Assembly: GCF_028656955.1 (NCBI RefSeq)
Contig: NZ_JAMDGY010000069.1
Coordinates: 1-64,000 of the forward strand
Length of the DNA: 64,000 bases
Origin: Pseudomonas fontis
GTDB taxonomy: Bacteria > Pseudomonadota > Gammaproteobacteria > Pseudomonadales > Pseudomonadaceae
Direction: 5' to 3'
Shown: in pieces, positions 1 through 64,000 of the stretch
Numbering within the stretch: the first letter of the stretch is position 1
Layout: every line of letters begins with the position of its first letter
Position numbers and translations under genes: made by a program
Notes under the pieces: model-generated
The model's input: the letters and a program-made list of their open reading frames with translations, nothing else
Database searches by the model: none
Told to the model about the DNA's origin: nothing

Positions 1-84
1 GCCGCCAGGCTGCGCTGGAGTCCGCAAGGGCTCCCAAAAGCGGCGCCTGCGTTGCAGGCGAGCGCAGCCTGTCGGCAGCGGCTA

Positions 85-111
85 CATCGCGGGGCCAGCC
101 CGCTCCCACAG
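85..111. repeat. REP-like palindrome at window edge
   Basis: A short GC-rich palindrome, GCGGG-N5-CCCGC (89-103), is followed by the CTCCCACAG tail typical of Pseudomonas REP elements. A near copy of the core lies at 42404-42418. Bases 1-154 otherwise hold only small GC-rich inverted repeats and no gene that I can support. Confidence 0.5.
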
Positions 112-154
112 AATCTGGCAATCCGTTTCGCACGTTTGATCCGCAGTACCAACG

Positions 155-973
155 CTACCCCGGCGGGTGCTCAGGCGCCGTACGAGACTCGAGATCCATG
201 TCGACCGGCCACTGAACTTTCGGCGCCCAGCGGCGGGCGAGGTTGAGCGTGGCGGGGTCGTTGTTCCAATCGCGGGGTGGTCGTCGGAACGTCGGAAGTG
301 CTTGCGGGCCCTGTTGCATGAACTGCTGAACCAAGGCCCAGTACATCTCGCCTTTGAGAATACCTTCCGTGAAATTAAAGCGGTCAATGACCTCATCTGT
401 TCCAGGTTTGATTACCGCCAACGTAATACCTTCCTTCAAGCCACCTGTGCCCATGGGTGCATAGATCATCCAGGCTTCGGCGCGCAAATCATCCCAGTTG
501 TAGGCGACAGGTCGAACACCCCAGGCACGACGACTTAAGGGTTTCAACCAACTATGGTGGAAACGGTAGACATACACTTTACGGCGAAGGCGATTGAAGC
601 GTATGGGTTCATCCCGGGGCAACGTCAAGTCCAGACGTATCATCGGAGCTGCCCCGTAAATAATAGATACAGTCGTGATTAAGAGACCTAGTGCTGGAGC
701 AATAGGTCTGCTTTCGGGAAAGGTGATGCTAAGACATATGCAGAAAATGGCGAATGCCAACGCTGCGATGGCTATCATGGCGCCGAGATATATCAAGACT
801 CCACGTGCGAGAAGTGACGCATAGTGAAACTCTATGTAAATGTTGTTCAGTTTATTGGGGGGTGGGTGAATTGAGGTTGAGTCGGCTCGGCTGGAGGTGT
901 TCTGGTTGGGGGCAGGTAAGTTGTATTTCCAACCCAGTGGCTTAGGCGGTAGAGGGAACTCTTGATAACTCAT
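155..973 (-). CDS. DUF6708-like membrane protein, copy 1
   Basis: A 272-residue protein of unknown function. It opens with a short proline-rich segment containing a GWKYNLPAPNQ motif. Two hydrophobic helices follow at roughly residues 58-80 and 90-110. The C-terminal cytoplasmic part is basic and aromatic, with RRKVYVYRFHHSWLKP, a WDDLRAEAW motif and a GTGGL turn. The layout resembles the DUF6708 family, recalled from sequence and not searched. Its paralogue lies 64 bp upstream on the same strand (1038-1835). The C-terminal halves are nearly identical, while the membrane segments differ strongly. The start at 973 was chosen because the two proteins become alignable just after it; frame upstream of 973 is only antisense-like sequence of the neighbouring copy. 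Confidence 0.6.
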   Translation of the reverse strand: MSYQEFPLPPKPLGWKYNLPAPNQNTSSRADSTSIHPPPNKLNNIYIEFHYASLLARGVLIYLGAMIAIAALAFAIFCICLSITFPESRPIAPALGLLITTVSIIYGAAPMIRLDLTLPRDEPIRFNRLRRKVYVYRFHHSWLKPLSRRAWGVRPVAYNWDDLRAEAWMIYAPMGTGGLKEGITLAVIKPGTDEVIDRFNFTEGILKGEMYWALVQQFMQQGPQALPTFRRPPRDWNNDPATLNLARRWAPKVQWPVDMDLESRTAPEHPPG

Positions 974-1037
974 TGATTGCGCTCCAGCACTACCAGTTCG
1001 GCATAAGAGCCAGGTGTTTCTCGGTCTGGCCAGTAGG

Positions 1038-1835
1038 TCACTGGTCAGGCGCCGTACGAGACTCGAGGTCCATGTCGGCCGGCCACTGAACTTTCGGAGC
1101 CCAGCGGCGGGCGAGGTTGAACGTGGCGGGTTCGTTGTTCCAATCGCGGGGTGGTCTTGGGAACGTCGGAAGTGCTTGCGGACCCTGTTGCATGAACTGC
1201 TGAACCAAGGCCCAGTAGATCTCGCCTTTGAGAATATCTTGTGCGAAATGAAAGCGGTCAATGACCTCATCTGTCCCAGGTTTGATTACTGCCAACGTAA
1301 TACCTTCCTTCAAACCGCCTGTACCCATGGGTGCATAGATCATCCAGGCTTCGGCGCGCAAATCATCCCAGTTGTAGGCGACAGGTCGAACACCCCAGGC
1401 ACGACGACTGAAGGGTTTCAACCAACTATGGTGGAAACGGTAAACATACACCTTACGGCGTAGACGATTGAAGCGTATGGGTTCATCTCGGGGTAGGGCT
1501 ATGTCGATGCGAATCATGGGGATTGCTCCCCATACCATTGACATGAAAATAAGAAGGCTGCCACTGAGTGGAACAATATGCCGAGCTTCTGCAAAAAAAA
1601 TAAATAGATAGACGTAGACCAGTGTGAACGAAACCGTCATCGCCGAAGCGGTGCCCCCAAGAAAGAGCCAAAGTCCACGCACGAGAAGAGAGGACCTGTG
1701 TAGTTCCAGGTAAACGCTAGTCAAGCAGTTTGGTGGATGGTCAAGGAAGTTTGGGCGTGGTGATGTAGACGCCTCTTGGTTTGGCGCAGGTAGGTTGTAT
1801 TTCCAACCCGGGGGTTTTGAGGTCAGCGGTTTCAT
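1038..1835 (-). CDS. DUF6708-like membrane protein, copy 2
   Basis: A 265-residue paralogue of the product at 155-973, with the same order: PPGWKYNLPAPNQ near the N terminus, two transmembrane helices, then a conserved soluble region with RRKVYVYRFHHSWLKP, WDDLRAEAW and APMGTGGLKEG. From about residue 115 onward the two proteins are almost the same, and their DNA is close to identical. The first 110 residues are diverged, mainly in the membrane helices. Its ATG overlaps the stop of an upstream open fragment by the ATGA arrangement, so it was probably the downstream gene of a translationally coupled pair. Function unknown; a role beside a secreted effector would be speculation. Confidence 0.6.
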   Translation of the reverse strand: MKPLTSKPPGWKYNLPAPNQEASTSPRPNFLDHPPNCLTSVYLELHRSSLLVRGLWLFLGGTASAMTVSFTLVYVYLFIFFAEARHIVPLSGSLLIFMSMVWGAIPMIRIDIALPRDEPIRFNRLRRKVYVYRFHHSWLKPFSRRAWGVRPVAYNWDDLRAEAWMIYAPMGTGGLKEGITLAVIKPGTDEVIDRFHFAQDILKGEIYWALVQQFMQQGPQALPTFPRPPRDWNNEPATFNLARRWAPKVQWPADMDLESRTAPDQ

Positions 1836-2002
1836 TTCTGTGCTACCAGATCAGCACAGATGCTGCGCATTGACGATCTGACCGGCAAGGCGGCCTCGGC
1901 GATGGAGATGGCAATAAGTTGGCTGATGCTCAAGGGGTCTGCCCCCTTGAGCGTGTCGTGCACAGCGGCAGAGTAGGCATCGGTGCTTCCATGGCAGGTG
2001 GG
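1832..2002 (-). pseudogene. Truncated C-terminal remnant of an upstream cistron
   Basis: An open stretch of 56 codons runs from just after an in-frame TAA (2003-2005) to a TGA that overlaps the next gene's ATG (ATGA, 1832-1835). It reads as plausible protein, with segments such as DAYSAAVHDTLKG and SQLIAISIAEAALPV, but has no usable start or ribosome site. The stop-start overlap suggests a real former gene whose front was lost. Family not recognised. The 118 bp beyond it, up to 2120, holds nothing I can identify. Confidence 0.4.
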
Positions 2003-2120
2003 TTACCTGACGCTAGAAGCACTTGCTCAATGTTGGGAGTCGGCCGATTCCTTAACGGAAGTAGGATGTTTCCCTATGCTCGTAACTCGATGTCTTACGC
2101 TCGGCCGTCACGGCTTCGAC

Positions 2121-2876
2121 TCAGCGCTTGCCCAGAATCTCCCCGAGCATTTCCGGGCGTGGCGCGCCTTGCAGGCTCTGCATCTGCTTGTTGTCGTCCA
2201 GATAGAAGATCGCTGGCGTCGCCGACAAACCGAGTTCCTCCATCACCGCCTGGTTGCCATCAAGCTTGGCCTGTACATCCGCCGGGATCTTGTCCAGCGC
2301 CTTCAGCGTGCTGGCCTTGCCGGCTTTCTCATGCTGCTCAAGGGCTTTTTGCGGGTCCTTGGCGGCCAGCAGGGCCGCTGACTTCGCCGGGCTGTCCTCG
2401 CGGATGATGCCGACCATGATATGGCGCAACTGCACTTTGCCCGACTCCACCCACGGCCGCGCCTGCTGCCAGAACATGTTGCAATACGGGCAGTTGGGGT
2501 CGCTGAACAGATAGACGATGCGCGGCGCATTGGCCTTGCCATCGGCAATCCACGAGGTCTTCTCCATCTTCGCCCAGACTTCCTTGCCCATCGGCGCATA
2601 CACCAGTTTTTCCAGCGGCTCGGCACTCAGGTCCTTGCCCTGTTCATCGAACAGGCTACCGACCAGCACATGCTTGCCATCAGGCGTGAGGTACAACGCC
2701 ATGCCACGGTTCTGGTACTGCGCGGCATAGCCCTTCAGGCCATTGGGCGCATCGAAACTGCCAAGGATCTTCGCCCCCTTGGCCTCGATCTGCTGCACCG
2801 CCTTGGGCAGTTCTTCGGCAAACACCCAAGGGCTCGCGAGCAAACCAAGGGCCAGGGACAGGGACGCTACTTTCAT
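2121..2876 (-). CDS. dsbG: Periplasmic thiol:disulfide interchange protein DsbG
   Basis: A 251-residue disulfide isomerase/chaperone of the DsbC/DsbG family. A cleavable signal peptide (about residues 1-20) is followed by a dimerisation region and a thioredoxin fold carrying the CPYC active site in SDPNCPYC. A cis-proline loop, SATPAIFYL, is near the C terminus. In E. coli DsbG is kept reduced by DsbD and protects single cysteines from oxidation. Here it is the last gene of a three-gene operon. Its ATG overlaps the stop of the TlpA-like gene by four bases (2873-2876), and dsbD lies at the head. The set matches P. aeruginosa PA2476-PA2478, beside the pyoverdine locus. Confidence 0.88.
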   Translation of the reverse strand: MKVASLSLALGLLASPWVFAEELPKAVQQIEAKGAKILGSFDAPNGLKGYAAQYQNRGMALYLTPDGKHVLVGSLFDEQGKDLSAEPLEKLVYAPMGKEVWAKMEKTSWIADGKANAPRIVYLFSDPNCPYCNMFWQQARPWVESGKVQLRHIMVGIIREDSPAKSAALLAAKDPQKALEQHEKAGKASTLKALDKIPADVQAKLDGNQAVMEELGLSATPAIFYLDDNKQMQSLQGAPRPEMLGEILGKR

Positions 2877-3718
2877 TGCGGATTCCTTTCAGGTTCGGTA
2901 GTACGCTGCGGCGCACTGCGGTCAATGGCACCGAGGGCATGGCGCAGGCTGGCCCGGGACAATTCGCCCAGGTGACTGCCAACCAGGCGCCCTTCAGCGT
3001 CGTAGAACAGGGTAGTCGGTAATGCCATGGAGCCCACCTGCTGCGCCAGTTGGCCACCGGCATCGAACAGCACATGGGACAGGTTCAAGCCGGTGGTGGC
3101 GAGGAAGGTGGTGACGATCTGCGGCGTCTCGCCCTGGTTGACGAAGACGAAGTGCACGTCCGGGAACTCGTCCTGGGCCTGTTGCAACACCGGCATTTCA
3201 CGCCGGCAAGGCGGGCACCAGGTGGCCCACAGGTTGATCACCAGCGGCCGTCCGCGATAGCGCTCCAGCGCCACCGACTGGCCCTGGGCATCACGCAGGG
3301 TCAGGTTCGGCAGTTGCGTGCCTTGCTCGTAGATCTGGCTGGCCCAGCTGGCCAGCAACCAGAACAGCGCGCCGCTGAGCAAGCCCCAGCCCAGCGGGCG
3401 GCGCAACGCAACGCGGCGCCAGCCGTACCACAGCGCACCCAGCACCACGGCCAACAAGCCGGCCCAGCCGAGGAAACCGCCGTCGCGGATATCGACGATC
3501 TGCAGCAGGTCTTCCCGGTACATCGACCAGTAGCTGAGCACAAAGCCCACCCGCGCTGCGAGCAGGCCAATCAGGAACAGGCTGAACAGCGTCGACTCGG
3601 GGTTGTCGCCACCGCGCTTGGCCACCCGCCAGCCCACCAGCGTGGCCAGGCCCAACGCCAACAGCAGCAACAGATGATCCAGGGCGATGGCCACGGGGCC
3701 GAGGTTAACGGTCAGCAT
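2873..3718 (-). CDS. Membrane-anchored TlpA/DsbE-like thioredoxin
   Basis: A 281-residue protein. Roughly residues 8-125 form four hydrophobic helices, resembling the membrane part of Lgt-type proteins. The C-terminal half (about 130-265) is a periplasmic thioredoxin of the TlpA/ResA/DsbE kind, with the active site WATWCPPCRREMP and the cis-proline loop MALPTTLFYD. TlpA-type proteins reduce specific periplasmic disulfides, for example in cytochrome c or copper-site assembly. The gene overlaps dsbD upstream (TGATG, 3716-3720) and dsbG downstream (ATGA), so the three products are probably made together and DsbD is the likely electron donor. The substrate cannot be read from sequence. Confidence 0.82.
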   Translation of the reverse strand: MLTVNLGPVAIALDHLLLLLALGLATLVGWRVAKRGGDNPESTLFSLFLIGLLAARVGFVLSYWSMYREDLLQIVDIRDGGFLGWAGLLAVVLGALWYGWRRVALRRPLGWGLLSGALFWLLASWASQIYEQGTQLPNLTLRDAQGQSVALERYRGRPLVINLWATWCPPCRREMPVLQQAQDEFPDVHFVFVNQGETPQIVTTFLATTGLNLSHVLFDAGGQLAQQVGSMALPTTLFYDAEGRLVGSHLGELSRASLRHALGAIDRSAPQRTTEPERNPQ

Positions 3719-5445
3719 CAGCCTTGGCTCCGGGTGGCAATCCAGTGTTGCAGGAAGGTCGCGGCATCGACTTCGCCAGTGATGCGCCGAGCCCGGCGTT
3801 CATCACCCTCCGGGCCGATCCAGATCATGCTCGGCGGGCCCGGTACTTCGTAGTGCTGCAACAGTTGTTTGCTGGCTGGCGTGTCGGCGGTGACATCCAG
3901 GCGGATCAGGCGCACGCCCTGCAAGGCGGCGAGTACATCCGGGCGGGCGAACACCTGCTTTTCCATGACCTTGCACGACACGCACCAGTCGGCATAGTAG
4001 TCGACAAACACCCACTGGCCCTGGGCCTTGGCCTGCTCAAGCTGAGCCTTTAACTCGGCGGGCTGGGTGACAGTGGTGAAGGCGTCGGCATGCGCCTGGC
4101 TGATCGCGGTGCCCTGGCCTTTGCCGGCGAAGGGTTCCAGGGGTTTCCACAGGTTGTCGCCGCCGGCGGCTGCGCCAACAATCGACAAGGTGCCCCACAA
4201 CCCGGCCAACAGCAGTGCGGGCTGCAAGGCGCGAATCGGCTTCAGGGCCGGCCACGCGCTCCACGCCAGGGCCAGCAGCCAAGCGCCGGCAAGGCCCAGC
4301 CACAGGCTCGGGGCAAGCACCACGCGCAAGGTGTACAAGGCCATCGCGAGGAAGACAAAGCCGAACAAGCCCTTGACCAGGTTCATCCACGCCCCCGGGC
4401 GCGGCAGGTAGCGGTTGCCCAGGGTCACCAGCAACAACAGCGGCAGGCCCATGCCCAGCCCCAGGCTGAACAGCACCAGGCCACCGTGCACGGCATTGCC
4501 GCTCTGGGCGATATACAGCAGGGCCCCCGCCAGCGGGGCGGTCATGCACGGGCCCATCAGCAGGCCGGACAGCCCGCCCAGCAGGGCGGCGCCGTACAGG
4601 CTGCCGCCACGGGTGTTGCGCCCGGCGCGCTCAAGGCGGTCACGCACGAAGCTGGGCAGTTGCAATTCGAAGGCGCCGAACATCGGCAGGGCCAGCAGGA
4701 TGAACAGGCCAGCCAGTGCGCCCAGCAACCACGGTTGTTGCAGCCAGGCTTGCAGGCTGGCGCCGAGCAGGGCGGCGATTACCCCCAGGGCGGCGTACAC
4801 CAACGCCATGCTCAGCACATAGGCGCCCGCCAGCGCCCAGCCACGGCGGGCGCTGGCGCCATTGCCCATGACCAGCCCGGCGAGGATCGGCAGCATCGGC
4901 AGCGAGCACGGGGTAAAGGCCAGCAGCAGGCCCAGGCCGAAGAACGCCAGCAGCCCCCAGGCCAGGCCATGCTCGCCAAGGGTGCCGGCCAGGGCCTGGT
5001 CGCTGGCCTGGGCCGGGGCGGCGCTGCTGGGCGCGCCACCGAGGTCAACCACCGAGGTCTGCGGCGGATAGCACAGGCCGGCATCGGCGCAGCCTTGCCA
5101 ACCCATGCGCAATTGCCCTTTGGCGGAGGCGGGCAGCAACAACTCCAGCTCACCACGGTAGACCTGCGTGTCACCGAAGAACTCGTCGCTGTGCGCCAGC
5201 CCCGGCGGCAATGCCGGGACCGCTTGCGGCTCGACGCCATCGAATTTCAGGCGTTTCTGGTACAGGTAGTAGCCGTCGGTGATTTTCCAGTGCAGGCGCA
5301 TTTCGCCGCTGGGCTGGCGCTCGGCGCTGAACACGAAGGCCTTGTCCACCGGCAGGAAATCGCTCTGGGCGAAGGGGTTGGCAAAGGGCTGGGCCTGGCT
5401 CAGGGAACTGAACAGCGCCAGCAGGGCAAGCAAGAAGACACGCAT
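3718..5445 (-). CDS. dsbD: Thiol:disulfide interchange protein DsbD
   Basis: A 575-residue inner-membrane electron carrier that moves reducing power from cytoplasmic thioredoxin to periplasmic partners. A signal peptide (1-18) precedes an N-terminal immunoglobulin-like domain with a cysteine pair in WQGCADAGLCYPP. Eight membrane helices follow, the first holding the redox cysteine motif CTPCSLPMLP. The C-terminal periplasmic thioredoxin domain has DWCVSCKVMEKQVF. All three cysteine pairs of DsbD are present. It heads the operon with the TlpA-like gene and dsbG, and is divergent from the response regulator at 5620. It is probably a second, specialised DsbD, as in P. aeruginosa PA2478. Confidence 0.9.
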   Translation of the reverse strand: MRVFLLALLALFSSLSQAQPFANPFAQSDFLPVDKAFVFSAERQPSGEMRLHWKITDGYYLYQKRLKFDGVEPQAVPALPPGLAHSDEFFGDTQVYRGELELLLPASAKGQLRMGWQGCADAGLCYPPQTSVVDLGGAPSSAAPAQASDQALAGTLGEHGLAWGLLAFFGLGLLLAFTPCSLPMLPILAGLVMGNGASARRGWALAGAYVLSMALVYAALGVIAALLGASLQAWLQQPWLLGALAGLFILLALPMFGAFELQLPSFVRDRLERAGRNTRGGSLYGAALLGGLSGLLMGPCMTAPLAGALLYIAQSGNAVHGGLVLFSLGLGMGLPLLLLVTLGNRYLPRPGAWMNLVKGLFGFVFLAMALYTLRVVLAPSLWLGLAGAWLLALAWSAWPALKPIRALQPALLLAGLWGTLSIVGAAAGGDNLWKPLEPFAGKGQGTAISQAHADAFTTVTQPAELKAQLEQAKAQGQWVFVDYYADWCVSCKVMEKQVFARPDVLAALQGVRLIRLDVTADTPASKQLLQHYEVPGPPSMIWIGPEGDERRARRITGEVDAATFLQHWIATRSQG

Positions 5446-5493
5446 GAGAAAGCCTTGGCAGTGCGATTAGCGTCCCAGACTGCCTCGCGTCGA

Positions 5494-5571
5494 TTAAGCC
5501 AGGGTTAACCCGGTGCAACCGTCGCCCGACAGGCGACGTTGTGCAGTGCAGGGGGCATAATCCTGGGTTAA
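5494..5571. promoter_or_regulatory. Paired 11-bp direct repeats, likely response-regulator sites
   Basis: The 174-bp divergent gap between dsbD and the response regulator holds two similar boxes: TTAA-N7-TTAA (5494-5508) and ATAA-N7-TTAA (5557-5571). Both have half-sites 11 bp apart and a similar spacer ending in C-A/T-GGG. Tandem half-sites one helical turn apart are typical of OmpR/PhoB-family regulators. The inference is that the adjacent regulator binds here and controls both operons. Confidence 0.5.
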
Positions 5572-5619
5572 TCCGCCGGTGCTGTACTGGCACCCTTTGC
5601 AATGTGACCGAGCCCGACC

Positions 5620-6300
5620 ATGCACGTACTGCTTTGTGAAGATGACGACCTGATCGCCAGCGGCATCATCGCCGGCCTGAGCGCCCAGGGCCTGACCGTC
5701 GACCGCGTGGCCAATGCCAGCGCGGCCAAGGCCATGCTGCAGGCGGCGCATTTTGACGTCATGGTGCTGGACCTTGGCCTGCCGGATGAAGACGGCTTGA
5801 AACTGTTGCAGCGCCTGCGTCAGCAGGGCCACAGCCTGCCGGTATTGATCCTGACGGCGCGTGACGCGGTAACCGACCGGGTCGAGGGCCTGCAAGCCGG
5901 TGCCGACGATTACCTGCTCAAGCCCTTCGACCTGCGTGAACTGGCCGCACGCCTGCACACCCTGCTGCGTCGCGTGGCGGGGCGTTGCGTCAATGTGATC
6001 GAGCATGGCCCGCTGACCTTCGATCCGAGCAATTGCGAGGTCAGCCTGGGCGGTCAGCTGGTGGATTTGTCGCGCCGCGAACAGGCCCTGCTGCAGGCGC
6101 TGTTGCAGAATCGCGGGCGGGTGCTGTCGAGCGAGCAGCTCAAGGACAGCGTCTATGGCTTCAGCGATGAAGTCGAAAGCAACGCGCTCAACGTGCATAT
6201 CCATCACCTGCGGCGCAAGTTGGGCAACGGCATCGTCGAGACCGTGCGCGGGCTTGGCTATCGCCTGGGGCCGGCGCAGTTGCCGGAGGTTGCGCCGTGA
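5620..6300 (+). CDS. OmpR-family response regulator (DsbR-like)
   Basis: A 226-residue two-component regulator. The receiver domain has the acidic pocket EDDD (7-10), phospho-acceptor Asp51 in VLDLGLPDEDG, Thr79 and Lys101 in LLKPF. The C-terminal winged helix (about 125-220) ends with the usual HIHHLRRKLG and TVRGLGYRL motifs. The sensor kinase gene overlaps its stop codon, so the pair is co-transcribed. It is divergent from dsbD-tlpA-dsbG. The layout matches P. aeruginosa PA2479-PA2480, called DsbRS and reported to respond to copper and control these dsb genes. Assigning that role here is by synteny only. Confidence 0.88.
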   Translation: MHVLLCEDDDLIASGIIAGLSAQGLTVDRVANASAAKAMLQAAHFDVMVLDLGLPDEDGLKLLQRLRQQGHSLPVLILTARDAVTDRVEGLQAGADDYLLKPFDLRELAARLHTLLRRVAGRCVNVIEHGPLTFDPSNCEVSLGGQLVDLSRREQALLQALLQNRGRVLSSEQLKDSVYGFSDEVESNALNVHIHHLRRKLGNGIVETVRGLGYRLGPAQLPEVAP

Positions 6301-7628
6301 TGAGCCTGCGCCTGCGCCTGAGCCTGATTCTCGGCACCGCCTTCGTGGTGATCTGGGCCCTGGCAGCTGCCTGGATGCTGCGCGACCTGCGCCAGCAGAT
6401 GATGTTCTCCCTCGACCAGCGCCTGGTGGCGTCGGCGCGCATGGTCGCCGGCCTGATCGACCAGATGCCGGCGCCGCTGACCAGCAAGGGCGAGGAGACG
6501 CGCCTGAGCGCGGACCAGTTGAGCATTCCCGATGGCATGGCCTGCCAGGTCAGTTCGTTGCGCGGCGAGATCCTTGCGCGCAGCCACAACAATGGCGAGC
6601 AAACCCTGGACGACCAGCGCAGCGGCTTCCACGACCAGATGATCGATGGTGCCCTCTGGCGCAGCTTTACCTATGCCCGTGGCGATGTGCGGATCACCAC
6701 CGCCGACCGCCATCTGGAGCGCGAAGCGCTGAACCGTTCGATCCTGCTGGCCGCTTCGGCGCCAGTATTGGTGGCCTTGCTGGGCAGCTTGGGGTTGCTG
6801 TGGGTGGGGGTCGGCAAGGGCCTGGCGCCGCTCAATCGCATGCGCGATGCCCTGCGCCGGCGCAGCCCGGACTCGCTGGAGCCGTTGCAGGTAAAAGCCT
6901 TGCCCAGTGAGCTGCAACCCTTGCTGGAAACCCAGAACCAGCTGTTCCAGCGCATCGGCCAGACCATCGAGCGCGAGCGCCGCCTGACCGGCGACGCCGC
7001 CCATGAACTGCGCAGCCCGCTGACTGCGATCAAGACCCACCTGCAAGTGGCGCGCATGACCGATGGCAGTGTGCGCGAGCAGGCGCTGGAGCATGCCGAG
7101 GAGGGCGCCGATCGCCTGCACCGGACCTTGGAACAGTTGCTGTTGCTGGCGCGTGTCGAAGGCAGCCTGTCGTTCGACGATGGCGCCACGTGCAGCGCCG
7201 AGCAGGTGGCCCGCCAGGCCGTGCATGATGCCGGCTTTGGTGACAACAGTCGGATCAGCCTGCAGACGCCGGCCGAGGCCGCGCAAGTGATGCTTGAGAT
7301 GCCCAATGCCCTGGCCACCGTGGCCTTGCGCAACTTGCTCGACAACGCCTTGCGCCACAGCCCTGAAGACCAGCCCGTGGAACTGGCGGTGCAGTTGGAA
7401 AAGGACCGCGTGGTGTTCTGCGTGCGCGATCACGGGCCGGGGATTGCCGAGCAGGATGTGCAGCACCTCACCCAACGTTTCTGGCGCAATGCTCAAAGCA
7501 GTGGTTGCGGCCTGGGCCTGGCGATTGTCCAGGCCATCGTGCAGCGCTGCGGCTGTGCACTGCACTTCGATAGCCAGCCTGATGGGCTACGGGTCAGGTT
7601 GCACATGCCGATTCGCGCGGTCGTTTAA
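6300..7628 (+). CDS. Sensor histidine kinase (DsbS-like)
   Basis: A 442-residue membrane kinase. Helix 1 is at about residues 8-28, a periplasmic sensor domain of some 110 residues follows, and helix 2 is near 147-170. A HAMP-like linker leads to the HisKA domain, with His235 in AAHELRSPLTAIK. The HATPase domain has the N-box LRNLLDNALRHS, DHGPGIAEQD and GCGLGLAIV. The ATG at 6300 shares one base with the stop of the regulator gene; a GTG three bases earlier is the alternative start. It is expected to phosphorylate and dephosphorylate the product of 5620-6300. No metal-binding motif obvious enough to prove copper sensing was seen. Confidence 0.88.
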   Translation: MSLRLRLSLILGTAFVVIWALAAAWMLRDLRQQMMFSLDQRLVASARMVAGLIDQMPAPLTSKGEETRLSADQLSIPDGMACQVSSLRGEILARSHNNGEQTLDDQRSGFHDQMIDGALWRSFTYARGDVRITTADRHLEREALNRSILLAASAPVLVALLGSLGLLWVGVGKGLAPLNRMRDALRRRSPDSLEPLQVKALPSELQPLLETQNQLFQRIGQTIERERRLTGDAAHELRSPLTAIKTHLQVARMTDGSVREQALEHAEEGADRLHRTLEQLLLLARVEGSLSFDDGATCSAEQVARQAVHDAGFGDNSRISLQTPAEAAQVMLEMPNALATVALRNLLDNALRHSPEDQPVELAVQLEKDRVVFCVRDHGPGIAEQDVQHLTQRFWRNAQSSGCGLGLAIVQAIVQRCGCALHFDSQPDGLRVRLHMPIRAVV

Positions 7629-7713
7629 ATACGGTTACAGCGCCGGGCGCCTGCCTGGCCGCCAACCGCGCTACCCTGCCGAGGCGATCTGCTCCCATGG
7701 ACGGGGGCAGGCC

Positions 7714-8211
7714 ATGAACTGCCCCGCAGGTATGCCGATGCACCTTCCCATCATTTTTTCCAAGGCGCTTGCCGCTGATGCCCAGGCGCTCAGTTGCCTG
7801 ATCGATGCCTCGATTCGCCTGGGCTGTGTGCCCGATCATGGCAATGACCCGCAGATCCTCGCCGACTGGCTGAGCAACAAGTCCCCGGCCGCATTGGCCG
7901 GATGGATCGACGACGCAGCGCTGGCTGTGCGCGTCGCCCGCTGCCAGGGGCGGCCCATAGCGGTTGCCATCGCCTTGCGCAGCGGCGAGATCTGCCAGTG
8001 CCATGTCGCGCCCGAATATTCGCGGCAGGGGCTGGGGCGTGCAGTGGTCAGCGATCTGGAAAGCCAGCTCCAGGCGTGGGGCCTGACGCGTGCCACGCTC
8101 TACAGCACCGGTAGCGCGCAGGGTTTCTTCCACCGCCTTGGCTACCGTTGCAGCGGCGCGGCGCTGCTGTTTCACGGGCTGCGTTTGCGGCCCATGGAGA
8201 AAACCTGGTGA
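7714..8211 (+). CDS. GNAT-family N-acetyltransferase
   Basis: A protein of about 165 residues with the acetyl-CoA binding core of GNAT enzymes. The segment CHVAPEYSRQGLGRAVVSDLE carries the R/Q-x-x-G-x-G/A signature on beta4-alpha3, and a later YSTGSAQGFFHRLGYR matches the usual C-terminal region. The substrate is unknown. It sits between the dsb two-component genes and pvdH, whose iron-starvation promoter starts 17 bp after its stop, so it is probably not part of that transcript. The start is uncertain: the ATG at 7714 follows a purine-rich GGGGGCAGG, but ATGs at 7732 and 7738 are also in frame. Confidence 0.7.
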   Translation: MNCPAGMPMHLPIIFSKALAADAQALSCLIDASIRLGCVPDHGNDPQILADWLSNKSPAALAGWIDDAALAVRVARCQGRPIAVAIALRSGEICQCHVAPEYSRQGLGRAVVSDLESQLQAWGLTRATLYSTGSAQGFFHRLGYRCSGAALLFHGLRLRPMEKTW

Positions 8212-8228
8212 CGCCGACGGCAGGGGGC

Positions 8229-8252
8229 TAAATCCGCAGCGCGCTGGTGCGT
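8229..8252 (+). promoter_or_regulatory. PvdS-type iron-starvation box upstream of pvdH
   Basis: An exact TAAAT (8229-8233), 16-bp spacer, CGT (8250-8252) lies 83 bp before the pvdH ATG. TAAAT-N16-CGT is the known recognition pattern of the pyoverdine sigma factor PvdS. Expression under iron limitation is expected. The pvdS gene itself is not in this window. Confidence 0.82.
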
Positions 8253-8335
8253 TTTTCAAGCGAGAACATTTCCCGACACTCATCTGGCGACAGGCGCGTG
8301 AAGGGCTTATCCGCTTGCTTGCGAGGTTACTTCAG

Positions 8336-9748
8336 ATGTCAGTCGCTACCCGCCTTGCCGAGCCGCTGCCGGCTTCTTCGGCCGCCGAGCCCGGTGAAAC
8401 GCTCTACCAGTTCGAGGAATCACCACTGCTGGCCCGGCAAAAACAGCAGGAGTCCAACGCGCGCAGCTACCCACGGCGCATTCCCTTGGCGCTCAAGCGC
8501 GCCCGTGGTCTCTATGTCGAAGACGTCGAAGGTCGCCAGTTCATCGACTGCCTGGCCGGGGCGGGCACCCTGGCGCTGGGGCACAATCATCCGGTGGTGA
8601 TCGAGGCGATCCAGCAGGTATTGGCCGATGAACTGCCGCTGCACACCCTGGACCTGACCACGCCGGTCAAGGACCAGTTCGTCCAGGACCTGTTCGGCCT
8701 GCTGCCTGCCGAATTCAGTGCCCAGGCCAAAATCCAGTTCTGCGGGCCGACCGGCACCGATGCTGTCGAAGCTGCGCTGAAGCTGGTGCGCACGGCAAGC
8801 GGGCGCAGCACCGTGTTGTCGTTCCAGGGCGGTTATCACGGCATGAGCCAGGGTGCCTTGAGCCTGATGGGCAGCCTGGGGCCGAAGAAGGCGCTGGCTG
8901 GCCTGTTGAGCAACGGCGTGCAGTTCATGCCGTACCCGTACGACTACCGTTGTCCGTTCGGGCTAGGTGGTGAGCAAGGGGTGCGGGCCAACCTGCACTA
9001 TCTGGAAAACCTGCTCAATGACCCGGAGGCCGGGGTGCAACTACCCGCCGCAGTCATCGTCGAAGTGGTGCAGGGCGAGGGCGGGGTGATCCCGGCAGAC
9101 CTCGACTGGCTGCGCGGCCTGCGGCGGATCACCGAGCAAGCCGGTGTGTCGCTGATCGTCGATGAAATCCAGAGCGGCTTTGGCCGTACCGGCAAGATGT
9201 TCGCCTTCGAACACGCCGGCATCGTGCCGGACGTGGTGGTGCTGTCCAAGGCCATTGGTGGCAGCCTGCCGCTGGCCGTGGTGGTTTACCGTGAAGCGCT
9301 GGACACCTGGCAGCCTGGCGCACACGCGGGCACCTTCCGTGGCAATCAGATGGCCATGGCTGCTGGCTCTGCGGTGATGCGCTACCTGAAGGAGCACGAC
9401 CTGGCCGGCCACGCCGAAGCCATGGGCGAGCGCTTGCGTGAGCACCTGACGGTGTTGCAGCGCGACTTCCCGCAACTGGGCGATATTCGTGGCCGTGGCC
9501 TGATGCTGGGGGTCGAACTGGTCGATCCGCAGGGCCAACTGGATGTGCAGGGCCATCCACCGACTTTCGGCAAGCTGGCGTCGTTGCTGCAGAACGAATG
9601 CCTCAAGCGCGGTTTGATTCTTGAACTGGGTGGGCGCAATGGCAGCGTGGTGCGTTTCCTGCCGCCGCTGATCATCACTGCCGAGCAGATCGACGAAGTC
9701 ATGCGCCGCTTCAGCCGTGCGCTTGCAGCCGCCTTGCTGCGCTTGTAA
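8336..9748 (+). CDS. pvdH: L-2,4-diaminobutyrate:2-oxoglutarate aminotransferase
   Basis: A 470-residue class-III PLP aminotransferase. PvdH makes L-2,4-diaminobutyrate from aspartate semialdehyde, using glutamate as amino donor; diaminobutyrate is needed for the pyoverdine peptide and chromophore. Visible landmarks are GTDAVEAALKLVRT, the PLP-contacting GGYHGMSQGAL, the acidic DEIQSGFGRTG, the Schiff-base lysine in VVLSKAIGGSLP, and HAGTFRGNQMAM. The ATG at 8336 gives the usual family length. It carries its own PvdS-type promoter and lies beside pvdP and pvdRT-opmQ, which separates it from the ectoine EctB and other diaminobutyrate transaminases. Confidence 0.9.
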   Translation: MSVATRLAEPLPASSAAEPGETLYQFEESPLLARQKQQESNARSYPRRIPLALKRARGLYVEDVEGRQFIDCLAGAGTLALGHNHPVVIEAIQQVLADELPLHTLDLTTPVKDQFVQDLFGLLPAEFSAQAKIQFCGPTGTDAVEAALKLVRTASGRSTVLSFQGGYHGMSQGALSLMGSLGPKKALAGLLSNGVQFMPYPYDYRCPFGLGGEQGVRANLHYLENLLNDPEAGVQLPAAVIVEVVQGEGGVIPADLDWLRGLRRITEQAGVSLIVDEIQSGFGRTGKMFAFEHAGIVPDVVVLSKAIGGSLPLAVVVYREALDTWQPGAHAGTFRGNQMAMAAGSAVMRYLKEHDLAGHAEAMGERLREHLTVLQRDFPQLGDIRGRGLMLGVELVDPQGQLDVQGHPPTFGKLASLLQNECLKRGLILELGGRNGSVVRFLPPLIITAEQIDEVMRRFSRALAAALLRL

Positions 9749-9761
9749 AGCAACCCCTCCA

Positions 9762-9786
9762 GGCGGGCATCCAGGCAATGCCCGCT
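9762..9786 (+). terminator. Weak stem-loop after pvdH
   Basis: GCGGGCAT (9763-9770) pairs with ATGCCCGC (9778-9785) around a 7-nt loop just after the pvdH stop. There is no long T-tract, so termination strength is doubtful. Confidence 0.4.
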
Positions 9787-9825
9787 TGCTGCTTGAAACG
9801 TGAAGTTTGCAGCAGCTTCTCTCCC

Positions 9826-9849
9826 TAAATTTCCTGCCCCAGCCAACGT
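9826..9849 (+). promoter_or_regulatory. PvdS-type iron-starvation box upstream of pvdP
   Basis: TAAAT (9826-9830), exactly 16 bp, CGT (9847-9849). The distance of about 25 bp to the proposed start at 9874 leaves a very short leader, with AAAGG (9862-9866) as ribosome site. Confidence 0.82.
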
Positions 9850-9873
9850 CCTAGCTTGGACAAAGGCTGTTTC

Positions 9874-11517
9874 ATGGCTGACACGGGTAGGGCAATGACG
9901 ATATCGCGACGAGGATTCATAGCAGGTCTGGCGTTGACCGGTGCGGCAGTACCGGCGGTGTACTACGGCCATCGGCAGCTGACTCATGACCCCGAGGACG
10001 ACATCGTCACACCCGGTGAAGCCAGTGTGGAGCTTGCCGACATTGCCGGGCAGCAACTGGCCAATCAATTGCGCGGTGTCTGGGATGTGCGTTTCCAGGG
10101 CGCCGACGCTGGCTTGCAAGGGCTGCCCCGCGAGGGCGTGACGCTGTATCTGGATATCGCCGCCAAGGGCCGTGGGTTGCGCGGTGTGCTCGACACCCAG
10201 GCCGCCCTCGATGGCCAGGGGCCTGCCGCCTACCGCCTGCTGGGCGACCTGGTCGGCGCTTCGACTGCCCAGGTGCGCTGGCGCTTGCTGAGCAACCAGG
10301 GCGGCCCGGGTTATGAATGCACGGCGACCCTGGATGAGGTCTGGGGCAGCTTCGGCAATGCCGGCAGCGGCACCCTGACCGGGCGCGTACAGCCTCTGGA
10401 TCGCTCATTGATGTTGCCCTTGCCCGACAGTCAGTTCGTGGCGGTCAAGCGCATGTTCCCGGAAGCGCGGGCACGCATTGCCTACACCCCTGAGCTGAGT
10501 GCCTGGCTGATCAGCCTGGAGCATCGTCTGTTCCACCAGCTCTGGCACGCGACCCGCGACAAGTGGCATCGGCTGTCCGAAGAAAAGCATGGCGCCCTGC
10601 GCGGGTTGGGCTGGCAGCCCGGGCCGCGAGACAAGGAGCGCGATGCGCGGGGGCCGCGCAAGCATCGCAATGGTTCGGGGGTGGATTTTCTGTTCATGCA
10701 CCGGCACATGCTGGGGACGGCGCGGTCGTTCCAGGAGCTGCCGTCCTGGCCGCATTTCCCGTTGCCGCAGCCGAATGTCGAATTCGACCGGCATGGTTTT
10801 GCCCGCTACTTCGATAACCATGACGGCTACAGTGTGCCGCCGACCTGGCGCGCGCCTGCGGATGCCGACTACACGCAATGGGTCGCTGCGATCAAGGCGC
10901 AGGAAACCTTCTGCAGCAATTTCCAGGTGTGGGAATCGCAGTATCAGGACCCGGTGTACCTGTCCAAGCTGACCCTGGGGGCATTTGGTTCGGAGCTGGA
11001 GATGAACCTGCACGACTGGCTACACATGTGCTGGGCGTCGGTGCCGCGTGATCCGTCCAATGGCGCGCCGGTGCCGCTTGCGCGGGACCCGGCGGATTTT
11101 GCGGCGCGCTGGTACGGGCCGGAAAATGACTTCCTTGGTGATCCGTTCTCTTCGCATGTGAGCCCGGTGTTCTGGGGGTTCCATGGCTGGATCGATGACC
11201 GTATCGAAGACTGGTACCGGGCGCACGAGCGGCACAACCCGGGGCAGGTGAGCCGCTTGCAGGTCAATGGGGTGAACTGGTTTGCGCCGGGGCGCTGGGT
11301 GGATGTCGATGACCCGTGGCTGGGGCCGACCACTCACGGTTGCAGCACGGTGCCGGGGACATTCGTTGGCAAGTCGGTGGAAATGGATGTGGAGACCATG
11401 AAGCTGGCGTTGCGGATCGTCTTTGGCGAAGACGACAAGATGGCCCCGCTGTTCAAGCGTGTGCCGCAGCGGCCGTGGTATGCACGGCACCTGTCGATGC
11501 GCGGGATCAGTACCTGA
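9874..11517 (+). CDS. pvdP: Pyoverdine maturation tyrosinase PvdP
   Basis: A 547-residue periplasmic copper enzyme that oxidises and cyclises the D-Tyr/diaminobutyrate part of ferribactin to form the dihydroxyquinoline chromophore. A twin-arginine signal (SRRGFIAGLALTG) near the N terminus directs folded export. An N-terminal beta-rich domain is followed by the tyrosinase core. Its histidine-rich segments could supply the two copper sites: RLFHQLWHATRDKWHRL, FLFMHRHMLG, NLHDWLHMCW and FHGWIDDRIEDW. Start: the ATG at 9874 has the better ribosome site; the ATG at 9895 (540 residues) puts the twin arginine closer to the N terminus, as is common. It is convergent with opmQ and has its own PvdS-type promoter. 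Confidence 0.88.
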   Translation: MADTGRAMTISRRGFIAGLALTGAAVPAVYYGHRQLTHDPEDDIVTPGEASVELADIAGQQLANQLRGVWDVRFQGADAGLQGLPREGVTLYLDIAAKGRGLRGVLDTQAALDGQGPAAYRLLGDLVGASTAQVRWRLLSNQGGPGYECTATLDEVWGSFGNAGSGTLTGRVQPLDRSLMLPLPDSQFVAVKRMFPEARARIAYTPELSAWLISLEHRLFHQLWHATRDKWHRLSEEKHGALRGLGWQPGPRDKERDARGPRKHRNGSGVDFLFMHRHMLGTARSFQELPSWPHFPLPQPNVEFDRHGFARYFDNHDGYSVPPTWRAPADADYTQWVAAIKAQETFCSNFQVWESQYQDPVYLSKLTLGAFGSELEMNLHDWLHMCWASVPRDPSNGAPVPLARDPADFAARWYGPENDFLGDPFSSHVSPVFWGFHGWIDDRIEDWYRAHERHNPGQVSRLQVNGVNWFAPGRWVDVDDPWLGPTTHGCSTVPGTFVGKSVEMDVETMKLALRIVFGEDDKMAPLFKRVPQRPWYARHLSMRGIST

Positions 11518-11523
11518 CATCCC

Positions 11524-11620
11524 GTGTGGGAGCCGGCTTTGCCGGCGATAGGGCCATAACTGGCAGCGACATTCGGTGATCGCTGCGCGATCATTCGCCG
11601 GCAAGGCCGGCTCCCACAGG
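11524..11620. repeat. Paired inverted REP elements (BIME) between pvdP and opmQ
   Basis: Two REP units, TGTGGGAGCCGGC...GCCGGCGA (from 11524) and its inverse TCGCCGGCAAGGCCGGCTCCCACA (11595-11618), flank a short spacer containing a second small palindrome (GATCGCTGCGCGATC). They lie between convergent genes and may fold into a transcript-end structure. Confidence 0.8.
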
Positions 11621-11648
11621 TGCAGTGTGAGGCTGATGGATGTTGCGC

Positions 11649-13043
11649 TCAGCGCAGCGCCCAGCCCCCACCCAGTGCCTTGTACAACCCTACACTTCCT
11701 TGCAGCCGTGACAGGCGCAACTGCACCTGCTGGTCCTGGGCCTGGTACAAGGTGCGCTGGGTTTCCAGCACCGTCAGCAACGTCTCCGCCCCCGCCTGAT
11801 ATCGGCTGTCGGCAAGTTCGAAGGCGATCCGCGCCTGACGCACTTCCTCGTCCTGCCACTGGCGCTGACGCTCAACACCCTCAATGCCGTTCAACGCTTT
11901 CTCGACATCAGCAAAGCCCGCAACAATCGCACCGTGGTAGCTCTGCAGCAGTTCTTCCTGCTCGGCCTTGGCCCGGTCGCGTTCCGCCGCCAGGCGCCCG
12001 TTGTTGAAGATCGGCGCAGCCAAACCCGCCGTCAGGCTGTAATAAGGGCTGCGTACCAAGTCGGCAAAGTGCTGCGCCCCCGAACCCAGGTTGGCCCCCA
12101 GGGTCAGGCTCGGCAGCATGGCTGCACGCGCCACCTGCACGTTGGCCTGCGCCGCCAGCAGGCGCGCCTCGGCGGTGGCGATATCAGGGCGTCGCGTCAA
12201 CAGGTCACTCGGCACGCCAGCGCCAATCACCGGCCCGCTGATAGCGGCAAACGCAACCCCGCCCAGCTGCAACGTCTGCACCGGATCACCCAGCAATGTC
12301 GCCAGGGTGATGCGGCTGTCTTGCAGTTGTTGCTCCAGCAGCGGCAGTTGCCGCTCCTGATTGGCCACCAGGCTGCGTTGCTGGGCCAGCTCCAGCGCTG
12401 TCGCGGAGCCGGCTTGCTGACGTGTCTCGACCACCTGCAACACACTGCGCGCATTGGCCAGGTTGAGCCGGGCAATGCGTACCTGCTCGGTCAATGCCAG
12501 GCATTGCAGGTAACTGTTGGCAACCCCGCTCAACAGGGTCAACTCGACGGTTGCCCGGTCATGGCGGCTGGCATCCAGCGCCGCCAGCGCGCTGTCTCGC
12601 GCCGCTGCCTTGCCACCCCAGAAATCAATCTCGTAGCTGGCGCTCAGGGTGGTGCTGTAGGAGGTGTAGGTGCGCTGGTTGTTGCTGGCGTCAATGCCGC
12701 TGAAGCCATCCCCGCGCATCAGTCGTTGGCGGCTGGCATCCAGGCCGAACTTCACTTCGGGCAACAGCGGGGCACCAGCGACAATCGCCGTGGCCTGGGC
12801 CTGACGCACCCGTGCCATGGCCGCCGCCAGGTCGAAGCTGTTAAGGCGCGCGCGCTCGATCAGGCGGTCCAGCTCCGGGCTGGAAAATGCCCGCCACCAG
12901 TCGCCCTCGATGCGGGCCGTGGCGCTGTGTGCGGACTGCCAGTCGGCGGGTGCCGGTACTGGCGCGGGTGCCTCCAGGGTGCTGCTGCAAGCACCCAACA
13001 TCAGGCAAACGGACAAAAAACTGAGACGGCTGGGCAATGTCAT
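11649..13043 (-). CDS. opmQ: Outer-membrane efflux lipoprotein OpmQ
   Basis: A 464-residue TolC-type outer-membrane factor of the NodT/OprM lipoprotein group. The lipobox LMLGAC puts the acylated cysteine at about residue 19. Two repeated OEP domains follow, each with long alpha-helices. Typical motifs are SYEIDFWGG, the PSDLLTRRPDI segment and PIFNNGRLAAERDRA. With PvdR and PvdT it forms the MacAB-like pump that recycles pyoverdine and exports newly made siderophore from the periplasm. It is the last gene of pvdR-pvdT-opmQ, three bases after pvdT, and converges on pvdP across a REP pair. Confidence 0.9.
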   Translation of the reverse strand: MTLPSRLSFLSVCLMLGACSSTLEAPAPVPAPADWQSAHSATARIEGDWWRAFSSPELDRLIERARLNSFDLAAAMARVRQAQATAIVAGAPLLPEVKFGLDASRQRLMRGDGFSGIDASNNQRTYTSYSTTLSASYEIDFWGGKAAARDSALAALDASRHDRATVELTLLSGVANSYLQCLALTEQVRIARLNLANARSVLQVVETRQQAGSATALELAQQRSLVANQERQLPLLEQQLQDSRITLATLLGDPVQTLQLGGVAFAAISGPVIGAGVPSDLLTRRPDIATAEARLLAAQANVQVARAAMLPSLTLGANLGSGAQHFADLVRSPYYSLTAGLAAPIFNNGRLAAERDRAKAEQEELLQSYHGAIVAGFADVEKALNGIEGVERQRQWQDEEVRQARIAFELADSRYQAGAETLLTVLETQRTLYQAQDQQVQLRLSRLQGSVGLYKALGGGWALR

Positions 13044-13046
13044 CGA

Positions 13047-15014
13047 TTATTCGCTGGTAAGGGCTTTGACCGGATCAAGCCGGGCGGCTTTGCGCGCCGG
13101 CATGAAACCGAAGACCACGCCGGTAATCACGGCGCAGGCGAAGGCACCCAGGACGGCGCCAAGAGAGAACGCCACGGCAATATTGGCCAGCAGCAAGCCG
13201 CCGCCAATCAGCACCGCCAAGGCAATGCCGGTAACGCCGCCGACCATCGACAGCAGCACCGCCTCGGTCAGGAACTGGCGCAGGATGTCGCGCTGGCGTG
13301 CACCGGTGGCCATGCGGATGCCGATTTCCCGGGTGCGCTCGCGCACCGTCATCAACATGATGTTCATTACCCCGATACCGCCCACCAGCAGGGAGATGGC
13401 GGCAATCGAGCCAAGCATCAGCGACAGGGTGTTCTGCGTCCGGGCCTCAGCCTGGATCAGCGCGGCATCGTTGGTCAGTTCGTAGTCCTGCTTGCCGTTG
13501 TGCAGCTTGCGCATCAAGTGGTCGATGGCTGCTTCGGTCTCCTTGACGCGACGTGAATCGGCGGCGGCAATGGTGATGTACTCCGGGTCGCGGCTGCCGA
13601 ACAGGCGGATGGCGGCGGCGGAGTAGGGCACCACGATACGCTCGTCGCTGTCCTCGCTGCCGGAGCTGGCGCCCTTGCCTTGCAGCACGCCAAGCACCTG
13701 GAAGGGCACATTCTCGATGAGGATGTAGCGCCCCAGGGCATTGGCCTGCGGGCCGAACAGCTTGTCGCGCACCTTCTGCCCGATCACCGCCACCGCTGCC
13801 GCCGATTGCTCGTCGGCTTCGGTGAAGAAGGCGCCTTCGACCACCGGCCAGTTGAAGATCTCGGGGAAGTAGGTGTTGTTGCCACCGACATAGAACGAGC
13901 CGTTGTTGTTGCCGTGGCGCGCCATCATCTTGTTGCCGATCACCGGCATGATCATCTTCACCTGGGGCAGCCCGGACAACGCCGCCACCTCGTCCAGGGT
14001 GATGAGGCCCGCCGGCTCACGCAAGGTAGCTGACTTGCCGCTGAGGTAGAGGATGTTCGAGCCGAAGGCAGCCATCTGCGCCATCACCTGGCGCTTGCTG
14101 CCTTCACCGACGGCGAGCATCACCACTACCGAAGCCACGCCGATGACAATGCCGAGCAAGGTCAGGGCGGTGCGGAATCGATTGATCCACATGACCCGCC
14201 AGGCCGCTTGCAGCGCTTCGAGCAGCTCGCCTTTCCAGGCGCCGCTTTCGGTGGCGCCGCGATCAAGGCGCTGGCGCAGGTCTTCGGCTTGCAGGCCGGG
14301 GTGGCTGGTGGGAGGCGGCGCCTGCTCGTTGGCCGAATCGTTGACCACCAGGCCATCGCGAATCTCGATCACGCGCTGGGCCCGGGCCGCCACTTCGCGG
14401 TCATGGGTGATGAGGATGACCACGTGGCCCTGGCTTGCCAGCTCATCGAGCAATGCCATGACTTCAGCGCCGCTCTGGCTGTCGAGCGCTCCGGTCGGCT
14501 CGTCGGCGAGGATGATATGGCCGCCATTCATCAACGCCCGGGCAATCGATACACGCTGCTGCTGGCCGCCAGACAACTGGTGCGGGCGGTTGGCGGTGCG
14601 GCTGGCCAGGCCCAGGCGGTCGAGCAGGGCGGCCGCGCGGGCATGCCGTTCGGCAGCGGGGGTGCCGGCATAGATGGCCGGCATTTCGACGTTCTCCTGG
14701 GCCGAGCCCGAGGCGATCAGGTGGTAGCCCTGGAACACGAAGCCAAAGGCTTCCCGGCGCAGCCAGGCCAGCTCGTCGCTGTCCAGCATGGCGACGTCCT
14801 TGCCTGCGAAGTAATACTCGCCGGAGGTTGGTCGATCAAGGCAGCCGAGGATGTTCATCAGGGTCGACTTGCCGGAACCCGAGGCGCCGACAATGGCGAC
14901 GAACTCACCCGGGTGGATGGCCAGGCTGATGCCCCTGACCACCTCGACGAGCGGCGTGTCGATACCGCCATAGGCTTTGCGGATGTCGCGCAGTTCAATC
15001 AGCGGCGTGGACAT
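13047..15014 (-). CDS. pvdT: Pyoverdine efflux ABC transporter PvdT (MacB-like)
   Basis: A 655-residue fused ABC transporter. The N-terminal ATPase (about 1-240) has the Walker [13 protein letters not shown], the signature [15 protein letters not shown] and Walker [14 protein letters not shown] membrane helix near 285 leads to a large periplasmic domain and a three-helix C-terminal FtsX-like part with [19 protein letters not shown]. This is the MacB architecture. PvdT powers transport through PvdR and OpmQ. It abuts pvdR without a gap and is followed after three bases by opmQ. Expression is expected to be iron-regulated from the PvdS-type promoter ahead of pvdR. Confidence 0.92.
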
Positions 15015-16196
15015 TCAACCCCCGCTGGCGACAGGTGCGCCGATCAGCAGGTGGTCACCTTCGGCCAGGCCGTCGAGGATCTGCACCCGCAAGCGGTCAC
15101 TGAGGCCGGTGCGCACCTGGCGCTGTTCGATCTTGCCGTTGGCAGCGATCACCTGGGCGGTGCGCTGGTCATTCTGGCCCTCGCCGTCTTCCAGTGCCGA
15201 CAGTGGGGCAGTGAGGACGTTCTTGGCCTGGCCGGCAACGAAGAACACCTGCGCGGTCATCTCGGCCATCAAGGTGTTGTCGGCATTGTCGACGTCAAGC
15301 AACACGGTATACAGCACGACCTTGCCACTGGCCGCGCCGCTGCTGCTGGTGCCGCTGTTGCCGGTGCCACTCTGGCTGGATTGATCGAGCGGCTTGGGCG
15401 GGATCGGCAGGATCTGTCGCACGGTGCTGCTCCAGCGCCGCTTGCCGCCACTGAGGGTGGTGAAGTAGGCCGTCATGCCCGGCTTTACATGGCCGATGTC
15501 CGCTTCGGAGACCTGGGCCCACACGGTCATCGGCGAGAGCTTGGCGATCCGCAGGATCAATGGCGTTTGCTGCTGGGCATTGAGGGTCTGGCCTTCACGA
15601 GCGTCGACGGCAACCACGGTGCCGGACATCGGCGCGTAGATGCGTGTGTAGCCGAGCTCGGCTTCATCGCTGCGCAGGCTGGCCTGGGCTTGGAGAATTT
15701 GCGCGCGGAACATGGCGATGCGCGCCTGGGTCACCTTCAATTGTGCCTGGGCGCTCTGCACATCCTCTTCGCGGGTGGCGCCACCGCTGGCCAGGTGCTG
15801 CTGGCGTTTGTACTGCTGTTCGGCGAGTTGGTACTGGGCTTGCTGCTCGGCCAGCTGCGCCTTGAGGTTTTCAATCGAGAAACGCCCGGCATCAAGGCGG
15901 GCCTGTTGCGTCGAGGGGTCGATTTCGACCAAAAGCTGACCTTCTTCGATCCGGTCACCGGCCTCCACGTGCAGCTTGCGGATCTGCCCGGAAGCTTGCG
16001 CGCCGACATCGACATAACGCCTGGGCTGCAAGGTGCCCAGGGCGGTCACGCTGCTTTCGATATCCCCCCGCGTCACCGCAACGGTGTTCAATGGGTCACC
16101 ACTGCCGGGCAGGGTTTTCCAGGCAACCAGGGCGCCCAGGCTGATGAGGCCCAGGCCGCAGAACAACAGGCGGCGTTTGACGGTTTGACGACTCAT
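15015..16196 (-). CDS. pvdR: Periplasmic adaptor protein PvdR (MacA-like)
   Basis: A 393-residue membrane-fusion protein. A single N-terminal helix (about 10-30) anchors it. A lipoyl half-motif (YVDVGAQASGQI) is followed by a long coiled-coil hairpin rich in Gln and Ala (about 95-175), the second lipoyl half and a beta-barrel domain. A Ser/Gly-rich loop near residue 275 is characteristic of MacA-like members. It links the inner-membrane ATPase PvdT to OpmQ. It is the first gene of the operon; an exact iron-starvation box lies about 80 bp upstream. Confidence 0.9.
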   Translation of the reverse strand: MSRQTVKRRLLFCGLGLISLGALVAWKTLPGSGDPLNTVAVTRGDIESSVTALGTLQPRRYVDVGAQASGQIRKLHVEAGDRIEEGQLLVEIDPSTQQARLDAGRFSIENLKAQLAEQQAQYQLAEQQYKRQQHLASGGATREEDVQSAQAQLKVTQARIAMFRAQILQAQASLRSDEAELGYTRIYAPMSGTVVAVDAREGQTLNAQQQTPLILRIAKLSPMTVWAQVSEADIGHVKPGMTAYFTTLSGGKRRWSSTVRQILPIPPKPLDQSSQSGTGNSGTSSSGAASGKVVLYTVLLDVDNADNTLMAEMTAQVFFVAGQAKNVLTAPLSALEDGEGQNDQRTAQVIAANGKIEQRQVRTGLSDRLRVQILDGLAEGDHLLIGAPVASGG

Positions 16197-16277
16197 GCGG
16201 GGTTCCGGCCAGAGGGGTTCGGTCCGTGAGGTGGTCCTGGCGAGGAAACTCGGCAGGCACGGGAAGCTCCATGTTTA

Positions 16278-16301
16278 ACGAGAATCCAGTGCGGGAATTT
16301 A
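16278..16301 (-). promoter_or_regulatory. PvdS-type iron-starvation box upstream of pvdRT-opmQ
   Basis: On the minus strand TAAAT (16301-16297), exactly 16 bp, then CGT (16280-16278), oriented towards pvdR. This is the third exact match to TAAAT-N16-CGT in 8.1 kb. Confidence 0.82.
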
Positions 16302-16367
16302 CCCGCGCTGGTCGAAGGATCGGTTGGTGAGTACGCTGTAGGATGTGACGCAGTCGCCAAATCTTGC

Positions 16368-16382
16368 TGAGAATTATTCTAA
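16368..16382 (+). promoter_or_regulatory. Fur-type operator upstream of the ECF sigma gene
   Basis: TGAGAAT-T-ATTCTAA is a 7-1-7 inverted repeat with one mismatch, close to the Fur core TGATAAT-N-ATTATCA. It lies about 65 bp before the proposed sigma start at 16448, within the AT-rich part of the divergent pvdR/sigma gap. This fits iron repression of the sigma gene. Confidence 0.62.
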
Positions 16383-16447
16383 TTTATGGTAAATCATATG
16401 GCCATCATTTTGGCCTTCTGGCTTGCCGCCAAGGAACCTCTCTGGAC

Positions 16448-16945
16448 ATGACGCAGCCAGGTGTACTTCTGGAAACCTACTATCGCGAACTGGTGAGTTT
16501 CCTCAACGCCCGCCTGGGCAATCGTCAGGTGGCCGAGGATGTCGCCCACGATGCCTATGTGCGCGTGCTGGAGCGGGCAGGTGCAGACGCGATCGAGCAC
16601 CCGCGTGCGTTCCTCTATCGCACTGCGCTGAACCTGGTGATCGACGGGCACCGCCGCAACCAGCTGCGCCAGAGCGAACCGCTGGAGGTGCTGGACAACG
16701 ACGAGCGATTCTTCTCGCCAGCACCGCAGCACAGCATGGACCTCAACCAGCGCCTGGAGCTGATGCAGCGGGCGCTGGCGGAGCTGAGTGGCAATTGCCG
16801 TGATTGCTTCCTGTTGCGCAAGCTGGAGGGCCTGTCGCACCAGGACATCGCTGAGCGCATGGGGGTTTCGCGCAGCGTGGTGGAAAAACACATCGTCAAC
16901 GCCATGAAGCATTGCCGCCTACGCATGCAGCAATGGGCGTCCTGA
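16448..16945 (+). CDS. fpvI: ECF sigma factor, FpvI-like
   Basis: A 165-residue iron-starvation type ECF sigma factor. Region 2 (about 8-75) includes RQVAEDVAHDAYVRVLE and FLYRTALNLVIDGHRR. Region 4 (about 105-160) includes GLSHQDIAERMGVSRSVVEKHIVNA. No anti-sigma (FpvR/FecR-like) gene is adjacent. It does not resemble PvdS as I know it, and its size and place beside pvdRT suggest FpvI, which drives the ferripyoverdine receptor gene. The ATG at 16448 was chosen because the frame upstream runs through the Fur box and promoter. Exact identity among iron ECF factors needs a phylogeny. Confidence 0.75.
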   Translation: MTQPGVLLETYYRELVSFLNARLGNRQVAEDVAHDAYVRVLERAGADAIEHPRAFLYRTALNLVIDGHRRNQLRQSEPLEVLDNDERFFSPAPQHSMDLNQRLELMQRALAELSGNCRDCFLLRKLEGLSHQDIAERMGVSRSVVEKHIVNAMKHCRLRMQQWAS

Positions 16946-17125
16946 GCGGCTTATTTCGAAATAACTAATAACAATTATGTGGGGCGACTTGATTTCCTCC
17001 ACTTTCACGACAAGTATCTAGACAGACCCTTCAATTGGCGAAGTGCCCGCCACAGCCTGCTGTGTTTGACTGGCGCAGTGATGGTCAAGGAACGTTATCC
17101 ACGCTCATCACCTTGGTCATACACG

Positions 17126-17611
17126 ATGCCAAACAAGTCGCTGCGTATCCTGATTGCCGATGAGCACCCCATGCAGCTGTTGCAGATGGAGAAGTTGCTC
17201 AATGGCATGGGCTATTACCGGGTCGCGCCGGTACACACCTTCGAAGACCTGCAGCACCTGGTGCAGAACGCACTGCTGCCGTTCGACCTGCTGATCGGCA
17301 ATACCGACCTGGCCAGCCATGCCGGGGTCGACCTTGAGCGTTTTTGCCGGGTCAATACCCAGGTCAGGCATGCGCTGCTGTACGAGTCGCAACACCTGAA
17401 AGTGCCCAGTGTCCCGGCAGCCCAGCGCCAGGCCGTGAGCATCAGCCTGCCCAAGGTGCCCGATGACGAGGCGCTGCATGCGTTCATGGCGATCATCGAT
17501 GGGCCGCGCCTGGTCGGGCAGGTGGCCAATCCGTCGGGCCAGCCTGCGCCCCACGGCCACCCTCGGCGCTGGATGAACCAGGGGCATTCGCTGTTTTCCC
17601 GTCAGCCCTGA
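17126..17611 (+). CDS. Degenerate receiver-domain protein without phospho-acceptor
   Basis: A 161-residue protein with a CheY-like start, LRILIADEHPMQLLQMEKLL. In the segment FDLLIGNTDLASHAG the position aligned to the phospho-acceptor Asp is Asn59, so ordinary phosphorylation is unlikely. A lysine in SLPKVPDD may match the conserved Lys. No output domain follows; the tail is short and rich in Pro, Gly and His. It lies downstream of the FpvI-like sigma gene on the same strand, after a 180-bp AT-rich gap. It may be a protein-protein switch; no function is established. The start is the first ATG giving a normal receiver N terminus; a GTG at 17081 is possible. Confidence 0.6.
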   Translation: MPNKSLRILIADEHPMQLLQMEKLLNGMGYYRVAPVHTFEDLQHLVQNALLPFDLLIGNTDLASHAGVDLERFCRVNTQVRHALLYESQHLKVPSVPAAQRQAVSISLPKVPDDEALHAFMAIIDGPRLVGQVANPSGQPAPHGHPRRWMNQGHSLFSRQP

Positions 17612-17696
17612 GTGACGCCGGTCTTTTTGTTATCCTCTTGCGCTTGTTCTGTCGCGCCCGCTGGCGCGCGGATTGTTATTCGAAGCGGAAGCCTTT

Positions 17697-19013
17697 ATGA
17701 CTGCCAACGACCCGGCGCGCGCCTTGCGCTTTTCGCGCAGCGACCACAAGACCCTGAGCCTGGCTGCATTGGGCGGGGCGCTGGAGATCTACGATTTCAT
17801 CATCTTCGTGTTCTTCGCGCTGACCTTGAGCCAGCTGTTCTTCCCACCGGAAATGCCGGAGTGGCTGCGCCTGCTGCAAAGCTTCGGGATTTTCGTCACC
17901 GGTTACCTGGCCCGGCCGCTGGGCGGCATTCTCATGGCGCACTTTGCCGACCATTTGGGGCGCAAGAAGGTGTTCAGCCTGAGCATCCTGATGATGGCGC
18001 TGCCCTGCCTGCTGATCGGGGTGATGCCGACCTATGCCGATATCGGCTATGCCGCGCCGTTGATCCTGCTGGCCTTGCGCATCCTGCAAGGTGCGGCGGT
18101 GGGCGGCGAGGTGCCGAGCGCCTGGACGTTCGTCGCCGAGCACGCGCCAGCTGGGCGACGCGGCTATGCGTTGGGCTTCCTCCAGGCCGGGCTGACCTTT
18201 GGCTACCTGCTGGGTGCCTTGACGGCGACAGCGCTGGCGCAAATCTTTACCCCGCAGGAAATTCTCGATTACGCGTGGCGCTATCCGTTCCTGCTGGGGG
18301 GCGTATTCGGGGTGATCGGTGTCTGGTTGCGTCGCTGGCTTAGCGAGACACCGGTGTTTCTGGCGTTGCAAGAGCGCCGCGAGCAGCCGGTGGCCTTCCC
18401 GTTGCGCGAGGTACTGCGCGAACACCGTCGGGCGCTGGTCCCCGCCGCCTTGCTGACCTGCGTGCTGACCTCGGCAGTAGTGGTGCTGGTGGTAATCACC
18501 CCAACCGTCATGCAGCAACGCTTCGGCATGAGCGCGGCCCACACCTTCGCCCTGAGCAGCCTGGGCATCGTCTTCCTGAACATTGGCTGTGTGCTCGCCG
18601 GCCTGCTGGTGGACCGCATTGGCGCCTGGCGGGCACTAATGGTTTACAGCCTGTTGCTGCCGCTGGGCATCGCGGGCCTGTACGGCAACCTGATTGCCGG
18701 CTGGGGCTGGACCGGGCCGGCGTATGCCTTGGCCGGGCTGGCCTGTGGTGTCGTGGGTGTGGTGCCATCGGTGATGGTCGGGCTGTTCCCGGCGCGCATC
18801 CGCGTCTCGGGTATTTCCTTTACCTACAACGTGGCCTACGCCCTGTGGGCGAGCACCACACCGTTGCTGCTGATCGCCTTGATGCCCTGGAGCCCGTGGG
18901 TGTGCGTGGGTTTCTGCCTGGTCATGGGCACGGTGGGCGTGCTCAGCGGCCTGTATTTCGGCATGCGTGAGCAATTGCACGCCGAGGACGACCTGGCGTT
19001 GATCAAGGGCTGA
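17697..19013 (+). CDS. MFS metabolite:proton symporter
   Basis: A 438-residue major-facilitator permease of the metabolite:H+ symporter (ProP/KgtP/CitA) family, with twelve predicted helices. It starts with a charged segment and the family-typical GALEIYDFIIFVFFA. The loop 2-3 signature reads AHFADHLGRKKVF, and RILQGAAVGGEVPSAWTFVAEHAP matches helix 4-5. The likely cargo is a small organic acid or amino-acid derivative, which cannot be fixed from sequence. The ATG at 17697 has GAAGCGGAAGCC ahead of it. It stands alone between the iron-regulation genes and mqsRA. Confidence 0.82.
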   Translation: MTANDPARALRFSRSDHKTLSLAALGGALEIYDFIIFVFFALTLSQLFFPPEMPEWLRLLQSFGIFVTGYLARPLGGILMAHFADHLGRKKVFSLSILMMALPCLLIGVMPTYADIGYAAPLILLALRILQGAAVGGEVPSAWTFVAEHAPAGRRGYALGFLQAGLTFGYLLGALTATALAQIFTPQEILDYAWRYPFLLGGVFGVIGVWLRRWLSETPVFLALQERREQPVAFPLREVLREHRRALVPAALLTCVLTSAVVVLVVITPTVMQQRFGMSAAHTFALSSLGIVFLNIGCVLAGLLVDRIGAWRALMVYSLLLPLGIAGLYGNLIAGWGWTGPAYALAGLACGVVGVVPSVMVGLFPARIRVSGISFTYNVAYALWASTTPLLLIALMPWSPWVCVGFCLVMGTVGVLSGLYFGMREQLHAEDDLALIKG

Positions 19014-19099
19014 ACGGCGCGGCTTCAATGCCTTGTGACAAAGGCCCGGGTTACTTGTTGGCGGGGCTGCGGCAGACTTTTACTGATCGCCTAGCGATT

Positions 19100-19130
19100 A
19101 ACCAAGTTGCCAAATTCAGCCAAACAGGTT
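19100..19130. promoter_or_regulatory. Candidate MqsA operator ahead of mqsRA
   Basis: Two imperfect copies of the MqsA palindrome type AACC-N-GGTT lie 22 bp apart: AACCAAGTT (19100-19108) and AAACAGGTT (19122-19130), ending 9 bp before the mqsR ATG. E. coli MqsA binds AACCT-AGGTT palindromes and represses its operon. Each copy here is degenerate, so this is suggestive only. Confidence 0.42.
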
Positions 19131-19139
19131 AGCGTCTTC

Positions 19140-19436
19140 ATGGAGAAAAGAACGCCACATTGCAGATTGTCGGTGGTCAAGCGGCTGATAGTGCAAGGGC
19201 AGGTGAAGTCCACCTTCTCTGCGCTGTCGGGAGCGGCCACGCTGGGCATGGATTTTGAGGACATGCTGGACGTCGTCATGGCCCTGACACCTGCGGATTT
19301 TTACAAAAGCATGTCGACCCACGCCGATCATCGGGTGTGGCAAGACGTTTATCGAACGAGCGCGGGCACCGGTGCGGTCTATTTGAAACTGACGGTGATC
19401 GATGACGTGCTGATCGTCTCGTTCAAGGAGCTGTAG
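19140..19436 (+). CDS. mqsR: mRNA interferase toxin MqsR
   Basis: A 98-residue RelE-fold endoribonuclease, the same length as E. coli MqsR, which cuts mRNA at GCU/GCA sites. The N terminus MEKRTPH, the DFYKSM segment and the C-terminal VLIVSFKE are as in the E. coli protein, and its catalytic residues Lys56, Gln68 and Tyr81 are all present, so the toxin looks intact. The toxin gene comes first, as is characteristic of mqsRA. mqsA follows two bases after its stop. P. putida KT2440 carries the same pair next to its ETF genes. Confidence 0.93.
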   Translation: MEKRTPHCRLSVVKRLIVQGQVKSTFSALSGAATLGMDFEDMLDVVMALTPADFYKSMSTHADHRVWQDVYRTSAGTGAVYLKLTVIDDVLIVSFKEL

Positions 19437-19438
19437 GC

Positions 19439-19840
19439 ATGAAATGTCCTGTCTGCGGGGCGGTCGAACTGGAAGCGTCCATACGTGACCTGCCCTACGT
19501 GTACAAAGGGGAGTCGCTGGTGATTCCCGCCGTATCCGGCGAGTTCTGCCCGGCGTGCGGCGAAGCGGTGCTGGATGCGGCAGAGTCGGCGCGAGTCAGT
19601 GCGGCGATGCTGGCGTTCAGTCGTCAGGTCAACAGCACGTTTGTCGATCCGGGCTTCATTGCCAGTGTGCGCAAGAAGCTGTCACTCGATCAGCGCGAGG
19701 CTGCGGAGATTTTCGGCGGAGGCGCCAACGCTTTTTCGCGTTACGAAAACGGCAAGACCAAACCACCGCTGGCGCTTGTCAAATTGCTGCGTCTGCTGGA
19801 TCGGCACCCCGAGTTGCTCAATGAAGTAAGAGCCGCCTGA
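19439..19840 (+). CDS. mqsA: Antitoxin and autorepressor MqsA
   Basis: A 133-residue two-domain antitoxin. The N-terminal zinc domain holds Cys3, Cys6, Cys37 and Cys40, which covers MqsR. The C-terminal HTH domain (about 69-133) has the DNA-contacting Asn97 and Arg101 in GGANAFSRYENGKTKPP. All these match the E. coli positions. It neutralises MqsR and represses the operon. The pair ends at a strong terminator shared with the convergent ETF-ubiquinone oxidoreductase gene. Confidence 0.93.
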   Translation: MKCPVCGAVELEASIRDLPYVYKGESLVIPAVSGEFCPACGEAVLDAAESARVSAAMLAFSRQVNSTFVDPGFIASVRKKLSLDQREAAEIFGGGANAFSRYENGKTKPPLALVKLLRLLDRHPELLNEVRAA

Positions 19841-19861
19841 TCGGCTGATACCACCGTGTAC

Positions 19862-19902
19862 AAAAAAGCCCCCTCGCACCGGCCGGTGCGAGGGGGCTTT
19901 TT
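19862..19902. terminator. Bidirectional terminator between mqsA and etfD
   Basis: A 13-bp perfect stem (GCCCCCTCGCACC and its complement) around GGCC, flanked by an A-run on one side and a T-run on the other, so it serves both convergent genes. Confidence 0.92.
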
Positions 19903-19914
19903 GTTCAGCGCGAC

Positions 19915-21579
19915 TTACATGTTCGGGTAGGTCGGGCCGCCAGCGCCTTCCGGGGTGACCCAGGTGATGTTCTGCGAAGGGTCCTTGATGTCACAGGTCT
20001 TGCAGTGCACGCAGTTCTGGGCGTTGATCTGGAAACGCTTGCTACCGTCTTCCTGGCTGACCACTTCGTATACGCCGGCCGGGCAGTAGCGCTGCGCCGG
20101 TTCGTCGTACAGCGGCAGGTTGGTGCCGATCGGGATGCCGGCATCGGTCAGTTTCAGGTGGCAGGGCTGCTCTTCTTCATGGTTGGTGCTGGAGAGGAAC
20201 ACCGAACTCAACTTGTCGAAGCTCAGCTTGCCATCGGGTTTCGGGTAGTCGATTTTCTTCGAGTCGGATGCCAGCTTCAGGCAGGCGTAGTCCGGCTTGG
20301 TGTCGTGCAGGGTGAACGGCAGCTTGCCGTTGAACCAGTTCTGGTCGACATAGTTGAAGGCCGAACCGAGCATCGGCCCGAACTTGTGCATGGCCGGGCC
20401 GAAGTTGCGGCTGGCAAACAGCTCTTCATACAGCCAACTGGCCTTGAAGCCATCGACGTATGCGGTCAATTCGTCACCGCCTTCACCGCCGGCCAGCAGC
20501 GCGTCGGCTACTGCTTCGGCAGCGAGCATGCCGGACTTCATGGCGGTGTGGCTGCCCTTGATCTTGGCCACGTTCATGGTGCCCAGGTCGCAACCGATCA
20601 GCGCGCCGCCCTTGAAGACCATTTTCGGCAGCGAGTTGATGCCACCCTTGGCCAGGGCGCGGGCGCCGTAGCTGATGCGCTTGCCGCCATCGAGGTACTG
20701 GCTGATCACCGGGTGATGCTTGAGGCGCTGGAACTCGTCGAACGGTGACAGGTAGGCGTTGCTGTAGGACAGGTCAACGATCAGGCCGACAACCACCTGG
20801 TTGTTTTCCAGGTGATAGAGGAACGAGCCACCGGTGTCGTCGGTGCCGAACACGTTCAACGGCCAGCCGGCAGTGTGGACGACCAGGCCTTGCTGGTGCT
20901 TGGCTGGGTCGATTTCCCAGATTTCCTTCAGGCCAATGCCGTAGTGCTGGACATCGGAAGCGCTGTCCAGGTCGAAGCGCTTGATCAGCTGCTTGCCAAT
21001 GTGCCCACGGCAGCCTTCGGCGAACAAGGTGTACTTGCCGCGCAGTTCCATGCCGGGGGTGTACAGGCCTTCTTTCGGGTTGCCTTCACGGTCGACACCC
21101 AGGTCGCCAGTGATGATCCCGCGCACCACACCGTTCTCGTCGAACAGCGCTTCCTGGGCCGCGAAGCCCGGGTAGATCTCGACGCCCAGGTTTTCGGCCT
21201 GCTGCGCCAGCCAGCGGCACAGGTTGCCCAGGGAGATGATGTAGTTACCCTGGTTGTGCATGGTCTTGGGCACGAACAGGTCAGGCACCTTGATCGAGCT
21301 TTGACCATCTTTGAGCACGTAGATGTCGTCACGTTTGACTTCGGTGTTCAGCGGGGCGCCCAGCTCTTTCCAGTCTGGGAACAGCTCGTTGAGCGCACGC
21401 GGCTCGAAGACCGCGCCGGAGAGAATGTGAGCACCGACTTCGGAGCCTTTCTCAACCACGCAGACGCTGATTTCATTACCGGCTTCGGCGGCCTTCTGCT
21501 TCAGTCGGCAGGCGGCGGACAGGCCCGCCGGGCCAGCGCCGACGATGACCACGTCGAATTCCATGTATTCGCGTTCCAC
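19915..21579 (-). CDS. etfD: Electron transfer flavoprotein-ubiquinone oxidoreductase
   Basis: A 554-residue membrane-associated FAD and 4Fe-4S enzyme that passes electrons from ETF to ubiquinone, draining fatty-acid and amino-acid dehydrogenases. The N-terminal FAD site is VVIVGAGPAGLSAA. The C-terminal iron-sulfur domain has CPAGVYEV and NCVHCKTCDIKD. The start is a GTG at 21579 with AGGAGAG six bases upstream; the ATG at 21597 would put the ribosome site inside the gene, and the ATG at 21564 lies further in. It is divergent from etfBA, its electron donor. A PsrA-type box between them suggests control by long-chain fatty acids. Confidence 0.93.
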   Translation of the reverse strand: MEREYMEFDVVIVGAGPAGLSAACRLKQKAAEAGNEISVCVVEKGSEVGAHILSGAVFEPRALNELFPDWKELGAPLNTEVKRDDIYVLKDGQSSIKVPDLFVPKTMHNQGNYIISLGNLCRWLAQQAENLGVEIYPGFAAQEALFDENGVVRGIITGDLGVDREGNPKEGLYTPGMELRGKYTLFAEGCRGHIGKQLIKRFDLDSASDVQHYGIGLKEIWEIDPAKHQQGLVVHTAGWPLNVFGTDDTGGSFLYHLENNQVVVGLIVDLSYSNAYLSPFDEFQRLKHHPVISQYLDGGKRISYGARALAKGGINSLPKMVFKGGALIGCDLGTMNVAKIKGSHTAMKSGMLAAEAVADALLAGGEGGDELTAYVDGFKASWLYEELFASRNFGPAMHKFGPMLGSAFNYVDQNWFNGKLPFTLHDTKPDYACLKLASDSKKIDYPKPDGKLSFDKLSSVFLSSTNHEEEQPCHLKLTDAGIPIGTNLPLYDEPAQRYCPAGVYEVVSQEDGSKRFQINAQNCVHCKTCDIKDPSQNITWVTPEGAGGPTYPNM

Positions 21580-21704
21580 AGGTTCTCTCCTACTCAAGGC
21601 TCATCGGTTTTTGCTTTATTGGCGTGTGTCAGGCGGTCATTTTCGAAGTGCCCGGGCCTGTAGCTCGGACGATGACGGACTACACCGCTTTCTCTTGGCC
21701 GCGC

Positions 21705-21733
21705 ATTATATCTACACCACTTGCGAGGTCCAA
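21705..21733 (-). promoter_or_regulatory. Sigma70 promoter of etfD
   Basis: On the minus strand TTGGAC (21733-21728), 17 bp, TATAAT (21710-21705). The -10 is perfect. The PsrA-type box lies directly upstream of the -35. Confidence 0.65.
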
Positions 21734-21735
21734 TA

Positions 21736-21749
21736 CAAACGTTTGTTTG
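21736..21749. promoter_or_regulatory. PsrA-type operator in the ETF divergent region
   Basis: CAAAC-N4-GTTTG (21736-21749) fits the PsrA pattern G/CAAAC-N2-4-GTTTG/C, and ACAAACGTTTGT (21735-21746) is also a perfect 12-bp palindrome. PsrA is a TetR-family sensor of long-chain fatty acids in Pseudomonas, reported to act on beta-oxidation and ETF genes in P. aeruginosa. Confidence 0.6.
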
Positions 21750-22124
21750 AATTTGCCGCAGGCCAGTAAAATCAAAGAGAGGCGGCGTGACGCTGACCGT
21801 TTTGGCGTATTGACCGGATTGGGCGTTACGGTCAAGATACGAGCGGTTTTACGTTCGCCGTAGGCTGATCGTAGGATGCAGGTGCACCCCTAAAAACCTG
21901 GCAGAAAGCAGGGCAGTTAGGCCACAACCCGCTTTGTAGTGGAGTTTACACACCACGACAAAAAATGACTTACGGGTTTTGCGATGAAGGGTCGGAACGA
22001 GACCGCTGAGTCAGGCTAAATTCCCCCGCCTGCAATTGTTTTTTAGAGGTGCCCTTGTACCCACGCGCTATCGCCGGGTTTGGCCCAGGCGACATTCTTT
22101 TCACCGGAGAGTAACGAGGAATCC
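21750..22124. other. Leader and promoter region of etfBA
   Basis: About 375 bp without a gene. The last bases carry the etfB ribosome site (GAGTAACGAGGA). A promoter for etfBA must lie here, but I could not pick -35/-10 boxes with confidence, nor a known RNA element. Confidence 0.5.
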
Positions 22125-22874
22125 ATGAAGGTTCTTGTAGCTGTCAAACGAGTGGTCGACTATAACGTCAAGGTTCGCGTCAAGGCGGACAACTCCGGCG
22201 TCGACCTTGCTAACGTCAAGATGTCCATGAACCCCTTCTGCGAAATCGCCGTAGAAGAGGCCGTACGCCTGAAAGAAAAAGGCGTGGCGACCGAGATCGT
22301 CGTCGTTACCATCGGCCCGGCAACTGCCCAGGAGCAGCTGCGTACCGCGCTGGCACTGGGTGCCGATCGCGCCGTGCTGGTCGAGTGTGCTGACGAGCTC
22401 AATTCCCTGGCCGTGGCCAAGCTGCTCAAGGCCGTTGTCGACAAGGAACAGCCTCAGTTGGTGATCCTTGGCAAGCAAGCCATCGACAGCGACAACAACC
22501 AGACCGGCCAGATGCTGGCTGCGCTGACCGGTTTCGGTCAGGGCACCTTCGCCTCCAAGGTCGAAGTGGCTGGCGACAAGGTCAACGTTACCCGTGAAAT
22601 CGATGGCGGCCTGCAGACTGTTGCGCTGAACCTGCCAGCCATCGTCACCACCGACCTGCGTCTGAACGAGCCGCGCTACGCTTCTTTGCCGAACATCATG
22701 AAGGCCAAGAAGAAGCCGCTGGAAACCGTTACTCCGGACGCCCTGGGCGTTTCCACCGCCTCCACCAACAAGACCCTGAAAGTCGAAGCGCCAGCAGCAC
22801 GCAGCGCGGGTATCAAGGTCAAGTCGGTGGCTGAACTGGTCGAGAAACTGAAGAACGAGGCGAAGGTAATCTAA
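22125..22874 (+). CDS. etfB: Electron transfer flavoprotein beta subunit
   Basis: A 249-residue ETF small subunit. It begins [16 protein letters not shown] and carries the AMP-binding region with [29 protein letters not shown] and the recognition-loop segment [23 protein letters not shown] typical of the family. With EtfA it forms a soluble FAD heterodimer collecting electrons from acyl-CoA and other dehydrogenases. The ATG at 22125 has a good ribosome site. etfA starts at the base after its stop codon. Confidence 0.95.
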
Positions 22875-23804
22875 ATGACTATCCTGGTTATCGCTGAACA
22901 CGAAAACGGTGCCGTTGCGCCAGCTACCCTGAACACCGTCGCGGCTGCCGCCAAGATCGGTGGTGACATCCACGTCCTGGTCGCTGGCCAGAACGTCGGT
23001 GGTGTCGCTGAAGCTGCCGCCAAGATTGCTGGCGTGGCCAAGGTGCTGGTTGCCGACAACGCTGCCTACGCACATCAACTGCCAGAAAACGTTGCACCGC
23101 TGGTAGCTGAGCTGGGCAAGGCCTACAGTCACGTGCTGGCGCCTGCCACCTCGAATGGCAAGAACATCCTGCCGCGCGTTGCTGCGCTGCTGGACGTTGA
23201 CCAGATCTCCGAGATCATCTCGGTTGAATCGGCAGACACCTTCAAGCGCCCGATCTACGCCGGTAACGCGATTGCCACCGTGCAATCGAATGCTGCCGTC
23301 AAGGTCATCACCGTACGCTCCACCGGTTTCGACGCCGTTGCAGCTGAAGGTGGTTCGGCTGCTGTTGAAGCGGTTGGCGCTGCGCACGACGCAGGCAAAT
23401 CGTCCTTCGTCGGCGAAGAGCTGGCGAAGTCCGACCGTCCTGAGCTGACCGCTGCCAAGATCGTCGTTTCTGGCGGCCGTGGCATGCAGAACGGTGACAA
23501 CTTCAAGCACCTGTACTCCCTGGCCGACAAGCTGGGCGCTGCTGTTGGTGCCTCGCGCGCCGCAGTCGACGCAGGTTTTGTGCCGAACGACATGCAGGTC
23601 GGTCAGACCGGCAAGATCGTCGCGCCACAGCTGTACATCGCCGTCGGTATCTCCGGCGCGATCCAGCACCTGGCCGGCATGAAAGACTCCAAGGTGATCG
23701 TTGCGATCAACAAGGACGAAGAAGCACCGATCTTCCAGGTGGCCGACTACGGCCTGGTGGCGGATCTGTTCGAAGCCGTCCCTGAGCTGGAGAAGCTGGT
23801 TTAA
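22875..23804 (+). CDS. etfA: Electron transfer flavoprotein alpha subunit
   Basis: A 309-residue ETF large subunit. The N-terminal domain is followed by the C-terminal FAD domain with [55 protein letters not shown] and [16 protein letters not shown]. It binds FAD and docks to the partner dehydrogenases and to ETF-ubiquinone oxidoreductase (19915-21579). The operon ends at the stem-loop at 23824-23853. Confidence 0.95.
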
Positions 23805-23823
23805 TCCAGCGGCTTCACTTATA

Positions 23824-23853
23824 AAGAGCCCGATCCTTTGATCGGGCTTTTTT
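23824..23853 (+). terminator. Terminator of etfBA
   Basis: AGCCCGATC-CTTT-GATCGGGCT (23827-23848) followed by a T-run. Confidence 0.88.
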
Positions 23854-23885
23854 ATTTCAGGCGCATAAATGTAGGGAGGCGTTGC

Positions 23886-24710
23886 ATGGGGTGGCTGGGC
23901 CGGATGATCGCAGCAGGGCTGCTAGGTGTTGCTGTGTTGCCAGCGCAGGTACTGGCAGTGGGCAAGTGCGAACGCCTGGTCGCGACCGGTAGCCCAGACG
24001 CGCCGCCCTATGTCTGGCGTGACCCGCAGAACCCAAGGCACCTGATCGGCGCCAATGTCGATCTGCTGCAACAGATGGCGGGTGAGCTGGGCTTGAAGGT
24101 CGAGGTGCTGTACGCCGGCAAGCGCAGTGAAGCCCAGGATGAAGTGCGCAGTGGGCGCATGGACATGCTGGTCGATGCGCCGATGGCACTCGCCAATCTC
24201 ACGGTAGTGGACTACATCCACCCCGCGCTGTTGCAGAATGAATACCTGGTGTGGACGCGCCATGACTCGTCGCTGGTCTATGAAGGCTTGGCGGACCTGC
24301 ACCAGCATCAAGGCGCAATCTCTGAAAAGGCCCGCCTGACTCCCGAGTTCGCGACCTTCACCAAGGACCAGTTGAAGCTGGTCTCGACCCAGAACCTGAC
24401 CCAGGCATTCCAGAAGCTTTTATTGGGCCAGGTGGACTACGTGCTGGCCGGGCGCTATGCCGGAATGGCCATGGTGCAGACCCTGGGGATGGCGACTGAC
24501 CTCGTCGCCCGTGGCGTGCCATTGGATCGCCCGGGTCTTTATCTGGCGCTGTCGCACAATTCCGCCTGCAATGACGCGTGGTTGCGCGGACAGCTGGCGA
24601 AAAAACTGACAGAATTGCCCCCCTCTGGCGTGTCCCAGGCAGTATTGCAACGCAATGTCGAGCGCTGGAAGGCGCAATTGCAGCAACCGCTCGACGCCCC
24701 CAAACAGTAG
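23886..24710 (+). CDS. Orphan periplasmic amino-acid-type binding protein
   Basis: A 274-residue bacterial extracellular solute-binding protein family 3 (PAAT-like). A signal peptide (about 1-25, ending VLA) precedes LVATGSPDAPPYVWRD and the DMLVDAPM segment of the ligand cleft. No permease or ATPase genes are adjacent. The next genes encode two lipoproteins, so it may act as a periplasmic sensor or carrier and not as part of an ABC importer. The ATG at 23886 is preceded by GTAGGGAGG. The ligand is unknown. Confidence 0.75.
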   Translation: MGWLGRMIAAGLLGVAVLPAQVLAVGKCERLVATGSPDAPPYVWRDPQNPRHLIGANVDLLQQMAGELGLKVEVLYAGKRSEAQDEVRSGRMDMLVDAPMALANLTVVDYIHPALLQNEYLVWTRHDSSLVYEGLADLHQHQGAISEKARLTPEFATFTKDQLKLVSTQNLTQAFQKLLLGQVDYVLAGRYAGMAMVQTLGMATDLVARGVPLDRPGLYLALSHNSACNDAWLRGQLAKKLTELPPSGVSQAVLQRNVERWKAQLQQPLDAPKQ

Positions 24711-24719
24711 GAAGATTGT

Positions 24720-25073
24720 GTGAGAACTCAACCGCTATTCGTTGCCCTGGCGCTGCTGGCCCTGGCCGGTTGCGCCGCTGACCCGGCACCCCATGAACAG
24801 TTGCGCTTGTCTGAACAGGCGGTGGCGCAGGCCAAAGCCGTGGGCGCCACTGATGAGGTTGCCGAGCTCAAGCTGGCTGAAGAGAAGCTGGCCCGGGCCC
24901 AAGCCAACATGCTCAGTGAGTCGTATCGCGATGCGCGCATGCGTGCCGAGCAGGCTGAGCTGGATGCACGCCTGGCCGAAGCGCGCGTGCTGACCCTGAA
25001 AAGCCAGGAGCAGCTCGACCTGCTGCAAACCCGGGTCAACCGTCTTCGCAAGCAACTGGGGGAGCAGCAGTGA
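24720..25073 (+). CDS. DUF4398 lipoprotein
   Basis: A 117-residue lipoprotein with lipobox LALAGC at about residues 13-18. The mature part is a single long charged helix rich in Ala, Glu and Arg (EEKLARAQANMLSESYRDA), as in the DUF4398 family, and is probably coiled-coil. It starts at GTG 24720 behind AGGAAGA. Its stop overlaps the GTG start of the next gene by four bases, and that gene begins with a related segment, so the two products probably work as a pair in the envelope. Function unknown. Confidence 0.72.
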   Translation: MRTQPLFVALALLALAGCAADPAPHEQLRLSEQAVAQAKAVGATDEVAELKLAEEKLARAQANMLSESYRDARMRAEQAELDARLAEARVLTLKSQEQLDLLQTRVNRLRKQLGEQQ

Positions 25074-25879
25074 GCTCGAATAAACCGTTGACCACACTGA
25101 TGTTGCTGGGCGCGCTGGGGTTGCAAGGTTGCGCCAGTGAGCGCAGTGAAACAGCGCTCGACCAGGCCATCGCCAGCTTCCAGTCGGTGAAAGATGATTC
25201 CAATGTGTTGCGCAGTGCGCCGCGTGATGTGATCCGCGCTGGTGAATCGCTGGCGCGTGCCGATCGTCTGGCCACCTACATGGGGACCGGTAGCGATGTG
25301 CGCCAGTACGCGTACCTGAGCCAGCGCTACAGCGAAATCGCCCGCGAACACACCAACCTGGTGTTGAACCAGGAGCGTCAGGCCAAGCTCGAACTGGAGC
25401 GCCAGCGCTTGCAGTTGGCCCTGCGTGAGGCCAAGTTGGTCAGCGTCCAGCAGCAGGGTAAATGGCTTGAAGAGCAGATCGTCAGCCTGGCCACCCAGCA
25501 AAGTGATCGCGGCCTGGTCATGACCCTGGGTGATGTACTGTTTGATACCGGGCATGCAGAGTTGAAAAACTCGGCCAGCCGCACGGTGCTCAAGCTGGTG
25601 CAGTTCCTTCAGCTCAACCCCAAGCGTGTGGTGCGTATCGAGGGCTATACCGACAGTACCGGTAGCCCGGAAGACAACCTGACCTTGTCCAAGGCGCGCG
25701 CCCAGTCGGTTGCGGACATGCTGGTCGACCTGGGGGTCGACGAGAAGCGTATCCAGGTTGAAGGGTATGGCGACCAGTATCCTGTTGAGGCCAATGCCTC
25801 GGAGCGGGGCAGGGCGCAGAACCGTCGTGTGGAGATCGTCTTCTCCGACGAAAAAGGCAGGCTCGGCGCCGCACGCTGA
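25070..25879 (+). CDS. OmpA-family lipoprotein with DUF4398-like stalk
   Basis: A 269-residue outer-membrane lipoprotein with lipobox LGLQGC. A helical stalk (about 25-145) resembles the preceding DUF4398 protein. The C-terminal OmpA-like peptidoglycan-binding domain (about 150-262) has the motifs VLFDTGHAELKNSA, RIEGYTDSTGSPEDN, LSKARAQSVADML and GRAQNRRVEIVF. It should tether the outer membrane to the cell wall. The GTG start overlaps the stop of the upstream gene. The transcript ends at a strong terminator at 25898. Confidence 0.82.
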   Translation: MSSNKPLTTLMLLGALGLQGCASERSETALDQAIASFQSVKDDSNVLRSAPRDVIRAGESLARADRLATYMGTGSDVRQYAYLSQRYSEIAREHTNLVLNQERQAKLELERQRLQLALREAKLVSVQQQGKWLEEQIVSLATQQSDRGLVMTLGDVLFDTGHAELKNSASRTVLKLVQFLQLNPKRVVRIEGYTDSTGSPEDNLTLSKARAQSVADMLVDLGVDEKRIQVEGYGDQYPVEANASERGRAQNRRVEIVFSDEKGRLGAAR

Positions 25880-25897
25880 GGCTCGGCCGATCAACAA

Positions 25898-25927
25898 CCC
25901 GATGAGTAATGCTCATCGGGTTTTTTT
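25898..25927 (+). terminator. Terminator after the OmpA-like gene
   Basis: CCCGATGAG (25898-25906) and CTCATCGGG (25912-25920) around a 5-nt loop, followed by seven T. Confidence 0.9.
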
Positions 25928-26002
25928 ATGCCGGTATGAATCTCTTATGCCAAATTGTTCACAATTGCAGGTATCACACAACTGTAATGTCGACTATTCT
26001 GC

Positions 26003-26030
26003 GAACTGTCCCAGTACACTTGGGAACTGT
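26003..26030. promoter_or_regulatory. Direct-repeat operator ahead of the MocR-type regulator
   Basis: GAACTGT occurs at 26003-26009 and again at 26024-26030, 21 bp apart (two helical turns). Between them lies the inverted repeat TCCCA-N7-TGGGA (26009-26025). Paired direct repeats at such spacing are typical of MocR regulators such as GabR and PdxR. Autoregulation is inferred. Confidence 0.5.
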
Positions 26031-26093
26031 TTCGGTATTCTCCCTCGGTCTACACAAGAATAACTAGATTGCCTGCGTGTCGAGAGTTAGATC

Positions 26094-27539
26094 ATGACCA
26101 ACCTGTTGCTCTACCAGCGCATTGCCCAGCAGCTGGCCGAAGACATTCGCCGGGGTGTATACCAGCCCGGTGAGCGCGTACCGTCAGTACGCAAGATGAG
26201 CGCACAGCTCAATGTCAGCCATGCCACCGTATTGCAGGCGTATGCCAACCTGGAAGACCAGGGTCTGATCCGCGCGCGGCCGCAATCAGGTTATTACGTT
26301 CACCAAACCCCGGCATTGACCGCGCCCACACCGGATATCGCCCGTGTAGAGCGCCCGGGGTTGGTGACGCGCAGCAGCATCATCCAGCAGGTACTGATCG
26401 AGGCGCGGCGCGATGGCGTCTTTCCGTTTGGTGCTGCCACCCCGCATGTTGAATACCTGCCGGTGCGTGCCTTGCACCAGCAGTTGAGCAAGGTCACGCG
26501 GTTTCAGGCGCCAAGGGCGTTCAGCTATATGTTCAGCCCGGGTTTCGAACCGCTGCGTCGGCAGATCGCCATTCGCATGCGCGATGCCGGTGTGGTGGTC
26601 GACCCGTCTGAAGTGGTGGTCACCCATGGCTGTGTCGATGCCTTGCAGATGTCATTGCGCGTACTGACCCGGCCGGGCGACCTGATCGCCGCAGAATCAC
26701 CTACTTATTATGGGTTGCTGCAACTGGCTGACTTGCTGGGCTTGAAAGTCATCGAGATCCCCAGCGATCCATCGACCGGGATCAGCCTCGAAGCTTTGCA
26801 GTTGGCGGCCAACCAGTGGTCGATCAAGGCACTGGTGTTGACTGCGCGACTGAGCAATCCCCTGGGTGGCACCATTCCGGAAGACCGCCAGAAGCAGTTG
26901 CTGCGGCTAGCATCGGATTTCGATATCCAGATTGTCGAAGATGATGTCTATGGCGAACTGATGTTCGAGCAGGGCCGGACCAAATCACTGAAAGCCTTCG
27001 ATCGGCTGGATCGGGTCATCTACTGTTCGAGTTTTTCCAAGACCTTGTCGCCGGGTGTGCGTATCGGCTGGATCATTGCTGGCAAGTATCAGCAGGATAT
27101 CCAGCGCTTGCAGACCTTCACCACCCATTCGGCGTGCAGCGTGACCCAGATGGCCGTTGCGGCCTATCTGGAAAATGGCGGTTATGACCGCCATTTGCGT
27201 TTCATTCGCCAGGAATACCGGCGCACCTTGAACGCCTATCAGCTGGCAGTGCAGCAGCACTTCCCGGAGGGTACGCAGATGACCCGGCCTACGGGCGGCT
27301 TCATTTTGTGGATCAGCTTGCCGGGGCGGGTCAATACCCAGGAGTTGCATGTGCGGGCACTGCAGCAGGGGATCAGTATCGCGCCGGGGCTGATTTTCAG
27401 TAACACCGAGCAATTCAACCATTGCATTCGGCTCAACTGCGCCATTCCATGGAATCGTGAGGCAGAGCGGGCGGTGCTCACGTTGGGGATGCTGGCCAAT
27501 CAACTCTGTCAGGAGACAGCAGCGGGTGTATTCCTTTAG
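26094..27539 (+). CDS. MocR-type GntR/aminotransferase transcriptional regulator
   Basis: A 481-residue chimeric regulator. The N-terminal GntR winged helix (about 1-75) has the wording GERVPSVRKMSAQLNVSHATVLQAYANLE. A linker leads to a fold-type-I aminotransferase domain with ESPTYYG, a VEDDVYGEL segment and the PLP lysine Lys316 in SSFSKTLSPGVRIGW. Family members sense an amine or amino acid through PLP and usually control transport or catabolic genes. No such target gene is adjacent and no divergent partner is close, so the regulon is unknown. Repeats 64-91 bp upstream suggest autoregulation. Confidence 0.88.
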   Translation: MTNLLLYQRIAQQLAEDIRRGVYQPGERVPSVRKMSAQLNVSHATVLQAYANLEDQGLIRARPQSGYYVHQTPALTAPTPDIARVERPGLVTRSSIIQQVLIEARRDGVFPFGAATPHVEYLPVRALHQQLSKVTRFQAPRAFSYMFSPGFEPLRRQIAIRMRDAGVVVDPSEVVVTHGCVDALQMSLRVLTRPGDLIAAESPTYYGLLQLADLLGLKVIEIPSDPSTGISLEALQLAANQWSIKALVLTARLSNPLGGTIPEDRQKQLLRLASDFDIQIVEDDVYGELMFEQGRTKSLKAFDRLDRVIYCSSFSKTLSPGVRIGWIIAGKYQQDIQRLQTFTTHSACSVTQMAVAAYLENGGYDRHLRFIRQEYRRTLNAYQLAVQQHFPEGTQMTRPTGGFILWISLPGRVNTQELHVRALQQGISIAPGLIFSNTEQFNHCIRLNCAIPWNREAERAVLTLGMLANQLCQETAAGVFL

Positions 27540-27608
27540 CCAGGAGGCTTGCCAGTTACTTCGGGAACGAGGAGCATACGCACTTTTGCGCGATGTTCGT
27601 TGTTGCCT

Positions 27609-28106
27609 ATGAAAGTGTTGTCCCGTGTTGGTCTTCTATTGCTGTGCCTGAGTCTGCTGCCATCGGTTGCCCCGGTGTTCGCCGCGACGGCTTCGCCTTC
27701 TGTCGACTCGACGAATGCGCTACAGGCGAAGAAGAAGCCGGCTCCGGTAAAAAAGCCTGAAGCTGCAAGGCCGAAAACCCAGGCCAAGCCCCCGGTTGCG
27801 AAAAAAGCCCCTGCCAAGACAAATCAGCGCAAGGGGTCGGACGTCGTTGCAGCGCCTTTGCCCAAGGCCAAGCTGGATCTGAGCCTGCCACCTGACATGG
27901 TCAAGGGCCTGCAGGCGCCGGGTCAGGCTGAGGCGCAGGTGCGCCAGCCACTGCTACCGGCGATGTTCGGTGAAAAACCTACCAGCAACAGCCCCTTCCA
28001 GCTCAACGGCCGACTGCTCAGCAATGAAATGCAGTTGCAGTTGCGCAATGATGCTCGCCAGCAGGAAATTGAAGGCGCGGCAATCGAGTTCGAGTTCAAA
28101 CAGTAG
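27609..28106 (+). CDS. Hypothetical secreted Lys/Pro/Ala-rich protein
   Basis: A 165-residue protein. A signal peptide (about 1-25, AFA-like cleavage) precedes a low-complexity Lys-Pro-Ala tract (about 38-80) resembling cell-wall or linker regions. A more ordinary C-terminal part has PLLPAMFGEK and LLSNEMQLQLRNDARQQEIEGAAIEF. No catalytic motif is visible. The ATG at 27609 is in frame after the non-coding gap behind the MocR gene. It could be a periplasmic or cell-surface protein; family not recognised with confidence. Confidence 0.6.
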   Translation: MKVLSRVGLLLLCLSLLPSVAPVFAATASPSVDSTNALQAKKKPAPVKKPEAARPKTQAKPPVAKKAPAKTNQRKGSDVVAAPLPKAKLDLSLPPDMVKGLQAPGQAEAQVRQPLLPAMFGEKPTSNSPFQLNGRLLSNEMQLQLRNDARQQEIEGAAIEFEFKQ

Positions 28107-28231
28107 CTCCGGCACGACTGATCGGTCATATCTGTTCGGTGATATTTCATCCGGCCAGTAATTTCAAACGGTCGTTTTAGCGGTTACTATCCCCCTTCAT
28201 GCATCATTTGTTACCCCGAGGTTCTGACGTC

Positions 28232-28486
28232 ATGAATTGCCGTGAAGGCTGTGGCGCTTGCTGCATTGCACCGTCCATCAGTTCGCCGATTCCCGGCATG
28301 CCCAAGGGCAAGCCGGCGGGTGAGCGTTGTATCCATTTGTCTGTAGTAAACCTCTGCGACCTGTTTGGTCGGCCCGAGCGGCCGCCGGTGTGTTCAGGTT
28401 TCAAGGCGGACAGGGAGGTGTGTGGCGAGGATCGCGACGAAGCGATCAGGGTCTTGGGGTGGTTGGAGCAAGTGACGGCAGCTTGA
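28232..28486 (+). CDS. YkgJ-family cysteine-cluster protein
   Basis: An 84-residue protein starting MNCREGCGACC, with further cysteines in GERCIHL, NLCDLF, PPVCSGF and EVCGED. This is the compact CxxCC-type cysteine cluster of the YkgJ family, thought to bind zinc or an iron-sulfur cluster. The exact role is not known. It lies 33 bp before the START-domain gene in the same direction and may be co-transcribed. Confidence 0.75.
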   Translation: MNCREGCGACCIAPSISSPIPGMPKGKPAGERCIHLSVVNLCDLFGRPERPPVCSGFKADREVCGEDRDEAIRVLGWLEQVTAA

Positions 28487-28519
28487 TTGCGTAGATCTTC
28501 GACAACAAGGAAAAAGACC

Positions 28520-29125
28520 ATGGGATCGTTTAAGCACGTAGCACTGATGATGGGGTTGAGCGCGGCACTGGTGTCGGTGGCGCATGCTGAAGACTGGCAA
28601 GTGAAAAAGGACGAGGGCGGTATCAAGATCTCCCTCGCCGCTGTGTCGGGCTCCGACTACAAGGCTTATCGCGGCGTTACCTTCATCAAGGCGCCACTGG
28701 CCAAGGTTCAGGCCCTGCAGGAAGACGTGGCCGGCGCCTGTGCCTGGATTCACGAGTGCAAGTCGCAGAAGCTGCTCAAGACCGAGGGTGACCAGAGCTG
28801 GACCTATACCCAGTTCAATACCCCGTGGCCGGTCACGCCACGTGATTCGGTCCTGCATGTGACGACCATCAAGGAAGCCGACGGCAGCCTGACCCGCAAG
28901 CTGGAAGGCGTGCCGAAGTACCTGCCTGAAGAAAAAGGTTTCGTGCGTGTGGCCCAGGTTCAAGGTTTCTGGAAATTGGTGCCAAAAGACGGCGGTACTG
29001 AAGTGACCTACCAGGTCCACACCGAGCCAGGCGGCAGTGTGCCGTCGATGGTGGCAAACAAATTTGTGGTGGATGCGCCGTTCAACACACTGAAAGCGTT
29101 GAAGGAAAGGGCTGAGAAGCCGTAA
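28520..29125 (+). CDS. Periplasmic START-domain lipid-transfer-like protein
   Basis: A 201-residue protein with a signal peptide (about 1-24, ending AHA) and one START/polyketide-cyclase-like helix-grip domain: EDWQVKKDEGGIKI, HECKSQKLLKTEGD, NTPWPVTPRDSVL and VTYQVHTEPGGSVPSMVANKF. Such domains hold a hydrophobic ligand in a cleft. The ligand is unknown. Orthologues lie beside gltA in other pseudomonads. A shared terminator separates it from convergent gltA. Confidence 0.78.
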   Translation: MGSFKHVALMMGLSAALVSVAHAEDWQVKKDEGGIKISLAAVSGSDYKAYRGVTFIKAPLAKVQALQEDVAGACAWIHECKSQKLLKTEGDQSWTYTQFNTPWPVTPRDSVLHVTTIKEADGSLTRKLEGVPKYLPEEKGFVRVAQVQGFWKLVPKDGGTEVTYQVHTEPGGSVPSMVANKFVVDAPFNTLKALKERAEKP

Positions 29126-29202
29126 CAGTTAGGTTTTCAGTTTATTTTGAGATAACTGTTATTGCGCCTGCGATGCTTTGCACGCAGACGCAGACTGCCA
29201 AT

Positions 29203-29232
29203 AAAAAAGGCTGCCCGAAGGCAGCCTTTTTT
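29203..29232. terminator. Bidirectional terminator, START gene and gltA
   Basis: GGCTGCC-CGAA-GGCAGCC flanked by A- and T-runs, between convergent genes. Confidence 0.92.
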
Positions 29233-29249
29233 CGTTTTCAGCGCAGGGC

Positions 29250-30539
29250 TTACTTGCGGTCTTGCAGTTTGACGATGTCGCGCGACTCGTAGCCGGTGTA
29301 CAGCTGGCGTGGACGGCCAATCTTGTACGGGCTGGAGAGCATTTCTTTCCAGTGCGAGATCCAGCCGACGGTCCGCGCCAGGGCGAAGATCACGGTGAAC
29401 ATGCTGGTCGGAATGCCGATCGCCTTGAGGATGATGCCCGAGTAGAAGTCGACGTTCGGGTACAGTGAACGTTCGATGAAGTACGGGTCGGTCAGGGCGA
29501 TTTCTTCCAGGCGCATCGCCAGTTCCAGTTGCGGATCGTTGGTGATGCCCAGCTCGCGCAGGACCTCATCGCAGGTCTGCTTCATCACGGTGGCGCGCGG
29601 GTCGCGGTTTTTGTAAACGCGGTGACCGAAGCCCATCAACTTGAACGGATCGTTCTTGTCCTTGGCCTTGGCGATGAACTTGTCGATGTTGGAAACATCG
29701 CCGATTTCATCGAGCATGGTCAGTACGGCTTCGTTCGCACCGCCGTGGGCAGGGCCCCACAGCGCAGCGATACCGGCGGCGATACAGGCGAACGGGTTGG
29801 CACCCGAAGAGCCGGCCAGGCGCACGGTGGAAGTCGACGCATTCTGTTCGTGGTCGGCGTGGAGGATGAAGATCCGGTCCATTGCCTTGGCCAGTACCGG
29901 GCTGATCGGTTTGATCTCGCACGGCGTGTTGAACATCATGTGCAGGAAGTTTTCCGCGTACGACAGGTCGTTGCGCGGGTACATCATGGGTTGACCCATG
30001 GAGTACTTGTACACCATCGCTGCCAGGGTCGGCATCTTGGCGACCAGGCGCACCGCAGAGATTTCGCGGTGTTGCGGGTTATTGATGTCCAGCGAGTCGT
30101 GGTAGAACGCCGACAGGGCGCCTACTACGCCGCACATGACGGCCATTGGGTGGGCGTCGCGGCGGAAGCCGTTGAAGAAGGACTTCAACTGCTCGTGCAC
30201 CATGGTGTGATTCTTCACGGTGCTGACGAACTGGGCCTTCTGCTCGGCATTCGGCAGTTCGCCGTTGAGCAGCAGATAGCAGGTTTCCAGATAGTCGGAT
30301 TGCTCGGCGAGCTGTTCGATAGGGTAGCCGCGATGCAGCAGGATGCCCTTGTCGCCATCGATGTAGGTGATCTTCGACTCGCAAGATGCGGTCGCCATGA
30401 AACCAGGGTCGAAAGTGAAGTGACCCGTGGCCCCCAACCCTCTAACGTCGATTACATCTGGACCAACGGTGCCGGTTAAAATGGGCAGCTCGACGGGGGC
30501 TGCGCCCTCGATGACCAACTGCGCTTTTTTGTCAGCCAT
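29250..30539 (-). CDS. gltA: Citrate synthase (type II)
   Basis: A 429-residue citrate synthase that condenses acetyl-CoA and oxaloacetate, the entry step of the TCA cycle. Its length and N-terminal extension are those of the hexameric, NADH-regulated Gram-negative type. The active-site region [14 protein letters not shown] and the catalytic [15 protein letters not shown] are intact, as is the second His-containing [16 protein letters not shown]. It is divergent from sdhCDAB, with a well-formed sigma70 promoter at 30598-30625. Confidence 0.96.
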
Positions 30540-30597
30540 GTGGCCTCCTATTAATGCTTGAAATCATCAGACAGACCCCCCACGCAGGGCCCGCACC

Positions 30598-30625
30598 ACT
30601 ATAGTGAGATAAATTCGAATGTCAA
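30598..30625 (-). promoter_or_regulatory. Sigma70 promoter of gltA
   Basis: On the minus strand TTGACA (30625-30620), 16 bp, TATAGT (30603-30598), giving a leader of about 55 nt. The -35 is perfect. Confidence 0.78.
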
Positions 30626-30739
30626 TTTGCCTAAAGCACGGTTGTAAAGGGCTTGAAGGCTGGTTTTTCCTCGAAATTGTCGCCCGTTTACGCCTTTTAT
30701 CCGGTAAAGGCAATGAGCTATTTGGGCTAGGCCTTCACG

Positions 30740-30768
30740 TTGTCATTAGTAGCCTAACTGTCTATACT
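30740..30768 (+). promoter_or_regulatory. Sigma70 promoter of sdhCDAB
   Basis: TTGTCA (30740-30745), 17 bp, TATACT (30763-30768), about 115 nt before the sdhC start. The 351-bp gltA-sdhC gap holds this and the gltA promoter; no gene is seen in it. Confidence 0.72.
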
Positions 30769-30890
30769 CGGCACCCGACTACCAGGGGCTTCAGAGCCCG
30801 ATTAACTGGGGGTCGCCGCTCCCTGGGTGGTGGGTACCTGACCAGTACACTTACCAACAACTTTGCCCTGCTTGCTAGGGGCTCTTCAGT

Positions 30891-31277
30891 GTGAAAAAAG
30901 CCGTGAAAAGCCAACGACCTGTAAACCTAGACCTAAGGACCATCAAACTCCCGATCACCGCTTACACGTCCATTCTCCACCGCATCTCCGGCATTATTTT
31001 GTTCCTGGGCCTGGCCATCATGCTTTATGCATTGGGCAAATCCCTGGGTTCGGAAGAAGGCTTTGGAGAGGTGAAGGCGTGTCTGACCAGTCCGCTGGCC
31101 AAGCTCGTGATTTGGGGCCTGCTGTCCGCCTTGCTGTATCACCTGGTGGCCGGTGTGCGCCATCTGATCATGGACATGGGCATCGGTGAGACGCTGGAAG
31201 GCGGCAAACTGGGCTCGAAAATTGTCATCGTCATCTCCGTGGTGGTGATCGTTCTGGCGGGAGTTTGGATATGGTAA
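30891..31277 (+). CDS. sdhC: Succinate dehydrogenase cytochrome b556 subunit
   Basis: A 128-residue membrane anchor of complex II with three helices. The family motif RPVNLDLRTIKLPITAYTSILHRISG includes the quinone-site Ser and Arg, and the haem-ligand His lies in LLYHLVAGVRHLIMD. It binds haem b and ubiquinone together with SdhD. A GTG at 30891, nine bases after AGGGG, is the likely start; a GTG at 30903 would begin closer to the conserved segment. Its end overlaps sdhD by seven bases. Confidence 0.93.
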   Translation: MKKAVKSQRPVNLDLRTIKLPITAYTSILHRISGIILFLGLAIMLYALGKSLGSEEGFGEVKACLTSPLAKLVIWGLLSALLYHLVAGVRHLIMDMGIGETLEGGKLGSKIVIVISVVVIVLAGVWIW

Positions 31278-31639
31278 CCAATGTCACGAACCTGTCGCGT
31301 TCGGGCCTCTATGACTGGATGGCGCAGCGCGTATCTGCGGTCGTTCTCGCGGCTTACTTCATTTTCCTGATCGGCTACCTGGTGGCGCACCCTGGCATGG
31401 AATATGCCCAGTGGCACGCCCTGTTCTCCAACAACGCGATGCGTATCTTCAGTCTGCTGGCACTGGTTGCCCTGGGCGCTCACGCCTGGGTCGGCATGTG
31501 GACCATCGCAACTGACTACCTGACGCCTATGGCGTTCGGCAAGTCGGCGACTGCAATACGTTTCCTGTTCCAGGCGGTATGTGGTGTCGCGATGTTCGCG
31601 TACTTCGTCTGGGGTGTGCAGATTCTCTGGGGTATCTGA
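31271..31639 (+). CDS. sdhD: Succinate dehydrogenase hydrophobic anchor subunit
   Basis: A 122-residue three-helix anchor of complex II. SGLYDWMAQRVSAVVLAAYF opens the first helix and HAWVGMWTIATDYL carries the haem-side His and a quinone-site Asp-Tyr pair. The ATG at 31271 overlaps the sdhC stop (ATGGTAA), so translation is coupled. sdhA follows after three bases. Confidence 0.93.
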   Translation: MVTNVTNLSRSGLYDWMAQRVSAVVLAAYFIFLIGYLVAHPGMEYAQWHALFSNNAMRIFSLLALVALGAHAWVGMWTIATDYLTPMAFGKSATAIRFLFQAVCGVAMFAYFVWGVQILWGI

Positions 31640-31642
31640 TTC

Positions 31643-33415
31643 ATGGCTATCATTCCAACGATTTCTTTCGACGCCATCATTGTTGGTGGTGGCGGTGCCG
31701 GCATGCGCGCAGCGCTGCAGCTGGCCCAGGGCGGTCACAAGACTGCCGTGATCACCAAGGTCTTCCCGACCCGTTCGCACACTGTGTCGGCCCAGGGTGG
31801 CATCACCTGCGCCATCGCTTCGGCTGACCCGAACGATGACTGGCGCTGGCACATGTACGATACCGTCAAGGGTTCCGACTACATCGGTGACCAGGACGCT
31901 ATCGAATACATGTGTCAGGAAGGCCCGGCCGCGGTGTTCGAGCTGGACCACATGGGTCTGCCGTTCTCGCGTACCGAAACTGGCCGTATCTACCAGCGTC
32001 CATTCGGTGGCCAGTCCAAGGACTTCGGTAAAGGCGGCCAGGCTGCCCGTACCTGCGCAGCGTCCGACCGTACCGGTCACGCACTGCTGCACACCCTGTA
32101 CCAGGGCAACCTGAAGGCAGGCACCACGTTCCTCAACGAGTACTACGCAGTTGACCTGGTGAAGAACCAGGACGGCGCGTTCGTCGGTGTGATCGCGATC
32201 TGCATCGAAACCGGCGAAACCCTGTACATCAAAGCCAAGGCCACCGTTCTGGCCACCGGCGGTGCAGGTCGTATCTACTCGTCCACCACCAACGCCCTGA
32301 TCAACACCGGTGACGGTATCGGCATGGCCCTGCGTGCAGGCGTGCCAGTACAAGACATCGAGATGTGGCAGTTCCACCCAACCGGTATTGCCGGCGCAGG
32401 TGTACTGGTCACTGAAGGTTGCCGCGGTGAAGGCGGTTACCTGATCAACAAGCACGGCGAGCGTTTCATGGAACGTTACGCGCCTAACGCCAAAGACCTT
32501 GCCGGTCGTGACGTTGTGGCCCGTTCCATGGTTAAAGAGATCATCGCCGGCAACGGCTGTGGCCCTAACGGCGACCACGTGATGCTCAAGCTCGACCACC
32601 TGGGCGAGGAAGTGCTGCACAGCCGCCTGCCAGGTATCTGTGAGCTGTCCAAGACCTTTGCCCACGTTGACCCAGTGGTCGCGCCGGTGCCGGTGGTTCC
32701 AACCTGCCACTACATGATGGGCGGCGTTGCCACCAACATTCATGGCCAGGCCATGACCCAGGACGCCGATGGCGTTGACCACATCATCCCGGGTCTGTTC
32801 GCGGTAGGTGAAGTGGCGTGCGTATCGGTTCACGGTGCCAACCGTCTGGGCGGCAACTCGCTGCTCGACCTGGTCGTGTTCGGTCGTGCTGCTGGCCTGC
32901 ACCTGGAAAAAGCGCTGAGCGACGGTATCGAATACCTCGACGCCAGCGACACCGACATCGAAGTCGCCCTGAGCCGCTTGAACAAGCTCAACCAGCGCAC
33001 CGACGGTGAAGACGTTGCGACCCTGCGTCGCGAGCTGCAAAGCTGCATGCAGAACTACTTCGGTGTATTCCGTACTGGCGAATACATGCAGAAGGGTATC
33101 GCGCAACTGGCAGAGCTGCGTGAACGCATCGCCAACGTCAAGATCAACGACAAGTCCCAGGCCTTCAACACCGCGCGCATCGAAGCGCTGGAGCTGCAGA
33201 ACCTGCTGGAAGTTGCCGAAGCGACCGCCATCGCTGCAGAAGTCCGTAAAGAGTCCCGCGGCGCTCACGCCCGTGAAGACTTCGAAGACCGTGACGACGA
33301 AAACTGGCTGTGCCACACCCTGTTCTTCCCAGGTGAGAAGCGGGTTACCAAGCGCGCAGTCAACTTCGCGCCGAAGACCGTACCGGCGTTCGAACCAAAA
33401 GTCCGGACTTACTAA
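31643..33415 (+). CDS. sdhA: Succinate dehydrogenase flavoprotein subunit
   Basis: A 590-residue catalytic subunit that oxidises succinate to fumarate with covalently bound FAD. Landmarks are [12 protein letters not shown], the FAD-linking His in [12 protein letters not shown], the active-site [11 protein letters not shown] and [19 protein letters not shown], and [20 protein letters not shown]. The C-terminal RGAHAREDF helix is intact. It is the third gene of sdhCDAB; sdhB follows after 11 bases. Confidence 0.97.
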
Positions 33416-33426
33416 GGGTGGCCGCT

Positions 33427-34131
33427 ATGTTGAAAGTCGAAGTTTATCGTTACAACCCGGATACCGACTCGTCGCCTAAAACCCAGGTGTTTGAAGTCGA
33501 CACCGGTGGCAAGGACCTGATGGTGCTGGACGTGCTGGCCCTGATCAAGGAGCAGGACGAAGGTTTCTCCTATCGTCGCTCCTGCCGTGAAGGCGTTTGC
33601 GGTTCCGACGGCATGAACATCAACGGCAAAAACGGCCTGGCGTGCATCACGCCGCTGTCCGCTGTCGTAAAAGGTAACAAACTGGTTGTGCGTCCGTTGC
33701 CGGGTCTGCCAGTTATCCGTGACCTGGTCGTCGATATGAGCATCTTCTACAAGCAGTACGAGAAGGTGAAGCCATTCCTGCAGAACGACACGCCGGCCCC
33801 GGCCATCGAGCGTCTGCAGTCGCCGGAAGAGCGTGAGAAGCTGGACGGTCTGTACGAGTGCATCCTGTGCGCTTGCTGCTCGACTTCCTGCCCATCCTTC
33901 TGGTGGAACCCTGACAAGTTCCTGGGTCCAGCTGCACTGCTGCAAGCGTATCGCTTCCTGGCAGACAGCCGTGACACCAAGACCCAGGAGCGCCTGGCGT
34001 CCCTGGATGACCCGTTCAGCGTATTCCGCTGCCGCGGGATCATGAACTGCGTAAACGTTTGCCCTAAAGGTCTGAACCCGACCAAGGCAATCGGTCACGT
34101 ACGTAACATGCTGCTGCAAAGCGGCACCTGA
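33427..34131 (+). CDS. sdhB: Succinate dehydrogenase iron-sulfur subunit
   Basis: A 234-residue electron-transfer subunit. The 2Fe-2S ligands are in SCREGVCGSDGMNINGKNGLAC. The 4Fe-4S and 3Fe-4S ligands are in CILCACCSTSCPSFWW and CRGIMNCVNVCPKGLNP. It conducts electrons from SdhA to ubiquinone at SdhC/D. The start is the ATG at 33427 behind TAAGGGTGG; an ATG nine bases earlier is less likely because it lies too close to the sdhA stop for that ribosome site. Confidence 0.96.
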   Translation: MLKVEVYRYNPDTDSSPKTQVFEVDTGGKDLMVLDVLALIKEQDEGFSYRRSCREGVCGSDGMNINGKNGLACITPLSAVVKGNKLVVRPLPGLPVIRDLVVDMSIFYKQYEKVKPFLQNDTPAPAIERLQSPEEREKLDGLYECILCACCSTSCPSFWWNPDKFLGPAALLQAYRFLADSRDTKTQERLASLDDPFSVFRCRGIMNCVNVCPKGLNPTKAIGHVRNMLLQSGT

Positions 34132-34160
34132 TTCAAAGTGTTGTACCCGTAGTACGCCGA

Positions 34161-34182
34161 GGTGCGGGCATGTGCCCGCACC
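34161..34182 (+). other. Perfect stem-loop in the sdhB-sucA gap
   Basis: GGTGCGGGCA-TG-TGCCCGCACC is a perfect 10-bp inverted repeat 30 bp after sdhB, with no T-tract. The whole gap (34132-34376, 245 bp) has no gene. The stem may limit read-through or mark an RNA-processing site between the sdh and suc parts. Confidence 0.6.
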
Positions 34183-34376
34183 AAGGTGAAACCCGAGTGA
34201 GGGCCAAAAGCCCGAGCTTGTACCTATGAAGATATGAGACCAGCAGGGGCGTCCGGGCTGGTACCCGGTAAATCAGCGGGAAACTAGGTGGCTTTGGTTC
34301 AGTCGCTGCACACGGACTCAACCCAGGCTTGCTGTGGTTCTTGCCGATCGAGGCCCCGAACCGAGGGTGACCAAGC

Positions 34377-37208
34377 ATGCAAGAAAGCGTGATGCAGCGC
34401 ATGTGGAACAGCGCCCACCTTTCAGGTGGTAACGCTGCCTATGTGGAAGAGCTCTACGAGCTCTACCTGCACGACCCTAACGCTGTGCCAGAAGAGTGGC
34501 GCACTTACTTCCAGAAGTTGCCCGCTGAAGGCAGCACTGCCACCGATGTATCGCACTCGACGATCCGCGACCATTTCGTACTGCTGGCAAAGAACCAGCG
34601 CCGCGCCCAACCGGTTTCCGCCGGGAGCGTGAGCAGTGAACACGAGAAGAAGCAGGTTGAAGTGCTGCGACTGATCCAGGCCTACCGTATGCGCGGCCAC
34701 CAAGCCGCGAAGCTCGACCCCCTGGGGTTGTGGCAGCGCCCTGCGCCAGTAGACCTGTCGATCAATCATTACGGCTTGACCAATGCCGATCTTGATACGA
34801 CCTTCCGTGCCGGCGACCTGTTCATCGGCAAAGAGGAAGCGAGCCTACGCGAAATCTTCGACGCTTTGCAGCAGACATATTGCCGCACCATTGGCGCCGA
34901 ATTCACCCACATCGTCGACTCCGAGCAGCGCAGCTGGTTCCAGCAGCGTCTGGAGAGCGTTCGTGGGCGCCCAGCTTTCTCCGCGGATATCCAAAGCCAC
35001 CTGCTCGAGCGCATCACTGCAGCAGAAGGCCTGGAAAAGTACCTGGGTACCAAATACCCGGGCACCAAGCGTTTCGGCCTGGAAGGTGGCGAGAGCCTGA
35101 TTCCGATGCTGGACGAGCTGATTCAGCGCTCCGGTTCCTACGGCACCAAGGAAGTTGTAATCGGCATGGCCCACCGTGGCCGTCTGAACGTGCTGGTCAA
35201 CACCTTCGGCAAGAACCCGCGCGAGCTGTTCGACGAGTTCGAAGGCAAGAAGAAGGTCGAGCTGGGTTCCGGTGACGTCAAATACCACCAGGGCTTCTCG
35301 TCCAACGTGATGACCGCAGGCGGCGAAGTCCACCTGGCCATGGCGTTCAACCCTTCCCACCTGGAAATCGTCTCGCCAGTGGTAGAAGGTTCGGTGCGCG
35401 CCCGTCAGGACCGTCGCAACGACAGCGTGGGTGACAAGGTTCTGCCGATCAACCTGCACGGTGATGCTGCCTTCGCCGGTCAAGGCGTGGTCATGGAAAC
35501 CTTCCAGATGTCGCAGACCCGCGGTTTCAAGACCGGCGGTACTGTTCACATCGTGATCAACAACCAGGTTGGTTTCACCATCAGCAACCCGCTGGACTCG
35601 CGTTCCACCGAGTACTGCACCGACGTCGCCAAGATGATTCAGGCGCCGATCCTGCACGTTAACGGTGATGATCCGGAAGCCGTGCTGTTCGTGACCCAGC
35701 TGGCCGTCGACTACCGCATGCAGTTCAAGCGTGACGTGGTCATCGACCTGGTCTGCTACCGCCGTCGCGGTCACAACGAAGCGGATGAGCCTAACGGCAC
35801 CCAACCGCTGATGTACCAGCAGATCACCAAGCAGCGCACCACCCGCGAGCTGTACGCCGAAAGCCTGATCCAGTCCGGTCGTCTCGATGTCGAGCGCGTC
35901 CAGGCCAAGGTCGACGAGTACCGCAATGCGCTGGACAACGGTCTGCACGTGGTAAAAAGCCTGGTCAAAGAGCCGAACAAGGAACTGTTCGTCGACTGGC
36001 GTCCGTACCTGGGCCACGCCTGGACTGCGCGTCACGACACCCGCTTCGACCTGAAGACCCTGCAAGAGCTGTCGGCCAAGTTGCTCGAGCTGCCAGAAGG
36101 CTTCGTGGTTCAGCGCCAAGTGTCGAAGATCTACGAAGACCGCCAGAAGATGCAGGCCGGTGGCTTGCCGATCAACTGGGGCTATGCCGAAACCATGGCC
36201 TACGCCACCCTGGCCTTCGAAGGTCACCAGATCCGCATGACGGGTCAGGATATCGGTCGCGGCACGTTCTCGCACCGCCACGCGGTACTGCACAACCAGA
36301 AAGACGCCAGCACCTACATTCCGCTGCAGAACCTCTATAAAGGTCAGCCACGTTTCGACTTGTACGATTCGTTCCTGTCCGAAGAGGCCGTGCTGGCATT
36401 CGAGTACGGCTACTCGACTACCCAGCCAAATGCACTGGTTATCTGGGAAGCACAGTTCGGCGACTTCGCCAACGGTGCACAAGTGGTTGTCGACCAGTTC
36501 ATCACCAGCGGCGAGCACAAGTGGGGCCGTCTGTGCGGTCTGACCATGCTGTTGCCACACGGTTATGAAGGGCAGGGGCCTGAGCACTCCTCGGCACGTC
36601 TGGAGCGTTACCTGCAGCTGTGCGCCGAGCACAACGTCCAGGTCTGCGTCCCGACTACCCCGGCACAGATCTACCACCTGCTGCGTCGTCAGGTCATTCG
36701 TCCGCTGCGTAAGCCGCTGATCGTACTGACACCCAAGTCGCTGTTGCGCCACAAGCTGGCCATCTCGACCCTGGAAGACTTGGCCGAAGGCTCGTTCCAG
36801 ACGGTAATCCCGGAAATCGATACCCTCGATCCGGCCAAGGTTACCCGCCTGGTCCTGTGCAGCGGCAAGGTCTACTACGATCTGCTGGAAAAACGCCGTG
36901 CCGAAGGTCGTGAAGACATCGCCATCGTGCGTATCGAGCAACTGTATCCGTTCCCTGAAGACGATCTGGTTGAAATCCTCGCGCCATACACCAACTTGCA
37001 AAACGTGGTGTGGTGTCAGGAAGAACCGATGAACCAGGGCGCTTGGTACAGCAGCCAGCACCACATGCGTCGCATCCTGACTCGTCACAAAAAGGACCTG
37101 GTCCTTGAGTACGCCGGTCGTGACGCGTCGGCAGCACCTGCCTGTGGTTACGCTTCGATGCACGCCGAGCAGCAGGAAAAACTGCTGCAAGATGCCTTCA
37201 CTGTTTAA
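34377..37208 (+). CDS. sucA: 2-Oxoglutarate dehydrogenase E1
   Basis: A 943-residue thiamine-diphosphate decarboxylase, the E1 part of the 2-oxoglutarate dehydrogenase complex. The N-terminal E2-binding segment reads SGGNAAYVEELYELYLHDP. The ThDP/Mg site includes GDAAFAGQGVVMETFQMS and NNQVGFTIS. The pyrimidine domain has GQDIGRGTFSHRHAVLHNQ and WEAQFGDFANGAQVV. Length and motifs are full. The ATG at 34377 has GAGGGTGA upstream. sucB follows after 42 bp. Confidence 0.97.
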   Translation: MQESVMQRMWNSAHLSGGNAAYVEELYELYLHDPNAVPEEWRTYFQKLPAEGSTATDVSHSTIRDHFVLLAKNQRRAQPVSAGSVSSEHEKKQVEVLRLIQAYRMRGHQAAKLDPLGLWQRPAPVDLSINHYGLTNADLDTTFRAGDLFIGKEEASLREIFDALQQTYCRTIGAEFTHIVDSEQRSWFQQRLESVRGRPAFSADIQSHLLERITAAEGLEKYLGTKYPGTKRFGLEGGESLIPMLDELIQRSGSYGTKEVVIGMAHRGRLNVLVNTFGKNPRELFDEFEGKKKVELGSGDVKYHQGFSSNVMTAGGEVHLAMAFNPSHLEIVSPVVEGSVRARQDRRNDSVGDKVLPINLHGDAAFAGQGVVMETFQMSQTRGFKTGGTVHIVINNQVGFTISNPLDSRSTEYCTDVAKMIQAPILHVNGDDPEAVLFVTQLAVDYRMQFKRDVVIDLVCYRRRGHNEADEPNGTQPLMYQQITKQRTTRELYAESLIQSGRLDVERVQAKVDEYRNALDNGLHVVKSLVKEPNKELFVDWRPYLGHAWTARHDTRFDLKTLQELSAKLLELPEGFVVQRQVSKIYEDRQKMQAGGLPINWGYAETMAYATLAFEGHQIRMTGQDIGRGTFSHRHAVLHNQKDASTYIPLQNLYKGQPRFDLYDSFLSEEAVLAFEYGYSTTQPNALVIWEAQFGDFANGAQVVVDQFITSGEHKWGRLCGLTMLLPHGYEGQGPEHSSARLERYLQLCAEHNVQVCVPTTPAQIYHLLRRQVIRPLRKPLIVLTPKSLLRHKLAISTLEDLAEGSFQTVIPEIDTLDPAKVTRLVLCSGKVYYDLLEKRRAEGREDIAIVRIEQLYPFPEDDLVEILAPYTNLQNVVWCQEEPMNQGAWYSSQHHMRRILTRHKKDLVLEYAGRDASAAPACGYASMHAEQQEKLLQDAFTV

Positions 37209-37250
37209 TGCCATCGCGCACCAGAAACCGAATTTAAGGAACCACTGATA

Positions 37251-38459
37251 ATGGCTATCGAGATCAAAGCCCCTACTTTCCCGGAATCGGTTGCCGATGG
37301 CACCGTTGCCACCTGGCACAAAAAACCGGGCGACGCCGTCAAGCGTGACGACCTGATCGTCGACATCGAGACCGACAAGGTCGTCCTGGAAGTACTGGCC
37401 ACTGCCGACGGCGTGCTGGGCGCTATCGTCAAGAACGAAGGCGACACCGTTCTGTCCGACGAAGTCCTGGGCTCCATCGAAGCAGGCGGCGTTGCTGCTG
37501 CCGCTCCGGCTGCCGCCGCTGCTCCTGCTGCTGCCTCGGTTGCTGCCGACGCTGGCGAAGATGACCCGATCGCTGCACCGGCTGCTCGCAAGCTGGCTGA
37601 AGAGAACGGTATCGACCTGGCTTCCGTTGCTGGCACCGGCAAAGGCGGTCGTATCACCAAGGAAGACATCGTGGCTGCCGTGGCTGCCAAGAAGTCCGCA
37701 CCTGCTGCTGCGCCGGCTGCCAAGCCTGCCGCTGCTCCAGTAGTTGCCGCTGGCGACCGCACCGAGAAGCGTGTGCCGATGACCCGCGTTCGCGCTACCG
37801 TGGCCAAGCGCCTGGTAGAAGCACAGTCGAACATGGCGATGCTGACCACCTTCAACGAAGTCGACATGACCGAAGTCATGGCCCTGCGTTCGAAGTACAA
37901 GGACCTGTTCGAGAAGTCCCACAACGGCGTGCGCCTGGGCTTCATGTCGTTCTTCGTCAAGGCTGCCACCGAAGCGCTGAAACGCTTCCCGGCTGTCAAC
38001 GCCTCGATCGACGGTTCCGACATCGTCTACCACGGCTATGCCGACGTCGGCGTTGCCGTGTCCAGCGACCGTGGCCTGGTGGTACCTGTTCTGCGTAACG
38101 CCGAGCAGATGAGCCTGGCTGAAATCGAGAACGGCATCGCCACCTTCGGCAAGAAGGCCCGTGACGGCAAGCTGTCCATCGACGAGATGACCGGTGGTAC
38201 CTTCACCATCACCAACGGTGGTACTTTCGGTTCGATGATGTCGACCCCGATCGTCAACCCGCCGCAGGCCGCGATTCTGGGTATGCACAACATCATCCAG
38301 CGTCCAATGGCGATCAATGGTCAAGTGGTCATCCGTCCGATGATGTACCTGGCGCTGTCTTACGATCACCGCCTGATCGACGGTAAAGAAGCTGTGACCT
38401 TCCTGGTGACCATCAAGAACCTGCTGGAAGACCCAGCGCGTCTGCTGCTGGACATCTGA
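37251..38459 (+). CDS. sucB: Dihydrolipoyl succinyltransferase E2
   Basis: A 402-residue core subunit of the 2-oxoglutarate dehydrogenase complex. One lipoyl domain (about 1-77) carries the lipoylated Lys in [11 protein letters not shown]. An Ala/Pro-rich linker follows, then a peripheral-subunit-binding domain ([24 protein letters not shown]), a second Ala-rich linker and the catalytic domain. The latter has the acyltransferase His in [13 protein letters not shown] near the C terminus. It moves the succinyl group to CoA. Confidence 0.97.
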
Positions 38460-38472
38460 TAGCGTTTCCCGG

Positions 38473-38502
38473 GCCGGTGTTCGCCGCAAGGCGTGCACCG
38501 GC
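38473..38502 (+). other. Stem-loop in the sucB-lpdG gap
   Basis: GCCGGTG pairs with CACCGGC and, inside a 2+2 internal loop, CGCC pairs with GGCG around a GCAA (GNRA) tetraloop. No T-tract follows, so it is more likely an mRNA stability or processing element than a terminator. Confidence 0.55.
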
Positions 38503-38565
38503 TTGCGGTCGAAAAAGATTCAGCTTCGTCCCACGGCAGCCCCCACAAGGGGTTGCCCGGTTTGA

Positions 38566-40020
<1,455 letters not shown>

Positions 40021-40050
40021 ATAATAAGAAACCACGGCGGACGGCCCGTC

Positions 40051-40074
40051 GTGAGTCTTGCGTGCATGACTCAC
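40051..40074 (+). other. Stem-loop in the lpdG-sucC gap
   Basis: GTGAGTC (40051-40057) pairs with GACTCAC (40068-40074). Further GC-rich complementary segments surround it in the 178-bp gap, which contains no gene. No T-run follows. Confidence 0.5.
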
Positions 40075-40198
40075 CGCGGAAACTCCGCCGGACTCAAGCC
40101 TGACGGGGAAAACCTCGCTGGTAAGCGGTCACAGGTGGCGCGGCACTCCCAAAGAGCGCAGCGCCGAAGCGCAGTACCTAACGAAGACGGTAAAAAGC

Positions 40199-41365
40199 AT
40201 GAATCTTCACGAGTATCAGGGTAAGCAGCTGTTCGCTGAATACGGCCTGCCAGTTTCCAAGGGTTTCGCAGTCGACACCCCTGAAGCTGCAGCAGAAGCC
40301 TGCGAAAAGATCGGTGGCACCGAGTGGGTTGTCAAAGCCCAGGTTCACGCCGGTGGTCGCGGTAAAGCGGGCGGCGTCAAGCTGGTTCGCAGCAAAGAAG
40401 ACGCCAAGGCGTTCGCTGCGCAGTGGTTGGGCAAGCGTCTGGTGACTTACCAGACCGACGCCAACGGTCAGCCAGTGACCAAGATCCTGGTTGAATCCTG
40501 CACTGACATCGCCAAAGAGCTGTACCTGGGCGCTGTAGTGGATCGTTCGAGCCGTCGCATCGTGTTCATGGCTTCCACCGAAGGTGGCGTGGACATCGAG
40601 AAAGTCGCTCACGACACTCCTGAGAAGATCATCAAGGCTACTATCGATCCACTGGTTGGCGCTCAGCCGTTCCAGGGTCGTGAACTGGCGTTCCAGCTGG
40701 GTCTGGAAGGCAAGCAAGTTGCACAGTTCGCCAAGATTTTCGTCGGCCTGGCCAAGCTGTTCAAAGAACACGACCTGGCCCTGCTGGAAGTTAACCCGCT
40801 GGTCATCAAGGCCGACGGCGACCTGCACTGCCTCGATGCCAAGATCAACATCGACGCTAACGCAATGTACCGTCAGCCTAAGCTGAAAACCTTCCACGAC
40901 CCGTCGCAAGACGACCCTCGTGAAGCACACGCTGCCAGCTTCGAGCTGAACTACGTGGCGCTGGAAGGCAACATCGGCTGCATGGTCAACGGTGCTGGCC
41001 TGGCCATGGGTACCATGGACATCGTCAACCTGCATGGCGGCAAGCCTGCCAACTTCCTCGACGTTGGTGGTGGTGCTACCAAAGAACGCGTTACCGAAGC
41101 GTTCAAGATCATCCTGTCCGACAGCAATGTCGCGGCGGTACTGGTCAACATCTTCGGCGGCATCGTTCGTTGCGACATGATTGCCGAAGGCATCATCGGT
41201 GCAGTGAAAGAAGTCGGCGTGAAAGTGCCGGTTGTTGTTCGTCTGGAAGGCAACAACGCTGAACTGGGCGCTAAAGTACTGGCAGAAAGCGGTTTGAACA
41301 TCATTGCGGCAACCAGCCTGACCGACGCTGCTCAACAAGTTGTCAAAGCTGCGGAGGGCAAGTAA
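40199..41365 (+). CDS. sucC: Succinyl-CoA synthetase beta subunit
   Basis: A 388-residue ADP-forming subunit with an N-terminal ATP-grasp domain ([40 protein letters not shown]) and a C-terminal CoA-ligase domain containing [31 protein letters not shown] and [14 protein letters not shown]. With SucD it makes succinate and ATP from succinyl-CoA. Its TAA overlaps the sucD ATG (TAATG). Confidence 0.97.
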
Positions 41366-42249
41366 TGAGCGTCCTGATCAATAAAGACACCAAAGTCATC
41401 TGCCAGGGCTTCACCGGCTCGCAAGGTACTTTCCACTCCGAGCAAGCCATCGCCTACGGCACCAAGATGGTTGGCGGCGTGACCCCAGGCAAGGGTGGTA
41501 CTACCCACCTGAACCTGCCAGTGTTCAACACCGTTAAAGAAGCCGTAGCGGCTACCGGTGCTGACGCTTCGGTCATCTACGTTCCGGCTCCTTTCTGCAA
41601 AGACTCGATCCTGGAAGCGGCCTTCGGCGGCATCAAGCTGATCGTTTGCATCACTGAAGGCATTCCTACCCTGGACATGCTGGATGCCAAGGTCAAGTGC
41701 GACGAGCTGGGTGTTACCCTGATCGGCCCTAACTGCCCAGGCGTCATCACTCCAGGCGAGTGCAAGATCGGCATCATGCCAGGTCACATTCACTTGCCAG
41801 GCAAGGTCGGTATCGTTTCGCGTTCCGGCACCCTGACCTATGAAGCGGTCAAGCAGACTACTGACGCTGGTTTCGGTCAGTCCACCTGCGTTGGTATCGG
41901 CGGTGACCCGATCCCAGGCTCGAACTTCATCGACATCCTGAAGCTGTTCCAGGAAGACCCACAGACCGAAGCGATCGTCATGATCGGCGAGATCGGTGGT
42001 TCGGCTGAAGAAGAAGCGGCTGCCTACATCAAGGCACACGTGACCAAGCCAGTGGTTTCCTACATTGCTGGTGTGACTGCCCCTGCGGGCAAGCGCATGG
42101 GCCATGCTGGCGCCATCATCTCTGGCGGCAAAGGCACTGCAGACGAGAAATTCGCTGCACTGCAAGACGCAGGTGTCAAAACCGTGCGTTCGCTGGCAGA
42201 CATCGGCAAGGCCCTGGCTGAGCTGACTGGTTGGGAAGCGAAGAAGTAA
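41365..42249 (+). CDS. sucD: Succinyl-CoA synthetase alpha subunit
   Basis: A 294-residue subunit that binds CoA and carries the phosphorylated histidine. It has the CoA-binding [15 protein letters not shown] and TPGKGG, the Cys-containing [20 protein letters not shown], and the active-site His in [18 protein letters not shown]. The ATG shares one base with the sucC stop. It is the last gene of the TCA cluster, followed by a stem-loop. Confidence 0.97.
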
Positions 42250-42278
42250 GCTGCGGCTGACTTTCGCTTTTTAGCCAC

Positions 42279-42304
42279 AAAGGCCACCTTCGGGTGGCCT
42301 TTGT
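42279..42304 (+). terminator. Terminator after sucD
   Basis: AAAGGCCACC-TTCG-GGTGGCCTTT, a 10-bp perfect stem with a stable tetraloop. The T-tract is only three to four bases. Confidence 0.78.
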
Positions 42305-42714
42305 GCGTTCTGGGGTGTGGGTTCCGTTCCGTTCTGTGGGCTTATCCGGTTCTTGTGGGCTGTTGCTGGCCCCCCAAAAAACCAAGAACCCAGAAAAAGC
42401 ATCGCGGGACCAGCCCGCTCCCCCCTCTCCAAATGTTCAGGTTGCACCCAAAAAACCAATTTTTATATTCGGTTGCGCCAAGTGCTACTCAAATGCTGTC
42501 ATTTACGCGACAAACAGATGCGCTCATCGGACAAGCACCCCTCTAGCATCGCGTTTCCCCGCCGATTTCGTTACCCTACGACTCACTTTGTGCCAGCCCC
42601 CCAAAAGGGAGCTACACGCTAAACGGGTCTGCTCCACCAGGGTAGACAGCATTTCCCTCACCCAAGGGGAAATCCTCCTCTAAATCCCGATTTCAGAAGT
42701 GTGGTATTTCCTTA
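42305..42714. other. Non-coding region ahead of brnQ
   Basis: 410 bp without a supportable gene. It contains a REP-like core, GCGGG-N5-CCCGC (42404-42418), followed by a CTCCCCC tail. No clear ribosome site lies directly before the brnQ ATG, so its leader may be regulated; no known riboswitch was recognised. Confidence 0.5.
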
Positions 42715-44028
42715 ATGAAAGTGTTGAAAGGCCAGGACATCCTGGCACTCGGCTTTATGACGTTCGCCTTGTTCGTCGGTGCTGGCAATATTATTTTCCC
42801 GCCTATCGTTGGCTTGCAGTCCGGTCCACATGTGTGGATGGCAGCCCTGGGCTTCCTGATCACCGCAGTTGGCCTGCCGGTCATCACCGTGGTCGCCCTG
42901 GCCAAGGTCGGCGGCGGCATGGATGCGCTGAGCAGCCCGATCGGCAAGGTCGCTGGCGGCCTGTTGGCGGCGGCGGCGTACCTCTCGGTCGGCCCGCTGT
43001 TCGCTACCCCGCGTACCGCAACCGTGTCGTTCGAAGTGGGCGTTGCCCCGCTGACCGGTGAAAGCCCGACAGCCCTGTTCATCTACAGCGTGGTGTACTT
43101 CGCTGTGGTGCTGGCCGTGTCGATGTACCCGGGCAAGCTGCTTGATACCGTGGGTCGCTTCCTCGCGCCGCTGAAGATCCTCGCCCTGGCGGTACTCGGC
43201 ATTGCCGCGTTCGCACTGCCAGCCGGGACCATCGGCGAGGCGCAACCCGCCTACGTCGCCGCGCCGTTCTCGCAAGGCTTCGTCAATGGCTACCTGACCA
43301 TGGATACCCTGGGCGCCCTGGTGTTCGGTATCGTCATCGTCAACGCCATCCGCTCGCGCGGTGTCGAGTCGCCTCAGCTGATCACCCGCTATGCCATCAT
43401 CGCCGGCCTGATCGCCGGTGTCGGCCTGGCCCTGGTGTACATCAGCCTGTTCCGCCTCGGTGCAGCCAGCCATGACATCGCCATGGGTGCAACCAACGGC
43501 GCTGCGGTACTGCACGCCTATGTGCAGCACACCTTCGGCTCGCTGGGCAGCGGTTTCCTTGCGGTGCTGATCGCGCTGGCCTGCCTGGTCACGGCAGTCG
43601 GCCTGACCTGCGCCTGTGCTGAATACTTCAGCCGCATCCTGCCGTTGTCGTACCGTGTGTTGGTGGTGCTGCTGGTCTTGTTCTCGCTGATGATCTCGAA
43701 CCTGGGCCTGACCAAGCTGATCCAGTTCTCCATTCCCGTGCTCACGGCGATCTATCCGCCGTGCATCGTGTTGGTGGCGCTGAGCTTCTGCAAAGAGCTG
43801 TGGAACTCGCAGTCGCGCATCATGGTGCCGGTAATGGCGGTTTCGCTGGTGTTCGGTGTGATCGATGCCCTCAAGGGCGCCGGCCTGGATGCCTGGCTGC
43901 CAACCTGGATGGCTCACCTGCCGCTGAGCGAGCAGGGCCTGGCGTGGTTGGTGCCATCGGTCGTGGTGCTGGCATTTGCCGCGCTGTTTGACCTGGTAGC
44001 CGGCAAGACGCGCGAAGTCACGGCCTAG
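42715..44028 (+). CDS. brnQ: Branched-chain amino acid:cation symporter
   Basis: A 437-residue LIVCS-family permease (BrnQ/BraB) with twelve predicted helices. The N-terminal [25 protein letters not shown] is the family signature. Such carriers take up Leu, Ile and Val with Na+ or H+. P. aeruginosa has braB just after sucD, so this is its syntenic counterpart. It ends at a strong terminator. The ATG at 42715 has only a weak ribosome site (CAGAAG, about 12 bases upstream). Confidence 0.9.
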
Positions 44029-44092
44029 GCCTGCGGTGTTGCCAGGGCCTGCTTGGGCCACAAGCCGGGATAGCCGGCCCTGACACCACCTG

Positions 44093-44129
44093 AAAAGCCC
44101 CACGTTCGCAAGCGAACGTGGGGCTTTTT
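44093..44129 (+). terminator. Terminator of brnQ
   Basis: GCCCCACGTTCGC-AA-GCGAACGTGGGGC, a 13-bp perfect stem, followed by five T and flanked upstream by four A. Confidence 0.92.
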
Positions 44130-44225
44130 CGTTTTTGGTTGTTTGACGTGTCTTTTTCAGCCGGTCAGCGTCGAAAGCCGGTCAATGCACTGAACGGTGC
44201 AGGCCACCTTCGATCGGGATCGCTC

Positions 44226-44966
44226 ATGAGCTTCATTCAAAACAATCTGATCAACTTGCTCGCTGTCTGCTGGTTCGCTGTCTGCTGGGGCGGCTACACC
44301 CGCTATGCCACCTGGAAGGGGCGTGATACCGCGTGCCTGGCCAGTGTGCTGCACCTCTACCGGGAAGATTGGATGCGCCGCATGCTGCTGCGTGACAACC
44401 GCATCGCAGACGCCAGCGTGATCGGCAACCTGGAGCGCAACGCGTCGTTCTTCGCCTCCAGTACGCTGATCATCCTCGCCGGTATCCTGACTGTGCTGGG
44501 CGCGTCAGACCGCGCACTGTCGTTGCTGGCTGACCTGCCGATGGTGCAGCAGGCATCCCAGGGCATGTCGGAAGTCAAGCTGCTGTGCCTGGCCACGGTG
44601 TTTGTCTACGCGTTCTTCACCTTCAGCTGGTGCATGCGCCAGTACAACTTTGCCGCCGTGCTGGTGGGCTCGGCGCCGATGGTCGGCGAGCGTCAGGTCA
44701 GCGAGCAGGAGCGCAAGGGTTTTGCCCTGCGTGCGGCACGGGTTATTTCGCTAGCGGCCAACCAGTTCAACTTCGGCCTGCGTTCGTACTACTTCGGCAT
44801 GGCGATGCTCAGCTGGTTCATCAGCCCGTGGCTGTTCATGCTGATGAGCACGGGCGTGGTATTGGTGCTGTATCGCCGCGAATTTCACTCCGACGTACTC
44901 GACGTGATGGTCTATACCCCTACAGAGGCGCCGTTGCCTGAGGTGAACAAGGAGTTGGTCGGATGA
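44226..44966 (+). CDS. DUF599 membrane protein
   Basis: A 246-residue protein with about four helices: near residues 8-25, 73-93, 118-138 and 195-222. RREDWMRRMLLRDNR-like wording after helix 1 and NLERNASFFASSTLIIL match the DUF599 family. Function unknown. The ATG at 44226 was chosen because the upstream frame overlaps the brnQ terminator. Its end overlaps the next gene by four bases (ATGA), so it is coupled to the MAPEG protein. Confidence 0.75.
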   Translation: MSFIQNNLINLLAVCWFAVCWGGYTRYATWKGRDTACLASVLHLYREDWMRRMLLRDNRIADASVIGNLERNASFFASSTLIILAGILTVLGASDRALSLLADLPMVQQASQGMSEVKLLCLATVFVYAFFTFSWCMRQYNFAAVLVGSAPMVGERQVSEQERKGFALRAARVISLAANQFNFGLRSYYFGMAMLSWFISPWLFMLMSTGVVLVLYRREFHSDVLDVMVYTPTEAPLPEVNKELVG

Positions 44967-45364
44967 GTATCCCGTTCTGGTGTGTATTGGTCAGCGCGAT
45001 CCTGATCTTCGTGGCGCGGATGCCGGTGGCCCGGGCGATGAAGGCGCAGGGCGGTTATGACAATCATCAGCCACGCAGCCAGCAGGCGCAGTTGACCGGC
45101 CTTGGCGCACGGGCAGTGGCGGCGCACCAGAACAGTTTCGAGGCGTTCATGTTGTTCGCCGTCGGCGTATTGATGGCGCATACCACGCAAACCCAGGGTT
45201 TTCTGATTGATGCGTTGGCGATCATCTTTGTCGTGGCGCGAATCTTCTATTTGCCGCTGTATTGGTATGACTTTGCCTGGCAGCGAAGTTTGGTCTGGGC
45301 GGTGGGCTTGGTGTGCTCATTGTTATTGATGCTGAGCCCGACCTTTCGCCAACTTCTGGCCTAA
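44963..45364 (+). CDS. MAPEG-family membrane protein
   Basis: A 133-residue four-helix membrane protein with the MAPEG look: a first-loop segment ARAMKAQGGYDNHQPRSQQAQLTGLGARAVAAHQNSFEA-type sequence rich in the conserved Arg, Asn and Glu, then HTTQTQ and LPLYWYDFAWQRS. Eukaryotic relatives are glutathione-dependent eicosanoid enzymes; the bacterial role is unknown. It overlaps the DUF599 gene and ends at a bidirectional terminator. Confidence 0.75.
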   Translation: MSIPFWCVLVSAILIFVARMPVARAMKAQGGYDNHQPRSQQAQLTGLGARAVAAHQNSFEAFMLFAVGVLMAHTTQTQGFLIDALAIIFVVARIFYLPLYWYDFAWQRSLVWAVGLVCSLLLMLSPTFRQLLA

Positions 45365-45366
45365 AT

Positions 45367-45397
45367 AAAAAAACCCGACAGTGTCGGGTTTTTTTTA
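45367..45397. terminator. Bidirectional terminator, MAPEG gene and small lipoprotein
   Basis: AACCCGACA-GTGTCGGGTT, with A-rich and T-rich flanks, between convergent genes. Confidence 0.9.
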
Positions 45398-45412
45398 TTC
45401 CAGAGAGGCTGC

Positions 45413-45697
45413 TTACTTGGCAGGCTCTGCCGGAGTAGCTTCTGGAGCGGCAGCTGGAGCAGCAGGAGTGGCCGGTGCGGCTTCCTCGGCGCGCTTTTGT
45501 TCCGCTTCAGCGCTGTCTTTGGCGGCTTCGGCGTTTTCTTTAGCGGCGTCGTTCACTTTATCCTGAGCTTCGTCCATCTTCTGCTGGGCTTGCTCCGCGT
45601 GTTGTTGAGCGTCCTGAGCCTTGTCTTCGGCTTTGTCACAAGCGGCGAGACCCAGAGCAGCGGCGAGCATGGCGGCATAAGCAAAAGTTTTACGCAT
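45413..45697 (-). CDS. Small Ala/Glu/Lys-rich lipoprotein
   Basis: A 94-residue lipoprotein with lipobox LGLAAC at about residues 15-20. The mature part is a near-continuous charged helix with repeats of the type KAEDKAQDAQQHAEQAQQ, followed by an Ala/Pro tail. It resembles small outer-membrane coiled-coil lipoproteins of pseudomonads. An AAGGAGA ribosome site precedes the ATG at 45697. Function unknown; expression is likely strong. Confidence 0.72.
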   Translation of the reverse strand: MRKTFAYAAMLAAALGLAACDKAEDKAQDAQQHAEQAQQKMDEAQDKVNDAAKENAEAAKDSAEAEQKRAEEAAPATPAAPAAAPEATPAEPAK

Positions 45698-45854
45698 GGG
45701 GTGTTTCTCCTTGTGGAATAACTTACTTGAACCATAAGAGTTCAAGCGTCCTGAATTAGTTCCGCGCACTTTACACATATATAAGTATCGGATCCATATA
45801 GACTTTTTTCTAGGCATGTGCATCGCCTGGATAATTAAGCAAGGTGCCGCACCG

Positions 45855-46331
45855 ATGAACGAAACACCGTTGAAGGCTCAAGCCCAGCGCTTTCTCTCTG
45901 CGTTGCGCCATTGTCAGGTTTTACAGATGCGTGTCGACGCGGCGGATGAAAAGGGCATGACCCTGGTCATGCCCTATTCGCCACGCATTGTCGGCAACCC
46001 GCAGAACGGCGCGATCCACGGTGGCGCAATCACCACCTTGATGGACACCACCTGCGGCATGGCCATTCTCTGTGGGCTCGGCGCCTTTGAAGTGTGCCCA
46101 ACCCTCGACCTGCGCATCGATTACCTGCACTCCAGCATTGCCGACCACGATGTGTACGGGTATGCCGAGTGTTTTCGCGTCACCCGCGACGTGATCTTCA
46201 TTCGCGGTTCGGCCTATCAGGACGATCCTGCCCGGCCTATCGCCCAGGCGGTTGGCACCTATATGCGCCTGGGTAAGGACATCAAAGGCGGCCTGGGCTT
46301 CTCCCAACGGCTGAAGGGGAGTGCGCAATGA
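45855..46331 (+). CDS. PaaI-type hotdog thioesterase, copy 1
   Basis: A 158-residue single-hotdog acyl-CoA thioesterase. The signature NPQNGAIHGGAITTLMDTTCGMAI holds the HGG motif and the Asp on the central helix used by PaaI-type enzymes, and CPTLDLRIDYLHSS follows. The substrate is unknown. The start at 45855 gives normal length. It overlaps a second thioesterase gene by four bases (ATGA). Confidence 0.82.
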   Translation: MNETPLKAQAQRFLSALRHCQVLQMRVDAADEKGMTLVMPYSPRIVGNPQNGAIHGGAITTLMDTTCGMAILCGLGAFEVCPTLDLRIDYLHSSIADHDVYGYAECFRVTRDVIFIRGSAYQDDPARPIAQAVGTYMRLGKDIKGGLGFSQRLKGSAQ

Positions 46332-46783
46332 TCCCGCTCGATGTACTTGCACAGCTGCGCGAGGCCCATGGCCAGGGCAACTATGAGCCGCTGCTGGCGC
46401 TGATCCCCTATGCCGGGCTGATCGGTATCGAATGCACGCGTGAGGGCGACGACCTGCTGTTCCGTCTGCCCGCCAACCAGGACAACATCGGCAACCCGTT
46501 GCTGCCGGCGATACACGGCGGGGTGATTGCAGGCTTCATGGAGCTGTCGGCGGCGTTGTACCTGCTGATTTTCAGCGAAAGCGCGGCGATCCCGAAGATC
46601 ATCGATTTTTCCATCGACTACCTGCGCGCCGGGCTGTACCGCGATACCTACGCGCGCTGCCAGTTATGGCGCCAGGGACGGCGTGTGACCAACGTATCGA
46701 TCACCGCCTGGCAGGCCGATCCGGCGCAGCCGATTGCTACCGCCCGGGCACACTTCAAGATCAAAGAGTTGCCGGCCCCTTGA
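46328..46783 (+). CDS. PaaI-type hotdog thioesterase, copy 2
   Basis: A 151-residue hotdog protein related to the preceding one, with NPLLPAIHGGVIAGFMELSAALYLL and the DFSIDYLRAG strand. Here the helix residue after HGG-VIAGFM is Glu in place of Asp, another common hotdog catalytic choice. Overlapping genes suggest the two proteins may form a mixed assembly. The -35 element of the htpG heat-shock promoter covers its stop codon. Confidence 0.8.
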   Translation: MIPLDVLAQLREAHGQGNYEPLLALIPYAGLIGIECTREGDDLLFRLPANQDNIGNPLLPAIHGGVIAGFMELSAALYLLIFSESAAIPKIIDFSIDYLRAGLYRDTYARCQLWRQGRRVTNVSITAWQADPAQPIATARAHFKIKELPAP

Positions 46784-46807
46784 AATAGTCCGTCGCGTCC
46801 CCCATCT
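46779..46807 (+). promoter_or_regulatory. Sigma32 (RpoH) promoter of htpG
   Basis: CTTGAAA (46779-46785), 14 bp, CCCCATCT (46800-46807) matches the heat-shock consensus CTTGAAA-N11-16-CCCCATnT. It is about 90 bp before the htpG ATG. The -35 overlaps the stop codon of the upstream thioesterase gene. Confidence 0.85.
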
Positions 46808-46897
46808 GCTGTTCATCCCGCCGCAATCGGCCAGGTGTGTGCCTTTTGGCCCACCTGTCGAAGCGACCACTGCCATCAGATTGGAGTTTTGAAGACC

Positions 46898-48802
46898 ATG
46901 AGTGTTGATACTCAGAAGGAAACCCTGGGCTTCCAGACCGAGGTAAAGCAGCTGCTGCACCTCATGATCCATTCGCTGTACTCGAACAAGGAAATTTTCC
47001 TGCGCGAGCTGATTTCCAACGCTTCCGACGCTGTGGACAAGCTGCGCTTCGAAGCGCTGGCCAAGCCAGAGCTGCTTGAAGGTGGCGCGGAACTGAAAAT
47101 CCGGGTGAGCTTCGACAAGGCGGCCAACACCGTCACCCTCGAAGACAACGGCATCGGCATGAGCCGTGAAGACGTCATCGCCAACCTGGGCACCATTGCC
47201 AAGTCCGGCACCGCTGACTTCATGAAGCACCTGACCGGCGACCAGAAAAAGGATTCGCACCTGATCGGCCAGTTCGGCGTGGGCTTCTACTCGGCCTTCA
47301 TCGTTGCCGACAAGGTTGACGTCTACAGCCGCCGCGCCGGCGCACCGGCTTCGGAAGGCGTGCACTGGTCCTCCAAAGGTGAAGGCGAGTTCGACGTTGC
47401 CACCATCGACAAGCCTGAGCGCGGTACCCGCATCGTCCTGCACCTGAAAAAGGATGAGGAAGAGTTCGCCGATGGCTGGCGCCTGCGCAACATCGTCAAG
47501 AAATACTCCGACCATATCGCTCTGCCGATCGAACTGCCAAAGCAGGTCGAAGCGGCTGAAGGCGAAGAGCAGCCTGCCGAGGAATGGGAAACCGTCAACC
47601 GCGCCAGCGCCCTGTGGACCCGTCCGCGTACCGAAATCAAGGACGAGGAATACCAGGAGTTCTACAAGCACATCGGGCATGACTTCGAAAACCCGCTGGC
47701 CTGGAGCCACAACAAGGTCGAAGGCAAGCTGGAATACAACTCGCTGCTGTACGTCCCGGCGCGCGCGCCGTTCGACCTGTACCAGCGTGAAGCACCGCGC
47801 GGCCTGAAGCTCTATGTGCAGCGCGTGTTCGTCATGGACCAGGCCGAATCGTTCCTGCCGCTGTACCTGCGCTTCATCAAGGGCGTGGTCGACTCCAACG
47901 ACCTGTCGCTGAACGTCTCGCGGGAAATCCTGCAGAAAGACCCGATCATCGATTCGATGAAGTCGGCACTGACCAAGCGCGTACTGGACATGCTCGAGAA
48001 GCTGGCCAAGAACGAGCCTGAGCAGTACAAGGGCTTCTGGAAGAACTTTGGCCAGGTGATGAAGGAAGGCCCGGCCGAAGATTTCGCTAACAAGGAAAAA
48101 ATCGCCGGCCTGCTGCGCTTTGCCTCCACCCAGGACGACAGCGGCGAGCAAAGTGTTGCCCTGGCTGACTACCTGGCCCGCGCCAAGGAAGGTCAGGACA
48201 AGATCTACTTCCTCACCGGCGAGTCCTACGCGCAGGTCAAGAACAGCCCGCACCTGGAAGTCTTCCGCAAGAAAGGCATCGAAGTGCTGCTGCTGACCGA
48301 CCGTATCGACGAGTGGCTGATGAGCTACCTGAGCGAATTCGACGGCAAGAGCTTTGTTGATGTCGCCCGTGGTGACCTGGACCTGGGCAAGCTGGACTCC
48401 GAAGAGGACAAGAAGGCCCAGGAAGAAGTCGCCAAGGACAAGGAAGGCCTGATCGAACGTCTGAAGGCTGCCCTGGGTGATACCGTCAGCGAGGTGCGCG
48501 TGTCGCACCGCCTGACCGATTCGCCAGCGATCCTGGCCATCGGTGAACAGGACCTGGGCCTGCAAATGCGCCAGATCCTTGAAGCCAGCGGGCAGAAGGT
48601 GCCGGACTCCAAGCCGATCTTCGAATTCAACCCGAGCCACCCGCTGATCGAGAAGCTGGACCACGAGCAGAGCGAAGACCGTTTCGCCGACTTCTCGCAC
48701 ATCCTCTTCGACCAGGCAGCGCTGGCGGCGGGTGACAGCTTGAAGGACCCTGCGGCGTACGTTCGTCGACTGAACAAGCTACTGGTCGAGTTATCGGCTT
48801 AA
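46898..48802 (+). CDS. htpG: Hsp90 chaperone HtpG
   Basis: A 634-residue Hsp90. The N-terminal GHKL ATPase domain has [38 protein letters not shown] and [15 protein letters not shown]. The middle domain includes [11 protein letters not shown] and [18 protein letters not shown]. The C-terminal dimerisation domain follows. It remodels client proteins under heat stress, in line with its sigma32 promoter. It ends at a short strong terminator (48814-48838). Confidence 0.97.
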
Positions 48803-48813
48803 GTAGTTGCAGG

Positions 48814-48838
48814 AAAGCCCGCTTCGGCGGGCTTTTTT
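48814..48838 (+). terminator. Terminator of htpG
   Basis: AAGCCCGC-TTCG-GCGGGCTT followed by a run of six T. Confidence 0.92.
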
Positions 48839-48858
48839 CATGGTGCAAGGAGGAGTGC

Positions 48859-49584
48859 ATGAGCAAGGTTACCGTTGAGTCGCTGGTCTATCATGTTGCC
48901 GGCAAAGCCTATGAGAGTCGTTTGTTCTATACCCCGGGTGCCCTCGGGCAGCCAGGCCTGCTGATGGCACCGAACTGGATGGGCATCGGCGAAGGCGCCG
49001 AGCGCATTGCTAGGGATGTTGCCGAGCGGGGATATGTGGTGCTGGTCGCCGATATCTATGGGCAGACCCTGCGACCGTCGAACATGGATGAAGCCGGGGC
49101 GGCGATGATGCCGCTCAAGGATGATCGCGTTGAACTGCGCAAGCGCATGAAGCAGGCGCTAGACCAGTTGCTGGGGCAGTCGCGAGCAGTGCTGGCGCCG
49201 GGCAAGCTGGCGACGTTCGGCTTCTGCTTTGGCGGTTGCTGTGCGCTGGAGCTGGGACGTGAGGATGAGCGCCTGCAGGCTGCGGTGTCGTTCCACGGCA
49301 CGCTGGACTCACCGCATCCGGCTCAGGATGGCAAGACCAAGGCGTCGATGCTGGTGCTGCATGGGGCTGCCGACCCGTTCGTGCCCGCGGAGCAGTTGCC
49401 GGCCTTTGGGGCAGAGATGGATACTGCGAAGGTTGACTGGCAAATCATCAGCTACGGCGGTGCGGTGCACTCGTTCACCGATATCAGTGCCAATTTCCCG
49501 GGCAAGATGAAGTACGACGCCAAGACTTCCAAGCGCGCCTTCCGGGCGATGTTCAATTTGCTGGACGAAGTGTTCAAGGCCTGA
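48859..49584 (+). CDS. Dienelactone hydrolase family protein
   Basis: A 241-residue alpha/beta-hydrolase. The nucleophile is the Cys in ATFGFCFGGCC, the catalytic Asp is probably in HGAADPFVP and the His in GGAVHSFTD. These match dienelactone hydrolases, but it lies in no aromatic-degradation cluster, so the natural substrate is unknown. P. aeruginosa also has such a gene directly after htpG. AAGGAGG precedes its ATG. A perfect REP palindrome follows the gene. Confidence 0.85.
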   Translation: MSKVTVESLVYHVAGKAYESRLFYTPGALGQPGLLMAPNWMGIGEGAERIARDVAERGYVVLVADIYGQTLRPSNMDEAGAAMMPLKDDRVELRKRMKQALDQLLGQSRAVLAPGKLATFGFCFGGCCALELGREDERLQAAVSFHGTLDSPHPAQDGKTKASMLVLHGAADPFVPAEQLPAFGAEMDTAKVDWQIISYGGAVHSFTDISANFPGKMKYDAKTSKRAFRAMFNLLDEVFKA

Positions 49585-49617
49585 TTCAGGCTCCAATCCA
49601 GAACCAGACCTCAAACC

Positions 49618-49648
49618 CTGTGGGAGCCGGCAAGGCCGGCTCCCACAG
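49618..49648. repeat. Perfect REP palindrome
   Basis: CTGTGGGAGCCGGC-AAG-GCCGGCTCCCACAG, a 14-bp perfect stem with a 3-nt loop, between convergent genes. Same family as the units at 11524 and 53960. Confidence 0.85.
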
Positions 49649-49664
49649 ATCGGGTTCTGTTCAG

Positions 49665-50528
49665 TCAGCGTGGCAACTCAATCCGCCCATGCTCCCCCGG
49701 AACCACCGGCCAATCCCCGGCCGCCCAGCGCGCCCGCGCCTGCTCAATTAGCGCCGGGTCACTGGCGACGAAATTCCAGTTCATCCGTCGTGGCCCATCC
49801 AGCGGCGCACCGCCGATCAGCACCAGGTGGCTATCCTCTTCGGCATACAGGGTGACGTCCTCGCCTTCAGGCAACACCACCAGGCTGCAAGGCTCGATCA
49901 CGCCATCGCCCAGGCTGACTTCCCCGGCAATCACGTACAGCGCCCGTTCAGCGTGCTCGCTAGGCACCACCAGCGTGGTCGCTGAAAGCATGTGCACTTC
50001 GGCATACAAGGTGGGCGAGAGCACCGGCACTGGTGACTCCAGGCAGAATCCGCTGCCGGCAATCATGCGGATCTGTACGCCAAGGTTGTCACTGAGCGGC
50101 AGGCTCGCAACTGGATGGTGGCTGTAGCTGCCCGGCCCTTGCTCATCGGCCTGTGGCGAGGCCAGCCACACCTGCAAGCCATGCAGCCGCGAGCCTTCCC
50201 GCACGCCCTCCGGTGTAGTGCGCTCGACATGGGCGATGGCGCTGCCCGCGGTCATCCAGCTGACTTCGCCGGCCTTGACCCGCTGATCGGAGCCCAGGCT
50301 GTCCTTGTGCAGGATCTCGCCTGCAAACAGGTAGGTCAGGGTCGACAGGCCGATATGCGGGTGCTGGCGGATATCCATGCCGTGCCCCGGCGCGTAGTCG
50401 GTCTCCAGCATGTGATCAAAGAACACGAAGGGCCCGACACTGCGGCATTTCGCCGAAGGCAGCGGGCGCAGGATGGGCTGGCCTTCGACCGATTCGGCGC
50501 GGGGTACGATCACCAGGGGAGTGTGCAT
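49665..50528 (-). CDS. Pirin-family bicupin
   Basis: A 287-residue two-cupin protein. The metal-site histidines and glutamate of pirins are in DIRQHPHIGLSTLTYL and SAIAHVERTTPEG, and the first domain carries GPFVFFDHM. The C-terminal cupin is complete. Bacterial pirins vary: some are quercetin dioxygenases, others regulate enzymes such as pyruvate dehydrogenase. The start at 50528 (MHTPLVIVPRAES) is the first that gives the normal pirin N terminus. It is divergent from the amidohydrolase. Confidence 0.85.
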   Translation of the reverse strand: MHTPLVIVPRAESVEGQPILRPLPSAKCRSVGPFVFFDHMLETDYAPGHGMDIRQHPHIGLSTLTYLFAGEILHKDSLGSDQRVKAGEVSWMTAGSAIAHVERTTPEGVREGSRLHGLQVWLASPQADEQGPGSYSHHPVASLPLSDNLGVQIRMIAGSGFCLESPVPVLSPTLYAEVHMLSATTLVVPSEHAERALYVIAGEVSLGDGVIEPCSLVVLPEGEDVTLYAEEDSHLVLIGGAPLDGPRRMNWNFVASDPALIEQARARWAAGDWPVVPGEHGRIELPR

Positions 50529-50643
50529 GGCTGGGCTCCAGGCCAATTCGTGATGCGCCCAGCATAACGCTTTCCCGGTCAAGGCTGAACCCAGCGTGCC
50601 GGGCGCAGGTCTACCCTGTCTGAACAACTCAAGGGGGAAGCCA

Positions 50644-51648
50644 ATGTTTGCCAGATGCCTGGGTGGATTGTTGCTGGTGGGGGCGTTGATCGACGCTGCG
50701 CAAGCGCGCGACTATCGCTACAGCGACGCTCACCTGCACTACGTCGATTTCTTCCAGGAAAGCGAAGGCATGCCGGCCTTGCTCAAGGCCATGGATGCGG
50801 CGCGCATCGACCAGTCGATGATCTCCGGTGTGTCGGTGGCCAAGAAGTGGCACGAAGATGAGCCCAAGCGCCCGCGTTACTATGCTGGGGACGATGCCGA
50901 CGCCTACTGGTACAGCGCAACCGACGTCTATGTGGCTGCTGCGCTACAGAAGTTGCCGGCCGAGCAACGCAAGCGCTTCCATCCCTTCCTGACCGGCTTC
51001 AACCCGGTGGACAAGAACGCCGTGACCCACATCGAGCGCATGCTCGAGCTCTATCCAGGCCTCTGGCAGGGAATCGGCGAGGTCTTCACCCGGCACGACG
51101 ACCTGACCGCGCTGACCAGCGGTGATACCCCGCGCGCCAATAACGAAGCCATGACCCGTATCTACCACCTGGCCGCCGAGCAGGACATGCCGGTGCTGAT
51201 CCACTCCAACATCACCTCCAAGCGTGAGCGCAACCCACTGTACCTGGCAGAAATCGAAGAGCCACTGCGCAATCATCCGCACACCCGCTTCATCTGGGCC
51301 CACGCCGGGACCAGCCTGGAAATTCACCGCCACCAGACCCGGATGGACTTTCTGCTCCCCACCCTGACGCGCCTGCTGGAGGACTACCCCAATCTGTTCG
51401 TCGACCTGTCCTGGAGCGTCTTGCAGCCGTACCTGCTGGACGAGCAGGGCGTGCCGAGGCCGCAGTGGCTGGCGCTGGTGCAGCGCTTTCCCGAGCGTTT
51501 CATGCTTGGCTCCGATGTGGTCGGGCGCTATGGCAGCCTGGGCGAGCAACTGCACGGTTTTGACCCGTTCCTCGATGCCTTGCCTGCAGATGTGGCGCAG
51601 AAAGTCGCCCGGGACAACTTCCTCGCCGTGCTGCCCAAGGCTCGCTAA
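50644..51648 (+). CDS. Secreted amidohydrolase-family protein
   Basis: A 334-residue protein with a signal peptide (about 1-20, ending AQA) and an amidohydrolase_2 (ACMSD-like) TIM barrel. YSDAHLHYVDF supplies the first metal-site His pair, LIHSNI and FIWAHAGTS further ligands, and LGSDVVGRYG the last Asp. Periplasmic members are poorly characterised and the substrate is not known. The ATG at 50644 follows a strong AAGGGGGAAG ribosome site. Confidence 0.78.
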   Translation: MFARCLGGLLLVGALIDAAQARDYRYSDAHLHYVDFFQESEGMPALLKAMDAARIDQSMISGVSVAKKWHEDEPKRPRYYAGDDADAYWYSATDVYVAAALQKLPAEQRKRFHPFLTGFNPVDKNAVTHIERMLELYPGLWQGIGEVFTRHDDLTALTSGDTPRANNEAMTRIYHLAAEQDMPVLIHSNITSKRERNPLYLAEIEEPLRNHPHTRFIWAHAGTSLEIHRHQTRMDFLLPTLTRLLEDYPNLFVDLSWSVLQPYLLDEQGVPRPQWLALVQRFPERFMLGSDVVGRYGSLGEQLHGFDPFLDALPADVAQKVARDNFLAVLPKAR

Positions 51649-51716
51649 GCAAAACTGTCATCAGCCTGTCACGCAATCCACATAGCCTGCCGCCATCAAT
51701 CGTGAGGGAGAGCGGT

Positions 51717-52181
51717 ATGTTGATTCGTCGTTTGGGTGCACTGGCTGCGCTGATGCTGGTAGGTACTGGGGTGAATGCCGAGGTGCGTGTTCAGGGGCCG
51801 GTGGAATACGGTGTGTTTGAAAGCCGCCATCAGGATTTCCAGTCGGGGGAGCGGATCCTGGCCCAGAATGGCCAAGCCATTCAGCCGACCGACCAGGTGC
51901 CGGCCAAATTGGGCAGCAAATTTGGCATGCGTTATCGCCTGGAAGGCAAGGTCGCCGAGGATACCCCGCTGACGCTGCTTTATTTCACCCCGGGCGTGAT
52001 TACCCCGGACGGCAAGCGTCACGACAAATTCGAAGTGGTGCAGAAATTGGTGCCAGGCGCCCCGCAGGACGTGATGGCCTACGAATTCACCGAAAATCAC
52101 GAGGTCGTGCGCGGCGAGTGGCGCTTCATGGTGTTCCAGGGTGACCGCCTGTTGGCCGAACAACGTTTCAACGTTCGCTGA
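51717..52181 (+). CDS. DUF3859 periplasmic protein
   Basis: A 154-residue secreted protein. A signal peptide (about 1-21, ending VNA) precedes a beta-rich domain with VEYGVFESRHQ, KFGMRYRLEG, TPGVITPDGKRHDKFE and GEWRFMVFQGDRLLAEQRF, as in DUF3859. Function unknown. GAGGGAGAG is the ribosome site of the ATG at 51717. Confidence 0.72.
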   Translation: MLIRRLGALAALMLVGTGVNAEVRVQGPVEYGVFESRHQDFQSGERILAQNGQAIQPTDQVPAKLGSKFGMRYRLEGKVAEDTPLTLLYFTPGVITPDGKRHDKFEVVQKLVPGAPQDVMAYEFTENHEVVRGEWRFMVFQGDRLLAEQRFNVR

Positions 52182-52256
52182 TGGCATGGTGACACTGCTG
52201 TCGAAATCATAAGCGGTTTTGATATCAGCTTTTGGTCTTACGCAAAATTCTGAGGG

Positions 52257-52264
52257 GCCGATAC
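52257..52264 (+). promoter_or_regulatory. Possible FliA (sigma28) -10 element upstream of the chemoreceptor
   Basis: GCCGATAC matches seven of eight bases of the FliA -10 GCCGATAA, 57 bp before the chemoreceptor ATG. The -35 region 15 bp upstream (TTAC) is a poor match to TAAA, so support is partial. Confidence 0.35.
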
Positions 52265-52320
52265 CGTCTAAAGCAGGTCTGCTGCATGACCGATGCAGCG
52301 CTTTTGGAAGGAACCGGAAG

Positions 52321-53946
52321 ATGAGTCTCAGAAGCTTGAACATCGCGCCCAGGGCCGGGTTGGGATTCGGCCTGGTGGCGCTGCTGGTGGTTGCATTGGG
52401 CGCGTTCGCCCTGATCCAGATGACCAGCATGCGTCAACAATCCGAGCAGGTGGACAGCAACTGGCTGCCCAGCGTGATCGCGGTGGGGCAGATCAGCCAG
52501 GACATGTTGCGTATTCGCGCACTGACCCTGCGTCTGCTGGTCAACCGCGACGACGCCGCCCTGCAACAGAACAAAGCCCGTGTCGAAGAGATCAAGCTGG
52601 GCCTGGTCAAGGCCCAGCAGGCTTACCAGGCGTTGATCGTGCTGCCCGAAGAGCAGACGCTGTTCGACCGTTACCTCGCCCATGAGAAGCAGTACCTGGC
52701 CTTGCAGGCGCAGGTCACCCAGCTGTCGGCGCAGAACCAGGTGGAGCAGGCCATTGCCCTGGTCAATGGCGAAATGAACCAGCTGGCTGATCAGCTCACG
52801 GCCAGCCTCAACGAGCTGATTGCCCTCAATACCCATCACGCCAACACCGCGACGGACCTGTCCGAGTCGGTGTACAAGCGTGCCTGGGTCTGGGTCGTCG
52901 GGCTGTTGGTGGCTGCCGTGGTGCTGACGGTGGTGCTGGCGCTGACCTTGACGCGCAGTATCGTCGGCCCGCTAGCGCAGTCACTGCATGTGGCGGAGGT
53001 GGTGGCCACAGGCGACCTGACGCCGCAGATCACCATCGAGGGCAAGGATGAGCCGGCGCGTCTGCTCACGGCGCTCAAGCAAATGCAGCAGAGCCTGCGC
53101 GATACCATCGGGCGCATCTCCGATTCGTCCAATCAGCTGGCCTCGGCGTCCGAGGAGCTGAGTGCGGTGACCGAAGATGCCACCCGTGGGCTGCACCAGC
53201 AGACTCAGGAAATCGAGCAGGCGGCAACCGCAGTGAACCAGATGACCTCGGCGGTGGAGGAGGTGGCCAGCAACGCGGTGGCGACCTCCGAGGCCTCCCA
53301 GGAGTCCAACCGCATTGCCCATCAGGGGCGCGAGCAGGTACGCCTTACGGTCACCTCGATTGAGGCATTGGCTGCGGGTGTCACGGCCAACTCCGAGGAG
53401 GTCGGGCAGTTGGCGCTGCAGGTTCACGGGATTACCAAGGTGCTCGACGTGATTGGTGCGATTGCCGAGCAGACCAACCTGCTGGCGCTCAACGCGGCCA
53501 TTGAAGCGGCGCGGGCGGGGGATGCCGGGCGTGGGTTTGCCGTGGTGGCTGACGAGGTGCGGGCATTGGCGCACCGTACGCAGCAGTCGACGCGGGAAAT
53601 CGAGCAGATGATCGATGGTATCCAGCAGGGCACCAACCGAGCGGTGGAGGGCATGCAGCAGACCAGTTTGCGTGCGCGTGGCACGCTGGAGGGCGCGCAT
53701 GCGGCGGGGGAGGCGCTGGAGGGAATTGCCAGTGCAATTCACTTGATCAACGAGCGCAACCTGGTGATTGCCAGTGCGTCGGAGCAGCAGGCCCAGGTGG
53801 CGCGGGAAGTGGACCGCAACCTGACCAATATCCGCGACCTGGCCTTGCAGAGCTCGGCGGGGGCGAACCAGACCAGTGCGGCGAGCCAGGCGTTGTCGCA
53901 ATTGGCGATCGAGTTGAATACGCTTGTGGGCAGGTTCTCTGTTTGA
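52321..53946 (+). CDS. Methyl-accepting chemotaxis protein
   Basis: A 541-residue chemoreceptor. Helix 1 is at about residues 14-36, a four-helix-bundle periplasmic sensor covers about 37-185, and helix 2 is near 188-210. A HAMP domain ([23 protein letters not shown]) follows, then the long signalling coiled coil with the hairpin tip [40 protein letters not shown]. The ligand is unknown. It lies next to fabBA, as PA1608 does in P. aeruginosa. The ATG at 52321 begins just before the first helix. Confidence 0.92.
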
Positions 53947-53959
53947 GGCTCTGCGAACC

Positions 53960-54062
53960 CTGTGGGAGCCGGCCTTGCCGGCGATGAGGCCGGTACGGCT
54001 GGCGGCTGCAGCCTGGTGTGCACATCACTAGGCCCATCGCTGGCAAGGCCAGCTCCCACAGG
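53960..54062. repeat. Paired inverted REP elements (BIME)
   Basis: CTGTGGGAGCCGGCCTTGCCGGCGAT (from 53960) and an inverse copy ending GGCCAGCTCCCACAGG (54062) flank a 50-bp spacer, between the convergent chemoreceptor and fabB genes. Confidence 0.8.
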
Positions 54063-54110
54063 ACTCTTCGCACGGTCGCTGTTCATGGACTATTCCTGAC
54101 CCAGACAAAC

Positions 54111-54140
54111 AAAAACGCCCCGAACCAGTCGGGGCGTTTT
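54111..54140. terminator. Bidirectional terminator near fabB
   Basis: ACGCCCCGA-ACCAG-TCGGGGCGT, with A-run and T-run flanks. Confidence 0.9.
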
Positions 54141-54159
54141 CAGGGTAAGGGGTTGACCC

Positions 54160-55380
54160 TTACTTGCCTTCCCAGCGCTTGAGCACCAGGGTGGCGTTGG
54201 TGCCGCCGAAACCGAAGCTGTTGCTCATCACGGTGTTCAGCTCAACGTTTTCGCGCGTTTCACGCAGAACTGGCAGGTCGGCCACTTCCGGGTCCAGCTC
54301 GTCGATGTTGGCCGAACCGGCAATGAACTTGCCTTCCATCATCAGCAGGCAGTAGATCGCTTCGTGAACACCGGCAGCGCCCAGCGAGTGACCCGACAGG
54401 CTCTTGGTCGAGCTGATTGCCGGGGCCTTGTCGCCGAACACTTCACGCACACCTTTCATTTCCGCGACGTCACCGACCGGGGTCGAAGTGCCGTGGGTGT
54501 TCAGGTAGTCGATCGGGGTGTCGACGGTGGACAGCGCCTGCTGCATGCAGCGGATCGCGCCTTCGCCACTTGGGGCAACCATGTCGTAGCCGTCGGAGGT
54601 CGCGCCGTAGCCAACCAGTTCGGCGTAGATCTTGGCGCCACGGGCCAGAGCGTGTTCCAGCTCCTCGACCACGACCATGCCGCCACCGCCGGCGATGACG
54701 AAACCGTCACGGTCAGCGTCGTAGGCACGCGAGGCTTTTTCCGGGGTGTCGTTGCGCTTGCTGGACAGGGCGCCCATGGCGTCGAACAGGAACGACTGGC
54801 TCCAATGCTCTTCTTCACCACCACCGGCGAAGACGATGTCCTGCTTGCCCATCTGGATCTGTTCCATCGCGGTACCGATGCAGTGTGCACTGGTGGCGCA
54901 AGCGGAAGAGATCGAGTAGTTGATGCCCTTGATCTTGAATGGCGTAGCCAGGCAAGCCGATACGGTGCTGCCCATGGTGCGGGTGACACGGTACGGGCCA
55001 ACGCGCTTGACGCCTTTTTCGCGCAGGATGTCCAGCGCTTCCATCTGGTTCAGGGTCGAGGCGCCGCCGGAACCGGCAACCAGGCCGGTACGCGGGTTGG
55101 ACACCTGGTCTTCGGCCAGGCCAGAGTCGGCAATCGCGTCCTTCATTGCCAGGTAGGCATAGGCCGCAGCGTGGCCAACGAAGCGATAGATCTTGCGGTC
55201 GATCAGTTCTTCGAGGTTCAGGTCAATGGAGCCGGAAACCTGGCTGCGCAGACCCATTTCGGCATATTCCGGGTTGAATCGGATGCCAGGGCGGCTTGCT
55301 CGCAGGTTAGCGGAGACGGTCTCTTTGTCATTGCCCAGGCACGATACGATGCCCAGACCGGTGATTACGACGCGGCGCAT
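54160..55380 (-). CDS. fabB: 3-Oxoacyl-ACP synthase I
   Basis: A 406-residue condensing enzyme required for elongating unsaturated fatty acids. Its catalytic triad is visible: Cys in [12 protein letters not shown], His in [11 protein letters not shown] and His in [15 protein letters not shown]. The N terminus [18 protein letters not shown] is typical. It is the second gene of the fabA-fabB operon, 11 bp after fabA, an arrangement conserved in Pseudomonas. Confidence 0.96.
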
Positions 55381-55391
55381 GCGAATAACCC

Positions 55392-55907
55392 TTAGAAATT
55401 GTCAGTGGAGGTGAAAACGCCGACCCGGAGGCCTTCGGCGGTGTAGATCTCGCGACCGTCGACACTGACCGAACCATCGGCGATGGCCATGTTCAGCTTG
55501 CCCTTCAGGACACGCTTGATATGGATGTTATAGGTGACTTTCTTGGCGGTCGGCAGGACCTGGCCGAAGAATTTGACTTCACCCGAACCCAGGGCGCGAC
55601 CGCGGCCTGGCAGGCCTTGCCAACCCAGGAAGAAGCCTACCAGCTGCCACATGGCGTCGAGGCCCAGGCAACCTGGCATTACCGGATCACCCTCGAAGTG
55701 GCAGGCGAAGAACCACAGGTCCGGGGTGATATCCAGTTCGGCGACCAATTCACCTTTGCCGTACTTGCCACCCTCTTCGCTGATATGGGTGATGCGATCA
55801 ACCATCAGCATGTTCGGGGCGGGCAGTTGCGCGTTACCTGGGCCAAACAGCTCACCGCGACTGCAGCGCAGCAGGTCTTCCCGAGTAAAGGCGTTTTGTT
55901 TGGTCAT
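55392..55907 (-). CDS. fabA: 3-Hydroxydecanoyl-ACP dehydratase/isomerase
   Basis: A 171-residue bifunctional enzyme that dehydrates 3-hydroxydecanoyl-ACP and isomerises the product to the cis-3 form, the branch point to unsaturated fatty acids. The active-site His is in [13 protein letters not shown] and the Asp in [17 protein letters not shown], as in E. coli FabA. The first gene of fabAB. Its upstream region has a quasi-palindrome at 56042. Confidence 0.96.
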
Positions 55908-56041
55908 GCGAGCTCCTCAATAGTCCCCGTGTGGCAGGGGGCAAATCTTCCCGACCGTCCCCAAAAGCCTTGGGCTTGGGGCGGCAGCCTACACATAGAC
56001 TATTGCGTTGTGGTGAAAGTCACAGCACAGCGGACGAGAAT

Positions 56042-56055
56042 GTACACTTGTGCAC
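56042..56055. promoter_or_regulatory. Quasi-palindrome upstream of fabA
   Basis: GTACACT-TGTGCAC, a 14-bp imperfect palindrome (five of seven pairs) about 135 bp before fabA. Its form recalls TetR-type regulators of unsaturated fatty acid genes (FabR, DesT), but it was not matched to either consensus. Confidence 0.3.
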
Positions 56056-56113
56056 TGAAAATTTTATGACAAGCCCGGCAAGGGCCCGGTTCAGTCTCTT
56101 AGACTGCCGCACT

Positions 56114-58042
56114 TTAGCATTTATCGCCAGTCACAGATGTCGTGCCGGGCAGCCAGCGTTGCAGAATTTGCTGTAGATCAGTGCGTTTGAACGGCTTGGC
56201 CAGGTAGTCGTTCATGCCCGCGTCCAGGCAGCGCTCGCGGTCACCCTGCAGCGCATTGGCAGTCAGGGCGATGATCGGCATGCCCGAGGCCTGGGGCAAC
56301 TGGCGGATCTGCCGGGTGGCTTCGTAGCCATCGATCAGCGGCAGGCGGCAATCCATCAGGGTCGCGGCGAAGCGCTGGCGGGCGACCTGGGCCACGGCCT
56401 GGGCACCGTCCGCCGCGACCCAGACTTCAAAGCCCAGGCTGCGCAGCATGGCCTGGATCACGGTCTGGTTCACCGGGTTGTCTTCGACCAGCAGGATGCG
56501 CCGGCCCTGGCCTTCCTCCTGCTCCCTGGCGCTGCGTGCCGGCAGCGCGGCCAGCGGCTGGGCGCAGAGTGCCAGGGGCATTTCCAGGGTGAAGGTCGAA
56601 CCCACGCCTTCGCGGCTTTCGGCGCGCAAGCTGCCGCCCATGCGTTCGGCCAGGTTACGCGCGATCGACAGGCCCAGCCCGGTGCCGCCATAGCGCCGGG
56701 AAATCGAGCTGTCAGCCTGCTGGAAGGCCACGAACATGGTTTCCAGGCGCGCGCTGTCGATGCCGATGCCGGTATCGCGTACCGCGCAGGTGAACCACAC
56801 CAGTTGCCGGTCGAGCACTTGCCAGCGTGGCTCGATGTGCACGCTGCCGTGTTCAGTGAACTTCAAGGCGTTGCCAATCAGGTTGACCAGCACCTGGCGG
56901 ATCCGCGTCGGGTCGCCGGCCACGCGCAGTTGCTCCATGCCCGGTGGCGTCAGCAGCTCCAGCGCCAGCTGGCGTTGCTGGGCGATGTGCTGGAACGATT
57001 GCACGCAGTTGCCGATCAGCTCGGCCAGGTTGAAATCAATGTGCTCCAGCTCCAGCGTGGTGCGCTCGATGCGGGAGAAGTCGAGGATATCGTTGATCAC
57101 TTTGAGCAGGTGCCCGGTCGACTCGGTGGCGACCACCGTGTACTCGTCCTGCTCTTCGCTCAGTTCGGTGGTTTGCAGCAATTGCAGCATGCCCAGCACC
57201 CCGTTCATCGGTGTGCGCAACTCATGGCTCATCATGGCCAGGAAGTCCGACTTGGCCTTGTTCGCCTGCTCGGCTTCTTCGCGGGCCTGGATCAACTGGG
57301 CGATGGCCTGTTGTTGCTCGCTGCTGGCCTGGGCCAGGGCACTGGCCAGGTTGTTGATGTGCCGGGCCAGGTGGCCGAGCTCGCTGTCATCGACCACCGG
57401 CAGTGGGGCGTTGAAGTCGCCTTTCTGGATCGCCTTGACCGCATGCCCCATGTCGCTGATCGGCGTCGACAGGCTGCGTGCCAAACGGCGGGCGAGCAGG
57501 AAGGTGAATATCAGCGCGAACAGCGCGAGGACGCCCGCCTTGAAGACGATCTCCTGCTGGCGTTGGTTGAAGGCGTCGTCGGACATGCCGACGATCACCC
57601 GGCCCAGGTAGTCGTCGCTGATCGGGGTGATGCCCGCGTTGCCATTCTGCAGGAAGTCGTTGTCCAGGCGAATCCGCTGCAGGCGGATCGGTGCCTGGAA
57701 CACTTCCACCTGCTGCGCGCGGTTGTCGTGCTCGTCGGGCCGCTCGACATAGACCAGCACGCGGTTGGCATTGTCCTGGACCTCGAGGAAGCGCACGTGG
57801 GGAATGGTCAGGGTGGCGCGCATCAGGCTTTCGAGCACTTCGTCGTTACCGGAGATCACCCCGTACTCGGAGGCGGGCGCCAACTGGTTGGCGATCAGTT
57901 GCCCGGTGTGGGTGAGTTCCTGGCGCAGGTCCTGGATCCGCACGAAGGTAAAGAAGCTGATCAGCAGCAAGGTCAGCAGCAGGGCCGGGCCGAGGCTGAT
58001 GATCTGGGTGCGGGTATTGATATCCCAGCTCAGGCGTTTCAT
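56114..58042 (-). CDS. BarA-like hybrid sensor kinase (PA1611 type)
   Basis: A 642-residue hybrid kinase. Helix 1 is at about 15-35, a periplasmic sensor of the BarA N-terminal kind spans about 36-165, and helix 2 is near 167-185. HAMP (186-240) is followed by HisKA with His273 in [11 protein letters not shown], a HATPase with [16 protein letters not shown] and GGTGLGLSI, and a C-terminal receiver with Asp564 in [11 protein letters not shown] and Lys617 in LAKPF. There is no Hpt domain. Its position between fabA and gpsA matches P. aeruginosa PA1611, which binds RetS and affects the Gac/Rsm switch. It is the last gene of an operon with a periplasmic binding protein and a TonB-dependent receptor. 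The ATG at 58042 overlaps the upstream stop (ATGA). Confidence 0.88.
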
Positions 58043-58932
58043 GGGTTCGCTTCTCCTGCGGCCACGGCCTTGGCGGCGGCTACCAGGTCGATGGCTTCGA
58101 TGCCCAGGGCGCGGGCGACCTGTTGATTTGCGGCAACACTGAAGTGCGTGGGGTACAGCGCCCGCGGCCATTTGCCGGTGGGCTGGTCGAGCAATTGGCC
58201 GAGCATGGCGAGCCAGTCGTCCTGGTCACTCAAGGTGCTGGCCAGGCCACCTGCGCGCACGAAACCGGCGCTTGGGCCGATCAGGGCCATCTGCCGGGCA
58301 TAGCTGCTGAGCAGGATGTTCTTGGCCGTCTTGGGGTTGAACAGTTGCGGGTCATCCAACCCCAGCAGTACGTCACTGTCCTTGAGCAGGGTTTGCAACG
58401 CGCGGTTGTCGCGGGTGTCCGGCCAGGCCTGGGCGACGATCTCCAGGCCAAGCGGACGTGCGGCCTGGCGCAGTTCATCGATCAGTTGCCGGCTGTTTTC
58501 GCCATACAACACGCCGATGCGGCGGGCCTGGGGGAGTAGATAGTGGGTCAGGCGCAATTGGCGGTCGGCCGGTGGGTCGCTCCACAGCAAGGTCAGGAAC
58601 GGCGGGCGCAAGCTGCCCAGGCGCTGTTCGGCCTGGACGCGCGAGATGCGCAGCACCAATGCCGGCGGGCCGGCGGTTTCCGTGAGGCGCCAATCAAGGG
58701 CTTCAAGGTCAAGCAGAATGAGGCGTGTCGCGGGCTTCAGGGTGCCGGGGCGGGCCAGTTGGTGCAGCGGAACGAAGCGCACCTGATCATTGGGACGTTG
58801 CGCGCTCAGTGCCGTGACGAAATGCTGCACGCCAGCGTTGTCCGCGCTGCCGGTCAGCAGAATCTCGGCAGCCATCAGCGGTGCCAATGGCCAGAACAGC
58901 GCCAGGAGCAGGAAGCACCGCAGCCAGCGCAT
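58039..58932 (-). CDS. Orphan periplasmic binding-protein-like component
   Basis: A 297-residue secreted protein with a signal peptide (about 1-21, ending LMA). The fold looks like a two-lobe periplasmic binding protein of the ABC_sub_bind/TrpX type: [56 protein letters not shown] and [11 protein letters not shown]. No ABC permease or ATPase is nearby. It overlaps the receptor gene by one base and the kinase gene by four, so it probably presents a ligand to the kinase or takes it from the receptor. Ligand unknown. Confidence 0.75.
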
Positions 58933-61043
58933 CAGAATTCCAGTTCCGCGCTGAAATACAACACGTGACGGCTGTCGTACAGGTTGTCGTAGCTGCTGGT
59001 CGGCTCATGGTCCAGGCGTTGCTGGAGCATGCCGGCCAGTTCCAGGCTGGCGCGTTGCAGGCTGATGCGCTTGGCCACGCGCAGGTCGGCGCGCTCGAAA
59101 CGGTAGCCGTTGAGCGCATCGGCGCCATAGTAGAACAGTGCACTCGACCAACCCATGCCCCAGTCGCGCATCCAGCCAGCCGAGCCACTGTTGCGGGCGC
59201 TCAGACGGCGGTCGTCAGCATTGCTGGCCCAGGCGTCGACATAGGCGTAGGTCATGCGCAAACGGTCGGCATGGGTCATGCGCCAGTCGGCTTGCACCTC
59301 GCTGCCGGTGAAGCGGGCCTGGTTGCTGTTGCTGGCGATGTACTGGTTGTTGCGCAGCGGTTCACTGACCATGCCGGTGATTTCGTCATGGAACAGCTTG
59401 AGGTCCAGGGTCAGGTCGGCGTCGGCAAAGAAGCCGTTGTAGCCCAGCTCCCGCGAGCGCATGCGTTCCTGGTCGAGGTTGCCCGGGCCACGGGTCTTGA
59501 CGAAATACTCGGCGCTGCCCTGGCCGAAGGCCGTCGGGCTCAGGTTGTTGACCCGGTAGCTCCAGTTGACGTTGTTCTCGAACATGTCGGGCGAGCGCAC
59601 GGCTTCGGAGTAGACCGCGCGCAAGCCATGACGCGGGGTGATCAGGTAGTTGACGGCCACCCGTGGCGTCAGCGAGCTGCCGGAGAGGTGGGCGTCCTCG
59701 TACATTGCACCGCCCTGGATCAGCCAGTGCTCGTCGGCGCGCCATTCCAGCTGGCCGAACAGGCGCCAGGTGGTGTCGTCCAGGCTGCCGTTGAAGTAGG
59801 TCTGCGAGTCCGCGCGGTCGTAGCGGTAATTGACGCCGCTGAGCAGGCGCAGGTTGTCGGTGAGGCTCAGGGTGTCCTGGATCTCCAGGTCGTAGCGCGT
59901 CTCGCGGGTGCTCTGGTCGATGTCGCCGCACACCTGCTGGTAGCCGCCAACATTCCACTGCGCCTGGACTTCTCCAGCCAGGGCCTGCTCCTGCGCTGTG
60001 CCCGTGGGAACCGGCGCGCGGATATTGCGTGCCAGTTGCTCGGCATACCACGGGTTGAGCTGCCACAGCTGGGTCAATTGCGGGCTGAAGGACAGCGCTG
60101 CATCGCAGGCACGCCAGACCTGCTGGCGGTCCCAGTGCTGGGCCGAACCCTGCACGTACAAACTGTGCTGGGGGTTGAAGTCGATGTTCCAGCGCACCGA
60201 GCCGGCGTAGTCCTTGGCCGCGACATCGGAGTTGTCGCCTTCGGCCGTCACCCCGTAGAACACCGGCTTGTAGGTGTACGGCCGCTGGTTCGCGCCTTCC
60301 TTGGCAGACAGCTGCCAATCGAGGCTCTGATCCGGCGCCAGGGCATGGCTGGCACTCAGGCTGAAGCGGGTCAGGCGGCGGCTGTCGCGGTAGTCCAGGC
60401 CCTTGTGGGTTTCGTCGAAGCCATCGTCCTGCATGCCGGACAGCGACAGGCGCAGGTCGCCACCGTCCCAGCCCATGCCCTGGCTGGCGTACCAGTCGTT
60501 GATGCCGCGTTGACCACGGGTCACCTTCAGCCGCGTGCCATGGCTGTCGGCCGGGTTGCGGGTGAGGATGTTGACCACCGCCATCAGCGCATTGGCGCCA
60601 TAGCTGACGGTATTGGGGCCACGGAACACTTCGATGCGCTCGATGTCTTCCATGGCCAGGGGAATGTCGCTCCAGTCCACCGTCGCCAGGCCGGCGCGGT
60701 ACACCGAGCGGCCATCGATCAGTACCTGCATGCGCCGCGCGTCGTTGACATTGCTGCCATGGTAATTGACCGTGGGCTGGTTGCCGGCGATGTAGCCGAC
60801 CATCATGCCCGGCACCAGGCGCAGCAGCTCCGGGATGTCGCGGGCGCCGCTGGCGCGGATCAGTTCGCTGTCGAGCACGGTCATGCTGCCGGGCACGGCG
60901 GCGGGGGATTGCTTGAGCCGGGTGGCGGTCAATACTTCAGGCAGCGCCTGGCTGTCGACGAACAGATCGTCGGCCGCGGCCGGGCCGCCGAGCAGGGCAG
61001 TCAACAACAATAGCGGGCGGGGGGAGGAGGGGCCAAAGAACAC
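58932..61043 (-). CDS. TonB-dependent outer-membrane receptor
   Basis: A 703-residue receptor. A signal peptide (about 1-23, ending PAAA) is followed by a plug domain with a TonB-box-like PEVLTAT, ASGARDIPELLRLVPGM, MQVLIDGRSVYRAG and ERIEVFRGPNTVSYGANA. A 22-strand barrel ends in the aromatic AELEF. No Fur box is evident. The start is inferred as a GTG at 61043, because the frame upstream looks non-coding and the signal peptide begins there; a weak AAGG lies upstream. The cargo is unknown. Its operon with a binding protein and a sensor kinase suggests sensing of the imported ligand. Confidence 0.85.
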   Translation of the reverse strand: MFFGPSSPRPLLLLTALLGGPAAADDLFVDSQALPEVLTATRLKQSPAAVPGSMTVLDSELIRASGARDIPELLRLVPGMMVGYIAGNQPTVNYHGSNVNDARRMQVLIDGRSVYRAGLATVDWSDIPLAMEDIERIEVFRGPNTVSYGANALMAVVNILTRNPADSHGTRLKVTRGQRGINDWYASQGMGWDGGDLRLSLSGMQDDGFDETHKGLDYRDSRRLTRFSLSASHALAPDQSLDWQLSAKEGANQRPYTYKPVFYGVTAEGDNSDVAAKDYAGSVRWNIDFNPQHSLYVQGSAQHWDRQQVWRACDAALSFSPQLTQLWQLNPWYAEQLARNIRAPVPTGTAQEQALAGEVQAQWNVGGYQQVCGDIDQSTRETRYDLEIQDTLSLTDNLRLLSGVNYRYDRADSQTYFNGSLDDTTWRLFGQLEWRADEHWLIQGGAMYEDAHLSGSSLTPRVAVNYLITPRHGLRAVYSEAVRSPDMFENNVNWSYRVNNLSPTAFGQGSAEYFVKTRGPGNLDQERMRSRELGYNGFFADADLTLDLKLFHDEITGMVSEPLRNNQYIASNSNQARFTGSEVQADWRMTHADRLRMTYAYVDAWASNADDRRLSARNSGSAGWMRDWGMGWSSALFYYGADALNGYRFERADLRVAKRISLQRASLELAGMLQQRLDHEPTSSYDNLYDSRHVLYFSAELEF

Positions 61044-61169
61044 GGCACGGCCTTGTTTGCGGGTACAAGTCGGGCATGTTAACCGAGTAGCCGGGTTTTT
61101 CCAGTGATCCAGATCGTATTGCCAGCATCGCTTGGCTAATCTGGCGCTGGTCGTGGCAGTAACGCTCCG

Positions 61170-61175
61170 TATAAT
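61170..61175 (+). promoter_or_regulatory. Probable -10 element of gpsA
   Basis: A perfect TATAAT 40 bp before the gpsA ATG. The -35 region about 17 bp upstream (CTGGTC) is weak. Confidence 0.45.
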
Positions 61176-61215
61176 GCAGGTTTCGCCACTTTTAATTGGT
61201 TTTAACGGATTGGAT

Positions 61216-62241
61216 ATGACTGAGCAGCAGCCGGTTGCAGTTCTGGGAGGCGGAAGTTTCGGCACCGCCGTGGCGAATCTGCTGGCTGAACACGGTGTCG
61301 GGGTGCGGCAATGGATGCGCGACCCCGAGCAAGCCGAAGCCATGCGCAACAACCGCGAAAACCCGCGTTACCTCAAGGGTGTGAAAATCCACCCGGCGGT
61401 CGAGCCGGTCAATGACCTGCTGGCGACCCTGCAGGCTTGCGAGCTGATCTTCGTCGCGCTGCCGTCCAGCGCCTTGCGCAGTGTGCTGGCGCCGCATGCC
61501 GAGTTGCTGCGCGGCAAGCTGCTGGTGAGCTTGACCAAGGGCATCGAAGCGCAGAGCTTCAAGCTGATGAGCCAGATCCTCGAAGAAATCGCCCCCGAAG
61601 CGCGCATCGGCGTGTTGTCCGGGCCGAACCTGGCCCGCGAAGTCGCCGAGCACGCGCTGACCGCCACCGTGGTCGCCAGTGAAGATGAAGAACTCTGCCA
61701 ACGCGTCCAGGCCGTGCTGCACGGGCGCACTTTCCGCGTTTACGCCAGCAGCGACCGTTTTGGCGTTGAGCTGGGTGGTGCGTTGAAGAACGTCTACGCG
61801 ATCATCGCCGGCATGGCCGTGGCGCTGGGCATGGGTGAAAACACCAAGAGCATGCTGATCACCCGTGCGCTGGCCGAGATGACCCGCTTCGCGGTCAGCC
61901 AGGGCGCGAACCCGATGACCTTCCTTGGCTTGGCCGGGGTTGGCGACTTGATCGTCACCTGTTCCTCGCCCAAGAGCCGCAACTACCAGGTCGGTCACGC
62001 CCTGGGCCAGGGCCTGAGCCTGGAAGAGGCGGTCAATCGCCTGGGTGAAGTGGCCGAAGGCGTCAACACGCTCAAGGTCCTCAAGGTCAAGGCCCAGGAA
62101 CTGCAGGTGTACATGCCGCTGGTAGCGGGGCTGCACGCGATCCTGTTTGAAGGCCGCACGTTGAACCAGGTCATCGAGCTGCTGATGCGTGCCGAGCCGA
62201 AAACCGATGTCGATTTCATTTCCACCAGTGGTTTCAACTGA
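61216..62241 (+). CDS. gpsA: Glycerol-3-phosphate dehydrogenase [NAD(P)+]
   Basis: A 341-residue cytoplasmic enzyme reducing dihydroxyacetone phosphate to sn-glycerol 3-phosphate for phospholipids. It has the NAD(P) site [21 protein letters not shown], the segment [10 protein letters not shown], the catalytic Lys in [15 protein letters not shown] and the substrate-binding [19 protein letters not shown]. The ATG at 61216 gives normal length. It starts a run of four closely spaced genes. Confidence 0.96.
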
Positions 62242-62256
62242 GCACAGGAGCAGGGT

Positions 62257-62604
62257 ATGAACGAAACGCCGCAACAGGTGCAACGCGAGTCCATCATCCT
62301 TCGGGTTCTGTGGATGCTGGTTTTCCTGCTGGTCTGGCAGCTGGCCGAGCTGTTGCTGGCAGGCCTGGTGATCGTGCAACTGGTGTATCGCCTTATCTAT
62401 GGTGCGCCGAGCGCCAGCCTGATGAATTTCGGTGACAGCCTGAGCCAGTTCCTGGCCCAGATCGGTCGCTTCGGCAGCTTCCACAGTGACCAGAAGCCCT
62501 GGCCGTTCTCCGACTGGCCGACGCCACGTGCGCCTGAAGGCGAAGCGGCCCACAGCGTGCCGCCAGCGCCACACCCGGTGCGCGACGAGGAGCCCAAGCT
62601 GTGA
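62257..62604 (+). CDS. DUF4389 membrane protein
   Basis: A 115-residue protein with one or two hydrophobic helices (about 12-45), then a conserved FGDSLSQFLAQIGRF segment and a Pro-rich tail, as in the DUF4389 family. Function unknown. It starts 15 bp after gpsA and overlaps the sixA start by four bases, so it is part of the gpsA transcript. Confidence 0.75.
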   Translation: MNETPQQVQRESIILRVLWMLVFLLVWQLAELLLAGLVIVQLVYRLIYGAPSASLMNFGDSLSQFLAQIGRFGSFHSDQKPWPFSDWPTPRAPEGEAAHSVPPAPHPVRDEEPKL

Positions 62605-63056
62605 AGCTGTGGGTACTGCGTCACGGTGAGGCCGAGCCACGCGCCAACAGCGACGCCGAGCGCCGGCTGACCGCGCATGGCCGCGAGCAGGTATTGCGCA
62701 GCGCTGCCGGGCTGCTTGGCCAGCCGTTGCAGGCCATCCTCGCCAGCCCCTACGTGCGTGCGCAGCAGACCGCAGCGCTGGTGCACGAGGCGCTGGGTTT
62801 TGCGCAGCCGCTGCAGACAGTGCCCTGGCTAACCCCGGAAAGTGACCCGCAGCAGGTGATCGCGGAACTGGACAAGCTGGGCCTGGAACACGTGCTGCTG
62901 GTCAGCCACCAACCGCTGGTAGGCGCACTGGTCGGTTTGCTTGAACACGGGCACTACCGCAATGCGGCGCCGTTGAGTACCGCCAGCCTCGCCGAACTCG
63001 AAGGCGATTGGCCTCTGGCAGGGTTGATGACCCTGCGTAGCCTCAATCATCCCTGA
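62601..63056 (+). CDS. sixA: Phosphohistidine phosphatase SixA
   Basis: A 151-residue histidine phosphatase-superfamily protein. The catalytic loop is LRHGEAEPR, with further active-site residues in LASPYVRAQQTA and VSHQPLVG. E. coli SixA removes phosphate from phosphohistidine on Hpt domains and the nitrogen phosphotransferase NPr. The GTG start at 62601 overlaps the DUF4389 stop. It shares a transcript with gpsA and a thioesterase. Confidence 0.85.
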   Translation: MKLWVLRHGEAEPRANSDAERRLTAHGREQVLRSAAGLLGQPLQAILASPYVRAQQTAALVHEALGFAQPLQTVPWLTPESDPQQVIAELDKLGLEHVLLVSHQPLVGALVGLLEHGHYRNAAPLSTASLAELEGDWPLAGLMTLRSLNHP

Positions 63057-63076
63057 AGCATCCGCAGGAGTGTCGA

Positions 63077-63520
63077 ATGAGCCTCTGGAAGACCCCGCCC
63101 GACCTTGAGCAATTGAACGCGCGTCAGCACAACACCATTGGTGAAGTGTTGGATATCCGTTTCGAGTCGTTCGATGATGAGTCCCTGACCGCCAGCATGG
63201 TGGTTGATCACCGCACCCACCAGCCGTTCGGGTTGCTGCATGGCGGGGCGTCGGTGGTGCTGGCCGAGACGGTCGGCTCGATGGCCAGCTACCTGTGCAT
63301 CGACACCTCGAAGTTCTACTGCGTGGGCCTGGAGATCAACGCCAACCACCTGCGTGGTTTGCGCAGCGGACGGGTGTTTGCCACCGCACGGGCGGTGCAT
63401 ATCGGCCGTACCACGCATGTCTGGGACATTCGCCTGAGTAGCGACGAAGGCAAGGCCAGTTGCATCTCGCGCCTGACCATTGCCGTGCTACCCCTGGGCG
63501 AAAACTTGCCGCGTACCTGA
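63077..63520 (+). CDS. Hotdog thioesterase (PA1618 type)
   Basis: A 147-residue hotdog enzyme with HQPFGLLHGGASVVLAETVGSMAS, where the HGG turn and the Glu on the helix are the catalytic elements of the MenI/YdiI/YbdB group, and then GLEINANHLRG. P. aeruginosa PA1618, the syntenic counterpart, is a broad acyl-CoA thioesterase. CAGGAGTG is the ribosome site; it is 20 bp after sixA. Confidence 0.86.
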   Translation: MSLWKTPPDLEQLNARQHNTIGEVLDIRFESFDDESLTASMVVDHRTHQPFGLLHGGASVVLAETVGSMASYLCIDTSKFYCVGLEINANHLRGLRSGRVFATARAVHIGRTTHVWDIRLSSDEGKASCISRLTIAVLPLGENLPRT

Positions 63521-63602
63521 TATTTCTACCAGTTGTCGCCCCTGGCTACGCTTGCTAGCGTGCCCATAGAGACCGCGAGGCGAAGGCCAAGGGAGAGGGG
63601 CG

Positions 63603-63950
63603 ATGAGTAGGTGGCACCTGGAACTGCTGTGTTCGGCGGATCTGCAACCGATACTCGAAAAAGTCGGGCGCAGCGAGCCGCTGAACTTTGCCGAACTGCA
63701 CCTGTTGTACGATGCGGCCGAGATCAAGTTGTTCCGGCTCATGCAGGAGTACGAAGGCCTGCACGAACTGCGGCAACTGCAGCAGGACAGCGCCGACTTT
63801 GCGCGCCTCTTGCAAACCAGCTGCCTGGCCTTGCGCCGGGCCAACCTCAGCAGTGAAAACCGCCAGCGTGCCCGGGATGTGCTCGAGTACCAGTTGGCCT
63901 ACCAGCGTGCCTGCTTGCAGCGCTCGGTTGCCAGTTTCGACGGAGGATGA
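63603..63950 (+). CDS. Hypothetical small helical protein
   Basis: A 115-residue soluble protein predicted to be mostly helical and rich in Leu, Gln, Glu and Arg. Segments such as LNFAELHLLYDAAEIKLFRLM and LQQDSADFARLLQTSCLALRR suggest a helical bundle. There is no signal peptide or known motif. GGGAGAGGGG precedes the ATG at 63603. Not recognised; the coding look (length, ribosome site, spacing) is fair. The last 50 bases of the window hold nothing identifiable. Confidence 0.6.
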   Translation: MSRWHLELLCSADLQPILEKVGRSEPLNFAELHLLYDAAEIKLFRLMQEYEGLHELRQLQQDSADFARLLQTSCLALRRANLSSENRQRARDVLEYQLAYQRACLQRSVASFDGG

Positions 63951-64000
63951 CCTGATTGGCGTCCCCGATGGCTTTTCCGGGCATTGCCTGGCCCCGCGCC

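Follow-up and report, generated by a model that had tools for sequence, protein, structure and literature searches.

Gene, neighbours and upstream region

The window analysed here is a stretch of 64,000 nucleotides from Pseudomonas fontis (contig NZ_JAMDGY010000069.1, positions 1 to 64,000), which corresponds to contig C69 of the host genome. At positions 17126-17611 of its forward strand lies a gene for a stand-alone pseudo-receiver, recognized from its open reading frame, its receiver homology, 53 distinct orthologue rows and its dN/dS ratio. The gene starts with an ATG at 17126, stops at 17609-17611 and encodes a product of 161 amino acids; these coordinates agree with those of the initial annotation, as does the lack of an output domain, none of which was found in the 161-residue protein by a Pfam scan. 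An in-frame GTG at 16979 was disfavoured as a start; homology among the orthologues begins at Met1, which is present in 52 of the 53 rows, and the single exception, L061, ends at a contig edge. The C-terminal 30 residues or so are variable among orthologues apart from the terminus itself, F157-x-R159. This F-x-R end (codons at 17594-17602) is shared by all 53 rows, and a similar F-x-R-like end is found in L081, an early-branching distant member of the family.

Within a genus sample of 298 genomes, a family match at E ≤ 1e-5 was obtained in 234. The orthologue set comprised 60 sequences including that of the window and was collapsed to the 53 distinct rows. The neighbour survey covered the 53 genomes with the strongest matches, the host genome among them, down to 49% identity. 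The nearest named relative in the scan was Pseudomonas sp. SDI (86%). Of 30 loci found, 28 were titled Pseudomonas, one was a Pseudomonas MAG and one a MAG titled Paucimonas (L043, 74%).

The gene adjoins and lies downstream of an fpvI-like ECF sigma factor gene at 16448-16945 on the forward strand, which matches NCBIfam PRK12527 with 279 bits (cut-off 162) and bears out the FpvI-like neighbour named in the initial annotation. Upstream of fpvI, on the reverse strand at 13047-16196, are two reading frames (13047-15014 and 15015-16196) for efflux genes, which we take from the operon layout to be pvdT-like and pvdR-like. At E ≤ 1e-40, fpvI was detected in 41 of the 53 genomes, and in all 41 it lies directly upstream of the pseudo-receiver gene on the same strand, with a gap of 151-216 bp save in two cases (779 and 808). 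The adjacency that the initial annotation had noted thus holds wherever fpvI is present and is missing from the other 12 genomes, so that the obligate link expected of a member of the pyoverdine/FpvI regulon was not found. Among the 60 fetched loci, fpvI is full-length in 40, reduced to a C-terminal fragment in three (L011 and L047, with an identical protein, and L039, the pseudo-receiver gene being intact) and not found in 17, which include L061 with no upstream DNA and L048 with just 1.8 kb. Homologues of pvdR and pvdT lie upstream in most of the orthologous loci whose sequence extends that far, whether fpvI is present or not. They are kept in ten fpvI-less loci of 7.5 kb (L038, L040-L045, L050, L054 and L063) and were not found around L057. 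A conserved position beside pyoverdine genes is present; its absence would, by the initial annotation, have told against the iron reading.

This arrangement bears directly on the proposal of a partnership with FpvI or the pyoverdine/iron circuit, in which protein contact would switch the sigma factor or its anti-sigma factor. The unbroken adjacency in all fpvI-bearing genomes speaks for it. Against it stand the 12 genomes that keep the gene without fpvI, as well as L047 and L039, where no more than a C-terminal fragment of fpvI remains beside an intact gene. A place beside fpvI is thus, as judged from the genomes compared, common, yet the gene is not dependent on fpvI.

The upstream region also argues for some autonomy. 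A conserved element, TTGATTT-N19-TATC, which may be a promoter or a regulator site, was located on the forward strand at 16989-17018, where the consensus of the block reads CTTGATTTCTG..GGTTTCCCGACAACTATCAA. A relaxed form of the pattern, of one fixed length, is found in 50 of 52 distinct upstream regions (the misses being L033 and L039) and in 1 of 2600 shuffles; a strict form is found in 30 of the 52. A form stricter than the relaxed one, allowing two mismatches at most, occurs once in the host genome. No sigma-70 pattern was detected at the element by a pattern scan. All 13 rows classed as lacking fpvI have the element, and the fragment-bearing L039 is one of the two misses. Since the block is conserved in 50 of 52 regions, including rows without fpvI, the pseudo-receiver gene appears to have a control element of its own, and this persistence without fpvI is a further point against the FpvI partnership.

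The initial annotation had also described an AT-rich stretch at about 16955-16975 as weakly Fur-like. The best Fur-like site in the gap between fpvI and the gene matches 11 of 19 positions of the Fur consensus, and shuffled sequences gave a mean of 10.4 and a 95th percentile of 12. The stretch is not conserved across 25 aligned upstream regions. A Fur box in this gap was accordingly rejected, the score being at chance level and conservation being absent, and the iron proposal has no credible Fur site there to draw upon. Sites before fpvI itself score 12/19 in the window and 11-14/19 in the 11 orthologues tested. One point in favour of the iron proposal comes from rows without fpvI, where a putative Fur-like site of 12-13/19, as a raw match count, lies within 350 bases upstream in four of nine (L042, L044, L050 and L054).

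The most constant neighbour is an MFS transporter gene at 17697-19013 on the forward strand (Pfam MFS_1 and Sugar_tr). In every one of the 60 fetched loci it follows the pseudo-receiver gene on the same strand, and a close match to it exists in 52 of the 53 genomes. Even in the divergent, fpvI-less loci L067, L068, L070 and L071 the two genes still adjoin. Such constancy would be expected if the protein worked with the transporter, as a regulator or adaptor of the permease or of its expression. This seems unlikely, given that among 20 distant loci searched the transporter gene was found only in the five closest (L067-L071), that the 85-base gap between the two genes holds weak terminator-like sites and that receiver-type partners of MFS permeases are not known as a kind.

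Two other features of the window were recorded. Downstream of the MFS gene, at 19131-19840 on the forward strand, is an MqsR toxin/MqsA antitoxin pair (Pfam, 112.6 and 206.9 bits). At 56117-61352, all on the reverse strand, are genes for a hybrid sensor kinase (sCache_4-HAMP-HisKA-HATPase-REC), an ABC-type substrate-binding protein and a TonB-dependent receptor, which possibly form a receptor-linked signalling cluster.

Receiver homology and the altered active site

The Pfam Response_reg model matches residues 8-72 of the protein with an E value of 0.0006; its score of 20.4 bits falls short of the curated cut-off, 30.2 bits. Among 29 family members, 24 match the model at E ≤ 0.1, the best with 1.4e-6. 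When the family profile was aligned by hhalign with a profile of 24 genuine receiver domains, a probability of 98% and an E value of 2e-13 were obtained. By these profile comparisons, the 161-residue protein is a homologue of the canonical receiver domain (PF00072).

Structural evidence was weaker. AlphaFold models built from 30 or 29 rows were poor, with pLDDT values of 45 and 51. In the second of these low-pLDDT models the predicted order of elements fits a receiver for strands 1-4, and strand 5 and helix 4 were not seen. Its top Foldseek matches were CheY-like folds, with a best E value of 0.013 and none at or below 0.001, and are not significant. Three sequence searches of solved structures returned weak matches (best E 0.44, 0.043 and 0.0002).

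Alignment with CheY and with receiver domains places Asn59 (codon AAT, 17300-17302, forward strand) opposite the phosphorylated Asp57 of CheY, as the initial annotation had stated. All 53 orthologue rows have Asn here; a normal Asp, which would have told against the role proposed in the initial annotation, occurs in none of them. The first residue of the acidic pair, Asp12 (17159-17161, forward strand), is kept as Asp in 52 of 53 orthologue rows and in 76 of 78 distant members. Compared with CheY, the protein of the window has Glu13 in place of Asp13 and Glu87 in place of Thr87, and the Thr position is occupied by His, Glu or Gln in 53 of 53 orthologue rows. Lys110 aligns with Lys109 of CheY; this column is not conserved, with Lys in 25 of the 53 rows, that of the window included, and another residue in 28. 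The phospho-acceptor Asp and the conserved Thr/Ser and Lys that mark a canonical receiver are thus not retained, and the protein is, from its residues, a pseudo-receiver or aspartate-less receiver, with receiver homology and without the catalytic residues.

Loss of the active-site residues, together with the lack of an adjoining kinase-regulator pair, could point to a functionless relic heading for disappearance. The rate of substitution speaks strongly against this. Relative to the gene of the window, the median dN/dS was 0.19 (29 pairs, residues 1-130), near the value of 0.14 for fpvI (16 pairs, including a fragment of 60 codons); the MFS gene gave 0.09 (29 pairs). With Asn59 invariant and the upstream element conserved as well, decay is highly improbable, and the gene is, by these ratios, under purifying selection and not a relic.

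A further possibility is that the protein is itself a sensor, whether of redox state through Cys74 or of a metal or small ligand bound where the active site once was (Asp12, His14, His65 and residue 87). Cys74 (17345-17347, forward strand) is the sole Cys of the protein and, like His14 and His65, is invariant in 53 of 53 orthologue rows; pseudo-receivers controlled by redox state or by ligands are among those described in PMC12632262. In the wider family, however, Cys74 is found in only 32 of 78 distant members and both His residues vary in the family alignment, and the models are too poor to place any of these residues. Direct sensing is for these reasons regarded as quite unlikely.

The wider family and its signalling neighbours

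A distant set of 80 loci from other genomes was chosen among the matches listed, with identities down to 33%. Three loci (L118, L153 and L154) were dropped when the gene picker found no family member in them, and 78 members in 77 loci were recovered; these include five loci near the window type, L067-L071. Loci in related genomes share descent, so the counts given for distant loci are not independent. At position 59, the 78 distant members have 66 Asn, 5 Asp, 4 His and 3 Ser, and Asp, Ser and Lys occur together in just one, L081. A tree unites the family in a single clade (100/100) that excludes the receiver domains of the kinases, regulators and EAL proteins encoded nearby; an origin of the family within those domains is therefore unsupported. 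As far as the samples searched extend, the family is seen only in Pseudomonas-like genera. No description of it was found in the literature searched, parts of which were accessible only as excerpts, and this is not proof of absence.

Many members of the family lie beside genes for a phosphorelay. Of the 77 distant loci, 48 encode an EvgS-type kinase no more than two genes away on the same strand, and 38 a NarL/GerE-type regulator. A kinase, regulator or EAL regulator is present in the fetched stretch of 53 loci. In the representatives scanned, the domains of the neighbouring kinase are SBP_bac_3 x2-PAS-HisKA-HATPase-REC-HPt, those of the regulator REC-GerE and those of the third neighbour REC-EAL. 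The best NCBIfam names for these neighbours were EvgS, EvgA and PvrR, all under cut-off. None of the three classes is represented in the stretches of the other 24 loci, of which nine carry PapD-type fimbrial chaperone genes and a kinase of another class and 15 have no such signalling gene.

A P-type cation ATPase class, recognized by its domains and presumably MgtA-like, is also represented within two genes of the member in 21 of the 77 distant loci, and a presumably MgtC-like class in 7; a gene of one or the other class is often found immediately upstream (for example in L104, L106 and L142).

Pyoverdine genes recur in the wider family too. Either pvdA or fpvI is present in the stretch of 19 of the 77 distant loci (pvdA in 17, fpvI in 9), and an EvgS-type kinase is also found in 18 of these 19. 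The order fpvI-pvdA-member-regulator-kinase occurs in seven distant loci, with extra genes in between in L142, which suggests that the fpvI-member-MFS order of the window may be related to this layout. The FpvI or iron partnership gains a little weight from these 19 loci; with neither gene in the stretch of the remaining 58, it is still judged unlikely. The specific iron role proposed in the initial annotation is thus weakened by the genomes without fpvI, by the gene's own upstream element, by the chance-level Fur score and by the EvgS-type kinase being the commonest neighbour in the family. It is weakened rather than refuted, since no orthologue with Asp was found in the 53 rows and the pyoverdine-adjacent position is conserved.

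A palindrome, TAGGA-N4-TCCTA (TCGGA variants included), may also link the family to the regulator. It was found upstream of 32 of the 36 members that directly precede a regulator or a regulator-kinase pair, about 76-107 bases before the start codon (loci within L074-L163), and in 6 of 1560 mononucleotide shuffles. It was found before 0 of 13 members that directly follow a kinase, in 0 of 9 fimbrial loci, before 1 of 20 other members and in 0 of 60 loci of the window type. The regulator may bind this box. In the host genome the strict box occurs at five places, and a reversed control at two. One of the five precedes a RocA-like gene on contig C53 (44% to the regulator). Another precedes a 422-residue frame on C141 that is RocR-like in its receiver (40% to the receiver of the EAL regulators).

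Counterparts that retain the phospho-acceptor were sought outside the genus. A family-level sample gave a profile match at E ≤ 1e-8 in 14 of 119 genomes, representing 3 of 19 genera, and an order-level sample added no further genome (2 of 115, the host genome included). Nine stretches from two other genera were examined. In seven of them, all from one genus (L184-L189 and L192), a stand-alone receiver that retains Asp, Ser and Lys, as read by eye, adjoins a regulator and a kinase of the two classes described above. These seven loci may correspond to the roc2 locus of P. aeruginosa (PA3044-PA3045). L190, from the second genus, has an Asp-bearing stand-alone receiver beside a cluster of EAL regulator, regulator and kinase, and the family member of L191, which lacks the Asp, lies close to genes for a kinase, an EAL protein and fimbriae. 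In the tree, the Asp-bearing receivers adjoin the family weakly (55/93), and do not form one clade; the family itself sits on a branch of 2.14.

No kinase-regulator pair was found among the neighbours in the 60 window-type loci, so that any link of the window's own orthologue group to a Roc/EvgS system would come from the wider family only. Candidate partners are available elsewhere in the host genome, where homologues of the EvgS-type kinase occur at seven loci (C18, C104, C53, C92, C141, C89 and C28) with 35-55% identity over the matched pieces. NarL-type regulators are encoded on the same contigs. In a tree of receiver domains, the kinases of C104, C28 and C53 group with the kinases that neighbour family members (fork 92/94).

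Proposed role and comparison with known systems

The best explanation, to which we give a probability of about one half, is that the gene encodes an orphan from a stand-alone pseudo-receiver family of EvgS/RocS-type phosphorelays, and that the protein may serve as a phosphorylation-blind accessory acting in trans. The sequence comparisons establish receiver ancestry, loss of the Asp and the Thr, the lack of a conserved Lys, purifying selection, a conserved upstream element of the gene's own and recurrent linkage to kinase and regulator genes. By ancestry the family would belong to unorthodox phosphorelays composed of an H1-REC-HPt kinase and a NarL/RocA-type regulator, to which a RocR-like EAL regulator is sometimes added. 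The pseudo-receiver is envisaged to dock on the HPt domain or a receiver domain of one of these relays. Being unable to take a phosphoryl group, it would then influence phosphoryl flow by competition or allostery, and would not be a phosphate sink. A docking partner of this kind is suggested by the missing phosphorylation site, by receiver ancestry with Asp12 kept and by the many relatives that adjoin an HPt-bearing kinase. The Asp-bearing stand-alone receiver would perform the ordinary version of the same job in another genus. Because the orthologue group of the window has neither an adjoining pair nor the regulator palindrome, the copy in the window would have its target in trans, in one of the several kinases of EvgS type that the host genome encodes.

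On present evidence, the protein more likely tunes a kinase system without phosphate than controls iron uptake. Some observations run against the phosphorelay accessory. None of the 60 window-type loci shows the pair or the palindrome, the Asp-bearing receivers join the family weakly on the tree values given above, 24 of the distant loci lack these signalling classes, and the AlphaFold models are poor; the 19 distant loci with pvdA and/or fpvI may be claimed for the iron reading. A fuller history is more tentative, and we consider it doubtful. The family may have arisen from an Asp-bearing accessory receiver of Roc/EvgS phosphorelays by a change of Asp to Asn that was then kept, becoming a phosphorylation-blind antagonist at HPt or receiver sites that is controlled by the regulator in many lineages; in the P. 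putida group, it would have been freed, acquired a new promoter and come to modulate several kinases at once.

The Asn-bearing proteins can naturally be compared, in the study of phosphoryl flow, with the apparent Asp-bearing counterparts that accompany similar pairs in another genus. The proposed accessory would also add an unrecognized player to Roc-type networks. In P. aeruginosa, networks of this type control fimbriae and biofilm formation.

Single-domain response regulators and phosphate sinks work by phosphorylation. In the present family, by contrast, 73 of the 78 distant members and all 53 orthologue rows are without the Asp. The single-domain response regulator MrrA (PMC5964349) is likewise a stand-alone receiver inside a phosphorelay. 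The receiver domain of FrzS from Myxococcus xanthus also lacks the Asp; it is part of a larger motility protein and does not stand alone (PMC1974792, PMC12632262).

The bacterial pseudo-receivers described in PMC12632262 have in common with the protein of the window receiver ancestry, loss of the phospho-acceptor, retention of the DD1 acid and altered T and K positions. The examples in the accessible text of that source are domains of larger proteins, whereas the protein of the window stands alone and many of its relatives adjoin a complete kinase-regulator pair. A parallel treated there is CmrT of the Clostridioides difficile CmrRST system, which is similarly a pseudo-receiver encoded with an otherwise normal kinase-regulator pair and for which phosphorylation-blind models of the docking-partner kind have been proposed (PMC12632262). 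CmrR and CmrT are described as OmpR-family regulators (PMC12548384), whereas the protein of the window has no output domain. Unlike in CmrRST, the pair beside members of this family is of the EvgS/RocS type, and the copy in the window has no adjoining pair.

The Roc system of P. aeruginosa, to which the roc2 locus (PA3044-PA3045; PMC3083521) belongs, comprises H1-REC-HPt kinases (RocS1 with SBP_bac_3), the regulator RocA and the EAL-type RocR, with cross-talk between partners and fimbrial targets (PMC12051241, PMC3083521). No stand-alone pseudo-receiver was seen in the portions of these descriptions that were available (PMC12051241, PMC3083521). The neighbours of the present family have the same domains as the Roc proteins, and their classification by homology and domains does not imply Roc orthology.
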